Of a stretch of 64,000 nt of DNA, positions 1 through 64,000 are shown piece by piece; positions within the stretch are counted from its first letter, which is position 1, and each line of letters opens with the position of its first letter. Made by a program: the position numbers and the translations under genes. Under the pieces are notes generated by a model. The model did not search any database and had not been told where the DNA came from. It saw only the letters and a program-made list of their open reading frames with translations. This DNA comes from Owenia fusiformis (lineage: Eukaryota > Annelida > Polychaeta > Sabellida > Oweniidae), in contig CAIIXF020000003.1 of the NCBI GenBank assembly GCA_903813345.2, positions 31,557,151-31,621,150 of the forward strand. Direction: 5' to 3'.

Positions 1-547
1 CGCCTACTGAATACGCCTTTTTTGATGTCACAGGCATGACAGTTGAATGCGTCTTTTTGTTTTTATATCACGTGTAATGTATAGACCAATGACAGAGTGG
101 TGGATATGACAATGATATAACAATAGAAAATATATGTTATAATTATGTATCCCTAGTGAGCAATTGGCCTGATTTCAAAAGGTGTCATTGTATATTGAAT
201 CCCTTATTCAGTTTTACTCTTATGACACATTTATCATTTAAATTCATCAATTGGAATTGTTCTAGTAACCTGCCATAATGTTACAGTTAATAAAGATTTT
301 GACACGAACTCGATAAGCTCATAATTTATGAGTTATGGCAATATATAATGCGACAATATATTATATTACGAGTGTGTAAAATTAAATGAACAACACAGAC
401 AGAAGTTTCCGATAGGAATTTCAACCAGTAATCAGTGAGTGCATGGTACTGCAGTAATTAAAACCGTTGTAAATATTCACAATAAATGAAAAAATTGCAA
501 TACAGAGTAAACCTAGTGTAATCAATAGCCATTGGTAAGTAAAACAA
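1..547. other. Intergenic, no gene seen
   Basis: AT-rich sequence with no convincing reading frame, RNA gene or recognisable repeat. It lies outside the large foldback structure that begins near 548. Confidence 0.5.
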
Positions 548-634
548 TATATCAAAAATCTAGGAAAATCTAAGTAGTGGACAACCTTAAAATCACCATT
601 TATACCCCTTGGGGTAATTTTATGAGGGTGTACT

Positions 635-1180
635 ATTGTATGTATGTATAATAGCTTTATTACTCTAATTTAATTAGGAGATACATATTATTTATATGCA
701 ATTACAACAAATATAATAAAATTAACAAATGGACAGACAACCTATTTACAATATGTTTGTATAGATATATATATAAATGTGTGTCTCAGAGTCAGTCAGT
801 GTGATCTTTTTTCACAGCTCTGAGATTATAGTTGATTTTGACTAATTCTGCAACATGGTTCAACTTCAACATAGTATGTTGATCATTTGTACCATTAATG
901 CCAAGGATTGTGTCACAATCAAATCTCACTTTCAGTGCAGTGCAGAATTTGGCCAGTTGCTCTCTGGCTGGAATGTAGCATTCAACTTTACAGTAAAATA
1001 AGAAATGTTCTACTGTTTCTGTCTCAAATGAGTCACACATTGTACATAATTTGGATTTGTTATCTCCTCCACGATATTTACTATTGAGCATATGTTCCCC
1101 AGTTAACAATTTGAACATTATAATACAAGAAGCCATGGCGCTTGGATATTGCTGTGCCACACACCACCATATATTAGGTT
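635..1180 (-). mobile_element. Non-LTR retrotransposon (LINE) 3' fragment inserted in foldback arm
   Basis: The stretch 635-1180 is absent from the inverted partner arm (about 4720-4730), so it looks like a later insertion. It contains the C-terminal part of a reverse-transcriptase polyprotein (next entry), followed on the minus strand by an AT-rich 3' tail reaching about 640. The 5' part is missing, as is usual for LINE insertions truncated at the 5' end. Confidence 0.55.
792..1160 (-). pseudogene. C-terminal fragment of LINE reverse-transcriptase protein
   Basis: A 122-residue minus-strand frame matches the end of non-LTR retrotransposon ORF2 proteins: a segment with LLTGEHMLNSKYR, then a Cys-rich module with CTMC, an ETVEHFLFYC block and a downstream Arg (CX2C...HX4C pattern). 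In many LINE clades this module follows the thumb of the reverse transcriptase. The endonuclease and the reverse-transcriptase catalytic core are absent, so it is a dead fragment rather than a host gene. The assignment rests on the motif pattern alone, and the clade cannot be named. Confidence 0.65.
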
Positions 1181-1894
1181 TCAGTATATATATTATATGT
1201 ATATATATATATTATAATCATATCAATCATCATAATTTCTGTTCTATAACTCCAATCACTATAAAATCTTCAGGGATCATCCATCTATGTCTAGTGAGTT
1301 GTCACAACAGAATTTTGACATTAATTGGTCAATTGGTTACCATAGCAACACAATTTAATTGCTCAAAATCTTTAATATTTCAGGTAAATCCAAAGCTTCT
1401 TATAATAACAGATGTTGCCATTTCTCTTCAAATCATTTGAAAATGAACATTAATGTACCCTAAAACATATTTGGGGAGCGTTTAATAAGATAACATGATA
1501 AATATGATGAATTATATTATATCTTTGACTCTGGACTCTATTCTATTAGGTGACTACCAATCTATCTACTCAAAAGTAGACGTGGCACTTTTCAGTGATG
1601 ATTTCCTAAAACAGTTATTTTTACAAAATCAGTCACAGTTATATTTATAGAGCTCATGGATACTGATGTTATTCTTTAATATGGTGAGTCTGTACATGGT
1701 TGTACATGGTTGGTCAAGGGGTTGTCATGGTAACAGAGCAAAATAAACGCAAATAGTGTCGTGCATATATTTTGAAAAGACTTATTTTATAACATGGAAT
1801 ATGATTCAACCCACAGCGTATATGGTGCGCTTCAATACTAGAACATATCATCCAATAGCCTAATATGGTAGAACCTGAGACCATAGAATAGTTC

Positions 1895-3620
1895 AGAAGA
1901 GCCTAAGTTGGTCCAGCCTCCAGAGTATATAGATGGTACAGCCTCCAGAGTATAAGATTGGTGCAATCTCAAGAATCTAATATGATACCGCCTCTAGACT
2001 GTAATATGTATTCAGCATATAGAGTCCAAGATGATACAACATTCAGAATCTAAGATTGCTATAGCAGTCAGAGCCTAGAATGGGTACAGCCTCCATAAGT
2101 CTAAAATGGTACAGCCTCCATACCCTTAGATGGTACGGCCTCCAGATATAACATGGGATCAGTCTCCAGAGTATAAGACGACTCAGCTTTCAGAGGCTAT
2201 GATTGCTATAGCATTCAGAGCCTAGGATGGGTACAGCCTCCATGAGTCTAAGATGGTACAGCCTCCATGGGTCTAAGATGGTACAGCCTCCATGAGTCTA
2301 AGATGGTACAGCCTCCATTAGTCTAATATTGTGCAGCCTCCATGAGTCTAAGATGGCACAGCCTCCAGACCATTAGATGGTACGGCCTCCACATATAACA
2401 TGGGATCAGTCTCCAGAGTCTAAAATGATACAGCCTTCAGAGGCTATGATTGCTCTAGCATCCAGAGGCTAAGATAGGCACAGCCTTCACGATTCTAAGA
2501 TGGTACAGCTTCCAGATATAGCATGGGATCAGTCTCCAGAGTCCAAGATAGTAGATCCTTCAGATCATTTGATTGCTATAGCATTTAGAGCCTAGGATAA
2601 GTACAGCCTCCACGAGTCTAAGCCGTACAGCATGGTACAGCCTCTCGATATAACATGGGATCATTTTTCAGAGTCTAAGATGGTTCAGTCTTCAGAGCCG
2701 AAGATGGTTCAGTCTCCAAAGTTGAAAATGGTATAGTCTACGACTAATATTAACAATTAGAGTCTAATATGGCCTCAAGAGTTTAATGGGTATATCTACT
2801 TCTATGATGGCTATAACCTTCGATTCCAAGAATCTAAGATGGCTCAGCTTCTATAATCTAAAATTGATACAGCCTACAGAGTCTAATATGGTACAACCTC
2901 CAGAGTGTAATATGAATTCAGCCTCCAGAGACTAATATGGTATAACTTCAGAGCATAATTTGGATTCAGCCTCTAGAGTACAAAGATAGTACAGCCACAA
3001 TAGTCTATGATTTCTATGAAAGTCAGGAGTCAACGATAGGTATAGCCTCCGAGAGTCTAAGATAGTACAGCCTACAAGAGTCTGAGATGGTATACCCTCC
3101 AAGAGCCTAAGATGGTACAGCCTCCATAGTCTACAATGGATACAGCCTCCAAGAGTCTAGGATGATATAGCCTCCAGAGTCTACAATGGGTATAGCCCCC
3201 AGAGCCTTTGATGAGTTCTGAGAACAGCCTTCGAGAGAAGATGGTACACCTTCCAGATGCAGAGTCTATGATGGGTACAGCTTCCAAGAGTCTAAGATGG
3301 TACAACCTCTCCAGAGTCTACAATGGGTACAACATTCATAATCTAAGGTTGATACAGCCTACATAGTCTAAGTTGATACATTTTCTAGAGTCTAAGATGT
3401 CAAGAATCACCATTTTGTCACATATAGCATCAATCTGTGATTAATAAATGGATTTAAGATGGTACAGCCTCTAGAGTCGATAGGGTTTGCGTCTAGTGTT
3501 TAATGGGTACATCCTCCAGAGTCTAAAATGGGTACAACATCCATAATCTAAGATTGATACAGCCTACAGAGTCTAAGTTGGTACATCTTCTAGAGTCTAA
3601 GATGTCAAGAATCACCACTT
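1895..3620. repeat. 25-bp minisatellite array, degenerate
   Basis: About 1.7 kb of diverged tandem repeats on the theme GTACAGCCTCCA followed by GAGTCTAAGATG (25 bp), clearest at 2230-2350 where several near-identical units lie head to tail. Higher-order copies are visible, for example a unit with TAACATGGGATCAGTCTCCA near 2150, 2397 and 2520. Partial open frames through it are by-products of the repeat. Confidence 0.85.
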
Positions 3621-3662
3621 TGTCACATATAACACCAATCTATGATTAATAAATGGGTTGGG
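3301..3662 (+). repeat. Direct duplication at the end of the minisatellite (about 145 bp)
   Basis: Two diverged direct copies, about 3308-3452 and 3518-3662, share the sequence from the CTCCAGAGTCTA unit through TCAAGAATCACCA and TTTGTCACATAT to GATTAATAAATGG. The copies begin about 210 bp apart. It extends past the 25-bp unit and so marks a segmental duplication of the array edge. Confidence 0.7.
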
Positions 3663-4132
3663 AAATGCTTAGACAGACAAGCGGACAGACGGACAAACAG
3701 AGCAGTATTTCAACAAACAGCATGATTAGTTGTGTTACCATAGCAAACGCATATCAACATTATCCAAACTTGTATTTGTTAAAAAAGATCACGTACTAAA
3801 ACAGTTCTTAAGGATGAATGTAATAAACAATTTGTTAAGGAACAAGGATTACCTGAAATGACCTCTACCAACGATTTACATACATTATGTTGTGTTACTA
3901 TGGCAACCAATTGACAAAAGATGATTAGACTCACCATACCAGAAAACAACATATGTATTAAAAACCCTTGTAAATATGATTTAGTCAACATGAAATTATT
4001 TGGAATTGTAATAACAAAAAGTGCCACGCCCACTTTGTGGTAAATTGAGCAGTAGTTATCAAACATGCGCCAAATATGTCATCCTATTCATCTATTTATC
4101 ATGTTATCTTGTTGTAAACTCCTTCAATATGT

Positions 4133-4540
4133 ATTAAAGGCAGAATCTGATCTATAGGGGGTGACAAAATTACAAGCAACATGTATGATTGACCTATCAA
4201 TCTATTCCTTACAATATCAAATACAATATCTCCCAAAAGATTCACAATATGTTATAAATTGGTGAAGTTATTAATGATTCAAAGTGCAAAAATGTTTAAA
4301 TTCTCCCAAATAATAAGAATGGTAACCATTCTTATAGAAAAAATAATACATTATTGTAAAAATCTTTAATTTTCCTGGTATAAAGTATGCACTTTTGTGA
4401 TTTTTAGAAAATAGACATGACAAGGAATGACATGAGCCAAAAATATTCTTAAATTGAAACAATTTTTTGTTTAGCCTGCTCGCTATATCTGATTCTCTCT
4501 TTAAGCTCAACTTTGTGTTCATTTTGAAAAATCAAAAAAG
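4133..4540 (+). repeat. Dispersed repeat family R1, copy 1
   Basis: Starts with GGCAGAATCTGATCTATAGG and runs through an internal hairpin at AAGAATGGTAACCATTCTTA to a GCTCGCTATATCTGATTC segment. An inverted copy lies at about 54935-55313 and a shorter direct copy at about 27778-28110. Here it interrupts the right arm of the large foldback structure, so it moved after that structure formed. The minus-strand open frame inside it is not preserved in the other copies. Confidence 0.75.
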
Positions 4541-4924
4541 ACATCTGTTTGTAGATTTATCCTTTAATTTAATATTTACAATATTTTGCAATTAAATTGT
4601 GTTACCATGGTAACCAATTGACCAATCAAGATCAATCTTTGCATGACAACTAACTATATATGAATGCATAATCCCTGAAAATTAGAATGTGATTAGGGGC
4701 ACCCAACAGAAACTATAAATGCTTATCATAGTACCCCTCATAAAATAAAACCAGGGGTACAAATAGTGATTTTTACATGTTTTCACTACTTAGATTTTTC
4801 TAGATTTTTGATATGTCTTTAAACTCATATGGACCTTTGTCCCATATTTAAGACACAAATCGCTCGAATGAATAAGAATGGATAAGGAGTGTAAAATGTT
4901 GGAAGTAATGTTATAAGATAAAAA

Positions 4925-5650
4925 AAGGTCCATGTGATGTATGGCTAGTGATTTTAGACAGCCATATCTTTCACCACGAGTACTCTCTGGCCATAAATAC
5001 AGAGGTTTTTGTTAAAACAATGTTTTCTTTCAAGTGAAGTCCCAATGGTGATAACAATGGCAATCAAACAATTCGAAAAATTATTAATAGGGAACCCATG
5101 TCAACATTTTTCCAAAATGTTGAGCCTATTTCCTCAAAAGAGGATCTTCTTTTTGTTTGATTTTAATTGCATGAAAAGATTATTCAACAAGGGGTCTAAA
5201 ACGTCTCAAAAAGTAGAACTGTTTGAACTGTCTAATTTTGAAGATATCAATTTTCGGTGACCAAAATTATGCTGAAAACAATGGATAGCATGAGTTTTCC
5301 CTATGGAAAAATAACATGTGATATGTGGTTTTTAACTTTAGCGCATTTCAAACACCATCTTCAGGAATTGTTAATATAGTGTTGAAGAAACTTTCGATAT
5401 ATTTGAATTGAAAAACAACATCCTCTTTTTAGAAAATATGCATGACATTTTTTAAGTGTCAAGGTGGTGTCCTAATCCATTATTTCTTCAGAGAGTTTGA
5501 TTCATATTTTACTATCTTCGACTTCACTTCAAAGAAAACATATTGTTTTAATAAAAGAAACTTCTGTATTTATGGCCAGATTGGTGGTGAAAGATATGAC
5601 CGAACAAAACCACTTGCCATACTTCACATGGTCCTTTATTACAAATTGAA
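4925..5650. mobile_element. Foldback MITE-like element
   Basis: Inverted arms at about 4928-5115 and 5470-5645: GGTCCATGTGATGTATGGC and CTGGCCATAAATACAGA in the left arm recur inverted in the right, and a shorter pair (AAGAGGATCTTCTTTTTG region, about 5138-5170, against about 5400-5445) sits further in. The interior shows no coding capacity; small open frames on both strands merely cross the arms. Confidence 0.65.
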
Positions 5651-5799
5651 AGAAGAAAAATCAAATGAAAAATCAAAGTAAACATCCTGAAAAGTCAACT
5701 AAATAGCCGAGTTGATAAAGGGTGTTTTTCACATGTTTGTCACAAATACCAATCATTTTGTAATACTACAACAATACATGAACTTCACATGACATACAG

Positions 5800-5812
5800 A
5801 AAATTTTAATTT
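5800..5812 (-). terminator. Possible polyadenylation signal (ATTAAA type) of the zinc-finger gene
   Basis: On the minus strand an ATTAAA variant lies within about 15 bases after the stop codon of the zinc-finger frame, in an AT-rich stretch. It is close to the stop and the motif is common by chance, so this is tentative. Confidence 0.25.
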
Positions 5813-5818
5813 CACATT

Positions 5819-8164
5819 TTATGTATACTGCAGCTCAGTTCTTATAACATGTTCTAGCATTTGCATCATGCTCTGGCGTTTTCCAGTAGATGAAATATGT
5901 TTTGTTGTATGTATAGCATACTTTCCTCCAATGATATAGTCTTTGTTGATCGGTTCCATATCAGACTCCCATGATTTGTGATCGTTACATTGCACTTGAC
6001 TAGTGTACTCATATGCCTCAGAGTTGTGGTAGGACTGCCTCCTTTGATCATTATTGGCCAGTGTTCGTTTATTGACGGTGAGGTCCAGAGGGGAATCAAG
6101 GAGCCCATTTTCTGAATGAACCACGTTCGGACGCTCGTAGCCACTATATTTTGAATGATCTGATTGGTTGGCGGTATGCTGGGTGAATGCAACAAGTGGC
6201 GGAGGACCCTGGGCGTACTGAGGGTGGAATACGTTCAGGCACGATAAAGGTACAGGAGTGTACGGCGCTGTCCCTGAGTCAATCACTTCATTTTCGTTTC
6301 TGTGGGAAAATTGTACCGATGACTCCCTCGAGACTTCAGTTATTTTCAGCTCTTTATTGGAGACTGGCACTATATAATGAGCATCGTCTATGGCCGACTT
6401 TATTATTGCATTCTTAGCGGTATGTGAAGAAGACGACGTTTCTGAGGTCCTTGGAAATGAGCCCACCTGGTCGCTCTGGTTCGTAAAATTAGAAGGCGAA
6501 ACGGAGCCATTGTATTGATATTGAGGCTCTGTTAACCTTAAAAGGGGTCTAGTATATTCAACAATATGTACATCTCGTTGATCATCGTTGGAGTTTGCTA
6601 TATTGATGCAGCTTTGGTGTTTCAAGTCTTGCGAATAGCATGCAGGCGCATTGCTTAATTCAAAAGGAGATATCCCCATTGCATGTTGTGATGTCGTCGT
6701 CGTGCGATAGCTAGCCGGGCTCATTTTCATTGGTTCGACTTGATTTGCAGTGTCGGAATGGCTTTCGGTGTCAATATGTCTAGTAATTAATGATTCATGT
6801 TCTCTGTTAGACTCGTTACTGTCCGACTGGAATGACGTTGGTCGCTTCTTCAATGGATACTTCAGTCGATCGTTACCTCCATACTGCGTTAAGCTGCTGC
6901 GCTTGGCCTGATGTGGCCTGCAGTCGATATTATTATCTTGATTTGGTGCAATTCTAGTATCTATTGAGGTATGAGGCAAAGGCGAAAGCGATGGACTGTT
7001 GCGTAGAGGTCGACCCCTATACTCTTCCCTTTCGTCAACAATACCATTGTTTCTCTCGCTTGAATTCAACATTATCGTACTGTTGCTATGGTGTCCACCT
7101 CCTTCTCTGACCTTAGCATAATTCAAAGTTCTGTCAGTTGATGAATGCGTTTCATCAAATCGAACGCCGGCGTTTAACTGAGCTCTGGTTTCTTTATATG
7201 GGTCCACGGGTGTAGCGGTGTGTAAACTGTCTGGTAGACATTCACCTTTCAAAAGTATTTGTAGTGTTTTACCACAGCTACTTTGTGACTGGGTATCTCC
7301 ATAGCAAGACAAATGTTGCTTTTGCTCAGTTGCAGTGGATCCGGTCGCAAAATCGGGAACTGAATACCCGCGGTTAGCAATGGAATGATGTTGCCCAGAA
7401 TTATCAAATGGTGGACGGTCAATGTTTGAAACAATATAATTGCCCCCAGTTAAATACTGGACTCTTGAGTCGGGTGGTTCCGAATGTCTCCGAGGCGGCA
7501 ACCTAATCGAGGCGACAGCCTTTTCTGAAGTTTTCTGTTCTGGATGCGATTCGCTTCGATATAGTCCGGAACTATTCCTTCCAACCTTTTTGGAGGCCTC
7601 ACATGTCCTTAATGTCTGCTTTTGGAGGTGTTCGGCAGAGTCGTCCTTTACTTGCAGTGGCGTCCTGTCGGTTAATTTCTCTACAGGGTCTGTAACAAGG
7701 TGTGTCTTTTTATGGTCGCGTAATCCCGACGCGTATGAAAACTTTTTATTGCACTCCACACATTTGTACGGCTTCTCTCCCGTATGAGCTCGTTGATGAA
7801 TCCTCAAATTAGACGTGTTTGCAAACCTCCTGCCGCATTCTGGGCATGAGTATGGCTTTTCCCCGGTATGGACCCGAGTATGTTTCGTCAAGTCATATGA
7901 ATTTGCAAATGGCCTACTGCATATCAAGCATGGATAAGGTTTTTCGCCAGTGTGAGTCCTGACATGCCGCTTCAGGTCGGATGACTTGAGAAACCGTTTA
8001 GAACAATATGTACAGCAATGTGGTTTAAATCCACTGTGCACTTGAGAATGTCGTTTCAAGTCGGATTGGAAATTAAAATATTTGTGGCATATGCCACATC
8101 TGAGCGAGCGGTCTTCTACTACTGGTTTTTCAGGACTTAATTTCGATTCAACCATCGCATACAT
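5819..8164 (-). CDS. Five-finger C2H2 zinc-finger protein, putative CtBP-recruiting transcription factor
   Basis: An uninterrupted 781-codon frame. Five consecutive C2H2 fingers fill residues about 23-155 (C23/C26/H39/H43; C51/C54/H67/H71; C79/C82/H95/H99; then 107-127 and 135-155), with TGEKPY linkers after fingers 2, 3 and 4, typical of sequence-specific DNA binding. The remaining ~620 residues are low-complexity and polar (Ser, Asn, His, Gln rich) without a visible domain. SPLDLTVNK near residues 691-699 resembles the PxDLS-type motif by which repressors bind CtBP; that role is inferred. The protein should act in the nucleus. The chosen ATG follows a sequence resembling a splice acceptor (TTTAATTCAG, minus strand), so a 5' exon is likely and the true start could differ (a second Met is at residue 4). 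No KRAB, SCAN, BTB or SET domain is present. The subfamily is not identified. Confidence 0.9.
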   Translation of the reverse strand: MYAMVESKLSPEKPVVEDRSLRCGICHKYFNFQSDLKRHSQVHSGFKPHCCTYCSKRFLKSSDLKRHVRTHTGEKPYPCLICSRPFANSYDLTKHTRVHTGEKPYSCPECGRRFANTSNLRIHQRAHTGEKPYKCVECNKKFSYASGLRDHKKTHLVTDPVEKLTDRTPLQVKDDSAEHLQKQTLRTCEASKKVGRNSSGLYRSESHPEQKTSEKAVASIRLPPRRHSEPPDSRVQYLTGGNYIVSNIDRPPFDNSGQHHSIANRGYSVPDFATGSTATEQKQHLSCYGDTQSQSSCGKTLQILLKGECLPDSLHTATPVDPYKETRAQLNAGVRFDETHSSTDRTLNYAKVREGGGHHSNSTIMLNSSERNNGIVDEREEYRGRPLRNSPSLSPLPHTSIDTRIAPNQDNNIDCRPHQAKRSSLTQYGGNDRLKYPLKKRPTSFQSDSNESNREHESLITRHIDTESHSDTANQVEPMKMSPASYRTTTTSQHAMGISPFELSNAPACYSQDLKHQSCINIANSNDDQRDVHIVEYTRPLLRLTEPQYQYNGSVSPSNFTNQSDQVGSFPRTSETSSSSHTAKNAIIKSAIDDAHYIVPVSNKELKITEVSRESSVQFSHRNENEVIDSGTAPYTPVPLSCLNVFHPQYAQGPPPLVAFTQHTANQSDHSKYSGYERPNVVHSENGLLDSPLDLTVNKRTLANNDQRRQSYHNSEAYEYTSQVQCNDHKSWESDMEPINKDYIIGGKYAIHTTKHISSTGKRQSMMQMLEHVIRTELQYT

Positions 8165-10290
8165 GCTCTGAATTAAATGAATGAGACTAAAATTATTGTC
8201 TGGTCGCTGTGTTCATATTACGTGATGTTACGTCGGTGATGTACTCATGATTCTTGAGCATGAGAACCCGTTTAGTGGATAAGGCTTACGTGCGTTTTGT
8301 CATGAATTACTGTCCTGGAGATTTTTTATTATCATGTTCGTTTTTGAAGTACTGTGCACTGGTTTCGCTTTATTTTTTCAATTACGTAGCCATCACATTT
8401 TGGGAGTTCCCTGAAAGTAAAAACACAGGAATATCAGTATTATGATTTACCACATAATTTGCACATCAACTAGCCTTGCCCAGGTCGGTCTCTTTTACTT
8501 AGGCCTATCTTGATTTCTATTATGACCGCCTTGTACCCGGCCCAGGAGAAAGCCACGTGCTTTACCGACACAATGTTTATGTCGGTAAAATTTGACCAAT
8601 CAACGACGGATCTGCACGGTCAAAAACAAGTACACTTTTCCACCGGGACTTTTCACGAACAAATGCACGAATTCATCATGAAAATACAATATATTTTATC
8701 AGATAAATATCAATCAGAGTTTAGTGGATGCCGGAGCATCGATCGGATAACGGGAGGTGAGAAGATTATACCGACTTGGGCAAGGCTACACATCAACGGA
8801 AGTATATGATATTTTGATCGTAGTGACCTCTTTCCTTTCAAATGGCAGTATTTCGAAACATTCTTTGCTTTCAATCGATTTTACCCTTGATAATTGAAAT
8901 ATTTTATCAAAAACATTCCATGATATCTTGTCAAACAAGGAAGTTTTGAGAAATTCACCTTTTCACACATTATATTAAACGTTGGTATGATCAGAGTGAA
9001 TCACCTTCCCATTGGTTCTCTAGAGCTGCATGGGGAAAATAATAAATGTAAACATCACATTAAACTAATTAGCTTGTCGATTTATGTAACCTTTGGTCTT
9101 CTCATTTATGTAAGGACGAAGTAGGTTAATTAGTGACAGCATGAATAATAGGCGTTGTATTTCCTGTCAAGAAATCCAATTGTACTTTTGTACCATGATA
9201 TGCGCATACAAACTAAATCAATCCGGCCCCCAAAATATAGATTACTTGGAGAATGCACTTCCGAAGAACCTGTTTTGGCTTTTGATAAATCAGAGTCCCT
9301 CATTAACATCAAAAGGAGGAACTCTAATACATACGAATAAAACCTCCTCATTTAATACTTTTGGTCGATTTTTCGAATCGAATCTCTGTATTTCCACGAA
9401 TTTTCGATTCTACTAGGAACTTACAGAGAAGAAATAATGTCAATTACAAAATATCAAAGAAAACTTTATTTTTTATATTTATATTTCTTTGGGAGCATCG
9501 ACAATAATAAAGTACAACGTTTTGTAACCACTCTGTTGATTTTTCATTCAATATTCTCAAAAATGCAAAAATTACACGACCCGCAGGTCAACATGACCTT
9601 ATTTTACTTATTTTCTCATACGGGGTAATATATTCGGTAATTCCTCACCTGAGAGTACTGAAAAGGGGTTTCTAATCGGTTTAATCTGGCCCCAATGAAT
9701 TGCGCGTTTTAGTTTTACAAAGTGGGATGTGTCATAAATATTTGGGACGTTCTTGTTCATTTTCAATTGATTGGGAAACGGCTAGCTAGGATGATTTCCG
9801 GTATTGCTTGAATGGAAAATGTGAAGAATGCTTCTTGAATTATTGAATGGAACTGACGGATTTTACGATAAGTGAAATATATAAATCTAACACGATGTCT
9901 GTGAATGCTTCAATCTTGAATGATCGTATCAATTCAATCATTCAACCTATTACCTGAATGATAGGCCATGATCCGGATTGTTTATGCCACAATATTATAA
10001 CCTGACTGAAAACCGAATTTCTTTGGCGATCGCACCCCCCCCCCCCCCTGCTGACTGAAAGCTGGGTACGCCCCTGAGTAGATATTAGTGTCGGATTTAT
10101 CTGCTTATAATGTAATTGTAGCATGTATTGTAATGTATTGTACCTAATCAGGCTTTCAGTTTGTGCCAAAGGTATAACATGATATGAAAAATAAATTAAT
10201 AAGTTGGATTAAATTAAATTAATAAGTTTGAAAAATCATGATAAGCTTTAATAAATTGTTGTTCAGTTGAAAACTCTCATGCATCTTTAT
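8165..10290. other. Intergenic; likely upstream region of the zinc-finger gene
   Basis: Just beyond the coding frame is a minus-strand acceptor-like sequence (ATTCAG at about 8170-8176). Short open frames at 8254-8809 and 9130-9630 have no recognisable domain and are not supported as genes. A homopolymer C run lies at 10027-10040. No core promoter could be assigned with confidence. Confidence 0.4.
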
Positions 10291-10295
10291 CATTC

Positions 10296-11020
10296 AAAGG
10301 AGCACGTGGGTTATCGCAAACAATTTCAGAAGGTTATATCTTGGATCATGACTATTTTCTGACAATGGAGACAAGTTTATCTTTTAGATCAATTCATTAC
10401 ACGTTATCTCAAAGAAAATTATGCACAGTAATAATAAAGTAAAACAAACTCAGAGATATTTAATTAGCAATCAACCCATCAACACACTTTTTCAGAGATG
10501 TTGACCCCGTTTTCACCAAAAATGCAATCATTTTTTTACAATGTTTAAAGCATTACTATTCTTTATTTTGATGTATCAAATAGTTCCTGAAAGGAAAACT
10601 TGATTGCTTTAAGATAAGTGTTCCCCATGTTATTTCTCCATTAAAAAATCTCATGCTATGCATTGGTTTCAGTTCATTTTGGTCATCCAAATTCAGTATC
10701 TTTAAAGTCCCTGGAGCAATAAACTTTTCCTTATAGGAAATCAAACATGTCTCAAAGCACATTCTAATTATGCATTCAACAATATAATAAAAGGTTGCAT
10801 TTTTGGTGAAAATTAGGTCAACATTTTTGAAAAAGTATGTTGACTGGTCCATTACCCCTTCAATGTCACCTAGGTCTGATTAACTAAATTATCATTATAT
10901 ATACTTTTCTTGAAGATAATGAATTGATCTAAAGGATACACCCATGTTCATGGTCAGAAAATATTCATAATTCAAGATAGAATCGTTTGAAATTTTTTGC
11001 GATAACCTACGTGCTCCTTT
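10296..11020. mobile_element. Foldback MITE-like element (about 725 bp)
   Basis: Ends AAAGGAGCACGTGGGTTATC at the left and its near-perfect inverse ending at 11020. Inner inverted pairs (TTTTCTGACAATGG / CCATGTTCATGGTCAGAAAA zone, and TTGACC plus CACCAAAAATGCAA at about 10500-10530 against 10793-10830) show that the arms extend about 260 bp each side. No coding capacity. No convincing target-site duplication. Confidence 0.75.
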
Positions 11021-11049
11021 CTCATGGTTTTAAAGTTGTTCTAGTTTGG

Positions 11050-11435
11050 AGTGGGCTTAAAGGGGCAACAAGGCCTGTAGAGAGAAAATAGGAAAATTTT
11101 AACTTTTTCTGAGCTATCAAGGCAACATTTGGCTAAACATCTTCTTTCACATACCTATTTTCTTAAAATATATGGATAAACTATCAATTTTAGCATTAAG
11201 AAGTGTTAATTCAGTTCAAAGCTTCAAAAAGGGGAAATCCACTTTTTTATTTTTAAGATCCACCATGTTTCAAGAGCAATATCAGTTGAAATAATATTTA
11301 TCTAGGGGGTTTCTTTGTAGATAATAAAAATAGAAGTAACTCTTGATAAAATATCCAAACTTAAAATATATTTTGACACTGGTCCATGATCGTTGAATGG
11401 CCCCTCTGCACTAATTGTTGCAGCTTTAAACAGGA
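11050..11435 (+). repeat. Dispersed repeat family R2, copy 1
   Basis: Begins AAAGGGGCAACAAGG and contains GCATTAAGAAGTGTTAATTC, AGGGGGTTTCTTTGTAGAT and a 3' part reading ACTGGTCCATGATC and GGCCCCTCTGCACT. A direct second copy covers about 31068-31370, and the 3' part alone recurs at about 28370-28460. No protein coding seen. Confidence 0.8.
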
Positions 11436-13078
11436 ATTAACAAAACGACTTCTATTTAAAAAATTATCATTCCCAATTTCACCATTCACTTTATAGAACA
11501 TCATTGGAATTATTGAGTAAAATCCACATAATTTCAGACATTTGATTTCACTTCCTTTAATATCTTCGATTCCACGTGGTTTATTGTACGTACCTGATAA
11601 TGATAATCCAACTCCACTAATTTGTTTTATTCAAAAATGTATTTATTCTCTAAATCAAAATACAAAACTAGTCATTACGTTAACACTCTGCACTAAAATT
11701 AGTGGATAAGTGAGAAGTCCAAATAACCATTTTGAGTCACATGGGAATAAAAGTTCATTAGATCATTTAAATCCTGAGCACCTGAATATTTTATGAATTT
11801 TGACCTATATATGATCAAAAAGAATTTTACAACTGCTAGCTTATGGATGTCATATACAAATGTATATCATAAAATGTGTTAAAATGTGCTATGATGCTAA
11901 GAAGTCAGAATTATTATATAAACCATTCCAATGTCTTATTCATTTCTAAGTTTATATTTTTGATAGGTCTGAAAGATTTTTATTAGAATGCAGAATGTTT
12001 GTATGATCTGCAAAAGTGTAAAAGTATCTGAAACCGTATGTAAACCATTAATATAGAGAATAGAAAGTATGTGGTCTAAAAAGAACATTAAAGTACATCG
12101 CAAGTAATTTCTCTTCTCTATGTTAATTATTACAGGATCTTATTATTTTCTTAGTTCGGATAAGTAGCTTTTGAACCAGTTATTTGAAACATTACAATTC
12201 TCGAAATCGTTGTTCCCTCTTCAAAAGATGAGACGCGAAAATATGTCCTTATAAGGTAAAAATATTTCCCATGATGCAGTTCGCGGAGGAACAAATTTAT
12301 ACTTCCTTGTTTTCCCTCATAGGTTTAACATGGGGATTTTCACACCTATTTTTCAAACGATATATTCGTTCATATTCCCGTACGAGAGTACAGAAAAAAT
12401 TATTAGAAACGATTGATCTCTTATTAATCTTAATATAACAGCTATTTTTTCATTGTATTGATTCATAGCGGGGTGAAAACGATGATTGAAAAATGAGAAA
12501 ACATTACGGAAGAGAGGGTCACGTGATCAGTTGACAAGTCGCCATATTGGAAAAATTAATTTCATTCGACTTTCAATACTTTCATGCCAATCTTACCGCA
12601 CTACAAACTGCAACATCGATGCAACAACTGAATAAAAGTATTCATCTTCAAATTACATTATAGAGGTACGTTGAAAACCCACAAACAACTGAGCAGTAGA
12701 CCAAAGAAGACGCGTCGCTATTATCTAGGTCAATCTGTTCAGTGGCCCGAAAGCAAATCTATAGTACTCGTTTCCGAATTTTGTTGTTCATTGTACAATC
12801 TTTTATTGATTCAACTCGGTATACTGACTATTAAAGCAATGACAAAAAAGAATACTTCCGATGGTGTCATTGTTTTATTTAGCGTGCGGGTGTAAAAACA
12901 GAATTGCGTAATTAGTTTGATTTAGAACTCGGGTCACGCAAATAGCTACGCGAAATGCATAGTGGGAACATATTGACCAATCACATTTTGTCCTTTTTGA
13001 GTGCCTTATCAGTACATATTTGCGAACGTTTTGATTCAAAGAGCGAACCGCGAAAGGGAGAATTGACGAAATTTTCAA
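11436..13078. other. AT-rich intergenic, nothing supported
   Basis: No repeat partner, RNA gene or coding domain recognised. Open frames at 12671-12895 and 12875-13078 lack any domain and look fortuitous. Confidence 0.4.
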
Positions 13079-13135
13079 TTATAGAAGAATTTCATGATTG
13101 ACAGTATCGAAGGCTTTAGTGAATCTAAAAATATG
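13079..13135 (-). pseudogene. LINE reverse-transcriptase scrap (KAFDTVNH motif)
   Basis: The minus strand encodes FTKAFDTVNHEILL followed by a stop. This is the widely conserved non-LTR reverse-transcriptase block (consensus D[FL]xKAFDxVxHxxLL) that carries the first catalytic Asp. Only about 20 codons survive; upstream, the frame runs into the 37-bp duplication and foldback arm at 13159-13639, which interrupts the retrotransposon. Confidence 0.7.
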
Positions 13136-13158
13136 CCGATTGAATGAGATGAATTTTT

Positions 13159-13230
13159 GCTTGCAGCGAGAAGACGGACCGGTTCGGGGCAATCTGCTTG
13201 CAGCGAGAAGACGGACCGGTTCGGGGCAAT
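13159..13230 (+). repeat. 37-bp tandem duplication
   Basis: Two near-identical copies, starting at 13159 and 13196, contain GAAGACGGACCGGTTCGG. The same block occurs once, inverted, at the centre of the foldback element at 21249-22118 (about 21674-21710), so it belongs to that family. Confidence 0.85.
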
Positions 13231-13233
13231 AGC

Positions 13234-13639
13234 TGATGAAATTCTTTGTCACAAAGTTTGGCATTTTTTATAAAATCAAACGCGCGTCATTGAAACTCAC
13301 AAGATGTAAATAGCATGTCACTTACATCATACCTTGATGGAGAAAAAATATCTTATATGTTAGAAGTACTAAATAAAAGTTATCGTGAAAATGAGACAGT
13401 CGTTCTCCAGAGAAAAGAGCATAAATGCGCATTTAGAGAGTTTTGGTCCATTTAAAAATCTGTAAAAAATTGGGGTACTTAAAAGCATCGGGAGGTATCA
13501 TATATTTCAAATTAGACACGAGGAAGTCAATATTGAGCAACTTATGGCTGTTTTAAATTCAAATAAAACCGTTAACCCGTACCGGTCCAGCTTTTGACCC
13601 GTACCGTTCAATTTTCGTTAGCTGCGTATACCAAGGGTG
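13234..13639 (+). mobile_element. One-armed copy of foldback family F1
   Basis: Matches the right arm of the complete element at 21249-22118 almost base for base, from GAAATTCTTTGTCACAAAG to the terminal CTGCGTATACCAAGGGTG. The left arm is missing and replaced by the duplicated 37-bp centre and a LINE scrap, so this copy is rearranged or truncated. Confidence 0.85.
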
Positions 13640-14119
13640 TATATGTAAACCTTTTGTATTTTATATTATATTTATTATTTCACTTATGTATTTATCATTA
13701 AATTGCCGCTAATGTTGAAAAACTTTGGCAATCAGCTGACTGTGTATATCTATGTTGATTAGAAATAAATCGATAACATGAAAAAGAAACATTTACATTT
13801 TTTGATTCTCGAGACTTTCATTTTAAATTCGATTGTTCTCAGGTAAAATGTTCGGTGCGAAATAAAGAGTCATTTTTATATTTGTGATGTTTTTATCAAA
13901 TAAGCAGTTTTGTGCCTTCAAATTGCAACTGTGTCAGTATGCATTAACCCGCACATCGCATAGATTTGTCATTTTATAACAAAATTGATTTTCTACAAAT
14001 GGACAGTTTTCTTAAATCCTGACATAAATGTTTCACTTTTGTGATTTTATAACATGGGGTCTATGGGGAATCTCCCCGACTTAGAACTAGAAGTCACATT
14101 TTCGAAGAAAATTTAAGGA

Positions 14120-14810
14120 TAGGTAGCGATATGGTGAATTGAATTCAACAATGTTTTTCTCTTAAACCATTTATTGAAAACACTCTGTAAAAAACTGATT
14201 GACAACAATTTAATGCGAATATTTTTATAATTGTTTTTGTTAACATTTTTCGTTTTTTAGTGCAATTGTTTTTGTTCCTTTCACCAATTCTTGAAAATGA
14301 AATAAAATGTCTCTACGAATCTTGTTGGAACAAAATAGCATATACAACATTTTCTTAGACCTCTCAATATTATAGTTATAATATATAAGGAAATTTTGGT
14401 TGATTTAACAAAAAGTATTCAAAAAATGTTTATTAAGACAACCCCCCCCCCAAAAAAATAGATAAAAATTAAGATAAATCTTTTATTTCATTAACAAGAT
14501 ACTTTTTTAAAATCAATCAAACTTTCCTTTGTACAATTACAATATTGAGAGACCTAAACACGTTGTGTTTATGTCGTTTTGTTCCAATGAGGTCCAGATA
14601 GATGTCTCATTTCATTTCGAACATATGACACCAAGAACAAAAGAAGTGTCTGATGTGTTTTCTGAAACAATATTACAGGGAAAAGTATATTATATACATA
14701 TTTCAAATTATATTGTTACCATTCAAAAGATGACCATTAAATTGACAATGTGTAAAAAGAGAAACGTGTGTTCAAAAAAGTTCACCATATCGATACCAAT
14801 TCTTTTCAAA
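14120..14810. mobile_element. Foldback family F2, short copy
   Basis: Left arm about 14128-14400 and right arm about 14520-14805 are mutually inverted (shared CAATATTGAGAG, TTTTGTTCCAA, CATATCGATACCAAT near the outer end). The arms match those of the larger element at 24715-27305. The short interior includes a C10 run near 14442. The 104-residue open frame through the right arm is incidental. Confidence 0.75.
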
Positions 14811-17800
14811 GTTGATAAACTCTTTTCAAAACAACATTTCTAGATGTAATTTTACATGTAGATTCCAAATATGACATCAGTTTGACTGAATTTTGAATGT
14901 CGTAAATCAAGATTATTTCTACTCGCACGTAGTCTATTGGATAACATGCAAATGCCGATTTTCAAAAATGCATCATCGATGTCATCAAAGTTGACCCAGA
15001 ATTTCACTAGTTTTTTAATAAAATGCCAAACACTAGTGCCATTTTACATGTTATCTAATGAGGAAAAGAGTTATCCAAACATTTGTAGTGGGGTGTACAC
15101 AACGACATATATATTTGCTAGGCAACTAAATATAAAACATAAAATTGAAGTCTACATAATTTTTCTTATTTGCGCTGATCGTATATTACAAGCTATCTCA
15201 GCAAACTTTAATTAGTTCCAAAATACGCCCATTTACCAAAATATTCTCAACAAGTTCAGTGAATGCTGACGGTAGTTAAGAATATCATTAAGTTAACTAC
15301 AAAAGTGATTGATATATTTTTCCTGGCCAGTCTGTGAAAAAAATATTTTAAAAATCTCAATTCGTTCATTATTAAACTGGAAAATATTCGATATATATGA
15401 CCAATGGTGTTTAAAACTTATCATTTTTGGATCTGCCTGGAAATTGTTCGAGCGACTGATGGTGACGTCGACGTCGTCAAATAATTTCTGCATATACTCG
15501 AAATGCCCAAAGCAGGAGAATAAATCTGTACTCAGTCATTTTTGCACATAACGCATTCCAAGATATTCTATAAGATTTTTAAATGTTTGGAATTCTTAAA
15601 TATATGATTATCATATAACTTCAACTTACTTTGTGTATTGAAGAAATGGCATCGAAATCCATAGATATATGGCCACGCATAGATACCTTCTGATAGAAGC
15701 TAGGTAAAGGAAAACAAACTCTATTTGATTATATTTTCTATTATATCTAATAAAGCCATGAAATACCAGGGCTTCTCGAGAATTAACATTATTTGAGCCT
15801 TTGACAGATATAAGATGTTGAGTAAAATTGACATATTTTGAATCGCATTTCTGTACTACAGATTGCATTTATTTTCTAAAAAATGTATGTTTGAATACCT
15901 TTAAAATAAGAATGGAATAATATAATTCATAATTCGGAAGGTATCAAGTACATATATTTTCACACTTTGATATATCGGTTTTATTTCTATGATAGTTTAC
16001 AGTTGAAGTGATATATTCAAAATGTTATTTTACAACTTTTTTCATAAAGTTTTTTTTAGTTGCCTCGTATCATTTTGAATTGATATGCTCATAATTGTGT
16101 TTGAAATAAAATATATATTTCTTTTATATGTACGTAACATGTGGATAAATATCTTACTAAAATAGTTGATTGGCTGCTTTATGAGTAGCTTATCGCGTTA
16201 AGTTCACTTGCGGATCGAGAGGCTAACAAGGGAAGGGGGGCACATTTCAAGTCAGAGAAGAATTTGCGCTGAAAAATTTGAGTAATGCCCAAAAGGGCCC
16301 ACTAACTGGCACTACAGTATTTTGGGCCCAAAAAATCCTTTGGGAGGGTCTGGGTCCCATCCCCTCAGATCGTTACGCGGCACCCTAAGGCAGGTTAAGG
16401 AGGGGATATCCCTTCATTTGCCTCAACTCGTTATAAAGATGGGCTGCCAACGTTAGGAATAAAACTGGTAAAACTGAGATTTAAAATAAAATAGGTCACT
16501 AGCAGTTAGACATGCCTTTTTACATTTCTTTTAAATAACACGTGGAATGCTCGGTTTATGAACAATTAAATTAAAATAATTGATTAAATTTGTAATAAAA
16601 CCATTTTGTTTTGTTATGAATATGAAATTTAGAAAATGAGAAATATTACATATACCATGAAAAAATTCTGATTTATGATGGGAAAACGTATTTTATTATA
16701 TTGTTTGGTGATCATAGGATTTTAACAATTTCCTAATGGCGAATACCTAAATATAATTCATATTCTACTAACCTTGACTCAGAGATACATATACCCGTAC
16801 TTATTAGATTACCAAAATGTTTGTAAATCACCAGTGTTAACCAAGTCTGCAATTATGTTTTTGAATTAATCAGATAAGGAGTATCTAGATATAGACCTGT
16901 CTTGTCTAAATAATGACTTGAAATAAACTTATACCCCAAGCTTTTCTGCAGAATGTGCTCTTTACTTGTTTGAAATGGTGCTTAGTTTGTATCTTAAATT
17001 GCAAAAATACTTACCTTCTCTTGTGTAAATATCAGAGCTTGACACAAATTACTTGTCTAATTTGTTGAGTGCATTTTTAGAAATTATAATCATAAATTTA
17101 GATAATACCATAGCCATGAACTTGACGGTTGACAACTCCTTTGGTTTGGTTCTCAAGCAAATCTTATAGTGTCTTTTTGCCTCTGTTGATGGTACATATT
17201 TAAGAGACAGGGGTCTCTTTTGGCTTCTTGGCAGGCTAACACTATAATTTCCCGATAGCAAATAATATAAGTTAAAAATAATCTTCTTGTCTTAATATAA
17301 AATTAAAATAACAAGCGACAGAAATTATCGACGAAAAAAAACATGTCCTTGTCTCAGATTAAAAATAAAGTAAAAAGTTTATCATAGCATCTACATCATT
17401 TTATTCGGATAATTTCCAATTTTTAGTATTATAATACATTTTGGAGATGCAACTAGATATCAAAATATAATGATTTTCCTAATTTTTAATGAGTTGAAAA
17501 ATCTGGTTTATTTAGCCTATTTCTTCATATTGTACGGATCTCGCGCTGGATCGAAAATGAGAAATGTTTTGACGATGTACCGACAAATGTCTAGATTAAC
17601 TTATTATCTTACTTGATAAGACTTGAAATAATAAAACGATAAGCAAAAGCGTTAGAGAGCAACCCCCAACGCACAAGATAAGTCCTAAACTTAGTTCTCA
17701 AGACAAATAGTAAATTGTTCTGAGTATTCTTGAAAGCAGAAACACTGAAATTCATAACAGCTTTTGATGATTTAAAATAAACAAATAGTCAAATCAACAT

Positions 17801-20404
17801 GTTGCTGGTACATAGGCCTATAAAAGTTTTTGATAATTTCCGAGAAAAGTATACTAGATACTAGTAGGCCTATCACAAACAAGATTGGCATATTGATTTG
17901 TGAGTTTTAATCCGATATTCTGGGCGACGACACGTCTTTCGTACGGCCATTATGGATTGACGGCCCTTGATGAACTGTGTATTTCAAAAGCCCATCTCAC
18001 TGATACATTGAGAAATTTTTTATTCTTCTAAAATTCAAGTTTAACAAGCCAGAGTGGTTCGAAAGGGTTAATTAATTGTTCTTACGTGAATACGAATAAG
18101 AAAATCTTGACAGACCAATATTTAGCTGGACTTCAAGAAGTGGATCCTCCATTGCATGGTTTATACCAAACCGGATTAAAACAAAGTGACTTTGTTAAGT
18201 TCCAAGCGTAGGTTTTTATCATTCGATTTTTTGCCATATAAGAAATAATATATTTAACTATGAAATAAGTTTAAATATTTAGATCTAATAATCTAACAAT
18301 TTGTTCCTTACTTCGTTTGTCTCTTAATTACAAACCTTTCAATCTGCGACGATAGTTCTGCGTTCGCTTGCACAATCTAAGCTTACCATTGTTCCCAATA
18401 ATTTTGATTTTATTTTTATTCATGTTCACGCTTTGCTATTCCAATTCCAGTTGGGATTTGATTTCACGGTACAGATAATTTATATATATAAATTTGATCT
18501 AGAGACCGATGTCTGCATATTTTATATTTTGCTAACTTTCAATGTAAAATGCACATATTGTCCTATACGAAAGCCTGTTTCAAATGATCATTTTATCACG
18601 ATAAATACTAGCATCCAGGCTGTATATGTAAGGGGCGCCTTATAGGAAACACTGGGTTTATTGATTAAGTATGACAACTAGGTCAGGTATAGGTTTCTAC
18701 GAACGCAGACTAGCTTCCTAGAACAATATCAGTGCATATGCCCATATATGGTAAATGGCGTAAATTTGGCGTTAAATTCAACTAAAACACAGTTTAAAAT
18801 ACGACTATTCGAAGCAAATGAATATTTAAGTAATAAATAGTGAATTCACCAATAGTTTACAGCATAATTGTGCATGAAAAGCGGATACCCGATTAAAACA
18901 ACAAGCCGCTAGCGCGACAAAACTGGCGTTTTGCAAAGAGGAAAACTGTACGCCTAGCCGTGCGCCACCTACTGGGGCAATAATATTAGCCTATATGAAT
19001 AACTAACTTTTTAATTTTCTTTACTGAATTTGTTTTTTGAATTATATTTTGATCATAGATTAGATTAAATAAAAGTGATACAATTGTTTACCATTGGAAG
19101 TAAACTAATACGGCCTGGATATGAGCCATGACGTGACATGATTATCGGTCAATGTTCACCGTTTTGTCTACAAAAAGTGACCTATGTTTAAAACAAAATA
19201 AACCACATACATTAATTTGCAAAGTTAAAGTACAAAGAAGCTTATCTAACACAATAAAGTAAAAAATATTCGTTTGCAAATTGTCCTGAACTGGGACGTA
19301 TTTTATAAAATCACTGGCTTTTAGTTACCTTTTTGATGTTCTGCTAACCTGCAAGCATAATCCTATTGAGACTATCGATTGACCCAACCAGGTCGAGCAG
19401 TTGTAACAGTGACCTGACGCCAGGTCGTAATTGGTCTAAGTTTGTAATCAAGGACAAATTTAAATATTTTATTCCAGTATTCGCGAATACAGGCTAAATA
19501 CGCCCCAACGCTAAATATCTGCACTGGTAACATCATTTCGACAATTTAAAAATGCATGATGCAAAATTAGAAATACGATTGTTTGTTGGCAATGCAAGGA
19601 TTTGTCAATAGATACGTCACGCCACTTTTAGAAATAAATCAACAAAGGTCAGATAATATCTTCAAAGTTATTAATTTTTTTAAACCTGGTGCGAAAAAGT
19701 TACAATGCAGTTATTACTAGAATAGTATTTAGGTGCAATACTCAGAAATAGATGGAGCTAACTGTGATTTGACTTTCAATTATAGATCATTATAGGCCTA
19801 CTACTTATTATGGGGCGGTCATCTTTAAGAATGTTTTCAGTGGAGTGAAATCATTATCTCTGTTCAATAAAACAAAATATATTTCATGGTTCATGTCTTC
19901 CTTTAGTGGACATGTAGGCTTACATAAGTAATCTTGATATATAACAATGCCAAGTAGGTCAATATTCCCCCGGGGTTATTGATCTCTTTCACACAGATGC
20001 AGGCTATAGCCATAGGCAGTTTGACTTTCAATCAATGAAAACATCATACCTTGGAAATTCAAGATGGGCTATGGCTGAGTGTAGTTCAATGGAACGGTTA
20101 CGGACTGCTACACTCTTCATATGGTAATTTTCCGAAAGTATATTATTTTCTAACCTCATGAAGGGTTGCATATTCACACTACCCAAATCATTGTTTTAGC
20201 ACATTTTATTGATCAATAGATGGCTCTGTGCTTAAATTTGTACTATAGCCTAGGCTAGCCAACTTTTCACCTAATATTACGAAAGCAACCATGATATTAC
20301 AGAATTACATATACTGTATGTAGTAGTAATCAAGTAACTCCGGATCCTTGTATTTACATAAAATTGCATTGTGAGAAATCACATGCCGATAAAATCATGA
20401 TATT

Positions 20405-20535
20405 GTCAATGAACTCAAACACTGTTTTTTGTAAATATGTTCCTTTGTAACTATATTTTTTGTATATTAAAATGATGTAATATTATATGTTTGCTCTCCC
20501 TTGTGGAGGAATAAAAGATACAAAACAATACAATA
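20405..20535 (+). repeat. Possible retroelement 3' tail
   Basis: A small stem of the form TCTCCC...GGAGG followed by AATAAAAGATACAAAACAATA resembles the 3' ends of many invertebrate LINE/SINE elements (hairpin, AATAAA, short A-rich tail). No reverse transcriptase lies beside it. Resemblance only. Confidence 0.3.
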
Positions 20536-21084
20536 GGTTTCGAGTTGAATTCATAACAAATGCACTTTTCAACTTCGGAGTAACTGTTCAAATTCATAAA
20601 CAGTACTCATATTTCTCATGCATTTTTCAATATTAGGCTAGTTTGCCAGTGAATCGTAGATTTGCTATCAGTATATTTTTTTGTAATCTTTAACCTTACA
20701 TGTTCCAGCATATATTTGTATTATCAAATATGTCATGGAAAATATTTAAAGCAGTCCAATGCCGTAAATCAAGATTCTACTTGCATCTAGTTAATTGTTA
20801 AATACATTTAGCAAAATAATGCTCGGAATTATCTATTTTATCAAATATTATACATTTGCTTGAATTAATAATACCAATTTCATCATAGGAAATGATTTTG
20901 CCAAATTTTGCAAACATCACATATAAACGGATCTGTCATTCTAAGTATTTGAAAGTGCCCCCAGAGCTTTTATAACGATTATGCCATATAAGATGGTATA
21001 TTAATTAAGGTCAGTCTGGTAAATATATAAGCACGAGTGCCAAAGAGAAAGAACCAAAAGTTGTAATGGAACTTAGCAAGAAAA

Positions 21085-21183
21085 AGCAAACTCTAAATGC
21101 ATACCAGTCAAGAAAAACAAACCCCATATATCCCAAAACCTTGATCTAACGTGAAAAGAAACAATGTCTAATACCCCCTTTCC
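21085..21183 (+). repeat. Dispersed repeat R3, copy 1
   Basis: CAAACCCCATATATCCCAAA, GATCTAACGTGAAAAG and AAACAATGTCTAATACCCCC match, in the same orientation and spacing, the segment at about 42357-42447 in the WDR59 intron. Non-coding. Confidence 0.65.
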
Positions 21184-21248
21184 CCCACCATTCAAGAACC
21201 AATATCACAATCCAAGACCAGAAGACCAAGGGACATTTCATTCATACT

Positions 21249-22118
21249 CACCCTTGGTATACGCAGCTAACGAAAATTGACCGGTACGGGTCAAAAGCTG
21301 GACCGGTACGGGTTAACGGTTTTATTTGAATTTAAAACAGCCATAACTTGCTCAATATTGACTTCCTCGTGTCTAATTTGAAATATATGATGCCTCCCGA
21401 TGCCCTTAAGTACCCCAATTTTTTACAGATTTTTAAACGGACCAAAACTCTCTAAATGCGCATTTATGCTCTTTTCTCTCGAGAACGACTGTCTCATTTT
21501 CACGATAACTTTTATTTAGTACTTCTAACATATAAGATCTATTTTTCCCCATCAAGGTATGATGTAAATGACATGCTATTTACATCTTGTGAGTTTCAAT
21601 GACGCGCGTTTGATTTTATAAAAAAATGCCAAACTTAAACACATGTATAAAGATTCCTAAATTATGTTCATGCTATTGCCCCGAACCGGTCCGTCTACTC
21701 GCTCCAAGCAGGATGAAATTCTTTGTCACAAAGTTTGGCATTTTTTTATAAAATCAAACGCGCGTCATTGAAACTCACAAGATGTAAATAGCATGTCATT
21801 TACATCATACCTTGATGGGGAAAAATAGATCTTATATGTTAGAAGTACTAAATAAAAGATATCGTGAAAATGAGACAGTCGTTCTCGAGAGAAAAGAGCA
21901 TAAATGCGCATTTAGAGAGTTTTGGTCCGTTTAAAAATCTGTAAAAAATGGGGGTACTTAAAAGCATCGGGAGGCATCATACATTTCAAATTAGACACGA
22001 GGAAGTCAATATTGAGCAAGTTATGGCTGTTTTAAATTCAAATAAAACCGTTAACCCGTACCGGTCCAGCTTTTGACCCGTACCGGTCAATTTTCGTTAG
22101 CTGCGTATACCAAGGGTG
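21249..22118. mobile_element. Complete foldback element, family F1, with 5-bp target duplication
   Basis: An 870-bp palindromic element. It begins CACCCTTGGTATACGCAGC and ends with the exact inverse; arms of about 390 bp (21249-21640 and about 21725-22118) are nearly identical. The direct repeat ATACT flanks it (21244-21248 and 22119-22123), consistent with a target-site duplication. The centre carries the GACGGACCGGTTCGG block inverted relative to the copy at 13.2 kb. No coding region, so it must depend on a transposase elsewhere. The very high arm identity implies recent insertion or arm homogenisation. Confidence 0.9.
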
Positions 22119-22195
22119 ATACTGAAGTCATTACAATACATGTTGAAGAAAAAATTTGAAATTGATAGCCAATACTCATAACATCAAAAATAGTT

Positions 22196-22305
22196 GTAGA
22201 TACAAGTACTCATACAAGAGTAGAGCATTCAGTCTCAAATGATGTGGGATAGATAAAATCCAGTCTCCAAGTCCATATGTGTGTCAAAGGGTCATCATCC
22301 ATTAA
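22196..22305 (+). repeat. Dispersed repeat R4, copy 1
   Basis: Contains TAGAGCATTC, ATGTGGGA(T/C)AGAT(A/G)AAATCCA and CAAAGGGTCA; matched in direct orientation at about 28766-28853. Confidence 0.6.
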
Positions 22306-22689
22306 GGTGTTCATTAAGACGTAGGTTCGGGTGCATCTTTATCCCTAAAGGTCAAGTCAGTGCACATCTGAAAATTAAATATTCTGGTGTGCAAAATCAT
22401 CATTCATAAAACCATGAATGTCAAAATGTAAAAACTTTCTAAAGTTCACATCATCGATTATATGATGATATCCCCAATCCCCACGTTGGGTCATTTCTTT
22501 TAAATCTAAAAAGTATTATTCAATATTAATAGTTTAGTTATATTATTAATCCACTTTACACTTATGCAGCACTAGCCTAATCAATGATTGCATCAAATCA
22601 ATATAGGATTAGTATAGAGAACCTTCTTGGTCACTCTTTGAATTGTTCTTTATTTACATATACATTTTAATTTTTTTGATTAAATAATT

Positions 22690-22735
22690 CAACTGATCTG
22701 CTCCGGTTACGTTCCCAGCTCCGGTTACGTTCCTA
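22690..22735 (+). repeat. Tandem pair CTCCGGTTACGTTCC
   Basis: The 15-mer CTCCGGTTACGTTCC occurs twice within about 35 bases, and a related CTCCGGTACGTTGCC lies at about 23082. Meaning unknown. Confidence 0.6.
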
Positions 22736-23785
22736 TGTAATATTTTTAAAACTTTTTTTTGAATTAAACAAATCAGAGTCGTGTGAATCAGAAATAACAG
22801 AATTATTCAAAAGTATAAGGACTATTCTGTACTTTTTTCAAAAGTCTATACTTAAATGTTGTGAAAAGTTATAATAGAAAAACCATCTTTCGGAGTAAAG
22901 TCCGTCTGCGCCGATTTCAATAACTTCGTACTTGATCAGAACTGGGTTCCAACAGAATTCCTACAAACTCATGAATGAAATAGTTATTGCATGGAATACT
23001 TACTTTTGTCAAAATCAAAATAGAAGTCTAGTTAAAAAATATATTGTGCTAAATCATTGCCATTTCTTAGTAAAATGTCGTTCTCCGGTACGTTGCCAAA
23101 ATTATTCGATGGTACCCCGTGTTTGATATATTGATGCATATTTTGGAAACTGATAATCACTTATAAGTAATTTGTTCGGATTTCCAATAATTAAATGAAT
23201 TGAACACGTTGGAATATTCAGATTTTGTAAACATAACATTATATAAGCAGCAAATTAAGATGATATTGCAAACACAATAGTAATGTATTCTGAGATGAAT
23301 ATTTGTAATTATATTTCTATAGATTTGTATTTGAGTGTAATAAAATCGAATTTAGAGATTCCAAACATTATTTGCCTATCTGTTCAGCATTTAGGGGTGG
23401 AAGAGTTGTGAAGACTAGCTCTAGATTTGACAATTCTGCATTTTATATCTTGTTTGATGAGTAAATTAGCCTTTTTTGAAGTTTTTTGGGACTCCTGAAA
23501 TCCGACGTCATTTACTGCCACATTGCAAAAATCTAAAATTATAGATATTGAAAAAATATTTATGCCAAAATATGTAAAAATAAAGATAGGAAAATCGTAT
23601 CTTGAGTAAAGGAGACAGATTTCCAAAATCCATAATTAAATCATATTATCGTCGGCTGATTTGAAATTAAACCAGCAATAGCCCTATTCTCCTTCAAATG
23701 CATGATACTTTGAGAAGTCCACTTACAGACAAAAAGTTTAGAATCTCGATTGTCAATTGTTATTTTTTAATATTTTGTTTAGCCT
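22736..23785. other. AT-rich intergenic, nothing supported
   Basis: No gene, RNA or repeat recognised; open frames at 22932-23126 and 23384-23626 have no domain. Confidence 0.4.
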
Positions 23786-24195
23786 ACTTAAAACTTAAGG
23801 TACAGTTGGAAAATAACATTTTGGTAAAAATTGCTAGGCCTATACCTGCACATGTTATTTAAAAAAAATTAAGTATGAAGGCATGTGTATATTTCCTTGC
23901 TTTTTTCAGAAAAGTATCATTACATTGTCTTCTTTTAAAATATCTGGTAGGAGTTCAATGGGAACTCCAGGAAATTCTGATATTTCACACTTTCTATTTT
24001 TCCAAATTTTCTTTCCGAAAGTTTCAAGACAACGCAGGAGCTACCATTGACCAAAACAGAAGACAGTATCATGATACTTTCCTGAAAAAAAGTAAGGAAA
24101 TACACACATGCCTTCATACTTAATTTTGTACCAGAAAATAGCAATTTTTTACCAAAATGTTACTTTACAGCTGAACCTTAAACTGCCTAAAGTCC
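23786..24195. mobile_element. Foldback MITE-like element (about 400 bp)
   Basis: Left arm about 23790-23935 and right arm about 24045-24190: AACATTTTGGTAAAAATTGC and AAGTATGAAGGCATGTGTAT recur as inverse copies. The open frames on both strands (about 23875-24144) are mirror images of the arms and not genes. Confidence 0.85.
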
Positions 24196-25828
24196 AAGCC
24201 ACACATCGATACTTACTTGTTTTATATAAGCTAAGCCACAGTATTTGATACTTCGCTTAGAGTAGATAATCAAACAGTAAATTACAATCCATTTCAGGTT
24301 CTAACACTAATTGATATCGAACAGACTCTCTGACAATTTATTTATCGAGACAGAACCGATCCATGGCTTTTTCAGGTGATTTGCTTAGTCAGTTGTGGGG
24401 GTTCCTATTGGTCCAGCTGTGACCTTATATGTTTATATATGCAAATCAGTTTCTAAGAAATTGAACAGTGTTCTTAGAAAACATGTGTCTAGAGAAAAAC
24501 AAATTTATATCTAGTCATCAGTTTTGACTCAGTAGGTTACTCTAATTAGCCCTAATTCTTTCAGCATGGATACAACAATAATACTAATTGTCTGTTGAAC
24601 TCCAGGTTGTGTGCTCCCGTTTGATGTATTACAGGGTGTCCGAAAATTTTAATTCATGTTACTAACTAGATGTATTTTTGGTCCCATCGGAATTCGGACA
24701 ACGCCGCTGCAAAGAAGTGGTATCGATATGGAGAACTTTTTGAACACATGTTTCTCTTAAACCAGTCATAAAAAAATCTAAAAATTTAACACATCGTCAA
24801 TTTAATGGTCATCTTTTGAATGGTAACAATATAATTTGAATGATATATACATACTTTCATCTATATTGTTTTAGAAAACACATCAAACACTTGTTTTGTT
24901 CTTGGTAGGCTATCATGTTTCCAGAAATGAAACATCTTTCCGAACCTCATTGGAACAAAACGACATAAACACAACATGTTTAGGTCTCTCAATATTGTAA
25001 TTAATATCGAGATTTTGACGTCATTTGCTAATTAACATAATGTGACGTCACGCATGCATCATTGCAGAATTCTAATGGGATGTCCATATAGGACAAAATT
25101 GAATATCAAATAATTAAATAAATGTTAAATTGATCCATTAGCTCAGGGTTAAAAATGGTGAAGATACTAACAAAGGTCAACTGTGCAAAAAATTGACGAT
25201 CAACTATGAAAATATTTTCTTCCCCCAGAAAAAACAGTTTTTTGGCAAAAATTCCTATACTTTACATGTAACCGATCTGAAAAGAGTGCAAAAATGGCGA
25301 AATTGGCGTTATACAAATGTAATTTTTGCCTTTAATATTCTTTTAAATCGTTAGCTCAGGGTTGGAAATGAAAGAACACGACTAATACGTTTATATTAAC
25401 ATATTTCATTTACACCACATTTAATAACTTTTCTTCCTGACAAGTTACAAGTAAGGTCGTTTTTGAAATACGACGCCGTTTTCCAACAATAAATAGCTAA
25501 AACGTCACACATTTTACATGTTTAATTATAACGTACTTTATTCATAATACAACTTATTTAACACTGTAAGTTGCAACGATGTTCTTTTCATTTTCTCTAC
25601 TGGAGGAGTTGATTAATTTAAATTTATTTATTTTCCAGTTTATAATTAAAGCTATGGCTTTCTAGCCTTCCTAGCATACATGGGGCACTGGGCCAGTCAT
25701 GAGACTGCCCCATACGCTAGAACGATGCGCAAATCATGAAAAATGGCCCATGCTTAAGTGAAAGATAAATAGTGTATAAGAGAGGTATGAATTGATTAAT
25801 TTTACAATTCACCATAGCTCTCGGAAAC

Positions 25829-26259
25829 AATATAATTTATATTTCAGTTATACTTGGGCTTTTGTTTTTTCCATCTGCGCGTCTTCCTAGCGTATGGTAC
25901 AGTCATTGATTTCCTTGTTCGTACACGTAGCGCTTCTACGGATGGTTTATGTTTTTGGGTTTTCCTATGATAGAGTGATTTGATATCATCATTGGACTTT
26001 TCTACACCCTGCCCTGTAAAGATTTTAAGGCTACCATACCTTTTAATAACACGAGGCGTAGGTACACCAAACAGTGGATGTAAGGTGTTACTCTATCGTA
26101 ACCTTCTAGTTTAGATTGGAGGCCTAAGAATTCCTTTGCCCAACTTCTATCTACATCGTACTCATCAGAGTAGGATAATAATTTAATTTTACTGGGCCTA
26201 AGATCCGCTTTGTTTTGAAAATAAGACAGGAAATCTACTCGCACTCCTCTTGTTTTCAT
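25829..26259 (-). pseudogene. Broken reading frame in the interior of the F2 element
   Basis: The minus-strand frame starts MKTRGVRVDFLSYF and reaches VTPYIHCLVY. A one-base frame change follows, after which the next frame continues VPTPRVIKRYGSLKIF, GQGVEKSNDD and a basic tail ending KPKYN and a stop near 25850. The block with TPYxHxLVY...GQGxEKxND resembles, from memory, a conserved C-terminal segment of transposon-associated proteins in many invertebrate genomes; I cannot name the superfamily. The position inside the foldback arms supports an element-encoded protein. A minus-strand TTATAAG box lies about 40 bases upstream of the start. It is a relic, not a functional gene. Confidence 0.5.
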
Positions 26260-26757
26260 GATCTGGTTTACACTGTAAACAAGATTTGGCGCGACTTATA
26301 AAACCTCGCGCGGACGTTTTAGTACTCGATTACTGTAACGCTATTGGATCAGCGGAATCACGTGACAATAACAATAGGTTTAAAAGCACGTGGTAAAATG
26401 ACGCTAAAATCTCGATATGAAAGGAAATTTTGGTTGATTTTAAAAAAGTATCTTGTTAATGAAATAAAAGGTTTAACTTGATTTTTATCTATTTTGGGGA
26501 GATTTTGTTTTAATTTTTGAATACTTTTTAAAAATGAACCAAAAATTTCTTTGTATAACTATAATATTGAGAGGTCTAAAAACATGTTGTATATGTTATT
26601 TTGTTCCAACAAGGTTCGGAAAGTTATTTTTTCATTCTCAAGAATTGGTAGAAAGGAGCAAAACAGTTGCACTAAAAAAACAAAAAATGTTAGCAAAACA
26701 GTTATATAAAATATGTATTAATAATTTTCACATTAAATTGTTGTCAATCAGTCAACA

Positions 26758-27200
26758 TTAGGCCATAAGAAGTAGATTCTTTGTTTTGCGTCCCCTTGCA
26801 TGCACGATTTTGAGTAAATCAGAAAAAAACAAACACATCCAAATAGCAATCACAAGGGTCTTAAAGTACCATCGCATTTCGTTCAATCAGAATCAGATGA
26901 AATGATGGATAATTTGATGTGCGTCAAAATTGACAGTGTTATAATTACTTTGGCATACATTGTGTATTTTCTTATTTTTTACCCTTGAATAATAGCTATG
27001 TTTATTTATTGTATAAATGTATATAGATATGTGTTTGTAATCACTGCAAATTGGTATGTCATCCCTTTTTATGGCCATAAAATGTATACATTTCTCAGCA
27101 AACAAGTTTGTGTTTTTTCTTGAGTTTGTGTTTGATTTCCTTGTACCCTTGCATGGTTTTGCCAGGACGAAAAACAAAGAATCTACTTCTTATGGCCTTA
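26758..27200. mobile_element. 437-bp MITE with about 33-bp inverted ends and TTA target duplication (Harbinger-like)
   Basis: Element 26761-27197. The left end GGCCATAAGAAGTAGATTCT continues to TTTGTTTTGCGTCC, and the right end is its inverse with a single mismatch region. TTA flanks both sides (26758-26760 and 27198-27200). A 3-bp TWA duplication is characteristic of PIF/Harbinger elements; the superfamily assignment is inferred from this alone. It is nested in the right arm of the F2 element, so it is younger. No transposase inside. Confidence 0.85.
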
Positions 27201-27777
27201 CATAAAATACCGTGACGGTGTTTTTTACTGAATGTTTTCAATGATTGGTTTAAGAGAAAAACATTGTTGAATTCAGTTCTCCATATCGATACCAATCCTT
27301 TCAGAAGAGAAAAACTAGTACCTTCAATATTCAGTCCAAACATGAAACGACTTTGAAATGTCCTTCGTTTCGTTACTAGAGAATTCTACCATACCATAAG
27401 CCTACTGTATCTCCGAAAACCAGACGCCGAAAAGATTTCTTAAATATTCAGTTATAGTCACGACGTGCCTTTAAAAGTTTAACTACTTTTGATCTCTACT
27501 TTTAATCTCTTTATCTCTATCTGACCAACATGGTACAATCAGAAATTTAACTGATTTTTAAATTTCAGTCTTGGGCAGAGTTTCATCAAAGGGCATTTAA
27601 TGATGCCCATCCACGATTGCTTCTACATTGTAGTAATTGCTCTATGATTTTTACTGGATTTCAGAATTTTCGAAAAGTTAACAAATCCAAGAATATTAGA
27701 GCTGGCTTTTATCTTTTTGACCTCAAAGGGCCGATGGTCGAAAATGAAAGATTTCAACTTTCCAATGGTATACTTTG

Positions 27778-28110
27778 AGGCAGAATCAGATCTATAGGGA
27801 GTGACAAAATTGCAAAAATGTACATTTGACCTACCAATGTGTTCCTTACAGGCTCAAATATAATATATCCCAAAAGATCCATGATATGTAATTTATTGGT
27901 GAGTTATTAAATATTTAAGATTGAAAGTGCAAAAATGGGGGAATATATTTAAATTCTCCCAAATAATAAAAAGGTAACCATTCTTATTGACAATTTATTG
28001 CATCATTGTGAAAATCTCTCGTTTTCCTCAGATAAATACTTGGAGTATTTTTAGAAAATAGACAAGGAATGATATGAACCCAAATTACTGTAGAATTGAA
28101 ACGTCAAGAT
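27778..28110 (+). repeat. Dispersed repeat family R1, copy 2
   Basis: Direct, shortened copy of 4133-4510, from GGCAGAATCAGATCTATAGG through TTCTCCCAAATAATAA to GACAAGGAATGATATGA. Confidence 0.75.
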
Positions 28111-28364
28111 AAAGCAATCTGACAGCCAATCTCTTCCCTTGCAAGAAAAACATGCGTTTGTGTGACATCTATAATGAGTAAAGCAAATAAATTGTAAACA
28201 AAATATTGAAGAAGCACATGGTGTGTGTGACATCTATAATTGTAGTACATAAAATGTAGTTGGTCACATCCACGCGGACAACGTTCTAAGGCTTTATTGG
28301 TCTTTTATGAACGAAAAATATGCTAATGACAAACACATTTATAACAGTTTTTCCTTAAAACAGT

Positions 28365-28460
28365 CTTGATGAAATATCGAAACCTAAATAATTCTGTCAC
28401 TGGTCCATGATCATGGCCCCTCTGCACTCATTCTTAATCTTGCACCTTTAAAAGAGGTTG
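28365..28460 (+). repeat. Dispersed repeat family R2, 3' fragment
   Basis: ACTGGTCCATGATCATGGCC followed by CCCTCTGCACTCATT matches the 3' end of the copy at 11050-11435. Confidence 0.65.
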
Positions 28461-28765
28461 GTGCATATTTTGACTATTTAGGAGTGCAATTTGATTTGAA
28501 ATCAAAGATGAGATCACATCTGTAGTATTCCATATTTGTTTCTAAATATCATTGAAACATATAAAGGATATTCTAATATGCAAAGACATTATTCAACCAA
28601 AGAGGTGAGTAATTTTACCAACTAATTAATTTGTATCAACAAAACAGCCAGTTAGGGTTAATGTGAAATATCCTCTTACTTTTGAATATTATCTATAAGT
28701 TAACATATCTGGTTGTTCTTAAATCATGTTGTCATCATCACCTGAACTTAATTTTTCACAAAAAA

Positions 28766-28853
28766 GATACTAACACTCATATAAAGTAATAGAGCATTCC
28801 GTCTAAAAAATGTGGGACAGATGAAATCCAATCAAAGGGTCAACATCCATTCG
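28766..28853 (+). repeat. Dispersed repeat R4, copy 2
   Basis: Direct match of 22196-22305 (TAGAGCATTCCGTCT, ATGTGGGACAGATG, CAAAGGGTCAACATCCATT). Confidence 0.6.
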
Positions 28854-29044
28854 CAAAGCCATCGTCGAAATGCATATAACCCAACCATATAACATGCTCC
28901 TTTGCAAATCTTGGTTACAACCCTTCGTTCAGGAATATGTATCTGACACATTACATTGGCATTGATACTGTTGTTATTTAAAAACATTATCTTTTTAACA
29001 CCAATGACACCAATGACAAATGACACACTATTTCAATAATAAAA

Positions 29045-29330
29045 TGTTTTATCCTATGCCAAGTAGAATTTTAGGGAGATAAGTTAGTAAGATATATCCC
29101 GTATCCTGATTTTGAGGTTTCCATATCCAGAACCTCCATATCTCCCGCTATATCTCCCGCTTCGGTGCATATATTCCCGCTTCGGTGCATATCTTCCCGC
29201 TTCCGATAAGTAGTGGAAATGCAATAAAATGACTTTGCATATGAATGATTTGTTTATTTTTACACCTTGTACTATTGAAATGACCATATGCCCCTGAAAA
29301 CTCTACTTGGTATAGGATAAAGCAGTTATG
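29045..29330. mobile_element. Foldback element with internal repeat CTTCGGTGCATAT
   Basis: TTTTATCCTATGCCAAGTAG at about 29049 is inverted at about 29308-29327 (CTACTTGGTATAGGATAAA). Inside, CCCGCTTCGGTGCATAT is tandemly repeated at about 29156-29210. Short minus-strand open frames across it reflect this repeat. Confidence 0.7.
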
Positions 29331-29469
29331 TACGGTCGGTTTGGACATTGGGTTCACCCCTCGTAAGATATGCATATCTCCCTCTGGACAAACCCCATAT
29401 CCAAAACCTCCCAGTACATAACCCTTATATATCTAATGTGCCACTTCAATGTTTTAGCATATCAAAAAT

Positions 29470-29705
29470 ATTTTCCAACATAATTCACTCTACTATACCT
29501 TACACCTAGAAATGCATAAGATACCTTGTTTGTCTCATTGTTTTTGTATATTTTTTGAAAGTACCTTAGTAACATCTAACATTCAACCGATAAACCATTA
29601 ATAAGGAACAGACAAATAAAAACAAATACTTAATCATTACTAATAAGCCAAATGGGTTGCTCATGAACACCAAATGCAAGGTATAGTAGAGTGTAATTGA
29701 CCTCA
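29470..29705. repeat. Short inverted repeat, possible MITE
   Basis: CACTCTACTATACCTT at about 29486 is inverted at about 29678-29694 (AAGGTATAGTAGAGTG), about 190 bp apart. Non-coding. Confidence 0.5.
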
Positions 29706-30407
29706 TCGTGACATCACTCGGGTGGCAGAAACTTTTTGAAACTATTGAACATTTTTCCATGTCAATCTTTTCTAAATATGCTTAACTTCAAAAATAAACC
29801 AATGTTGATAGTCTAACCAGGTTGAAGGAAGACTATATTATGTTTTAAATATTATTGTACCATTGGTTTCTATGAGAACTAAAATTTTGAAATTCTGAAC
29901 CACTTTCATGCATGGATGAATTCATTTCTCGCTTATTTATCAACCAGTTTGTCGACAAAAACACGTGAGGATGAATGCTGCATTTGTGTGATCAGTTATG
30001 AAAAGATACATGTGACCTCTTATACTAGTAGCTAGATTTAAATAAAGTCATGATTTTTCAAACAACAAATCCTCCAGAAACCACTTTTTGATATTGAACA
30101 AAAAATTTCACATATCGCACTTTGATAACATTTGCCAAGACTACAATATAAGTCAAAGTGGTGTAAACTTTAAATGGGGGCTTTAATTTAGAGATTTCAA
30201 ATGATACAAAATACACAAAAGGGTATAAATAAAATCCATACTTTTCAAAGTATATGATTAATTATTTAAAACTCTCCAGAGTACCCAGCATGTCTCTATT
30301 CTATTCAAAGACATCGATTCCCATCATTTTGATTCACAATGATGGAGTCACATGCAAAGTGACGTGCAAATAAAATCTAGAGAACTAATTTATATACAAG
30401 AGGGAAA

Positions 30408-30690
30408 CGGTGGCGGATCTGGGAACCAACAATGAGGGGGGGGGGCAAACTTCTGGAGTGAGAAAAAAAATTTCGGGCCCCTAAAACCAAAAAGTGGGCC
30501 CAAATTTTGAAATCTTGAGGCCCATTTTCTTCAAAATTTGGCATAAAATTAAAAAATAAGGCTTTAGAAGGCCCATTTATTACCAAAAAGGCCCACTTCA
30601 TGGGGCCTTAAGGCCTTTTATGGCTCAAAATCTTTTTGGGCCCAATTTTTTTCTGGGCCCACCAAGGGGGGGGGGGACGGGCCATTTCTA
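30408..30690. repeat. GGCCC-rich patch with G homopolymers
   Basis: Multiple GGGCCC/AGGCCC motifs in an otherwise AT-rich background, bounded by G9 (about 30436) and G10 (about 30666) runs. Similar wording (GGGGGG, then GGGCCC) occurs at about 16230-16340, which suggests a decayed dispersed repeat. Confidence 0.5.
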
Positions 30691-30699
30691 AGGGCTATA

Positions 30700-30815
30700 T
30701 TTTCAGATGCATCCAACATTTTTGTTATATTTTCAAATGCCCTCAATGGGATTATATTTTTGAATGCCCTACATTGGGGTTATATTCTCAGATGGCCTAC
30801 ATTGGAGCTATACTT
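30700..30815 (+). repeat. 27-29 bp tandem repeat, about four units
   Basis: Units of the form TTATATTTTCAAATGCCCTAC then ATTGGGG, starting near 30725, 30751 and 30779, with a partial one before them. The open frames here read through the repeat. Confidence 0.7.
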
Positions 30816-31067
30816 CATATTGATAAGTTGTTACTACGTGTACGAGGATCGTTCAATAAATACTAATTCAGTTCATTTGAAGCTTGTATTTTTGAAGGAA
30901 AAAATAATGAATTCACAATTGAAATCAGTACTCTTTGTATGTTTTATTTAATTCAATCTCCTCGGTTCGGTTCATCGCAGGGTATGATCGTAATTAATAG
31001 GGTTAATAAGTAGGGTTGATTAAAAATGAACACAAAGCGACATAATTTGTGAATATTAAAATATTAA

Positions 31068-31380
31068 AGGGGCAACAAGGACTGTAGAGAGAAAATTCGA
31101 AAAAAATTCTGAGCTATCAGGTCAATATTTGGCTTGACATCTTCTTTGACATACCTCTGTTCTTAAAATATCTCGATAAACCATCAATTTCAGCATTAAG
31201 AAGTGTTAATTCAGTCCAACGCTTCTATAAAGGGAGTCCCAATTTGATTTTAAAGATCGATCAACCAATGGTTTCAAGAGGAATATCAGCTGAAATAATG
31301 TTCATCCAGGGGGTTTCTTTGTAGATCATCGACTAGTGTCAAAATATAGTTAGTTTGGATATTTCCATAGGCAAGATAGA
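31068..31380 (+). repeat. Dispersed repeat family R2, copy 2
   Basis: Direct match to 11050-11350: AAAGGGGCAACAAGGACTG, GCATTAAGAAGTGTTAATTC, AGGGGGTTTCTTTGTAGATC. The minus-strand open frame at 31286-31594 has no domain. Confidence 0.75.
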
Positions 31381-33227
31381 AATAATATTTTAAAGAAAGA
31401 TGGCATGGTAATCGATCTGTGTTTTTTATAAATAAAGATAAATAAAGAAAAAGATAATACTGGATTCTGTTGGTGCTGCCATCTATATCGGCCCAGAACC
31501 TATGGTAAAGGTTGTGGATCCCACAATATGGGCAGTCAATGATTTTTGAGAAGCTGAAAGTAACGGATTGCCTAATTTTATCTAGACCAATCAAATCGCT
31601 GGAACATCTTCAGTCCTTATCACAGTCAATATTCTGCAAAAATAAAAAGTTTTACTTTTCGGACGTTTACCTGTTTTAAAGCACTATCAATACACATATA
31701 TGATCACATACTGATACGTTACGCATTGGAAACATTTTGCAAATAGAATTGGTAAGTGTATAGATAAAATGGGTCGATATTTGAGCTTGAAATCGACATT
31801 TCAAAAAATTAATTTCCCGAAAATTGAAAAAAAACGAAGTGTCTGGAGTAGATCTACCTTAAAATTTAAGGCTCTTTAGCCAAAATGCTAAAGAGCCTTA
31901 AATTTTATTCGTAAAGGCTAGAGTACCGACAATAGTCGGTACTCTAGACTCTGATGTGGTGGCACGCTAGAGGACCGACAAATAAATTGTCGGTACGGGA
32001 GATATGCTGTGTTTACACGCTAGAGGACCGACAAATTTTGATTTTCGAATTTTCTGGCGCATGCGCAATGCGCGGGGGGATATTTCAGATATCATAAGGA
32101 TATTTTGGGAACAAGTGCAAAACCCGGGGAGGGCATTAGCCCGGTTACCCGGGGATTACCAAACCCAGTCAAAAAATGGTAGCCCGGGAACGGGGAATGG
32201 TAGTTAACGTTGAAAACCCAATAAAAAACATGAACAAGTAAGACGTTAGAGAGCTATTAATGCAGAGTAAACGGCTATATATATTCTAAACAGACAGGAT
32301 ATTTCTCCTGAGCCGATCAGGCGTAGAAAGGGGCGTTTGCTACCCATTAGATAGAAGAAAATAGCTAGAATGTTTTTTATTTGAAGCTTATGGTATGAGG
32401 TTCCATATCCATCCGCCAAAAGGTATGACCCCTATATAGTCCATTTAAAAACCTGTGGTATCATTCTAAATAACCCATAGTTGGCTTCTAGGGTACCTAG
32501 TATGCCACTATTTGGTATCAAAATAAAGAGGAGTTCAACTTTCATTTGAATTACGAAAATAGCGATGTAGGTGAAAATAGTTCCGAACGTGAGCATGTTT
32601 ACTACGCGTTTGCCCGTCATATCAGAATTGAGGAAGTGGTAGCAAACGCAAGTTACAATAAACGGACGCTGATATCTCAAAAAGTAACCTGACTCCCTAT
32701 AATTTGATGTAGGTCAATCGAACCCCTATATGGACAGGTGCATTTTGATATATAACACTATGGGGGGTAAGCGTTTCATAGTTGGTCACGAACGCCATAT
32801 GTGCAAAGTATTGTTATGAATTTTCGAATTTGGTGTTGGATTACGGTACTCATACCTTATAGCACAATTTTTGATGGAAGTTGCATTTGGCTCCCTTAGT
32901 TAATGGCCACGATTCCATCTCGCATGAGAGAGCTACCAAACGCAATTAAAGTAAACAGTGATATATTCCAAATGAGATATTTCTCCTGTGCCATTGCGTA
33001 GTAAGGGTAGAGAGCGACGGGGGCGAAAGCATCCCCTCCCCTAACTGTATATATCAACCCATTAGATAGAACAAGAAAAGAGCTTTAAAATGTTTTTTAA
33101 TTGAAGTTTGTAGGACAATTTTGATGGAAGTTGAATCAATTTTTGTCGAAAATTTTTTTTGTACGATTCCATACTGGAAAAGAAGCACTATGCCCCCCCC
33201 CCCTCAAAAGAAAAAAGAAAAAAAAGT

Positions 33228-33305
33228 AGGTCTTGCCGGGATTCGAACTCGGGACCGAATGTGTCCAAGTTGTGCTCGCTCACCACTAGACTACCATTGA
33301 ATTGG
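33228..33305 (-). repeat. tRNA-like sequence (SINE head or tRNA pseudogene), minus strand
   Basis: The minus strand carries a perfect A-box fit (TAGTCTAGTGG, at 33282-33292), a B-box (GTTCGAATCC, about 33239-33249) and a T-run terminator just after. The acceptor ends do not pair and the D stem is poor, so it is not a working tRNA. Confidence 0.6.
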
Positions 33306-33866
33306 TTATTTCTAAAAGTAAAAGTAGTGGTTTTATTTATGAAATTATCGGCTCTCTAGCAAAAACACGTAGCAGCCACTTGCGTACGGACAATTGTCGG
33401 TTCTCTATCTGGCACTACTAGCAGTGTTGTCATTAACAGCCGGTCCACTGGTCATTATCTGGTTACTTTTGATACGGACCAGTTGATTTTTTCACTAGGT
33501 ATAGGAAAATAACATTGCAACTGGTCCGTAATATCATTTTGACCAGCAGGTTTCAGCCCCTTAGTGTCTACACTGACTACTAGTTGACGATAGAGTGCCG
33601 ACAATTGTCGGTACCCCAGCAAATACCCCTGGACAGTCTCCAGCCACTCCGTTAAATTTAAGGCTATTTAGCTGTGAACATACAGTAGTGTTTTGGCTAG
33701 AGAGCCTTTGTGTTTATAATCCGTGTTTATATTGTTTTTTATTGAAGTTTTCGTCTTCTAAACAATAAAACAACACTCTCGAAAGTTTTTCAACCCAGAA
33801 TGCCACTTAAAAATTAACACATGTATATCACTATAGAGTTGCAAAAAAATTAGTCCTATCATGGTA

Positions 33867-33945
33867 AACACTCTGGTATAGTGGTTAGGGTGCTCGCTTT
33901 TCACTTCTGCGGCGTGGGTTCGATTCCCCGATGAACCACTTTTTA
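33867..33945 (+). repeat. tRNA-like sequence (SINE head or tRNA pseudogene), plus strand
   Basis: A-box TGGTATAGTGG at 33874-33884, B-box GGTTCGATTCC at 33917-33927, and T5 at 33940. The spacing is tRNA-like, but acceptor and anticodon stems do not form, so a functional tRNA is rejected. Confidence 0.6.
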
Positions 33946-35089
33946 TTTTGAATAACAAGCCGGAAGTTTGTTCTCTGATGTCCGGAAATTATGCACACAA
34001 TTTTTTCTAGAATTCTTGGGCTTGCTCCATCACTCAATCATCAATGTTTAATGAAATTAATCACTTGTATTGGCTTTGCTATAGTCACGAGAATACAGGG
34101 AATCCCATTTTAAGATGGCAAAAAGTATGATGAAGACCTGGGGATGAAAAAGGATCTTGTTTCTTCTAGATCAGCACATCTTGACAAAGTTTATCGTGAA
34201 TGCAGGGACATCAGCCCAGGGACATCACAGAATACACTTCCAAATATATTGCCCATTAGATTTCAATGCTGATTTTAGAATTTTTCACGTGACGAGATAT
34301 TTTTGCATAATATTTTCCTCACAAGTGAGAATTTCTAAAAGCACATGAGAGAGCACAAAGAAAATTTACAGTACAAGAGGTGAACTGTCGAGGAAACAGC
34401 GGCTTATGCAACACAACAACAACATTTTTATCCTAGCCTCCAATCCATCAATAAATGTCTATACATCAAAATCTTTACTAAACGGACCTTGCGATTTATA
34501 GAGGATAAAATGGAAAAAATAACATTTTTCTGGCTATACGTGATTGCCTGGACCTTCTCTGGTGAACCAGAGACATATATTTTCGATATATGCATGAACA
34601 TCAAACAAACATTTACTTTTCAAAATCGATGTTTGAACCTTTAAAAAGCCAAATTTAGACTGAGGATTGAAAACATTCTTTTATTTCTCTCGGTAGACCG
34701 GAAGTAAATTTATGAGTCGAGCAAAAAGTGATAATGTTTTTTTATGAAGTGAAGAAGTCAAAACAGTACTAATAGAAGTCATAGTAAGCATTAGAAGATC
34801 ATTTAAAACCATATAAATCAAATCGACGGCAAAGTTAGTTGAAATGACTGAAATCTTTATATGTTATCTTCTTCATCTTCGCGGACCTCAGAGAAGACAC
34901 TTCCGGTTTAATAATCAGTGATTTTATCGATCAAAAAAATTACTTAAAATTTAAGGCTCTTTAGCCGAAATGCTAAAGAACCTTAAAATTTAAGGCTCTT
35001 TAGCATTTTGGTAACCCATTTGGCTAGAGAGCCTTAAATTTTAAGGCTCTCCAGGCGCGGCCAAAAAAAAAATGGTGAATGGTAAATCC

Positions 35090-35225
35090 TATATGGCATA
35101 ATGATATGGTATATTATTGATGTTTGACCAATCACAAAATGTTTCTCTGACAAGGGCTGAACCAAATGCTGAAATCTGATTGGTCAAACATCAATAATAT
35201 AGATCTACCGTATAGGATTTACAGG
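35090..35225. mobile_element. Small hairpin MITE (about 130 bp)
   Basis: GTAAATCCTATA near 35101 and GATGTTTGACCAATCA near 35119 are inverted at about 35175-35221, leaving a 30-bp loop. Non-coding. Confidence 0.7.
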
Positions 35226-35227
35226 CT

Positions 35228-35789
35228 ACTAGGCCTTATCCCGTACCAGGACTATAGTCCTATAACGAGCGCATTCCTTTGCCTGTATGATTACAACTTG
35301 GGAGAATTATCTACGCCCCTTACACTTAAGATACCTACTTCAATAGATTCCTGGGTGTTTTAGCATTCTTTTCGTGTAGTTGAATCCACAATTGTTTGGG
35401 TATATCGGCAGAATGGGAACATTTTTTCATCGAAAGATATTCCATCACTTTCCAAGATGGCGGTTGGATTTAAAAGGGGATTCCCCGTTTGACTGACCCG
35501 GAAGTGGCCCGGATGTACCAATAAATGGAAGAATTTGACGGTTGAAATAAGTTAAATATTACACGCAAATATTGCGATCAAAAACGAAAATTTCTTTGTT
35601 CTGCCGATAAACCCAGACAATTGTGGATTCAACTACACGAAAAGAATGCTAAAATACCAAGGAATCTATTGAAATAGGTATCTTAATTAAGTGTAAGAAG
35701 CGTAGAAAATTCTCCCATGTTGTAATTGTACAGGCAAAAGAATAAGACGTTCGCAGGACTATAGTCCTGGCACGGGATAAACTAGGCCT
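35228..35789. mobile_element. Long-arm foldback element with 9-bp flanking duplication
   Basis: Element about 35237-35780. Arms of about 175 bp are inverted with few mismatches (TATCCCGTACCAGGACTATA at the left; the inverse, with GTGCC for GTACC, at the right). ACTAGGCCT occurs directly on both sides (35228-35236 and 35781-35789), consistent with an 8-9 bp target-site duplication. Long arms plus a 9-bp duplication are typical of Mutator-like elements, hAT being the alternative at 8 bp. No transposase inside. Confidence 0.8.
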
Positions 35790-37008
35790 CGCCTTACTTA
35801 GTTTGCACAAAGCTATCTCCTGAGAGATATATATAGCTTTGCATATCTTGATATTCCCAGCCCATGTTAAAGGTCTTTTACAAAAATGTAAGAAATCTTG
35901 GAAACATTTACCCTACTTCAATCGATGCATAACATTCTAAAGTATCGTTTTTCTAACCATATCAGGCTAGCTAGAGTCGGGAGACAGTGCAGTTGACAAA
36001 AAATGTTGAATAGGTGATAATTTTCAAGATGGCTTCTCAGGAAGTTGGGTAATGGGCATAGGCTTCCATGCCATGAAATTTCCTCCTCCGGTTACACGCA
36101 TGCGCATTGGCAAGACTTCCTGGTCAGACGACATGGAAAATAACAAGTTCCAAATACATTTTTCGTTATAGGATAATGTATGCAATACGTTATTGACAAT
36201 CCATAACCATCTATCTTGATTTCCAGTTAAAATTCTGATTTTTTAGGCATGTGCCCCCCATGCCCCGTCTAGATCCGCTAGTGAACCTGGTCGAATAATA
36301 TTCTTGGTCTTTTTCAGGTAGGCCAATAGATGTCAGGATTCATGTTCCTGTGGATGTCCATAGCCATTTGTATTGGTCTCAACTCCAAAAGTACTTTGAA
36401 TTTGAAAAATGAGGAAATTATATGATATTAATCACTAACTTAGCAGTATGTTCTATGTCCTCTAGCATCTTTGGTTACTACCTGGTGAAACATACAGTGA
36501 AGGCAGCAACATTGCAAACATACAGTGAAGGTAGCAATGTTGTTTGCAATATTGTAGAAAGGGCAGCTGATCTACATCTACATCAATAATCCGCAAAAGG
36601 CTAATAAGCCCATTTAAAGCAGATATATAGTTTATATAGTGATATAATTTGAATGGAATACAATTTGAACCTTAACATTTATTGATCCATAAAGACTTGA
36701 AATGATGCATTGAAATAAGACAGCCCCTAAAATTAAAATGCTAAACAAAAAGTGGTGAGCAATAAATGGAAATTGAAAGATCACAACGTTTGCTTCTTTG
36801 TGCATCTATAAATGGGAATTTTTTTTTATTTCCTCATAGTGCCTTGACTGTCTTATTTGATTGAGTTTTACAATGTAACCTAGGGCACTGGAGGAGTGGT
36901 AAGTAGATGCATGCTTTATGTCATTTCCTTATTTTTCTAATTAAAAATACTTTATAAAATTTTGGACTTGATTTTAATTGTAATATTTTTTGATATTTAC
37001 AGATTAAT
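35790..37008. other. Intergenic / 5' region of WDR59
   Basis: No gene frame. A direct repeat AACATACAGTGAAGG(C/T)AGCAA occurs at about 36490 and 36518. A possible non-coding first exon of WDR59 could end at 36898 (GAGTG followed by GTAAGTAG), with the next acceptor at 37011-37012; this is a splice-signal inference only. Confidence 0.35.
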
Positions 37009-37097
37009 TTGTGAAAATGGACAACCCCTAAAATGATGACATGATAATTGAATATTCTTAAGAAAGTATTTGTACATCCTTATATCACCCCTGAGAC

Positions 37098-40000
37098 ATG
37101 GCAGGACGGTGGAGCAGTGAGATTGTCGTGGCTGAATACAAAGATTTGCAGGCTAACTGCATGGCCGTGGACTGTTCTGGTAAACATGCTTTACTTTCTG
37201 GGTAGGTGAACTTCATATAGTTTTTTTTAGATATTTTTTTATTTTTATATAAAAGCACATGTCATTTCCAATAATTGGGTTTGTTTAAAAAACCGGGTGA
37301 CCGGGTAGCCGGGTGACTGGGTACCCTACCTTCCTACCAGGGTTAGGAATATGATTTCTTCATTTTATGCCTCAAAACGTCCCAATCAACATACCAGTGA
37401 CACAACCAATCAAGCAAACAACCAAACAAGCAACAAAATTTATTTACCAATAAATCAACCGGCAAAAGGACAAACAAAATTAATATAATGTCAATCAGTG
37501 ATGCAATAAATCAAGCAACTAACATTGTATTGTACATCGCACACTAATTAACAGATAAAAAATGGCAAATAACGTTTCAATTTACGCGAAAATTTACGTA
37601 AATCTTCCAGATTTGTTTAATATCATGTAGAAATTGCCATCATAGAAAACAATCATTGATATCCTGTCAATCACTCAGACAATAAATCAAGCAACTAACG
37701 TCATCATACGTGTAAATAACTACCTAAGACTTTCGAAATTCGGTCTCTTTCAGGTTTATGTGTGCATGTAGTTAAAGGTCTAAAGGCATGAGAGACTTCA
37801 CCACTTCTTAAAAGTGGATTTTATTGCAACTGGTATTGTTTATTAATGATACAGAAGTTCATAATGTAATGAACATTGCACATGAGTTCTGAATCCTAAG
37901 TGCAAGATGGGATAACAGACGCTCCATGAGAAATTATTGTTTACCACTCATCAGGCTCCGATGTAGCTGATCATGGACATGGTCATTTTGTTAAGTAAAG
38001 ACTGTACTTAATGTTTTTCTAATATTTACAGGAGAAAACTACTTGCCGTTGTTGAACTTGACAAACCTACGGAGAATATTCGTAAAATTCCTCGTCAGAG
38101 TAAATGGGAAGTTAGTGCGACTCAATGGAATCCACACTCATCACATAGCAACCTTCTGGTCACTGCGGTAACTATAATAATATTTATTGATGCTGTTTTT
38201 TATTAACCTCAGTTTTAATTTCAGTTTCTATCATAGTGGTCTTAAAATTTTAATTTTCAAATTCTGAAGTCAAAATATATTATTCAGAAAAACACATTTA
38301 CCTAAAACCAGCCAGTTTCTTTTTTCAAAAATGTTAATTTAAATTTTACATGTGAAGTTTTGTGATCCAAACAATTAAAGTTTTGTTATAGGTCATCATC
38401 TGAATTTGTTATTTTTGTAGTCAAACCAGAAAGCAGAGGTTATTGGGATTACTGAAGGAACTATAACACAGCAGTGTTCTCTGAAAGCCCATACAAGAGT
38501 CATAAGGTTGGTCATCATGCCTTTGGTGCATTGTAGAATGGAATTTTACATATGAAGATGTTGACCTGATGGTGATAGATTAAATGATGTATTGGCAAAG
38601 AGTAATCAAGAAAAAGGCAGTCAGTTTTTGCAATCTGTTTCAAAATTACCCCATGATTTTTTTTACTTATGATCTGTAACTTGCGCCATCAATAGTAAAT
38701 CACTTCCATCTATTCAAGTTATATATAATTTTGGGTAATTTTGAAAACTAAGTAATTGAAATAATATATTTTGTAGTGATTTGGACTGGTCTAAATTTGA
38801 GCCAAATATAATCACCACCTGTTCTGTGGACACATATGCCTTTATATGGGATATTCGCGATGCCAGAAAACCTGCCATATCTCTACAAGCTGTAGGTATG
38901 TAGCCCTGACTGTACAATATTCCTTTTTCATGATGTCTTTTTATTTTCAAATGGGCTTAAATCGGGTGACAAGTGGATGCAGGTGGATACAGCACCTATG
39001 ATTTATCTCTCTAGCTACTCGTATGATTTGCTTTTGTAGCTCATGCTTTATAGTTCATATAATTTAAATAATTTACAGCTGTTTACATATATGATTTATG
39101 GGGGGGGGGCTTGTGTCATGTGTGTCATTTCAATCGTCAAATGTTACTCTGTTTTGCAGCTGGTGCCTCACAGGTGAAATGGAATAGGGTATCTGGTAAT
39201 CTCTTAGCAACAACACATGATGGAGATATACGCATATGGGATCCTAGGGTGAGTTAATGTGTGAATTCTACAAATATTAATTCAATTATTTTTATTTACT
39301 CCCTGACATGTTCCAGTTTGGTATTGTATATAATATATATATTGTATATATATATGGTATCGTATAGATATACAAATAATTACCCCAGTTATTTAGTTTA
39401 TGTTCCCTTACATACCTTCTGATTGAACTTAATTTAGAGAAAAGTTAAGCAATCACATTTTTCTTGATTTAGCCCAGATCTGGTGTCATTACACAGTATA
39501 TGTAAAAGCTCAGATGTGAAACTGCATAAATACAAAATATATGAAAAGGAAAATGTGATGACTTAAATGATGATATTTCAGAAAAGTACGTCTCCCATAC
39601 AGTACATAGCGGCTCATCTCTCAAAGATTCATGGCTTAGACTGGAGTCCAAATAATGAGCTGCAACTTGCCACCTCCAGCCAGGACTGCACTGTTAAAGT
39701 AAGTTCACTGATTTCCATATTAATACATACTGAAGATTAATTCTTTGCCTAAAATGTTATTGATTAAGGCAAGAAAATGTTCAAATTGGAAAATCACATA
39801 AGGGAAACCTACAGCTTATGTACACCCCCGATCCCCACTATGAAATCATGGTACGGTACATAAAGAATATGGTACTGTATGGTGCCATACATTGTTCACA
39901 GTGCTGTTTAAGTCTATGGTACTGTACGAGACCATATTTTACAGTACCATACAGTACCTCTAGACTACTCAGCCAAAATGTTTTAGAGATTGGCTGTGTA

Positions 40001-43000
40001 TAGTACTATTAAATATTTGCATCCTTTGAATTTTGAAGGATATTATTCATCCATAAGTGAATATTGACTATCTGTGCGAGTAGTATACAAATATTGTGCA
40101 AATATCCTTCATTACACCCAACCTGTGATAAATTTATTCATGCATTATTTTATTGACTATTTTTTCAGTTCTGGGATGTGAACAATCCTCGACGCGCAAC
40201 TAGTGTTTTGTCATCTGCTTCACCAGTCTGGCGTGCAAGATATACGGTAACATTCATATTTTTATGAAGTACTTCATTTATATGCTTCACCTTTCTTCTA
40301 GTGAGACCACACATACTGCACTTTGATTTGTAATGGCTGTTTAATTTTGGTACCAATTGTTCTATAAAAAGGAACAAAGAAATAGTCATTTCTAAATGGA
40401 AAGAATAGAGATTAGTAAAAAATGAATTGAAATTGAACAGTCTGCTTCTTAAAGATCTTCGAAAAGATTGTTAAGAATAAAACCTCTCCAATGGAGCACA
40501 TCTCTTGGTAAGTGGGGGGTTACTATACACAGGTCTTGAATGTGATAATGAGTGACGTATGTTTCACTTCATTTTTTTTTCACAGTATTTTTGTCATAAA
40601 ACAAGTTTTGTGCATGAAAAACAATGTATTTTTTAAACAGGTAGTAAGTATGAAGTACTCATCTTTATGACTGCCATATTGGAATCACAAGATATATAAT
40701 ATAAAAGGACTCTTTAAATCATGTCCAGGAAGATAAGGATCTATTTAATTTTTGATCGTCAAGTGAATTGAGATTGTATTTTTTTCAGCCATTTGGTACA
40801 GGGCTTGTTACAGTTGTTGTTCCGCAGTTAAGACGTGGAGAGAACAGTCTCGTGATGTGGAACACAAATAGTCTTACGCAAGCAAAACACACATTTGTAG
40901 GCCACACTGATGTCATTCTGGACTTCCACTGGAGGTGCATACAAGAAGGTATAGAGAGAGTGGAGGTTTCTATTTGTCAGGGACCCATTTCTCGTAAATG
41001 TAATAGATTACATTCGCTAAATTACAATTCCTGGTTTTATTTTAATTGTCTTGCAAAATAATTGTGGAAATGATATCATTAAATCATATTTCCAAATATT
41101 ATTATGAAATTTATTGTATTTGTAATTATTATTAGGTGGAGGTTATACCTTGAAATTAACTGGGAAAGTTGCAAAAATATATTATAAAAAATATTTGATT
41201 GTGAGTTTGCAAAATAGGCAAAATTTATTTTTAGTATTTCTGTATTTTCCCCTTCTATTTTATTTTAAGGAACTAAAGACTACCAGTTAGTCACATGGTC
41301 CAGAGATCAGAGTTTACGCATTTGGAAAGTTGATCCACAGCTCCAAAGGGTGAGCCATTAAAGTTCAAATATTGTATACCTCCAATGTTTGTCATTTGCT
41401 ATCTGCAAATCAAGGATAGACTGTAGGTGGTAAATATTACAATGGTACATATACAGGTTCATGAATATTTTGATTGTCGAGATTTGCTACACCTTGAAGT
41501 TGTCAATATCTAATTTTGTATATAATACCAGATTTTACTATTGTCTCTGATGTAACAAGGATGTATTGATTAATTCTCTGTATAATCGAGCTATTAATGT
41601 GTGATATGTTGATGTTTACAGATGTGTGGACATGAGGTGTTGGATCTCTCAGGGGAGCTTGAAGGTGTTGAACAAGGTGTCTCCCCCGTCTTGGATGCTT
41701 CAAGTCCTGTTGACAGCAATACACTCCAAGTTCCAGGTAGGGAAATGAAAGCATATTATCATGCTCATCAAATTTTGTCTGAACCAGGAATTGAACATGT
41801 GGCCAGCAAGCGATAGAAAAAACATTGGCCTTGCCACTGAGCCATAGCTGGTAAGCCATATACCGGATGGACTTTTATAAAATAAAACTTGGTCTTTTTA
41901 CAGATTCGAAACTCTCTGGAGAAGCCCTTTCAGTAACGCCCCCTGGTGTTCCTGTTCCTATTATGGTTAAATCGCCACAGAATCAGATGCCGAAAAATTT
42001 GCAGCAAGAGTTCCTATTGGTTAATATTGATATTCCAAATGTCACTGTAAATGAGGTAAGATTAAGGCATTTTTTTTGTTTTGTCTTATTGTATTATAAA
42101 TATGTATGCACTACACAGCCAATATAACTCGACCCCGTTTCAGCATAGAAAAAATTTGTCACTGTTTGGTCACCGAAACCTTTCGACACCAAAATTTGGT
42201 ACCGGACGAATCAGTCTATTTGGTGCCGAAACGGCACCGAAATTTAGCACCAAAACGGAGTCGAAAATCAGATTGCATTTTGGGGGTGTAGAGGGGAGAT
42301 AACAATGCTGCAATGGGGATATATCAAAAGGTTTTAAAAAACAGAAAATGAAATATTTACAAGTCTAAACAGTCATATAAGGAAAGCAAACCCCAAATAA
42401 CCCAAACTATGATCTAACATGTAAAGAAACAATGTCTAATTCCCCCTGCAAATAAAATTAATAATTATCCCAACGAATGAAGTTCGGTAGGGATATAATG
42501 AAGCCTTTCATCTGTCCATCCATCTGGCTGTCTATCCTGAAAATAACTCAAATACTAGTGGACAATTTTTCACCTCCAGAGGAAAGATGGATAGTGGTGA
42601 ATAGTTTTATGCAAACATTTTTTTTAAAGTATTGAGTATTACTGTTTTGAAATCTTGAAGTTTGAAGTTTATCCATAAAATATATCGTTATGACATATAC
42701 AGATTCCATGTTTTCTGGCAGGTGCAGGGGTGGGGGGTGGAAAAAAGAAATGGTTGTCAATTTTTAGATATTTCTGATGTACAACTTTATTTTATTCAAA
42801 TGAAAGGCATCTTAGAGTAGATTACAAATTTTGTATTGTTTTTCTGATTCGTGTCTCAGATAATTTTGAATGGCAGCTGCCTAAAGTGGGAATTCACCAT
42901 AATTTAGAGATATCTTCAAAGTATGGTTATATTATGCTACATTAGATCGTGAATATTGTATTGTCTTTATATTTTATGCTTTTGATACTCCTAAATGGTT

Positions 43001-46000
43001 CCCCAAAGCTTATATTGGTAGAAATTCTGATGTATCTTCTCCAATGTATTTATTTTATAATCTGCAAATCAAGGGTAGAATAGATGGTAAATATTGTATT
43101 ATGATTCTGTGGAGTTTCTGTAGTCTAGTTGAAATCATGAAGACATTTCAATCAAACATCTGTTCTTTGATTTGTTTCAAGAAAGTAATACTGGGAATAA
43201 GTGTTACAGTTACAGTTAAGTACAATGTAGTTTTATTTATCAATTTTGTCAATGTTTGATGTACAGGCAACTGACACCCATATGGGTATACATATAGCGT
43301 TTTCTGTACCCTGAATGATCGAAGGGAGTGAGGGGTTTGAAAGCTTTTGTGCCTAGCCCTAAGGGGTGTATTCGATGATATTACACCTGCTCTGGGGTCT
43401 ATATTATGATTCGAATATTCATTATGGTCTGCCATTACTACGACCGGCTGTTATGACGTCACACATTACTCATATTACCAAGGGTATTGCTCACGAATAT
43501 GCCCCGAGTGAAATGTTGACTTTGTTCACAGTTTTTAGAAGGCGTGAATACAGTCATGTTCAAATCACAGTTATTGCCCCAGTTATCATATAACTAAGAA
43601 TATAGTATACTAGGTAATTTATATTCACCACTAGTATAATAGAATGAAACAAAAGATAAATCATATTGGTTGACCGGCTAAGGTTCACTGGCGTGAACTT
43701 TTATTCTAATTTACATAAAATAGATGGCATGACGGCCATATGGACATACTGTATCTCAGGTAGGCACCTACCTGTAGGTACCTTTCTGAAGTCTTCAATC
43801 AAGAAGAAAAAGAATATATCAAGAATGTCGTATCTTATGAAAACAAAGTGTCATTGTAGAGCCTTATAAGTGTTAAATTCCATTGCATGGCTATTTGTCT
43901 ATAGCTACCTTGGGATAATTGGAATTAATTGAAATGCTAACTCTTAATGTAGTACACAAAAATGTATACATGTTGTTTTCATAAAACAACACTATATCTA
44001 CTATTGTATATAGACAATATCAGTCCATAGAAAATAAGCAATCCAGCTGCATATAAATTGAGCACAAAACCATCTTAGGGGCATGACGTTTGAACCCTCA
44101 GATGGAAAGCCGGGAGTTGTTGTTGGCATGGTGATTTTTTCAGAACTTGGTGCTGTTGTGTTAATAGAGCCCAGTGTTGTTGGCATGGTGATGTTTTCAG
44201 AACTTGGTGCTGTTGTGTTAATAGAGCCCAGTGTTGTTGGCATGGTGATGTTTTCAGAACTTGGTGCTGTTGTGTTAATAGAGCCCAGTGTTGTTGGCAT
44301 GGTGATGTTTTCAGAACTTGGTGCTGTTGTGTTAATAGAGCCCAGTGTTGTTGGCATGGTGATGTTTTCAGAACTTTGTGTTGTGATGCTTTCATTGTGA
44401 CAGGTATTGTTGTCAAATGTTCCATTAAACTGGTATGGTTTCTGGAATAAAGTAAACAATATAAAAATAAAAAAGATCATACAATCATACAAGTATCATA
44501 GAGATGGGAAGGACTAATAAGATAAGATAGGTAATGGAACAAAATATAAGAGGTCCAAAAGATGGATTATAATGTCACATCTTCATAGGTTATAGGAATT
44601 CTAATTCAAAATCACATTTATCAAATATTTTATTACAAGGGTTAATATCCCAAAACATGAAGTTTTTTGGTACTATCTTCTGTTAGCAGGTAAAAAACTT
44701 ACGAAATGGTCCCAAGATTGGATATGACAATAGAGAGCTTTTCCAGGGCAAGTTGTATAGTAAGGTCTGCGTGCTTGTCTGTGTCCAATAAGGCTATAGT
44801 TGCTCAATATACGACTACTGTAATGTTAAACAATATAACATTATTAGAATGTCTGAAAGTAGTCTTTGTAAGCATGTTGATCAGATACAGATTGGTGTAC
44901 AACATTAAATGATGCTCATTGCATAATTACTCTAATATTAAACAATATGATGTTTTAGGCCTATATAAGATGGCACTAGTATAGTTCATATGATAATATT
45001 CTTTACATGTAAACCTGTGGTTGCATTACCATCTTTTTGCGAACATTCTTTTTATTGCCTAAAGTATATGATGTAAAATTATTAATCTAAGTAGCTTAGT
45101 GTTGTATATGTTGGCATGTTGTAAGATACAGGTATATCTTACAATATTAAAGTTTTGTGTTTTACAATATTTTGCAAAGTGTTAATGACAATAGACCTTT
45201 AAATTGTAATATTCTATATATGTAGCTATTAAGTAATGAAATATAGTTGTTGAATTCAAGTTTTTCTAGCTATGTCCCTGTCAATATTTTAATGTTCTGC
45301 CCCTCTGCATTTTTGAGTTGATCCCTTTTAAAAACTGATGTTTGCTCACAATACTTACTATACAATAACCACCTCCTCAAAACATGATAAATGGTGTTTA
45401 TGGGTGCAAAGATTTTGTTTCACTACAAGTGCATCTAAGTCAATGATGATTAGTTCACCTCTACTTACACATACAAGACATGTACTTGTATAAAGTATAA
45501 AAGAAATACATGTATACATATACATGTAAAAAGACATAAGAAAGGTAAGAAAACACATATAACACACAATCTTACTTATTGATTCCACACTCGACCAAAC
45601 TGTTGAATGCATCAAGAGCCATCTGGTTGGGAAGTAGGTTACTAAAGTCTCCCATTATACTAATACCTACAGAAATGAATATATCAGCCTTATTATACAC
45701 ATCATCAGTAACTTGATTAATGCGATGGTTACACTTATGGTTTATTTAGAGGAGGGAAAACCCCAGAGCTTAGAGATGACAGACATAATTGTGTATCTTG
45801 CTTACCACCTTCGTGGGCTAGTTTCCGAATACCACCCATAATCGTTATGTTTTAATCTATGTTAACATATTCCTTACATCTTTCTTTATCTTGATGTGAA
45901 ATAACAAGCTATGATATTGGTTCAACTCGCCAGAAATTAGCATGAAATTATTCCAAGCGTTTTTTGAAAGTTTTGAACCCACCATTGAAATACGTCATTT

Positions 46001-49000
46001 GTCTATCAATTTGACCAATTTGACCATTCAGCGATGATGTCTTCTCAGTAGAGATTTATATCATAGACATATGTCATGTTTTAACCCTGAGGTTATTCCC
46101 CCTCTTAGTTTTATTTATTAATGTTAGAATATGAAAGGGTAACAATAGTTGCAATTAACGTTCTTCATTTTGAAACGAATGTGTTGTTGACCACTTAAAT
46201 TAGGATTTATAAATGATTTATGATATATCGTCAAATAGGTGGTTGTTCATGTTTAACTCTTGTGTCATTCTAACTTTTTGTACTTTGTGTAGAACTTTAT
46301 TGTTTATATACAATTCACATTTAAGAGTTCTCAGTTATACCTTTTAATACAGTGTGGATATAATGCACTACACAGTGTCCTATTTATGGTGATGGCTTAC
46401 ACAAATTGATTTCTGAAATAACTCAACTCTTCAATGTGGACTATTTCACCAGATTTGAATCTGTTGTTTGCTATGTTTCAATCACATATGACTATACTAT
46501 ATATGTATTGGCAGACACCATCGATATGCCAATTTTGCAAGTACGGCAGAACCTGTCTAATCTGAACAAACATCACACCAAAAGTGTTCTGATTAGCTAG
46601 TGTTCACATTTCAAAGTTTTTGAATGTTTCAGTTATTGGAAGATAATAAATTTGAGACCTAGAAAAGTGTTGCCTTTAAGAGGTGTTCATATCAGAGAGG
46701 TGTTCAGATATACAGGTTTCACTGTATACCAAATTGTAGATTCATGAGTTGGGCAGTCAAGAAAAAATTCTTCATAACATCTCCACTTTTCCTGTGGTGT
46801 CTGGTCTTACCATATGCTAATGTATTGAAGGGGGCTCCAGCGTGTGCTCCTTTGGTAAGCCAGCCCCTCCCCTCATAAGCCCTTCCATCTTCCCCTATGA
46901 GAAAGTTGTACCCAATGTCCCACCATTTTCTCTCTGGTCCTTGATGAAAATCCTAGATAAAGAAATAGATATTTGCAGTCTGCAGTCTATATATAAGGAT
47001 TGAAAAATGAATTTATTACTATTTTAAGATCAGTATTATTATTCTAATATAATAGTCATAGGGTGGGAATTGATAGGGAAAATGTATAGAAGGTTAAAGT
47101 TATAGTTTTATATCTGTTACTTAAGTTTAATAAATAAGTTAATGTAAAATTGACAAATAACTCTATTTTGAATTGAAAAAAGGTCCACTTGTTTTTCTGA
47201 ATAAGTTTGTACAATCCAAATACAGTACAGTAAATTATCCTCAATTTTGCAATGCCAAAATGCTGTAGTTGAACCATATTGTACTGCACTGAAATTGTCT
47301 TATTGATCCTAACTCAATATTATCATTAAAGGCATGGCTTTATCTTTACCTTATATGGTAAGGATAACTTTCACTGACGTGTCATATTGAACTTTTTAAA
47401 TGCTACATTTTTATTTTGCTCTATTATGAAAATAACAACTTTTACTCTGAATCATTTCTGTATTCAAACAGGCGTGTCGACCTGTTGTGAAATAAATAAG
47501 TTGTTCTCTATCTTATAAACATTAACAAATACCCTATTGAAATTAAACTATTTAAAAACAAACCTAAAATTAAGCATGTCTCATCCCTGTACCAAAAGTT
47601 TTTCAGGCCGCATCTTCTATATCGCAGTTGAGAAAAATCAAAAGAGGATGTCATTGTGATAGAAGATCTGTGTTGCTTTAGTGTTATAAGTACAACATTA
47701 TTCTGTATTGAAGTTACTCATACAATATGTTACCTTACACCATGGTCAGAGCAATATCAGGTGTATAATAGCAAGTGATATATCACCTATTTGGGACAGG
47801 GATGATATCGGGTTTAGAGGGATGATATCAGGATTGATATTGATATTTTAAAAAATTTATTTAAAAAAAACAATTTTTCAAAATGTTTCATTTTACCAAA
47901 ATTTTTCATTTTACAAAAAAATAATTTATGCGCTTGACCATGGTATAAGGTCGTTATTCACCTGTCAGGATGATATGGGTAATATCCCTCGGATGATATT
48001 GATATTGATATCATCCTTGTGATATTCCCCATATCAAATCCCTCCTGGTGAAAAACTACTTTATATATGGCTTCTTTAAACTTTGATGTAGAAAACATTT
48101 GCTTGTACTTACTTGTATTCTTTTCACTTCTTTTTTACAAGAAGAAAGATTAAAGCAATGTGGACCAGCAGTATGATGTATTGTGACGTAAGGTCGATTG
48201 TCCATCATATTTTCTCTACCTCCAGGTGCAGATGCATTCCATTCTGCCCTACTAACAACTTGTACATTGTTGCATTGAAATGCTGAAAAAGCATTACTTC
48301 ATTTGAAAACTTCATTTGAAATGACAGGAAAAAATTATTTACATTCAAAAAATTGAAAATATATCATCACATTGAAATGCTAAAAAATGTCACATTGTCA
48401 AACAAGACAATTTTTCAGATTCAGAAACCACTGTTTTGCCACGAAAAAATTAGAAAAACATTGTCAAATTCAAAAATATGGAAAATATCATATTGAGAAC
48501 ATATAAAAGAAAAAGTAGACAATAGTTAACTGTAGAAATGTACATTGTAACAAAGAGACACATTTTCTCTTTGTAAATCTAATTTGTATTAATTGTACAA
48601 AAAAGTTAATTGTTGCTGCTCTTAATCATCAAAACAGTGAAATCACTTGTATTATCCAAATCAACTTTTACTGCTTTTATGTGAAGTTCAGTAATGTTAC
48701 CAATTTCTATCATGACAATCCTTTTTAAAAATACTTATTTCAGACTTTGACTTACAGTATACAATTGTAGACCTCTCTTGAATTCAGCTGGCAAAATTGT
48801 ATACCAATACTGTAAACCTTGAAAGTACTGTTGATATTATAACAACTTCACAGATTCATATGAAAATGATGAAAAAATAAAATAAAGTAATATGATAAAA
48901 ATTGACTTACCTGAAGCCAAAGAAGTTGAAATCAACACAACAATGTAAATGTCCAAAATGAGGTGTTCTCTTAAGATTCCCATATTGCTAGTGTTATGTA

Positions 49001-52000
49001 CAGATAGTCCGGCTTTATAATGTTTGATTTATTAAATTCCTTTATGATGGCTTCTTTTATCAGTGCCTTTGAATGTACGGTTTTATATATTGATTCCTTT
49101 ATACAATGGTTCTTATATATCAGAACCTTTGATTTTAAACCAATTGTGATGAAACTAATATGTAGTAAATAAGTAAATATCTGTCAACAGTATACTTCTA
49201 TAAGTTTTAGAGTTGTACTTATTTTCATATTTTGATATTATAACTTCCTTGTTGCTCTTAATGGTTGATCATCGTATGAATGTATGTGTCAGATATTGAA
49301 TGCAGTATTTCTAATGTGTTTTATACTGAGCCATCCCATTAAAGATGCTGTTTGGTCATATGACTTTGACACTTATCTCTCATACACAATGAATATCTGA
49401 AAGAAAAAAGTTTTTAAAAGAATTTTTTGTAAGAAGTTTTTATTCCTTTTAGTTATTTTCGTAGATAGAAAAATGAGATCAACTCAAATTTTTAGCTAAT
49501 TTATCAATTTCAGAAGCATAATTTTCATTTTTAGCTCACATGATGAGCTTTTGCTATCACTCACTTCTTAATGGTTCAACTTATCATTACGTTTCAAATA
49601 TACTTTTCGAATATGTGATTTTATTTTATTTGTTAAGGACATCCTCCTTTAATATACTCTTGAACTTGAAAGTGTTTGCTTTATAATTGATAACGACAAA
49701 AACTATTTAAAATTTAACTTCCCTTTCATTTTAAGTACATGTGTGTTCAAGGGTTTTGTTAAATTCAGACCGCCACGAATAATTGATGACGTAAATGAGT
49801 TGGCGTAAAAAAAGCACATCTATTTATTTAAAAAAAACATGAATATGTAAAAATTGGTTTGTTTGTAGTTTGTAGTACATTTTTGATAGCATTATGTCCT
49901 TGGATTTTCTCAACTCCTATACCCGTTAGTCATTTACCCTATTATAAAATGAAAGTTATCAATGGAACATCTTATCTCTAAATTGTGGAAAATCATTTGC
50001 TGTATCGGGTACAAAGGTTTTTCTGTAGTGCCATATGCTAACCATGTATGAGAACTCAGACGTGTCCCTTTAATTCTAATGGAAAAATGTTTTCAATACA
50101 TGTATACTCGTATATATCTGTTTACAAACAGCTAAACATACCATTAGGGTTTATAGTATATATGCTCTCTGATATTCTTTTTTGATTTTTTAGAATTTGC
50201 AAGGTCTATGTATTAAACCATTTTAAATCTGAATTGCTTCATTTGGGGTGAATAAGATTTTATATTTTATATTAAATAATTTTAATCAATACCACTGTTT
50301 CTTTCTCTTTTCATCATTTACAGATAATATTTTAAATATAAAACAAGTTTTAAATATTGAATTTCAAAACTAATTTGATTCATAAATAATACTATGCTGA
50401 GTACAAGTATATACAGAGATATACAAATAATTAATTAAATAAAATTATTAAATGCAGTCAAGAAATTAATCAATTTATCAGCAGTAGCTCTCTGTCTGAT
50501 GTTCCCTGATTGATCATAAACTTCTTAAACTTATAACGTTTGAAGATCACAGAAATGTGCTATGTAACGAATATGCTCTAAATTTCATAAGAAATCTGTC
50601 AAAGTAGTTTGAAGAATGTGAGCGAAGAGTCCAGATAATAATAAATATATTGAGTATGTTTTGTGATTTGCACTTCCTGTAGGAATGTTGGCACATGTGG
50701 CATTGTCAAATGTCCCGTCTTGTTGGTACCTTTCCTGGAATTAAAAAATAATAAAATTAGCTCAAATGACATATGAGGTAGTTAAAGGTACATGTATGTT
50801 GATTGTTTAAATTGGTAGTGAAATGTTAGTTGTGATTGCTATAAGAGAATAAGCTTTCATTGTTTCTACTTTTTAACTAACTAAGGTTTTGTCTCCGATA
50901 TTGCATTAATCAACAGCTTTCCAACGTTGTATGCAAATTACTCATTTAATTAGATCAACCTTATTAAAGCCTTCTACCCTACTGTTATGTACATTTGTAA
51001 ATTAGAAGACCAAAATATTCTTTAGCCTTTATATAAGACATCCTCTGAACACAGGCCCCTAGAACTCGTACCTCCTTGTTCCATGCTGTCTGGAGCCCTG
51101 CGTTCAGAGAATGCCTGTAAGAACACTGCCAAATAATTATGCATTATGAGTAAAGAAATTCTTAATGAATGAAATTCTAGAATTTGTGCTTACAAAATGC
51201 TCCCAAGTTTGCACATGGCAGTACAGTGCTGTTCCTGGGCATACAGTATACCCTGGTTCGTTTGCTTGTCTGTGGCCAATGAGGCTGTAGTTGCTTTGTA
51301 TACGACCACTATAATAACAAAGAGTAGCATAAATAATGCAAAGCAATAAAAATCATTTTGATATCTCGATTATTAAATTCTCCACATTTTTTTTCAGCTG
51401 CATGACACATGGTTCAAATTACTATGTAGCTTAATGTTATTGTTGAATATGGAACTGAGGTACATTATAGTTATCTATTTGGACTAACATTAATGTAATA
51501 ATGATTTAAGAATAGATCAGTTGTTGAATACCAGTTCAATTGAATAATGTTTATTTCAAAGAAAAAATCATTTGTTTCATTTTATTGTGATAAGTTCAAG
51601 CTTTTTCTGCAGAATCCATATTTGTTCAAATTGGTAGTAATTATGATGCATACTTGTCGATTCCGCATTGGACAAGGTTTTTGAAGGCATCTAGCGCTTT
51701 CTTGTCAGGTAGAAACGTCATGAAATTACCCATAATGCTTATTCCTACAAAAATATATGTGTATGCATAATTAAGATATTTCCTTTTATAATATATCTGA
51801 GCAAATTGCCATTTAACACTCTGTTTTTGGCATCTTTTATTGGTTTAATTATATTCAGATATATTGATCAGTAAAAGTGAGGTTCTTATATAACGTCCTG
51901 GACAATGTTAAGGAATGCTCTATATAATTATGTTTTGGTGGAAATGTGTAGAAGTCAATTGAAATCACACTAGCATAGATTGAGTCTTAAAAGGAAAAGA

Positions 52001-55000
52001 AAGTGACATTTACAGTAATAAAACAATCAGTGAACATCCAAGTATATGTTCAGGGAATGGTGTCAATGTTTAGCACATATTGTTGACAATATGAGAATAT
52101 CATCATGTTCCTTCAGGCTGAAGAGTGGAGGATGAATAGATGATGGGAATGTTTCACTTTTCAGACTCACCATAAGCCAAATTATTGAATGGTAAACCAG
52201 CATGTGCTCCCTTTGAATACCAGCCCCTTCCCTCGTAGACCCTACCATCCTCACCAATCAGGAAGTTATACCCAATGTCCCACCAACTACGGTTGTTTTG
52301 GTGAAAATCCTACAAAAGATCAACAAAAAAATTAATGCATCCCTTTTGCTTAGGGACTTCTTCAGGACACAGTGCAATGTGTTTTATAGGCTACTAGTAT
52401 CATATATCACATTTGCCAAATATATAAACAAATTTTTCAATTAGGAGAAAATATTTTTGAGTGCTGTAAACTAATCCATTACAGTAGAACCTGTTTAATC
52501 TCAATGCTCCTGGATCTTGGGACTGTCAGCCAAAATTGTTCAGATTAGCAGGTGCTTACATATTAAGGTTTTTGATATATAAGGTAATGTAAAATAACAA
52601 ACAGTAACGGAGAAAAGGTGTTCATGTGAAGAGGTATTTGGATTATAAAGGTGTTCTGATATACAGGTTTTACTGTATTTCACATGACAGTGACATCTTT
52701 CTAATACAAGTCTTATCTTTTTCAAAACAACGTCAATGCAAAATCTTACTTGTATGACTTTTATTTGTCGTTTACAAGCAGCTAGATCGAAACAACGAGC
52801 CATGGCTGTATGATGTATTGTTGCATATGGTTTGTTCCCAGTAAAGTTGGTCGTACCTTTTGGTTCTGAGGCATTCCATTCTGCCCTGCTGACAATTTCA
52901 ACATTGTTACATTGAAATGCTGAAATATATAATACACATGTATTTGATAATATATAATGCACACCTATTTGATAATATATAATACACACATACTTGATAA
53001 TATATAATACACATGTATTTGATTGTCACATTTTTACATTGGAGGGTTGACCCAATGGGAGAATGAATGTCATAACATGTATGTGGAATAAGAGTGAATA
53101 CTAAAACAAATATTTCATTCTAAAACATTTACCTTGCTACATTATTGATTTATCAAAAGGTATACAATTCAATAGAATAAAATATTTATAGCATACAGTA
53201 TATCATAATCAGTCATCATCAGTATGTTGCTCTTAGGAGTACATGAATAATATACTTATCAGGCAAAGGGTATTTGAGTTTGAATCATTGTAAGATACAG
53301 TAAAATCAATAACCCGTGTGCATACTACATTATTAATCAAACTGTAACAGCAGTTTTGGTCTGACTTGTATATTGTTTAATTTTGCATTTAATAGACATG
53401 TTTTTATTTCCCATGCTTCAACTCAGTACCTAGATTAACTAGGGTCCAAGTTAACTAGGATCTGAGTTAATTGAGTTATCTAGGATCTGAGTTACCCAGG
53501 GTCCTATTTGACAGGATAACTTAATTTAAGGTTTTATTTTTCTGTCACGATTACTTGGCAATTTTAGTAAATTAGTAATTGCCATTTGGCATTGAGTGGA
53601 ATCATATATTGACCTTTCAATAAAGGTAGAGACAATAATAAAAGAAGTTATCAGAACAACTTGTTTAGATTATGAAAATTGACAAAATTTACTAACCTCC
53701 TATAAAGCATGGCACTGTAGCTATCATTATCCAAATATAGCATATCCAGGTTAATTTCATATCCATGTTAGTTATATACATTGTACAGAAAGTTTTGGAA
53801 CTTATAATTTTCTAAAATAAGTTCAAAAGTCTTCAGGCTTGTTATGGTTCTACAGTTAGTACCTATATAAGTTCATGTGTACAGTTTAAATAAGCACTGT
53901 ATATATATGCACCACATTAACTTGTTCAAAGTAAAGTTATTCATTAAGTTGTTGACTTATTCAATTATTTATCTATTTTTATCGCTATTGAATCAAGTGT
54001 TTACTTTTAATATCTCTGATTTCTGAAGACCAAATACCAGTTGTTATACTGAATAAAGAAGTGTTATATTTCTGAAATATTTCTTGAATTGTAATTTGCT
54101 TGTTTCTGTCCCATATCCCAGGCACCATTGACATTCATATATATGAAATATGTTTTATGTTTTATGCATTATATGGGTATGTACTTTTATTACTTCCTTG
54201 TTTGTTCCTACTTACCCCCCTGTAATGTATCCGCTCATTCTGATTGGTCGTCTTATTTTAAATTAGACTGTCATGAATTGTGAGTTTCAATAGGATTAAG
54301 GAGGAAAGAGAGGTCATTTATTGGAAGGAAATATGTTATTCATCAAAGCATGACTGTAAGATTAATATTGACCTTGTGACACATTATCCTTCCTTTTATA
54401 CATGCATATTATTGGTTGACAATTTTAATCCTTTAATGAATTGAGAGTTATTTCAGATTTTTTGCCAGTCATATGAAATCTATTTAGTACAACAATTTAT
54501 CATGTGTGGGCATTCAACATTGGAATAATGATATGACTTGAACAGCTGTTCACACATATCATTTTACCATTCTGCATGCTAAATGTATACCTTATTTCCC
54601 CCTTGGAAATGTGGTATTCATTTATTCTGAATAATTAATGCTACAAGTTATAATACAAATATATTTTGTCAACCATGATATACATTTTTCCCATTTGAAT
54701 GATATTTATAGATTAGTTGAAAATTCATGATTTTATTCTCAGTATTTGCTGCAATGCATCCTGATAGATAAATTAAACTTTCTGTAAACTTAAAGGAAAA
54801 TATAGAATGGAAAAAAGGGTAAAATGTTAAGAGATCTTTTTAAAAATTGACAAAAAATTAGGAAGAAGATTAAAGATGCAGAAATTAACTTTTTGCTAGA
54901 TAATCCTATTTAGAATAGAAGGATTATCTTGAAATTAAAGAGAGAATCAGATATAGCGAGCAGGCTAAACAAAAAATTGTTTCAATTTTAGAATATTTTT

Positions 55001-58000
55001 GGCTCATGTCATTCCTTGTCGTGTCTATTTTCTAAAAATCACAAAAGTGCATACTTTATTCCAGGAAAACTAAAGATTTTTACAATTTTGTATTATTTTT
55101 CTATAAGAATGGTTACCATTCTTATTATTTGGGAGAATTTAAACATTTTCACCCATTTTTGCACTTTGAATCATTAATAACTTCACCAATTTATAACATA
55201 TTGTGAATCTTTTGGGAGATATTGTATTTGAGATTGGAAGGAATAGATTGGAAGGTCAATTATACATGTTGGTTGTAATTTTGTCACCCCTATAGATCAG
55301 ATTCTGCCTTTAAGTCAGAACTGTTAAAAATTAAGTATGATGAGAGCAAAAAATATTTAAATTTTTTTTTTAAAGCTTACTCTCAACTTGTATTTAACAC
55401 TACTAGTTTTTTTAAAAGTGTGGCTACTTATGGGAGGCACCTTATGGGACAACCTTTGGACCCATTTGTTTGTATGAGTCATCCATTTGCTGACTCATAT
55501 TACCATATAGGAGATACCAGATTCTTAATTCAATGGAGTCAGTCAGTGCATACCATGGAAATCTTAACCTAATATAATGATTATGTACATGACTAAGATT
55601 TACATTATTTGAACTGAATCATTGTTACACATGCAATCATTGAAAGCACTCAGCTTATCTTAAGTTTTTGTTGGTTATGTCATCATTTCGGTGCGTCAAA
55701 TAAAAATGTCCATACTTTTTAGTAACTGGCTTATTCTAACTTAACCAACCTTTATTTACTTGACAGTATCTTAGATTTCAAGAAAGCAATCTTATCTTAG
55801 AGTGTAAGACTATTGCATGGTCTTGTAAATGTGATCATGACACCAGTATATAAGCCCAACCAAAGTGAAAATGCATCAAGTTTTAAAAACGTACAATAGT
55901 CCACCTTTTTGGTCTCAAATTGCTAATTTAAACCCTAGACCCATCAACTTTCCAGGAATTAACAAATAAATACTGGTTTCTGAAATGCACTCTTTTATAG
56001 CAATATTTCTACAGAACTATAAGATACCTTGAAAGAATGCTTATACAATGTAAATTAAAAATGAGACATTGGATATCAACTATGTATCTTCAGATGGACC
56101 ATGTTGCCAGGACTTGCACTATTACTGCGATCAGTGGAAAGCATGTCGTAAAACTCATCATGTCTTTTCCTGCTGCCTACCCCAACAATGCAGCGCCATC
56201 TTTTCAGTTTGGAACTCCCAATAACCTTGAGAAGACTGTCCAAGCCAAGGTCATCAAGGTCAGTAATAAGATGAATTAAGTTCCATGTTTTCATTTTGAT
56301 TAATTGTAAGTTTACTTCAAAAATCATAAATTCAGCTAATATTTATTTTATTATTTTCATGCTGGGATACTCATTCTCTCATAGGTCAATCACATTGCTT
56401 GTGGCTAAAAATAAATGGCAGTATTCCATCCATATGCTCTTTGATGTATGTCACAACTCAAATCTCCTGGAAAATATGTAATATAAACTCATAGGAATAC
56501 ACCCTCAGAATTTCAAATGGATATCCAAATCTGCATTATTTATTTCTTTTTTTAGTCTTTACTTCATGTACATATTATTATATGTTGTACTTCATTCTGA
56601 TTTTCTACCTCATATACTACTATATATATATATGTTGATTCTAGGTCCTCCAAGATACATCTCTCCTACACATCAAGCACAATAGGTCATGTTTGGAACC
56701 CTGTCTAAGACAACTGGTCTCCTTCTTGGATAATTTAACAGTAAGTGTACTAAAGATAACAAGACTGGGGGGTTTCAGGAATCTTGGATGTTTTAGAATA
56801 CAAGAGATATGAGTCTCAACACAGGAAAACCAGTGTTATCACAAAAATTTAAATTGTGCTACAGAGCCAAAAATATACTTAAAATTAAGAGGAAAATGTG
56901 CAAAATTCTAATCTGTCTTTTTGGTCTTTGTCTGCAAGTGTTAAGACTTAAGCCATGACCCATTTGAATTGTCTTTTTGTGCTTTTCAAGATAAAAAAAA
57001 TATTGAAAAAATCTATGATAAGACCCCTTTTCCTCTGCCCTGGTTCATATATAATATACAGTTACTTTAGATTTAACATTTAGTAGATCATACCGCAATT
57101 CTAGCTTGCTACACAAAGTCCCTTGCCTAAGTTTCGTTTTAGGTGAGAAAACTCATGAATGTGCAATTTTTTGAAGAGAACATTGTTAATGTTCAAAAAA
57201 GGTAAAAAGGTATTTCACTGAGGGTATCAGTGCACATAAAATAACATAGGCCTTTTAAGGGGTGGGATTCTTGGTATATGTCCTCCTGCTAGTGTTTCCA
57301 AATTAAACCGCAGGCTACCAGCTGAGGATTTGATTGTTATTTTATGGCCAATTAATTAAAATATGGATAGTACGTGCTTTTATCCAACCATATTCATATT
57401 TAAAGGAGTTGGCCATAAAATAGCAATCAAATCGTCAACTGACAGCCGCTGTTGAATCCTTTTCCCGAAAAAAAGAATTGACAAATCTGATCAAATGTTG
57501 AAGGATTAACAACATAAAAAAACAGTTACTGAAATCAAAATCTGAACATTTCATATTTCTGTCATTGCAGATGGAAGAGCGTAAAACTCCAGACTCTGAC
57601 ACACCATATAACCTCCAACAGGCCCCAGTGGCCTCAGCTATACAGACACCATCTTTCATGCCCCTCTATAACTACAGTCCCTACAGCAGCTTCACAGATT
57701 CTGGCATCCCTTTTCCAAGAACTTCTGGTGCTAGATTTTGTGGATCAGGTATTTGGTTTAAAAAATCAGAATCATTGTTATATTGTTATTTAATTTACAT
57801 TGGAAGAATCAATGTATTCAAAATCATTATTATAATAGCAAAAAAATAGTGACTGCCACATCTTCGGAAATATTGCAAAAAGAATTCCCTTGCCAATTTT
57901 TCCATTTTGTGCTATTTATATTCTGTAATGGGACTCATGTTTTATCTTAAATTGATTCACCAGGCAAAGGTTGTCATATTAAACAGGGGTTTCACTAGAA

Positions 58001-60210
58001 TTTCTTACAACAGGCTAAATATATGAAAACAACAGGCAAAATTAATGGAAATCATGAATTTAACATGGAAAAGTTGAAAAGTCCCTAAAAACAACAGGCG
58101 GTTTGTGAAAACAACCAGTAAAAATCACCTGTTTCGTGCTGCTAATGAAACCCCTGTTAATCCTGGTTATTCTGCAAATTGACTAAAATGAATTTGATAT
58201 GCAAGTGGTAAATACCTATCTTATATTTCTAGGTTATTTAGTGATGTTCACCAGACACACTCACAAGCTTTTAGTCAGGAAGATATCAAGCAATGAGAAG
58301 ATTACACCCAGGTTTGTTAGACTATACCCAATACGTACATATGTTCATATGCTCAGGTTGTAAAAGATTTTGGAGTTTCTTGAATTTCCATTTTTATGAT
58401 ACCATCAAAAAGTGGTGACATATTGTTATGGTCTCCGTTTTTTTTTTTGACGGCGGTTTGTGGTTGGTGATCGGCGTCTGTAACAAATTCTTATAGACTG
58501 ACTTCAATTTTTTTCAAAATCATCTATATGTATTCAGAAGTTCAAATCTGACTTTATATATAAGATTTGACCTTCAATTACTTTTTCAAGGTAAAAAAAG
58601 GTCTTTTTCAACTTGCTTCAAATTGACCAATTTTTTTTTCAAAATCATCTACAATTAATCAGAAGCACAAATCTGACTTGAGATTTGACCTTCAATGACC
58701 TTCTCAAGGTAAAAAAAGGTCAATTTTTCAACTTGGTTCAAAATCATCTACAAGTTCTCAACAGTTCAAATCTGACTATAGATTTGACCTTCAATGACAT
58801 TCTCAAGGTCAAAAAAGATTTGACCTTCAATGACCTTCTCAAAATCAAAAATGTCTCTTCATCTTGCTTCAAATTGACCAATTTCTTTTTCAAAATCCTC
58901 TCCAAGTTCTCAGATGTTCAAATCTGACTTTAGATTTGATATTTCACCTTCAATGACCTTCTCATGGTCAAACAAATCTTATTTTCAACTTGCTTCAAAT
59001 TGACCAATTTTTTTTCAAAATCATCTACAAGTTCTCAGAAGTTCAAATCTGACTTTAGATTTGATATTTCACCTTCAATGACCTTATCAGGGTCAAACAA
59101 ATCTTTTTTCAACTTGCTTCAAATTGACCAATTTCTTTTTCAAAATCATCTTAAGTTCTCAGAAGTTCAAATATAAGGTTAGATTTGAGATTTGAACTGT
59201 TAATATTGTGAGCAACTAGGTATTGTGTTTTGTCATGTTAATGCCTTGTTATCAATTCCATCATACCTGTAGTTTCATGTTTGAGGCAATGTAATCAAAG
59301 GCAATTGAATTTCATGAGTCTAAAATTTACCTTATAATTAGAAGTAAAATTACAACAACTTGGGTTTATAATGCTTTTAGGCCTTCATTTGCTGTATGTA
59401 AGTTAAGTTGGTATGTGAATAAAAATGTATAAATGATACAACATACACTGTGTTTATGTGTTTTATTCATTTTCTATATAGGGCAATGTCAGCACTCTCG
59501 CAGTTTGCACAACCACCTCAACAAGCTATGCCCAACATCAACCTCAACATTGGGTGGGGGTTATACGGACGGAGCCCCCCTACTAGTGATGTGTCTATTA
59601 GCAACTACTACCATTTTAAAGATAAGGTACATTGTATAATGTATAGAATATAGAATATAGAAAGTTAAGAAGCTTTAACAGTGTGTGAATATTTCCTAAG
59701 TTCTTGGAGTCATCAATGAAGTTAACGACCAACCAATGGATGGCAACCTTGCACTCATTTAGCAACATTTTCTGAAAAATGTCTCAGTGATACTGTCCAT
59801 TGGTTGAAAAAATAGCTGGGTATTGAATCTTCAGTCTACTTGAAAATGACATAAAAACAAAAATGACCAAGGTATCGAATCTTCTTGAAAATGACATTAT
59901 ATTTGATAACATTTTTTGAAAAAAAATCTCATATTAATACTGAATATAACATTGTAGAATAGACTATATGTTGAGTCATACTGGGACTGACATTATTTTT
60001 TTCTTATTTTTTATATAAGAAACAAAGAAGCAGTCAGAGGACCAGAGGTAAACTAAAGCTAAAAGATGGCACTGACTTCCGAACTGGGCGTGGTGACAAC
60101 GCAACATCACCAAAGAAGCACCAGAAGCCTGCACGTAAAGCTGGTCCTGTTGTGATATACAATACTGGCTGTTTGCTTCCAATACAAAGGCAGTTGGGAG
60201 AAAAATATGT
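37098..60210 (+). CDS. WDR59: WDR59, GATOR2 subunit (17 coding exons, 3' end beyond window)
   Basis: WDR59 is a subunit of GATOR2, which counteracts GATOR1 at the lysosome so that amino acids activate mTORC1. Coding exons by splice signals and phase: 37098-37201, 38032-38167, 38421-38506, 38777-38895, 39160-39248, 39582-39698, 40169-40246, 40789-40948, 41270-41349, 41622-41736, 41904-42055, 56094-56258, 56645-56740, 57571-57748, 58233-58311, 59482-59626, 60020-60210. All use GT-AG and join without a stop to give 696 codons plus two bases. The start is [11 protein letters not shown]. Exons 1-10 form the WD40 propeller (for example [34 protein letters not shown]); an RWD domain spans about residues 392-500 ([23 protein letters not shown]). 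[12 protein letters not shown] and [14 protein letters not shown] are further WDR59 landmarks. The C-terminal zinc/RING part is outside the window. The 14-kb intron 42056-56093 hosts two antisense PGRP genes. Confidence 0.95.
39836..39962. repeat. Hairpin of GGTACTGTA words in WDR59 intron
   Basis: ATGGTACGGTACAT, ATGGTACTGTATGG and ATGGTACTGTACGAG are followed by their inverse ACAGTACCATACAGTACC, a self-complementary cluster of about 125 bp in the intron after the exon ending at 39698. Confidence 0.55.
41770..41852 (-). repeat. tRNA-like SINE remnant in WDR59 intron
   Basis: The minus strand has A-box TGGCTCAGTGG (41834-41844) and B-box-like GTTCAATTCC (41787-41796) at near tRNA spacing, between the WDR59 exons 41622-41736 and 41904-42055. 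Stems are degenerate; read as a tRNA-derived SINE or pseudogene. The overlapping open frames are not genes. Confidence 0.5.
42120..42300. repeat. Palindromic repeat with GGTGCCGAAAC words
   Basis: CGACCCCGTTT near 42130 and AAACGGAGTCG near 42253 are inverted, and ACCGAAAC / GGTGCCGAAACGGCACC form inner hairpins. A small foldback element in the large WDR59 intron; the open frames here are incidental. Confidence 0.5.
42357..42447 (+). repeat. Dispersed repeat R3, copy 2
   Basis: Direct match of 21085-21183 (CAAACCCCA, GATCTAACATGTAAAG, AAACAATGTCTAAT). Confidence 0.65.
42460..44000. other. WDR59 intron sequence, no further gene
   Basis: Intronic to WDR59 and downstream of the first PGRP gene on the opposite strand. 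A segment at about 43020-43100 (CTGCAAATCAAGG, GGTAAATATT) weakly resembles 41365-41440. Open frames at 43044-43869 show no domain. No clear poly(A) site for the PGRP gene could be chosen. Confidence 0.4.
44001..48983 (-). CDS. Peptidoglycan-recognition protein A: signal peptide, PGRP/amidase_2 domain, repeat stalk, hydrophobic tail
   Basis: Six exons: 48911-48983, 48113-48282, 46811-46952, 45576-45666, 44703-44817, 44001-44441. All have GT-AG borders, and the phases join to 343 residues. Residues 1-24 form a signal peptide (hydrophobic [11 protein letters not shown]). The PGRP domain spans about 28-197 and binds, and probably cleaves, bacterial peptidoglycan as a zinc N-acetylmuramoyl-L-alanine amidase. 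Candidate catalytic/zinc residues are H60 (TIHHTA), Y96 (WWDIGYNF), H171 (LIGHRQ) and C182 (TTCPG); C67 and C73 form the family disulfide. From 198 on is a Thr/Ser-rich tail with four full 19-residue repeats ([19 protein letters not shown]) carrying N-glycosylation sequons, then a hydrophobic end ([15 protein letters not shown]), suggesting a membrane or GPI anchor. A TATAAA box lies at 49014-49019. The gene sits antisense in the WDR59 intron, in tandem with a paralog of identical exon plan. Confidence 0.93.
44110..44390 (-). repeat. 57-bp coding minisatellite in PGRP-A last exon
   Basis: About five tandem units of 57 bp (four nearly identical, the one nearest the stop diverged), each encoding 19 residues. 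The unit length is a multiple of three, so gain or loss of units keeps the frame. All three frames on the minus strand and one on the plus strand stay open here; phase at the upstream splice selects the Thr/Ser-rich frame. Confidence 0.9.
46590..46735. repeat. Dispersed repeat R5 (GTGTTCAGATATACAGGTTT family), copy 1
   Basis: In the PGRP-A intron between exons 3 and 4. It contains AACCTGTCTAATCTGAACA, GTGTTCATATCAGAGAGGTG and a GATATACAGGTTTCACTGTA end. The same pattern occurs at about 52485-52680, and a relative at about 61458-61660. The two PGRP copies lie in different introns, so they are independent insertions. Confidence 0.65.
47755..48060. repeat. Foldback of GATGATATC-type words in PGRP-A intron 2
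   Basis: CCATGGTCA near 47742 and TGACCATGGT near 47935, with GATGATATC words before and GATATCATCC after the AT-rich centre, form an imperfect inverted repeat of about 300 bp. Confidence 0.5.
49012..49021 (-). promoter_or_regulatory. Likely TATA box of PGRP-A
   Basis: The minus strand reads ATTATAAAGCCGG; TATAAA ends about 30 bases before the ATG at 48983, implying a very short 5' leader. Position and sequence fit a core promoter, but no transcript data are available. Confidence 0.45.
49022..50584. other. Spacer between the two PGRP genes
   Basis: AT-rich, no reading frame or repeat recognised. It should contain the upstream region of PGRP-A and the 3' end of PGRP-B. Confidence 0.4.
50585..53766 (-). 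CDS. Peptidoglycan-recognition protein B: signal peptide, PGRP/amidase_2 domain, hydrophobic C-terminal tail
   Basis: Six exons: 53697-53766, 52750-52919, 52171-52309, 51654-51744, 51194-51308, 50585-50734. All have GT-AG borders, and the phases join to 244 residues. Exons 2, 4 and 5 have exactly the paralog's lengths (170, 91, 115); exon 3 is one codon shorter. Residues 1-23 are a hydrophobic signal. The PGRP domain is about 27-195, with H59 (TIHHTA), Y94 (WWDIGYNF), H169 (LIGHRQ) and C180 (TVCPG) as the amidase set and C66/C72 as the family disulfide. The last exon encodes a short sequon-bearing linker (DNATC), a small-residue segment (TGSAN) and a hydrophobic stretch ([11 protein letters not shown]), compatible with GPI attachment or a membrane anchor; this is inferred. 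It lacks the repeat stalk of PGRP-A. It should bind peptidoglycan outside the cell. Antisense within the same WDR59 intron, upstream of PGRP-A in head-to-tail order. Confidence 0.93.
52485..52685. repeat. Dispersed repeat R5, copy 2
   Basis: GTAGAACCTGTTTAATCT, TTGTTCAGATTAGCAGGTG, AAAAGGTGTTCATGTG and GATATACAGGTTTTACTGTA lie in PGRP-B intron 2. Same family as 46590-46735. Confidence 0.65.
52921..53030 (+). repeat. 27-bp tandem repeat beside PGRP-B exon 2
   Basis: About four units on the theme TTTGATAATATATAATACAC then ACATGTA, directly adjoining the splice acceptor of exon 2. The long open frame read through it from exon 2 is intronic. Confidence 0.75.
53862..53872 (-). promoter_or_regulatory. 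Possible TATA box of PGRP-B
   Basis: The minus strand reads TTATATAGG about 100 bases before the ATG at 53766. Other TATATA runs occur near 53905, so the choice is uncertain. Confidence 0.25.
53880..56093. other. WDR59 intron, 3' part
   Basis: Contains an inverted R1 repeat (54935-55313) and otherwise no recognisable gene or RNA. Ends at the acceptor of the exon starting at 56094. Confidence 0.4.
54935..55313 (-). repeat. Dispersed repeat family R1, copy 3 (inverted)
   Basis: Inverse of 4133-4510, from AGAGAATCAGATATAGCGAG to CTATAGATCAGATTCTGCC, and highly similar throughout. The closest pair in the family are this copy and the one at 4.1 kb. Confidence 0.8.
57325..57436. mobile_element. 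Short MITE with 25-bp inverted ends
   Basis: GATTTGATTGTTATTTTATGG (about 57328) and its inverse ending at about 57433 enclose roughly 60 bp. In the WDR59 intron upstream of the exon at 57571. Confidence 0.7.
57983..58160. mobile_element. Short inverted-end element (AACAGGGGTTTCA)
   Basis: AACAGGGGTTTCACTAG at about 57983 and CTAATGAAACCCCTGTT ending near 58159. Internal words AACAACAGGC are repeated. Non-coding intronic element. Confidence 0.65.
58495..59190 (+). repeat. About 125-bp tandem repeat in WDR59 intron
   Basis: Five to six diverged units, each with TTGCTTCAAATTGACCAATT, TTCAAAATCATCT, GTTCTCAGAAGTTCAAATCT and GACCTTCAATGACCTTCTCA; landmark starts are near 58615, 58865, 58990 and 59115. 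Long open frames across it are repeat artefacts. Confidence 0.85.
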
Positions 60211-60654
60211 GTAAGTAGATGGGAATTTTTACAATCCTTTCAAAAAGTTTGGAAACTCTCACTCCTGATTGAATAGCCTGTAAAGCCTGCATTTGTTTGA
60301 AATTGATTTTGTCCTCATTTTCATTAAGTGGCAATAATATATGACTTTGATTAATTTTTGAAAATTGATAAACATAAACAGGCCTTGATGTGGTGAAATT
60401 GCCAAACTATTTTGGGGAGTGTACAAACATTTAATGTATTCCAAATAAGTGAAATTCTAACAAATCAAGATCATATTCAAATAGATTTTTATTTTTGATA
60501 TGCTTATTAAGATGTTTACTATTCGTTGTTGTACAACTAGAATATCCCACCAATGATACATGTATTCATATATTGTTAACAATAATCACAAATAAATATA
60601 ATGCATAAAATACAAAAGCACTTGACATTATTGATTTGGCTCAGATTTTAATAC

Positions 60655-61215
60655 TATAAGTTATTCAATGATTCGAGTGAAATACAGAAAATATTCTTCC
60701 CGAGAAGGTCGTATTTCACGATGCGCTAGCAGAGTGAAATACAGACGTTCAAGGGAAGAATATTTTCTGTATTTCACGAGAAATCATTGAATAACGTTTT
60801 TATTCCATGATTACTCAGATAAAACTCCCCTAAATCAAGTCCAAAAATATTTTACATCGATATTCCTTCAAAATCTTTTTGGCTTTGTTGTTTTGCTTTT
60901 ATTGTATTATACGATACGTTTGATTTTCTTCAACATTTTTCTTCAATTTCATCAGCTGGAACAGTGTAACGAAACGTTTTTTTCGACTTTCGAATATTAG
61001 CATGCGTTGGTGTAAACAGATCGCCATTGATTTTTTTAGTAATAGTCATATCCTGGATGGAAATCTGGGGCGTTGGGATACTGGACCGTATCCCAACGCT
61101 GACGTCATTTTCACTCTGTATTCAATGCTAAGTGGAAAGTGCGTGTAAATACAGGATATATTTAAGTCACATGGACCAATCAGATTGCAGGGAATTTCAC
61201 CATCATGGAATAATA
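60655..61215. mobile_element. Foldback element with perfect hairpin at its left end
   Basis: 60661-60796 folds into a long hairpin (TTATTCAATGATT...AATCATTGAATAA; GTGAAATACAGAAAATATTC and its inverse). A second inverted pair, TTATTCCATGAT near 60800 and ATCATGGAATAA near 61202, bounds a further ~400 bp, so the element may be compound. In the last WDR59 intron within the window. Confidence 0.7.
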
Positions 61216-61457
61216 TAAGTTATTGTATTATTTGAAGTGCAATACAGCATATATTCTGCATTAGAATTATTAGCATGCAAAAATACCAGGAGTTCACTAT
61301 GATAAATTTTACTATTTAAACTTCTTTTCAGAGCCTACATGTTGATAACTCAATGGCGATCCAATATTTAAAATTGTGATTTCTAGTTTAATGGACATAA
61401 CAGTGTTCCCTTACATATTACATCATGTGATTAGATATGGTTACATGTAACCTATAT

Positions 61458-61660
61458 ATACAGTCAAATCTCTCAAGTGGAACACCCTTTGTGAGAAAAC
61501 ACTCTCAAAACCAGTATTGTTGATTGACCTAAGATGAAGAACAGAAGTTTTTCCAGTTTTCTTCATCCTAGATTGAACCTACATAAACTGGAAACCCTCT
61601 TGATGGGAGCACTTCTAAGTGCATATTTGAACCAATTCCAAGGGTTTTACTGTGTTTTAT
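61458..61660. repeat. R5-related repeat, copy 3
   Basis: TACAGTCAAATCTCTCAAGTGG, GGAACACCCTTTGTGAG and AAACTGGAAACCCTCTTGATGG follow the same theme as the R5 copies at 46.6 and 52.5 kb. Weak match. Confidence 0.35.
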
Positions 61661-62170
61661 ATACAAATCCGTTCTACATTCTACATGCAGGTTCTGGTTG
61701 CCACACACTACCTCCATCAGATTTAGTTACATACCAATATTACCAGTGATGATATGAAGAGGATGATTCACAAATGTGTAGAAAGATTATCAGAAATACA
61801 AAGGGCAATAATTGTAGAATTTTAATATGTACAAAGAAAACAATAAACCTGATATCAATAGAATAGATACAAAATGACATCCAAGTCTATCAGTCCCTTT
61901 AATATTGCTAGTTGGAAAACTGAAAGATGTGATGAGTTTCAGATGGCTGATATATGATGGTATCTTTTGAATTCCCTTATGCTCTAACTCTAAGAATGAT
62001 TATGCTGGAAAATCATCATAAATTAGGAATGTGGGGTGTGGAGAAACCATAAAGGCAATCTTTATGTGGGGAGAGAAATATAAATAGATCAATGTTTCAT
62101 ATGGTTACTGGGAAATGTGATGTATCGTTAGTGTTCATGTTAAGTATGATCACATAGAATGACTGGTGAA

Positions 62171-63457
62171 TTATGTATTCACTTTGAAGACATAAAGAAT
62201 ATTCTTCCTACCATCTTTAGCATCATGATTTTCCCCTACCAGGATGTTCCCAGTGCTGTCTACTAGTATCTCAGCAGGAGCATGCAAGCCATGCTGCTGC
62301 TTTGTTAATAGAACCTTGATGAAGTCACCCTTGTGATTGAGCAGCAATACTCTATGGTTGTCAGTATCGATCAGCAGAATATGCTTCTCAGTCACAAAGA
62401 CACCCTTGGGATCCTTCAACTTGTCATCCCCCTGTCCCTTATATTTGAATACTGGAGTGCCATCCCTGTTGAGACAATGCACAATGTTGGCCCTTCTATC
62501 AGACACCAATAATTCAAGATTATAAGGATTGATGAAAACTCTATACAAGTTTTTGAATTCATCATTGGTGATAGTGTGTGTCACCTGACCTGAAGATGTG
62601 AACAGATTTATACTACAAGGATTATACCCAGTCACCACCAGCCCCAGTTGGTGATTGTAGGCTAGGCCAAATGGACAATTCACCTGTTGACATATATCTT
62701 CCTTATACTGACCATTACTGTCAAACAGTTTTACACAGTTGTTCCTCCATGATGTAACTATGAATTCCCCAGTTTGGAGACATACACCATTTTCAGGTTT
62801 ATCAACTGTGAACTTCAGTTTGATAGTAAAGTCTTTATTGTATACCTCAATACCCTGCTCATATATGATAACAGCTACCTCTCCATAAGGAGTGAAACAC
62901 ATACCATAGCAGGCTTTTGGTAACTCAATCGTTTGTTTTAGAGTAAGACTACATTGAGATAAGTCTAGGCTGTTGATGATTGGATTTACTTGATTATCTC
63001 TGAAACCAAGATCTGATCTTAACTGAGCACATAAAGCTTCGACTTTTGTGATAGATGAATGTGCAATTGATTGCTCTTCTGCCTTTAAGCTCTTCAAATT
63101 AGCTGTTTTCATACTAGCTATTTGCAAGTTATTTGTTGCTATGGTAATAGATTGAAAAGGTAGCATAGTTTCAAGTTGAGAAGCCAAATGTTCATAATTT
63201 TCTTCTTTTAGTGCAGTCACAAAAACATCAAATGCCTTAACATTACATGTCTCAAGAGTGTCTAGAAATTCCCTACACTTTTTGGTAGGTGTAGTTTTTG
63301 CCAGTATTTTGTCTTGTACAGCTTTATTTATGACCCCCTCCTGTCTACATTTTCCCATTATGTGCTCCACATCAAGGCACTTCTCAAGTTCCACCCGGCA
63401 AGCCTTAAGGGTTGCTATATGGGCCTCAGACAGCGATGTGGAATGTTGTTGGGCCAT
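62171..63457 (-). CDS. CARD-NHL protein: N-terminal death-fold CARD fused to NHL-type beta-propeller
   Basis: Uninterrupted 428-codon frame. Residues about 10-96 fit a caspase-recruitment domain of the RAIDD/caspase-2 kind: LKACRVELEKCLDVEHIMG, RQEGVI, ILAKTTPTKKCREFLDTL and AFDVFVTALKEE follow the six-helix pattern and its conserved spots. Residues ~97-170 are a helical linker. From about 178 to the end are NHL-like blades (ACYGMCFTPYGEVAV, ENGVCLQTGEFIVTS, CPFGLAYNHQLGLVV, PKGVFVTEKHILLIDTDNHR, APAEILVDSTGNILV). There is no RING, B-box or caspase domain. The CARD would recruit another CARD protein; the propeller would bind a ligand or RNA. Both roles are inferred from family. The frame is intronless, though a minus-strand acceptor-like sequence (ATCACAG) about 20 bases upstream of the ATG allows a 5' UTR exon. 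It lies antisense to WDR59, between exons if WDR59 continues past the window. Confidence 0.88.
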   Translation of the reverse strand: MAQQHSTSLSEAHIATLKACRVELEKCLDVEHIMGKCRQEGVINKAVQDKILAKTTPTKKCREFLDTLETCNVKAFDVFVTALKEENYEHLASQLETMLPFQSITIATNNLQIASMKTANLKSLKAEEQSIAHSSITKVEALCAQLRSDLGFRDNQVNPIINSLDLSQCSLTLKQTIELPKACYGMCFTPYGEVAVIIYEQGIEVYNKDFTIKLKFTVDKPENGVCLQTGEFIVTSWRNNCVKLFDSNGQYKEDICQQVNCPFGLAYNHQLGLVVTGYNPCSINLFTSSGQVTHTITNDEFKNLYRVFINPYNLELLVSDRRANIVHCLNRDGTPVFKYKGQGDDKLKDPKGVFVTEKHILLIDTDNHRVLLLNHKGDFIKVLLTKQQHGLHAPAEILVDSTGNILVGENHDAKDGRKNILYVFKVNT

Positions 63458-63561
63458 ATTGACACTTTCCCTGTGATGGTAGATTAAATAATATATTAAC
63501 TAGATTGATATATATTTTTACTGTCTTTGATAATTCAAATACTAGTAGACTGATTTGATAC

Positions 63562-63956
63562 AAAGGACGATTCTCGGTTTGGAGAACGAAGTTCATCAAT
63601 CTAAATGAGCATTATCCCTGCTTCGGACAAATTTGATTTTTTTACATAATATAGATTTGAATGTCTTCTTTTGAATAGTCATAATTTAATTTGGGTAATA
63701 TTTCTAGATTTTTCGAAAAAAAATATTAGCGCAGTACACTGATGAACTTCTTTCCCCCAAATCGAGACTTGTATTTTATTGAATCCGTCTTATTGAGCAT
63801 TATCCCTGCTTCAGACCAATTTGTTATTTTTACATCTTGTAGATTTAAAGGTCCTCTTTTGAATATTCATAGTTTAATTTGGGTAATATTTCTATATTTT
63901 TCATGAAAAAAATTATTAGCCCAGGAGACTGTTCTCCAAACCGAGAATCGTCCTTT
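63562..63956. mobile_element. 395-bp MITE with 26-bp perfect inverted ends and internal tandem duplication
   Basis: AAAGGACGATTCTCGGTTTG at 63562 (continuing to 63587) is exactly inverted at 63931-63956. Inside, about 125 bp starting GAGCATTATCCCTGCTTC occurs twice in direct order (about 63606 and 63796). It sits about 100 bases upstream of the CARD-NHL start codon. Target duplication not evident. Confidence 0.85.
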
Positions 63957-64000
63957 AATATGCTAGAGACAAAGGAGCTTTGCTGGAGAAGAGATTTTCA

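Follow-up and report, generated by a model that had tools for sequence, protein, structure and literature searches.

We found that a gene on the minus strand of the window (the whole 64,000-nucleotide stretch of Owenia fusiformis DNA analyzed here) joins a CARD directly to an NHL beta-propeller and that it belongs to an expanded family of such genes in the same genome. On balance, we lean toward the view that the product of this gene works inside the cell as a recognition protein whose propeller binds a ligand and whose CARD recruits a caspase-type partner, a reading that draws on change in the top face of the propeller in a clustered trio of relatives, in one group of the second branch of the family (branch B), and in the TRIM-NHL relatives.

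A CARD and an NHL propeller in one reading frame

The gene (locus L001; 62171..63457, minus strand) is a complete open frame of 428 amino acids from ATG to stop. Its CARD (residues 16 to 96; 63170..63412, minus strand) matches Pfam PF00619 with an E value of 6e-15 and a score of 55.5 bits, above the curated cut-off of 23.9, and scores 59.1 bits in a CARD search of the whole genome. The NHL propeller occupies residues from about 171 to 428 (62174..62947, minus strand), as placed by phmmer, a family profile, Pfam, and six blades assigned by motif and by eye. By phmmer, residues 224 to 409 match the solved TRIM2 NHL propeller (E = 1.9e-24), and the family profile matches the TRIM3 NHL with an E value of 1.1e-40. 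The Pfam NHL match, at 20.3 bits, is barely above the cut-off of 20, so the blades of this propeller are divergent. The linker between the two domains (residues about 97 to 165; 62963..63169, minus strand) appears to be partly helical, as judged from a low-confidence model (pLDDT below 50 there) and the family alignment. A sequence-only reading of this DNA had placed a CARD in the N-terminal ~96 residues and NHL-like blades over the last ~250, joined without RING or B-box, and all three claims held at the sequence level. A Pfam scan of the 428-amino-acid frame found no RING, B-box, NB-ARC ATPase, NACHT, helicase, or LRR. Most probably, no module precedes the CARD in this gene.

Among solved structures searched with phmmer, the RAIDD CARD matches the window protein weakly (E = 0.004). 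A CARD profile built from 11 family members matches the solved CARDs of procaspase-9 (2e-10), RAIDD (2e-10), and Apaf-1 (5e-9), with weaker matches to BCL10 (4e-7) and CED-3 (2e-5), and the family CARD therefore appears nearest, by profile, to the first three. When AlphaFold was given the CARD alone as a single sequence (pLDDT 66.9), six helices (residues 11 to 27, 30 to 40, 45 to 53, 59 to 69, 73 to 85, and 88 to 98) followed one another in CARD order, as the six-helix death fold expected in the sequence-only reading would have it; in a Foldseek search of the PDB, however, this model resembled no solved structure, with none of 16 matches at an E value of 0.001 or less and all at chance level. 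The full-length model has a mean pLDDT of 42.6, too poor for a fold search. The CARD and NHL folds of the window protein are thus predicted from sequence profiles, and the single-sequence models do not confirm them.

Other frames of the window were scanned with Pfam for 61 of the 82 that reach 75 amino acids. The window also contains a 781-amino-acid frame with N-terminal C2H2 zinc fingers (5819-8164, minus strand) and a 163-amino-acid frame (44001-44492, minus strand) whose repeated unit is rich in Ser and Thr and looks mucin-like.

An expanded family of CARD-NHL genes

A CARD search of the 498-Mb genome gave 38 matches (43 of 43 candidates scored), and a search with the window protein gave at least 104 (98 of 264 candidates scored). 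From reading individual loci, we count at least 16 CARD-NHL loci. Both domains lie in one open frame at 12 of the 16 (the window gene, L002 to L006, and L020 to L025), and a chance pairing of CARD and NHL is therefore no concern. The CARD is above the Pfam cut-off in all 12 of these members and the NHL in 11, L025 falling just below it (19.0 bits against 20). The remaining four loci are split or truncated (L007 with L009, L013, L017, and L019); L017 consists of two frames 197 nt apart, where an intron is possible, and the broken members of the family are L007, L008, L013, and L019. Half of the loci (8 of 16) are on C3, among them a same-strand cluster of CARD-CARD-NHL genes spanning ~50 kb (L004 to L006; C3:16.970-17.023 Mb), and L019 also has two CARDs. 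The window gene and L002 are 77% identical. No relative of the window protein was found among viral and prokaryotic contig collections, a result that says nothing on other animals.

The CARD-NHL loci hold 20 of the 38 CARD matches, and the remaining 18 lie in other genes or exons. At L016 (positions 315-1535; C8:31.0025 Mb), a CARD and a Ras-like GTPase share one 408-amino-acid frame, an unusual pairing, with a coiled-coil-like stretch between them by eye. At L029 (positions 385-2151; C5:40.019 Mb), a CARD is followed in one frame by leucine-rich repeats, with no NACHT match.

Gene structure upstream of the coding frame

The best acceptor-like site upstream of the ATG ends in CAG or TAG in 14 of 15 family members, and these putative acceptors sit 1 to 36 nt ahead of the ATG. 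That of the window gene (63471..63485, minus strand), identified from the family acceptor scores, lies 13 nt before the ATG and would end a presumed 5' UTR intron. The family scores have a median of 1.7, compared to -0.6 for sites preceding other ATGs of the window (P = 1.4e-4 with all 15 genes and 9e-4 with the 10 less related ones), and they are below zero in L012, L024, and L025; this test used 15 of the 16 loci (L013 was left out), and 9 of 17 TRIM frames served as its control. From these sites, it is likely that the region upstream of the ATG contains an intron in the 5' UTR or is trans-spliced. The single exon described in the sequence-only reading holds for the coding part, and a 5' non-coding exon probably precedes it.

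The same acceptor would also be expected if a longer TRIM-like gene, with RING and B-box exons upstream, ended in this frame, and in L001, L002, and L003 the frame does stay open from the putative acceptor onward. We give this explanation hardly any weight. The acceptor-to-ATG distances (13, 11, 18, 23, 6, 1, 3 nt, etc.) differ modulo 3 among paralogues and so keep no constant phase, which makes a shared upstream coding exon unlikely. The sequence-only reading had named upstream RING or B-box exons as evidence that would count against it, and none came to light: 0 of 41 minus-strand frames of at least 38 amino acids in the upstream 9.4 kb match Pfam at an E value of 0.01 (shorter exons being undetectable), and among the best 150 of 285 B-box candidates none lies on C3 beyond 30.30 Mb or within 1.3 Mb of the window gene on its contig. 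In addition, the TRIM-NHL-type frames of this genome that served as a control keep these domains in the frame that encodes the NHL (NHL in 17 of 17, B-box in 15, and RING in 13), with L034 and L040 lacking a B-box in the portion scanned. Single-frame TRIM-NHL genes are numerous in this genome (L034 to L050), and 600 to 700 amino acids is a common length among them.

The window gene and L002 are alignable from 38 nt upstream of the ATG through the stop and hardly further. Directly upstream of the gene, ~105 nt from its ATG, a repeat search found a MITE-like element with 26-nt perfect terminal inverted repeats (63562..63956, no strand assigned). At least 40 near-full-length copies of it, including itself, are 97 to 100% identical (best 40 of 1726 candidates), and by this identity the element appears to be a young insertion. 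At 60672-60782 there is an imperfect 39-nt inverted repeat of the hairpin type (87%, arms 33 nt apart).

Origin of the family

In a tree of 33 NHL rows, the branch that contains the window gene (branch A, 7 rows) is one firm group with support of 100/100. A split with support of 97/94 sets the 17 sampled TRIM-NHL-type rows apart from both branches, A and B, and from L011, which has no CARD; since L011 falls alongside branch B, the latter is not a firm single group. The tree included 17 NHL-bearing frames from the genome matches (98 of 264 candidates scored) and left out the broken fragment L008. L011 (C4:15.715-15.722 Mb), whose propeller adjoins branch B, is a frame of 1817 amino acids with two NHL regions and no CARD in the 1130 amino acids scanned.

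In the CARD tree, which left out the duplicate loci L010, L012, and L015 and matches above an E value of 1e-3, the 20 CARDs of CARD-NHL loci cluster. A single clade of these short sequences is not rejected (p-AU 0.44) and appears in only 23% of bootstrap trees, so a single origin of CARD-NHL is allowed by the sequences. The doubled CARDs of L004 to L006 fall inside branch A, and the L019 pair comes together in branch B, a pattern suggesting that the CARD doubled on two separate occasions, with moderate support (88/68 and 96/66).

The sequence-only reading had offered retrocopying or domain capture as the origin of the single-exon form. Retrocopying is unlikely, since 12 of the 16 loci are single-frame and the family shares a putative upstream acceptor; duplication at the DNA level would fit the presence of eight loci on one chromosome, three as a same-strand cluster. 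Capture of a domain is plausible, as the NHL of this family is related to the propellers of the TRIM-NHL genes in this genome; because the sampled TRIM-NHL-type frames stand apart in the tree (97/94), descent directly from a TRIM gene is not established.

Selection on the window gene and change on the propeller top face

Between the window gene and L002, dS is 0.41 and dN is 0.13, giving a dN/dS of 0.32 (0.23 for the CARD and 0.38 for the NHL), and the window gene is thus under purifying selection. These values and the intact frame, together with the acceptor that the family has upstream of the ATG, argue strongly against a functionless retrocopy or pseudogene, which would account for the one coding exon and the broken state of L007, L008, L013, and L019 and which we consider very improbable. 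The CARD has a lower dN/dS than the NHL in five of the six pairs with computable CARD dS. The exception is L001-L003 (CARD 0.21, NHL 0.10), at a dS near 2 to 3, and CARD dS is saturated in two pairs.

In an NHL propeller, the top face is made up of the DA and BC loops. We labeled propeller positions by motif as top loops (DA, BC), bottom loops (AB, CD), or strands; since the blades were labeled by eye with the variation already in view, the control consisted of sliding the labels along the sequence (246 shifts). Between L004 and L005, 25 of 68 top positions differ, against 1 of 36 in bottom loops and 13 of 140 in strands (P = 2.2e-7), and no shift matched this top-face excess; for the three pairs of the L004-to-L006 trio, 1 of 246 shifts did so. 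The top-face count left out L007 and a 15-residue stretch of L006, which the sliding-label control kept; this stretch is locally shifted in blade 1 of L006. For the six pairs among L022, L023, L024, and L017, none of the 246 shifts was as high. In the sampled TRIM-NHL pairs, amino acid differences also concentrate in the propeller top-face loops, and 1 of 246 shifts reached the excess observed in five separate pairs. The signal for the window gene itself is weak: compared to L002, it differs at 25 of 71 top positions and at 36 of 176 others (P = 0.013; 12 of 246 shifts as high), and the excess relative to L003 is not significant (P = 0.071). L022-L023 alone gave a P value of 0.10 (19 of 246 shifts as high), and L020-L021 showed no excess and a reverse trend (225 of 246 shifts as high).

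When substitutions were separated by type, dN/dS in the trio was 1.08 to 1.44 on the top face and 0.35 to 0.75 elsewhere. The ratio of nonsynonymous to synonymous changes, top versus rest, gave a P value of 0.0074 for L004-L006, 0.15 for L004-L005, and 0.063 for L005-L006; the last two are not significant alone, and the trio pairs are not independent. Summed over the five TRIM-NHL pairs, dN/dS was 0.74 on the top face versus 0.32 for the rest (P = 4e-7), and the TRIM pair L048-L049 had equal values (0.26 and 0.28). For the window gene and L002, top-face dN/dS (0.42, compared to 0.36 for the rest) is not above 1. In none of the sets compared was top-face dN significantly above dS, and given this and the nonsignificant contrasts for L004-L005 and L005-L006, relaxed constraint could explain part of the pattern.

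The two halves of the clustered genes also differ in age. The synonymous difference per site between L004 and L005 is 0.80 to 0.93 over the first 80 codons and 0.00 to 0.18 over the propeller, an old CARD half joined to a young NHL half, which fits gene conversion or module exchange. L005 and L006 have a young first CARD in common (0.19 to 0.30), with older stretches between (up to 0.83).

These patterns bear on two other functions for the window protein. It could act, in the manner of Brat, LIN-41, and other TRIM-NHL proteins, as a scaffold or as a post-transcriptional regulator; its NHL would then bind cellular RNA or protein, and its CARD would merely oligomerize the protein in place of RBCC and have no immune or death role. 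The homology of its NHL to the TRIM2/3/71 and Brat propellers and the constraint on the window propeller (dN/dS 0.38) are consistent with such a role, and such NHLs bind RNA via the top face (PMC9070667). A developmental regulator would not usually come with at least 16 loci, some of them broken, with mosaic genes in a cluster, and with change concentrated on the top face, and the CARD is nearest those of caspase-9, RAIDD, and Apaf-1, so that we regard this role as unlikely. A damping role seems improbable as well: as a regulator or decoy, the CARD would compete for caspase or adaptor CARDs and reduce death signaling in the way that CARD-only inhibitors do. Short CARD proteins can be inhibitors, and the many CARD copies in the genome, in a protein without an effector domain, agree with this; however, a pure decoy needs no conserved propeller, least of all one that is diversifying in relatives.

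Discussion

Recognition of a ligand by the propeller and recruitment through the CARD is the reading we prefer. The top face of the propeller would bind a ligand, either RNA or protein and possibly a non-self or stress signal, and this binding would cluster or free the CARD. By analogy with known CARD biology, we infer that the CARD would then nucleate a helical CARD-CARD assembly and recruit a caspase-9/CED-3-like or BCL10/RAIDD-like partner, with caspase activation or an inflammatory signal as the outcome. The sensor or scaffold role suggested in the sequence-only reading gains from relatives that vary on the presumed ligand face and from CARDs that are mostly more constrained; for the window gene, with its own weak signal, this role is extended from those relatives.

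With regard to the ligand, net charge across 33 NHL regions ranges from -16 to +4, and of the 15 CARD-NHL propellers counted, 12 carry no net positive charge, so RNA is not favored over protein. Charge lends no support to RNA binding, as the CARD-NHL propellers mostly lack the positive charge of RNA-binding NHLs; in published NHL structures, RNA sits on a positively charged top surface (PMC9070667). The NHL-like part of TRIM56 is reported to bind viral RNA (PMC6623546). For human TRIM-NHLs, one study (PMC9634614) describes the top opening as diverse and a mutation hotspot, and it states that the parts of the loops that differ in shape make no direct RNA contact.

A possible candidate partner is encoded on C1, where a partial CARD exon lies ~0.7 kb ahead of a caspase domain (C1:37747083-37747211 and 37747871). 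The genome also gave nine NB-ARC matches, all on contigs other than C3. None of the nine is near a CARD match, and no classical CARD-bearing Apaf-1 turned up; exons were matched singly, so this absence is unproven.

Several known systems share parts of this architecture. The TRIM-NHL proteins (TRIM2/3/71, Brat, LIN-41; TRIM subfamily C) have a C-terminal NHL propeller with a variable top face and, in this genome, are also encoded in one frame. In contrast, the window gene has an N-terminal CARD in place of RING and B-box, and the 17 sampled frames lie across a supported branch from its family. CARD-NHL could thus be viewed as a TRIM-NHL with the ubiquitin-ligase module swapped for a CARD. Malin/NHLRC1, a RING-NHL protein, is likewise an NHL protein missing part of the TRIM module (PMC3503706); unlike CARD-NHL, it keeps the RING and has no CARD. 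Apaf-1/CED-4 resembles the family in its N-terminal CARD, and Apaf-1 has C-terminal beta-propellers too. CARD-NHL is far shorter, lacks the NB-ARC ATPase, and has an NHL rather than WD40 propellers, and it might work like Apaf-1 (CARD plus propellers) minus that ATPase. Procaspase-9 and RAIDD/CRADD have the closest solved CARDs by family profile, but their CARDs lead to a caspase or death domain and no propeller is present. RIG-I-like receptors, NOD1/NOD2, and CARD-NLRs combine one or two CARDs with a recognition module, a likeness that extends to the tandem CARDs of L004 to L006 and L019, whereas the window protein is without helicase, NACHT, or LRR.

A further, tentative proposal is that the CARD-NHL proteins are lineage-expanded cytosolic non-self receptors, in which a rapidly diversifying NHL face, gene-converted among clustered genes whose CARDs evolve separately, would feed a caspase-9-type CARD platform. 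If true, they would stand beside NLRs and RLRs as a receptor class of their own, assembled from the recognition parts of TRIM-NHL proteins.

The domains and the sort of signaling are known. We could not find the CARD-NHL architecture or its expansion described in the open-licence PubMed Central literature, a scope that does not extend to InterPro or UniProt deposition, and the term NHL is absent from the accessible parts of immune surveys of amphioxus (PMC2575513) and oyster (PMC4346834). Our analysis suggests that the CARD-NHL genes encode a family of sensors, so far little described, through which recognition of a molecule may lead to cell death or immune signaling.

The NHL propeller has chiefly been described in ubiquitin ligases and in the regulation of RNA. 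If our reading is right, this animal employs it as the recognition head of a CARD signaling receptor, a class into which over half of the CARD matches found in the genome would fall. CARD-NHL would then be a new receptor architecture beside NLR, RLR, and Apaf-1, with the top-face loops as the place to seek the ligand, and the cluster on C3, with CARD and NHL halves of different ages, would be a natural experiment in receptor module exchange.
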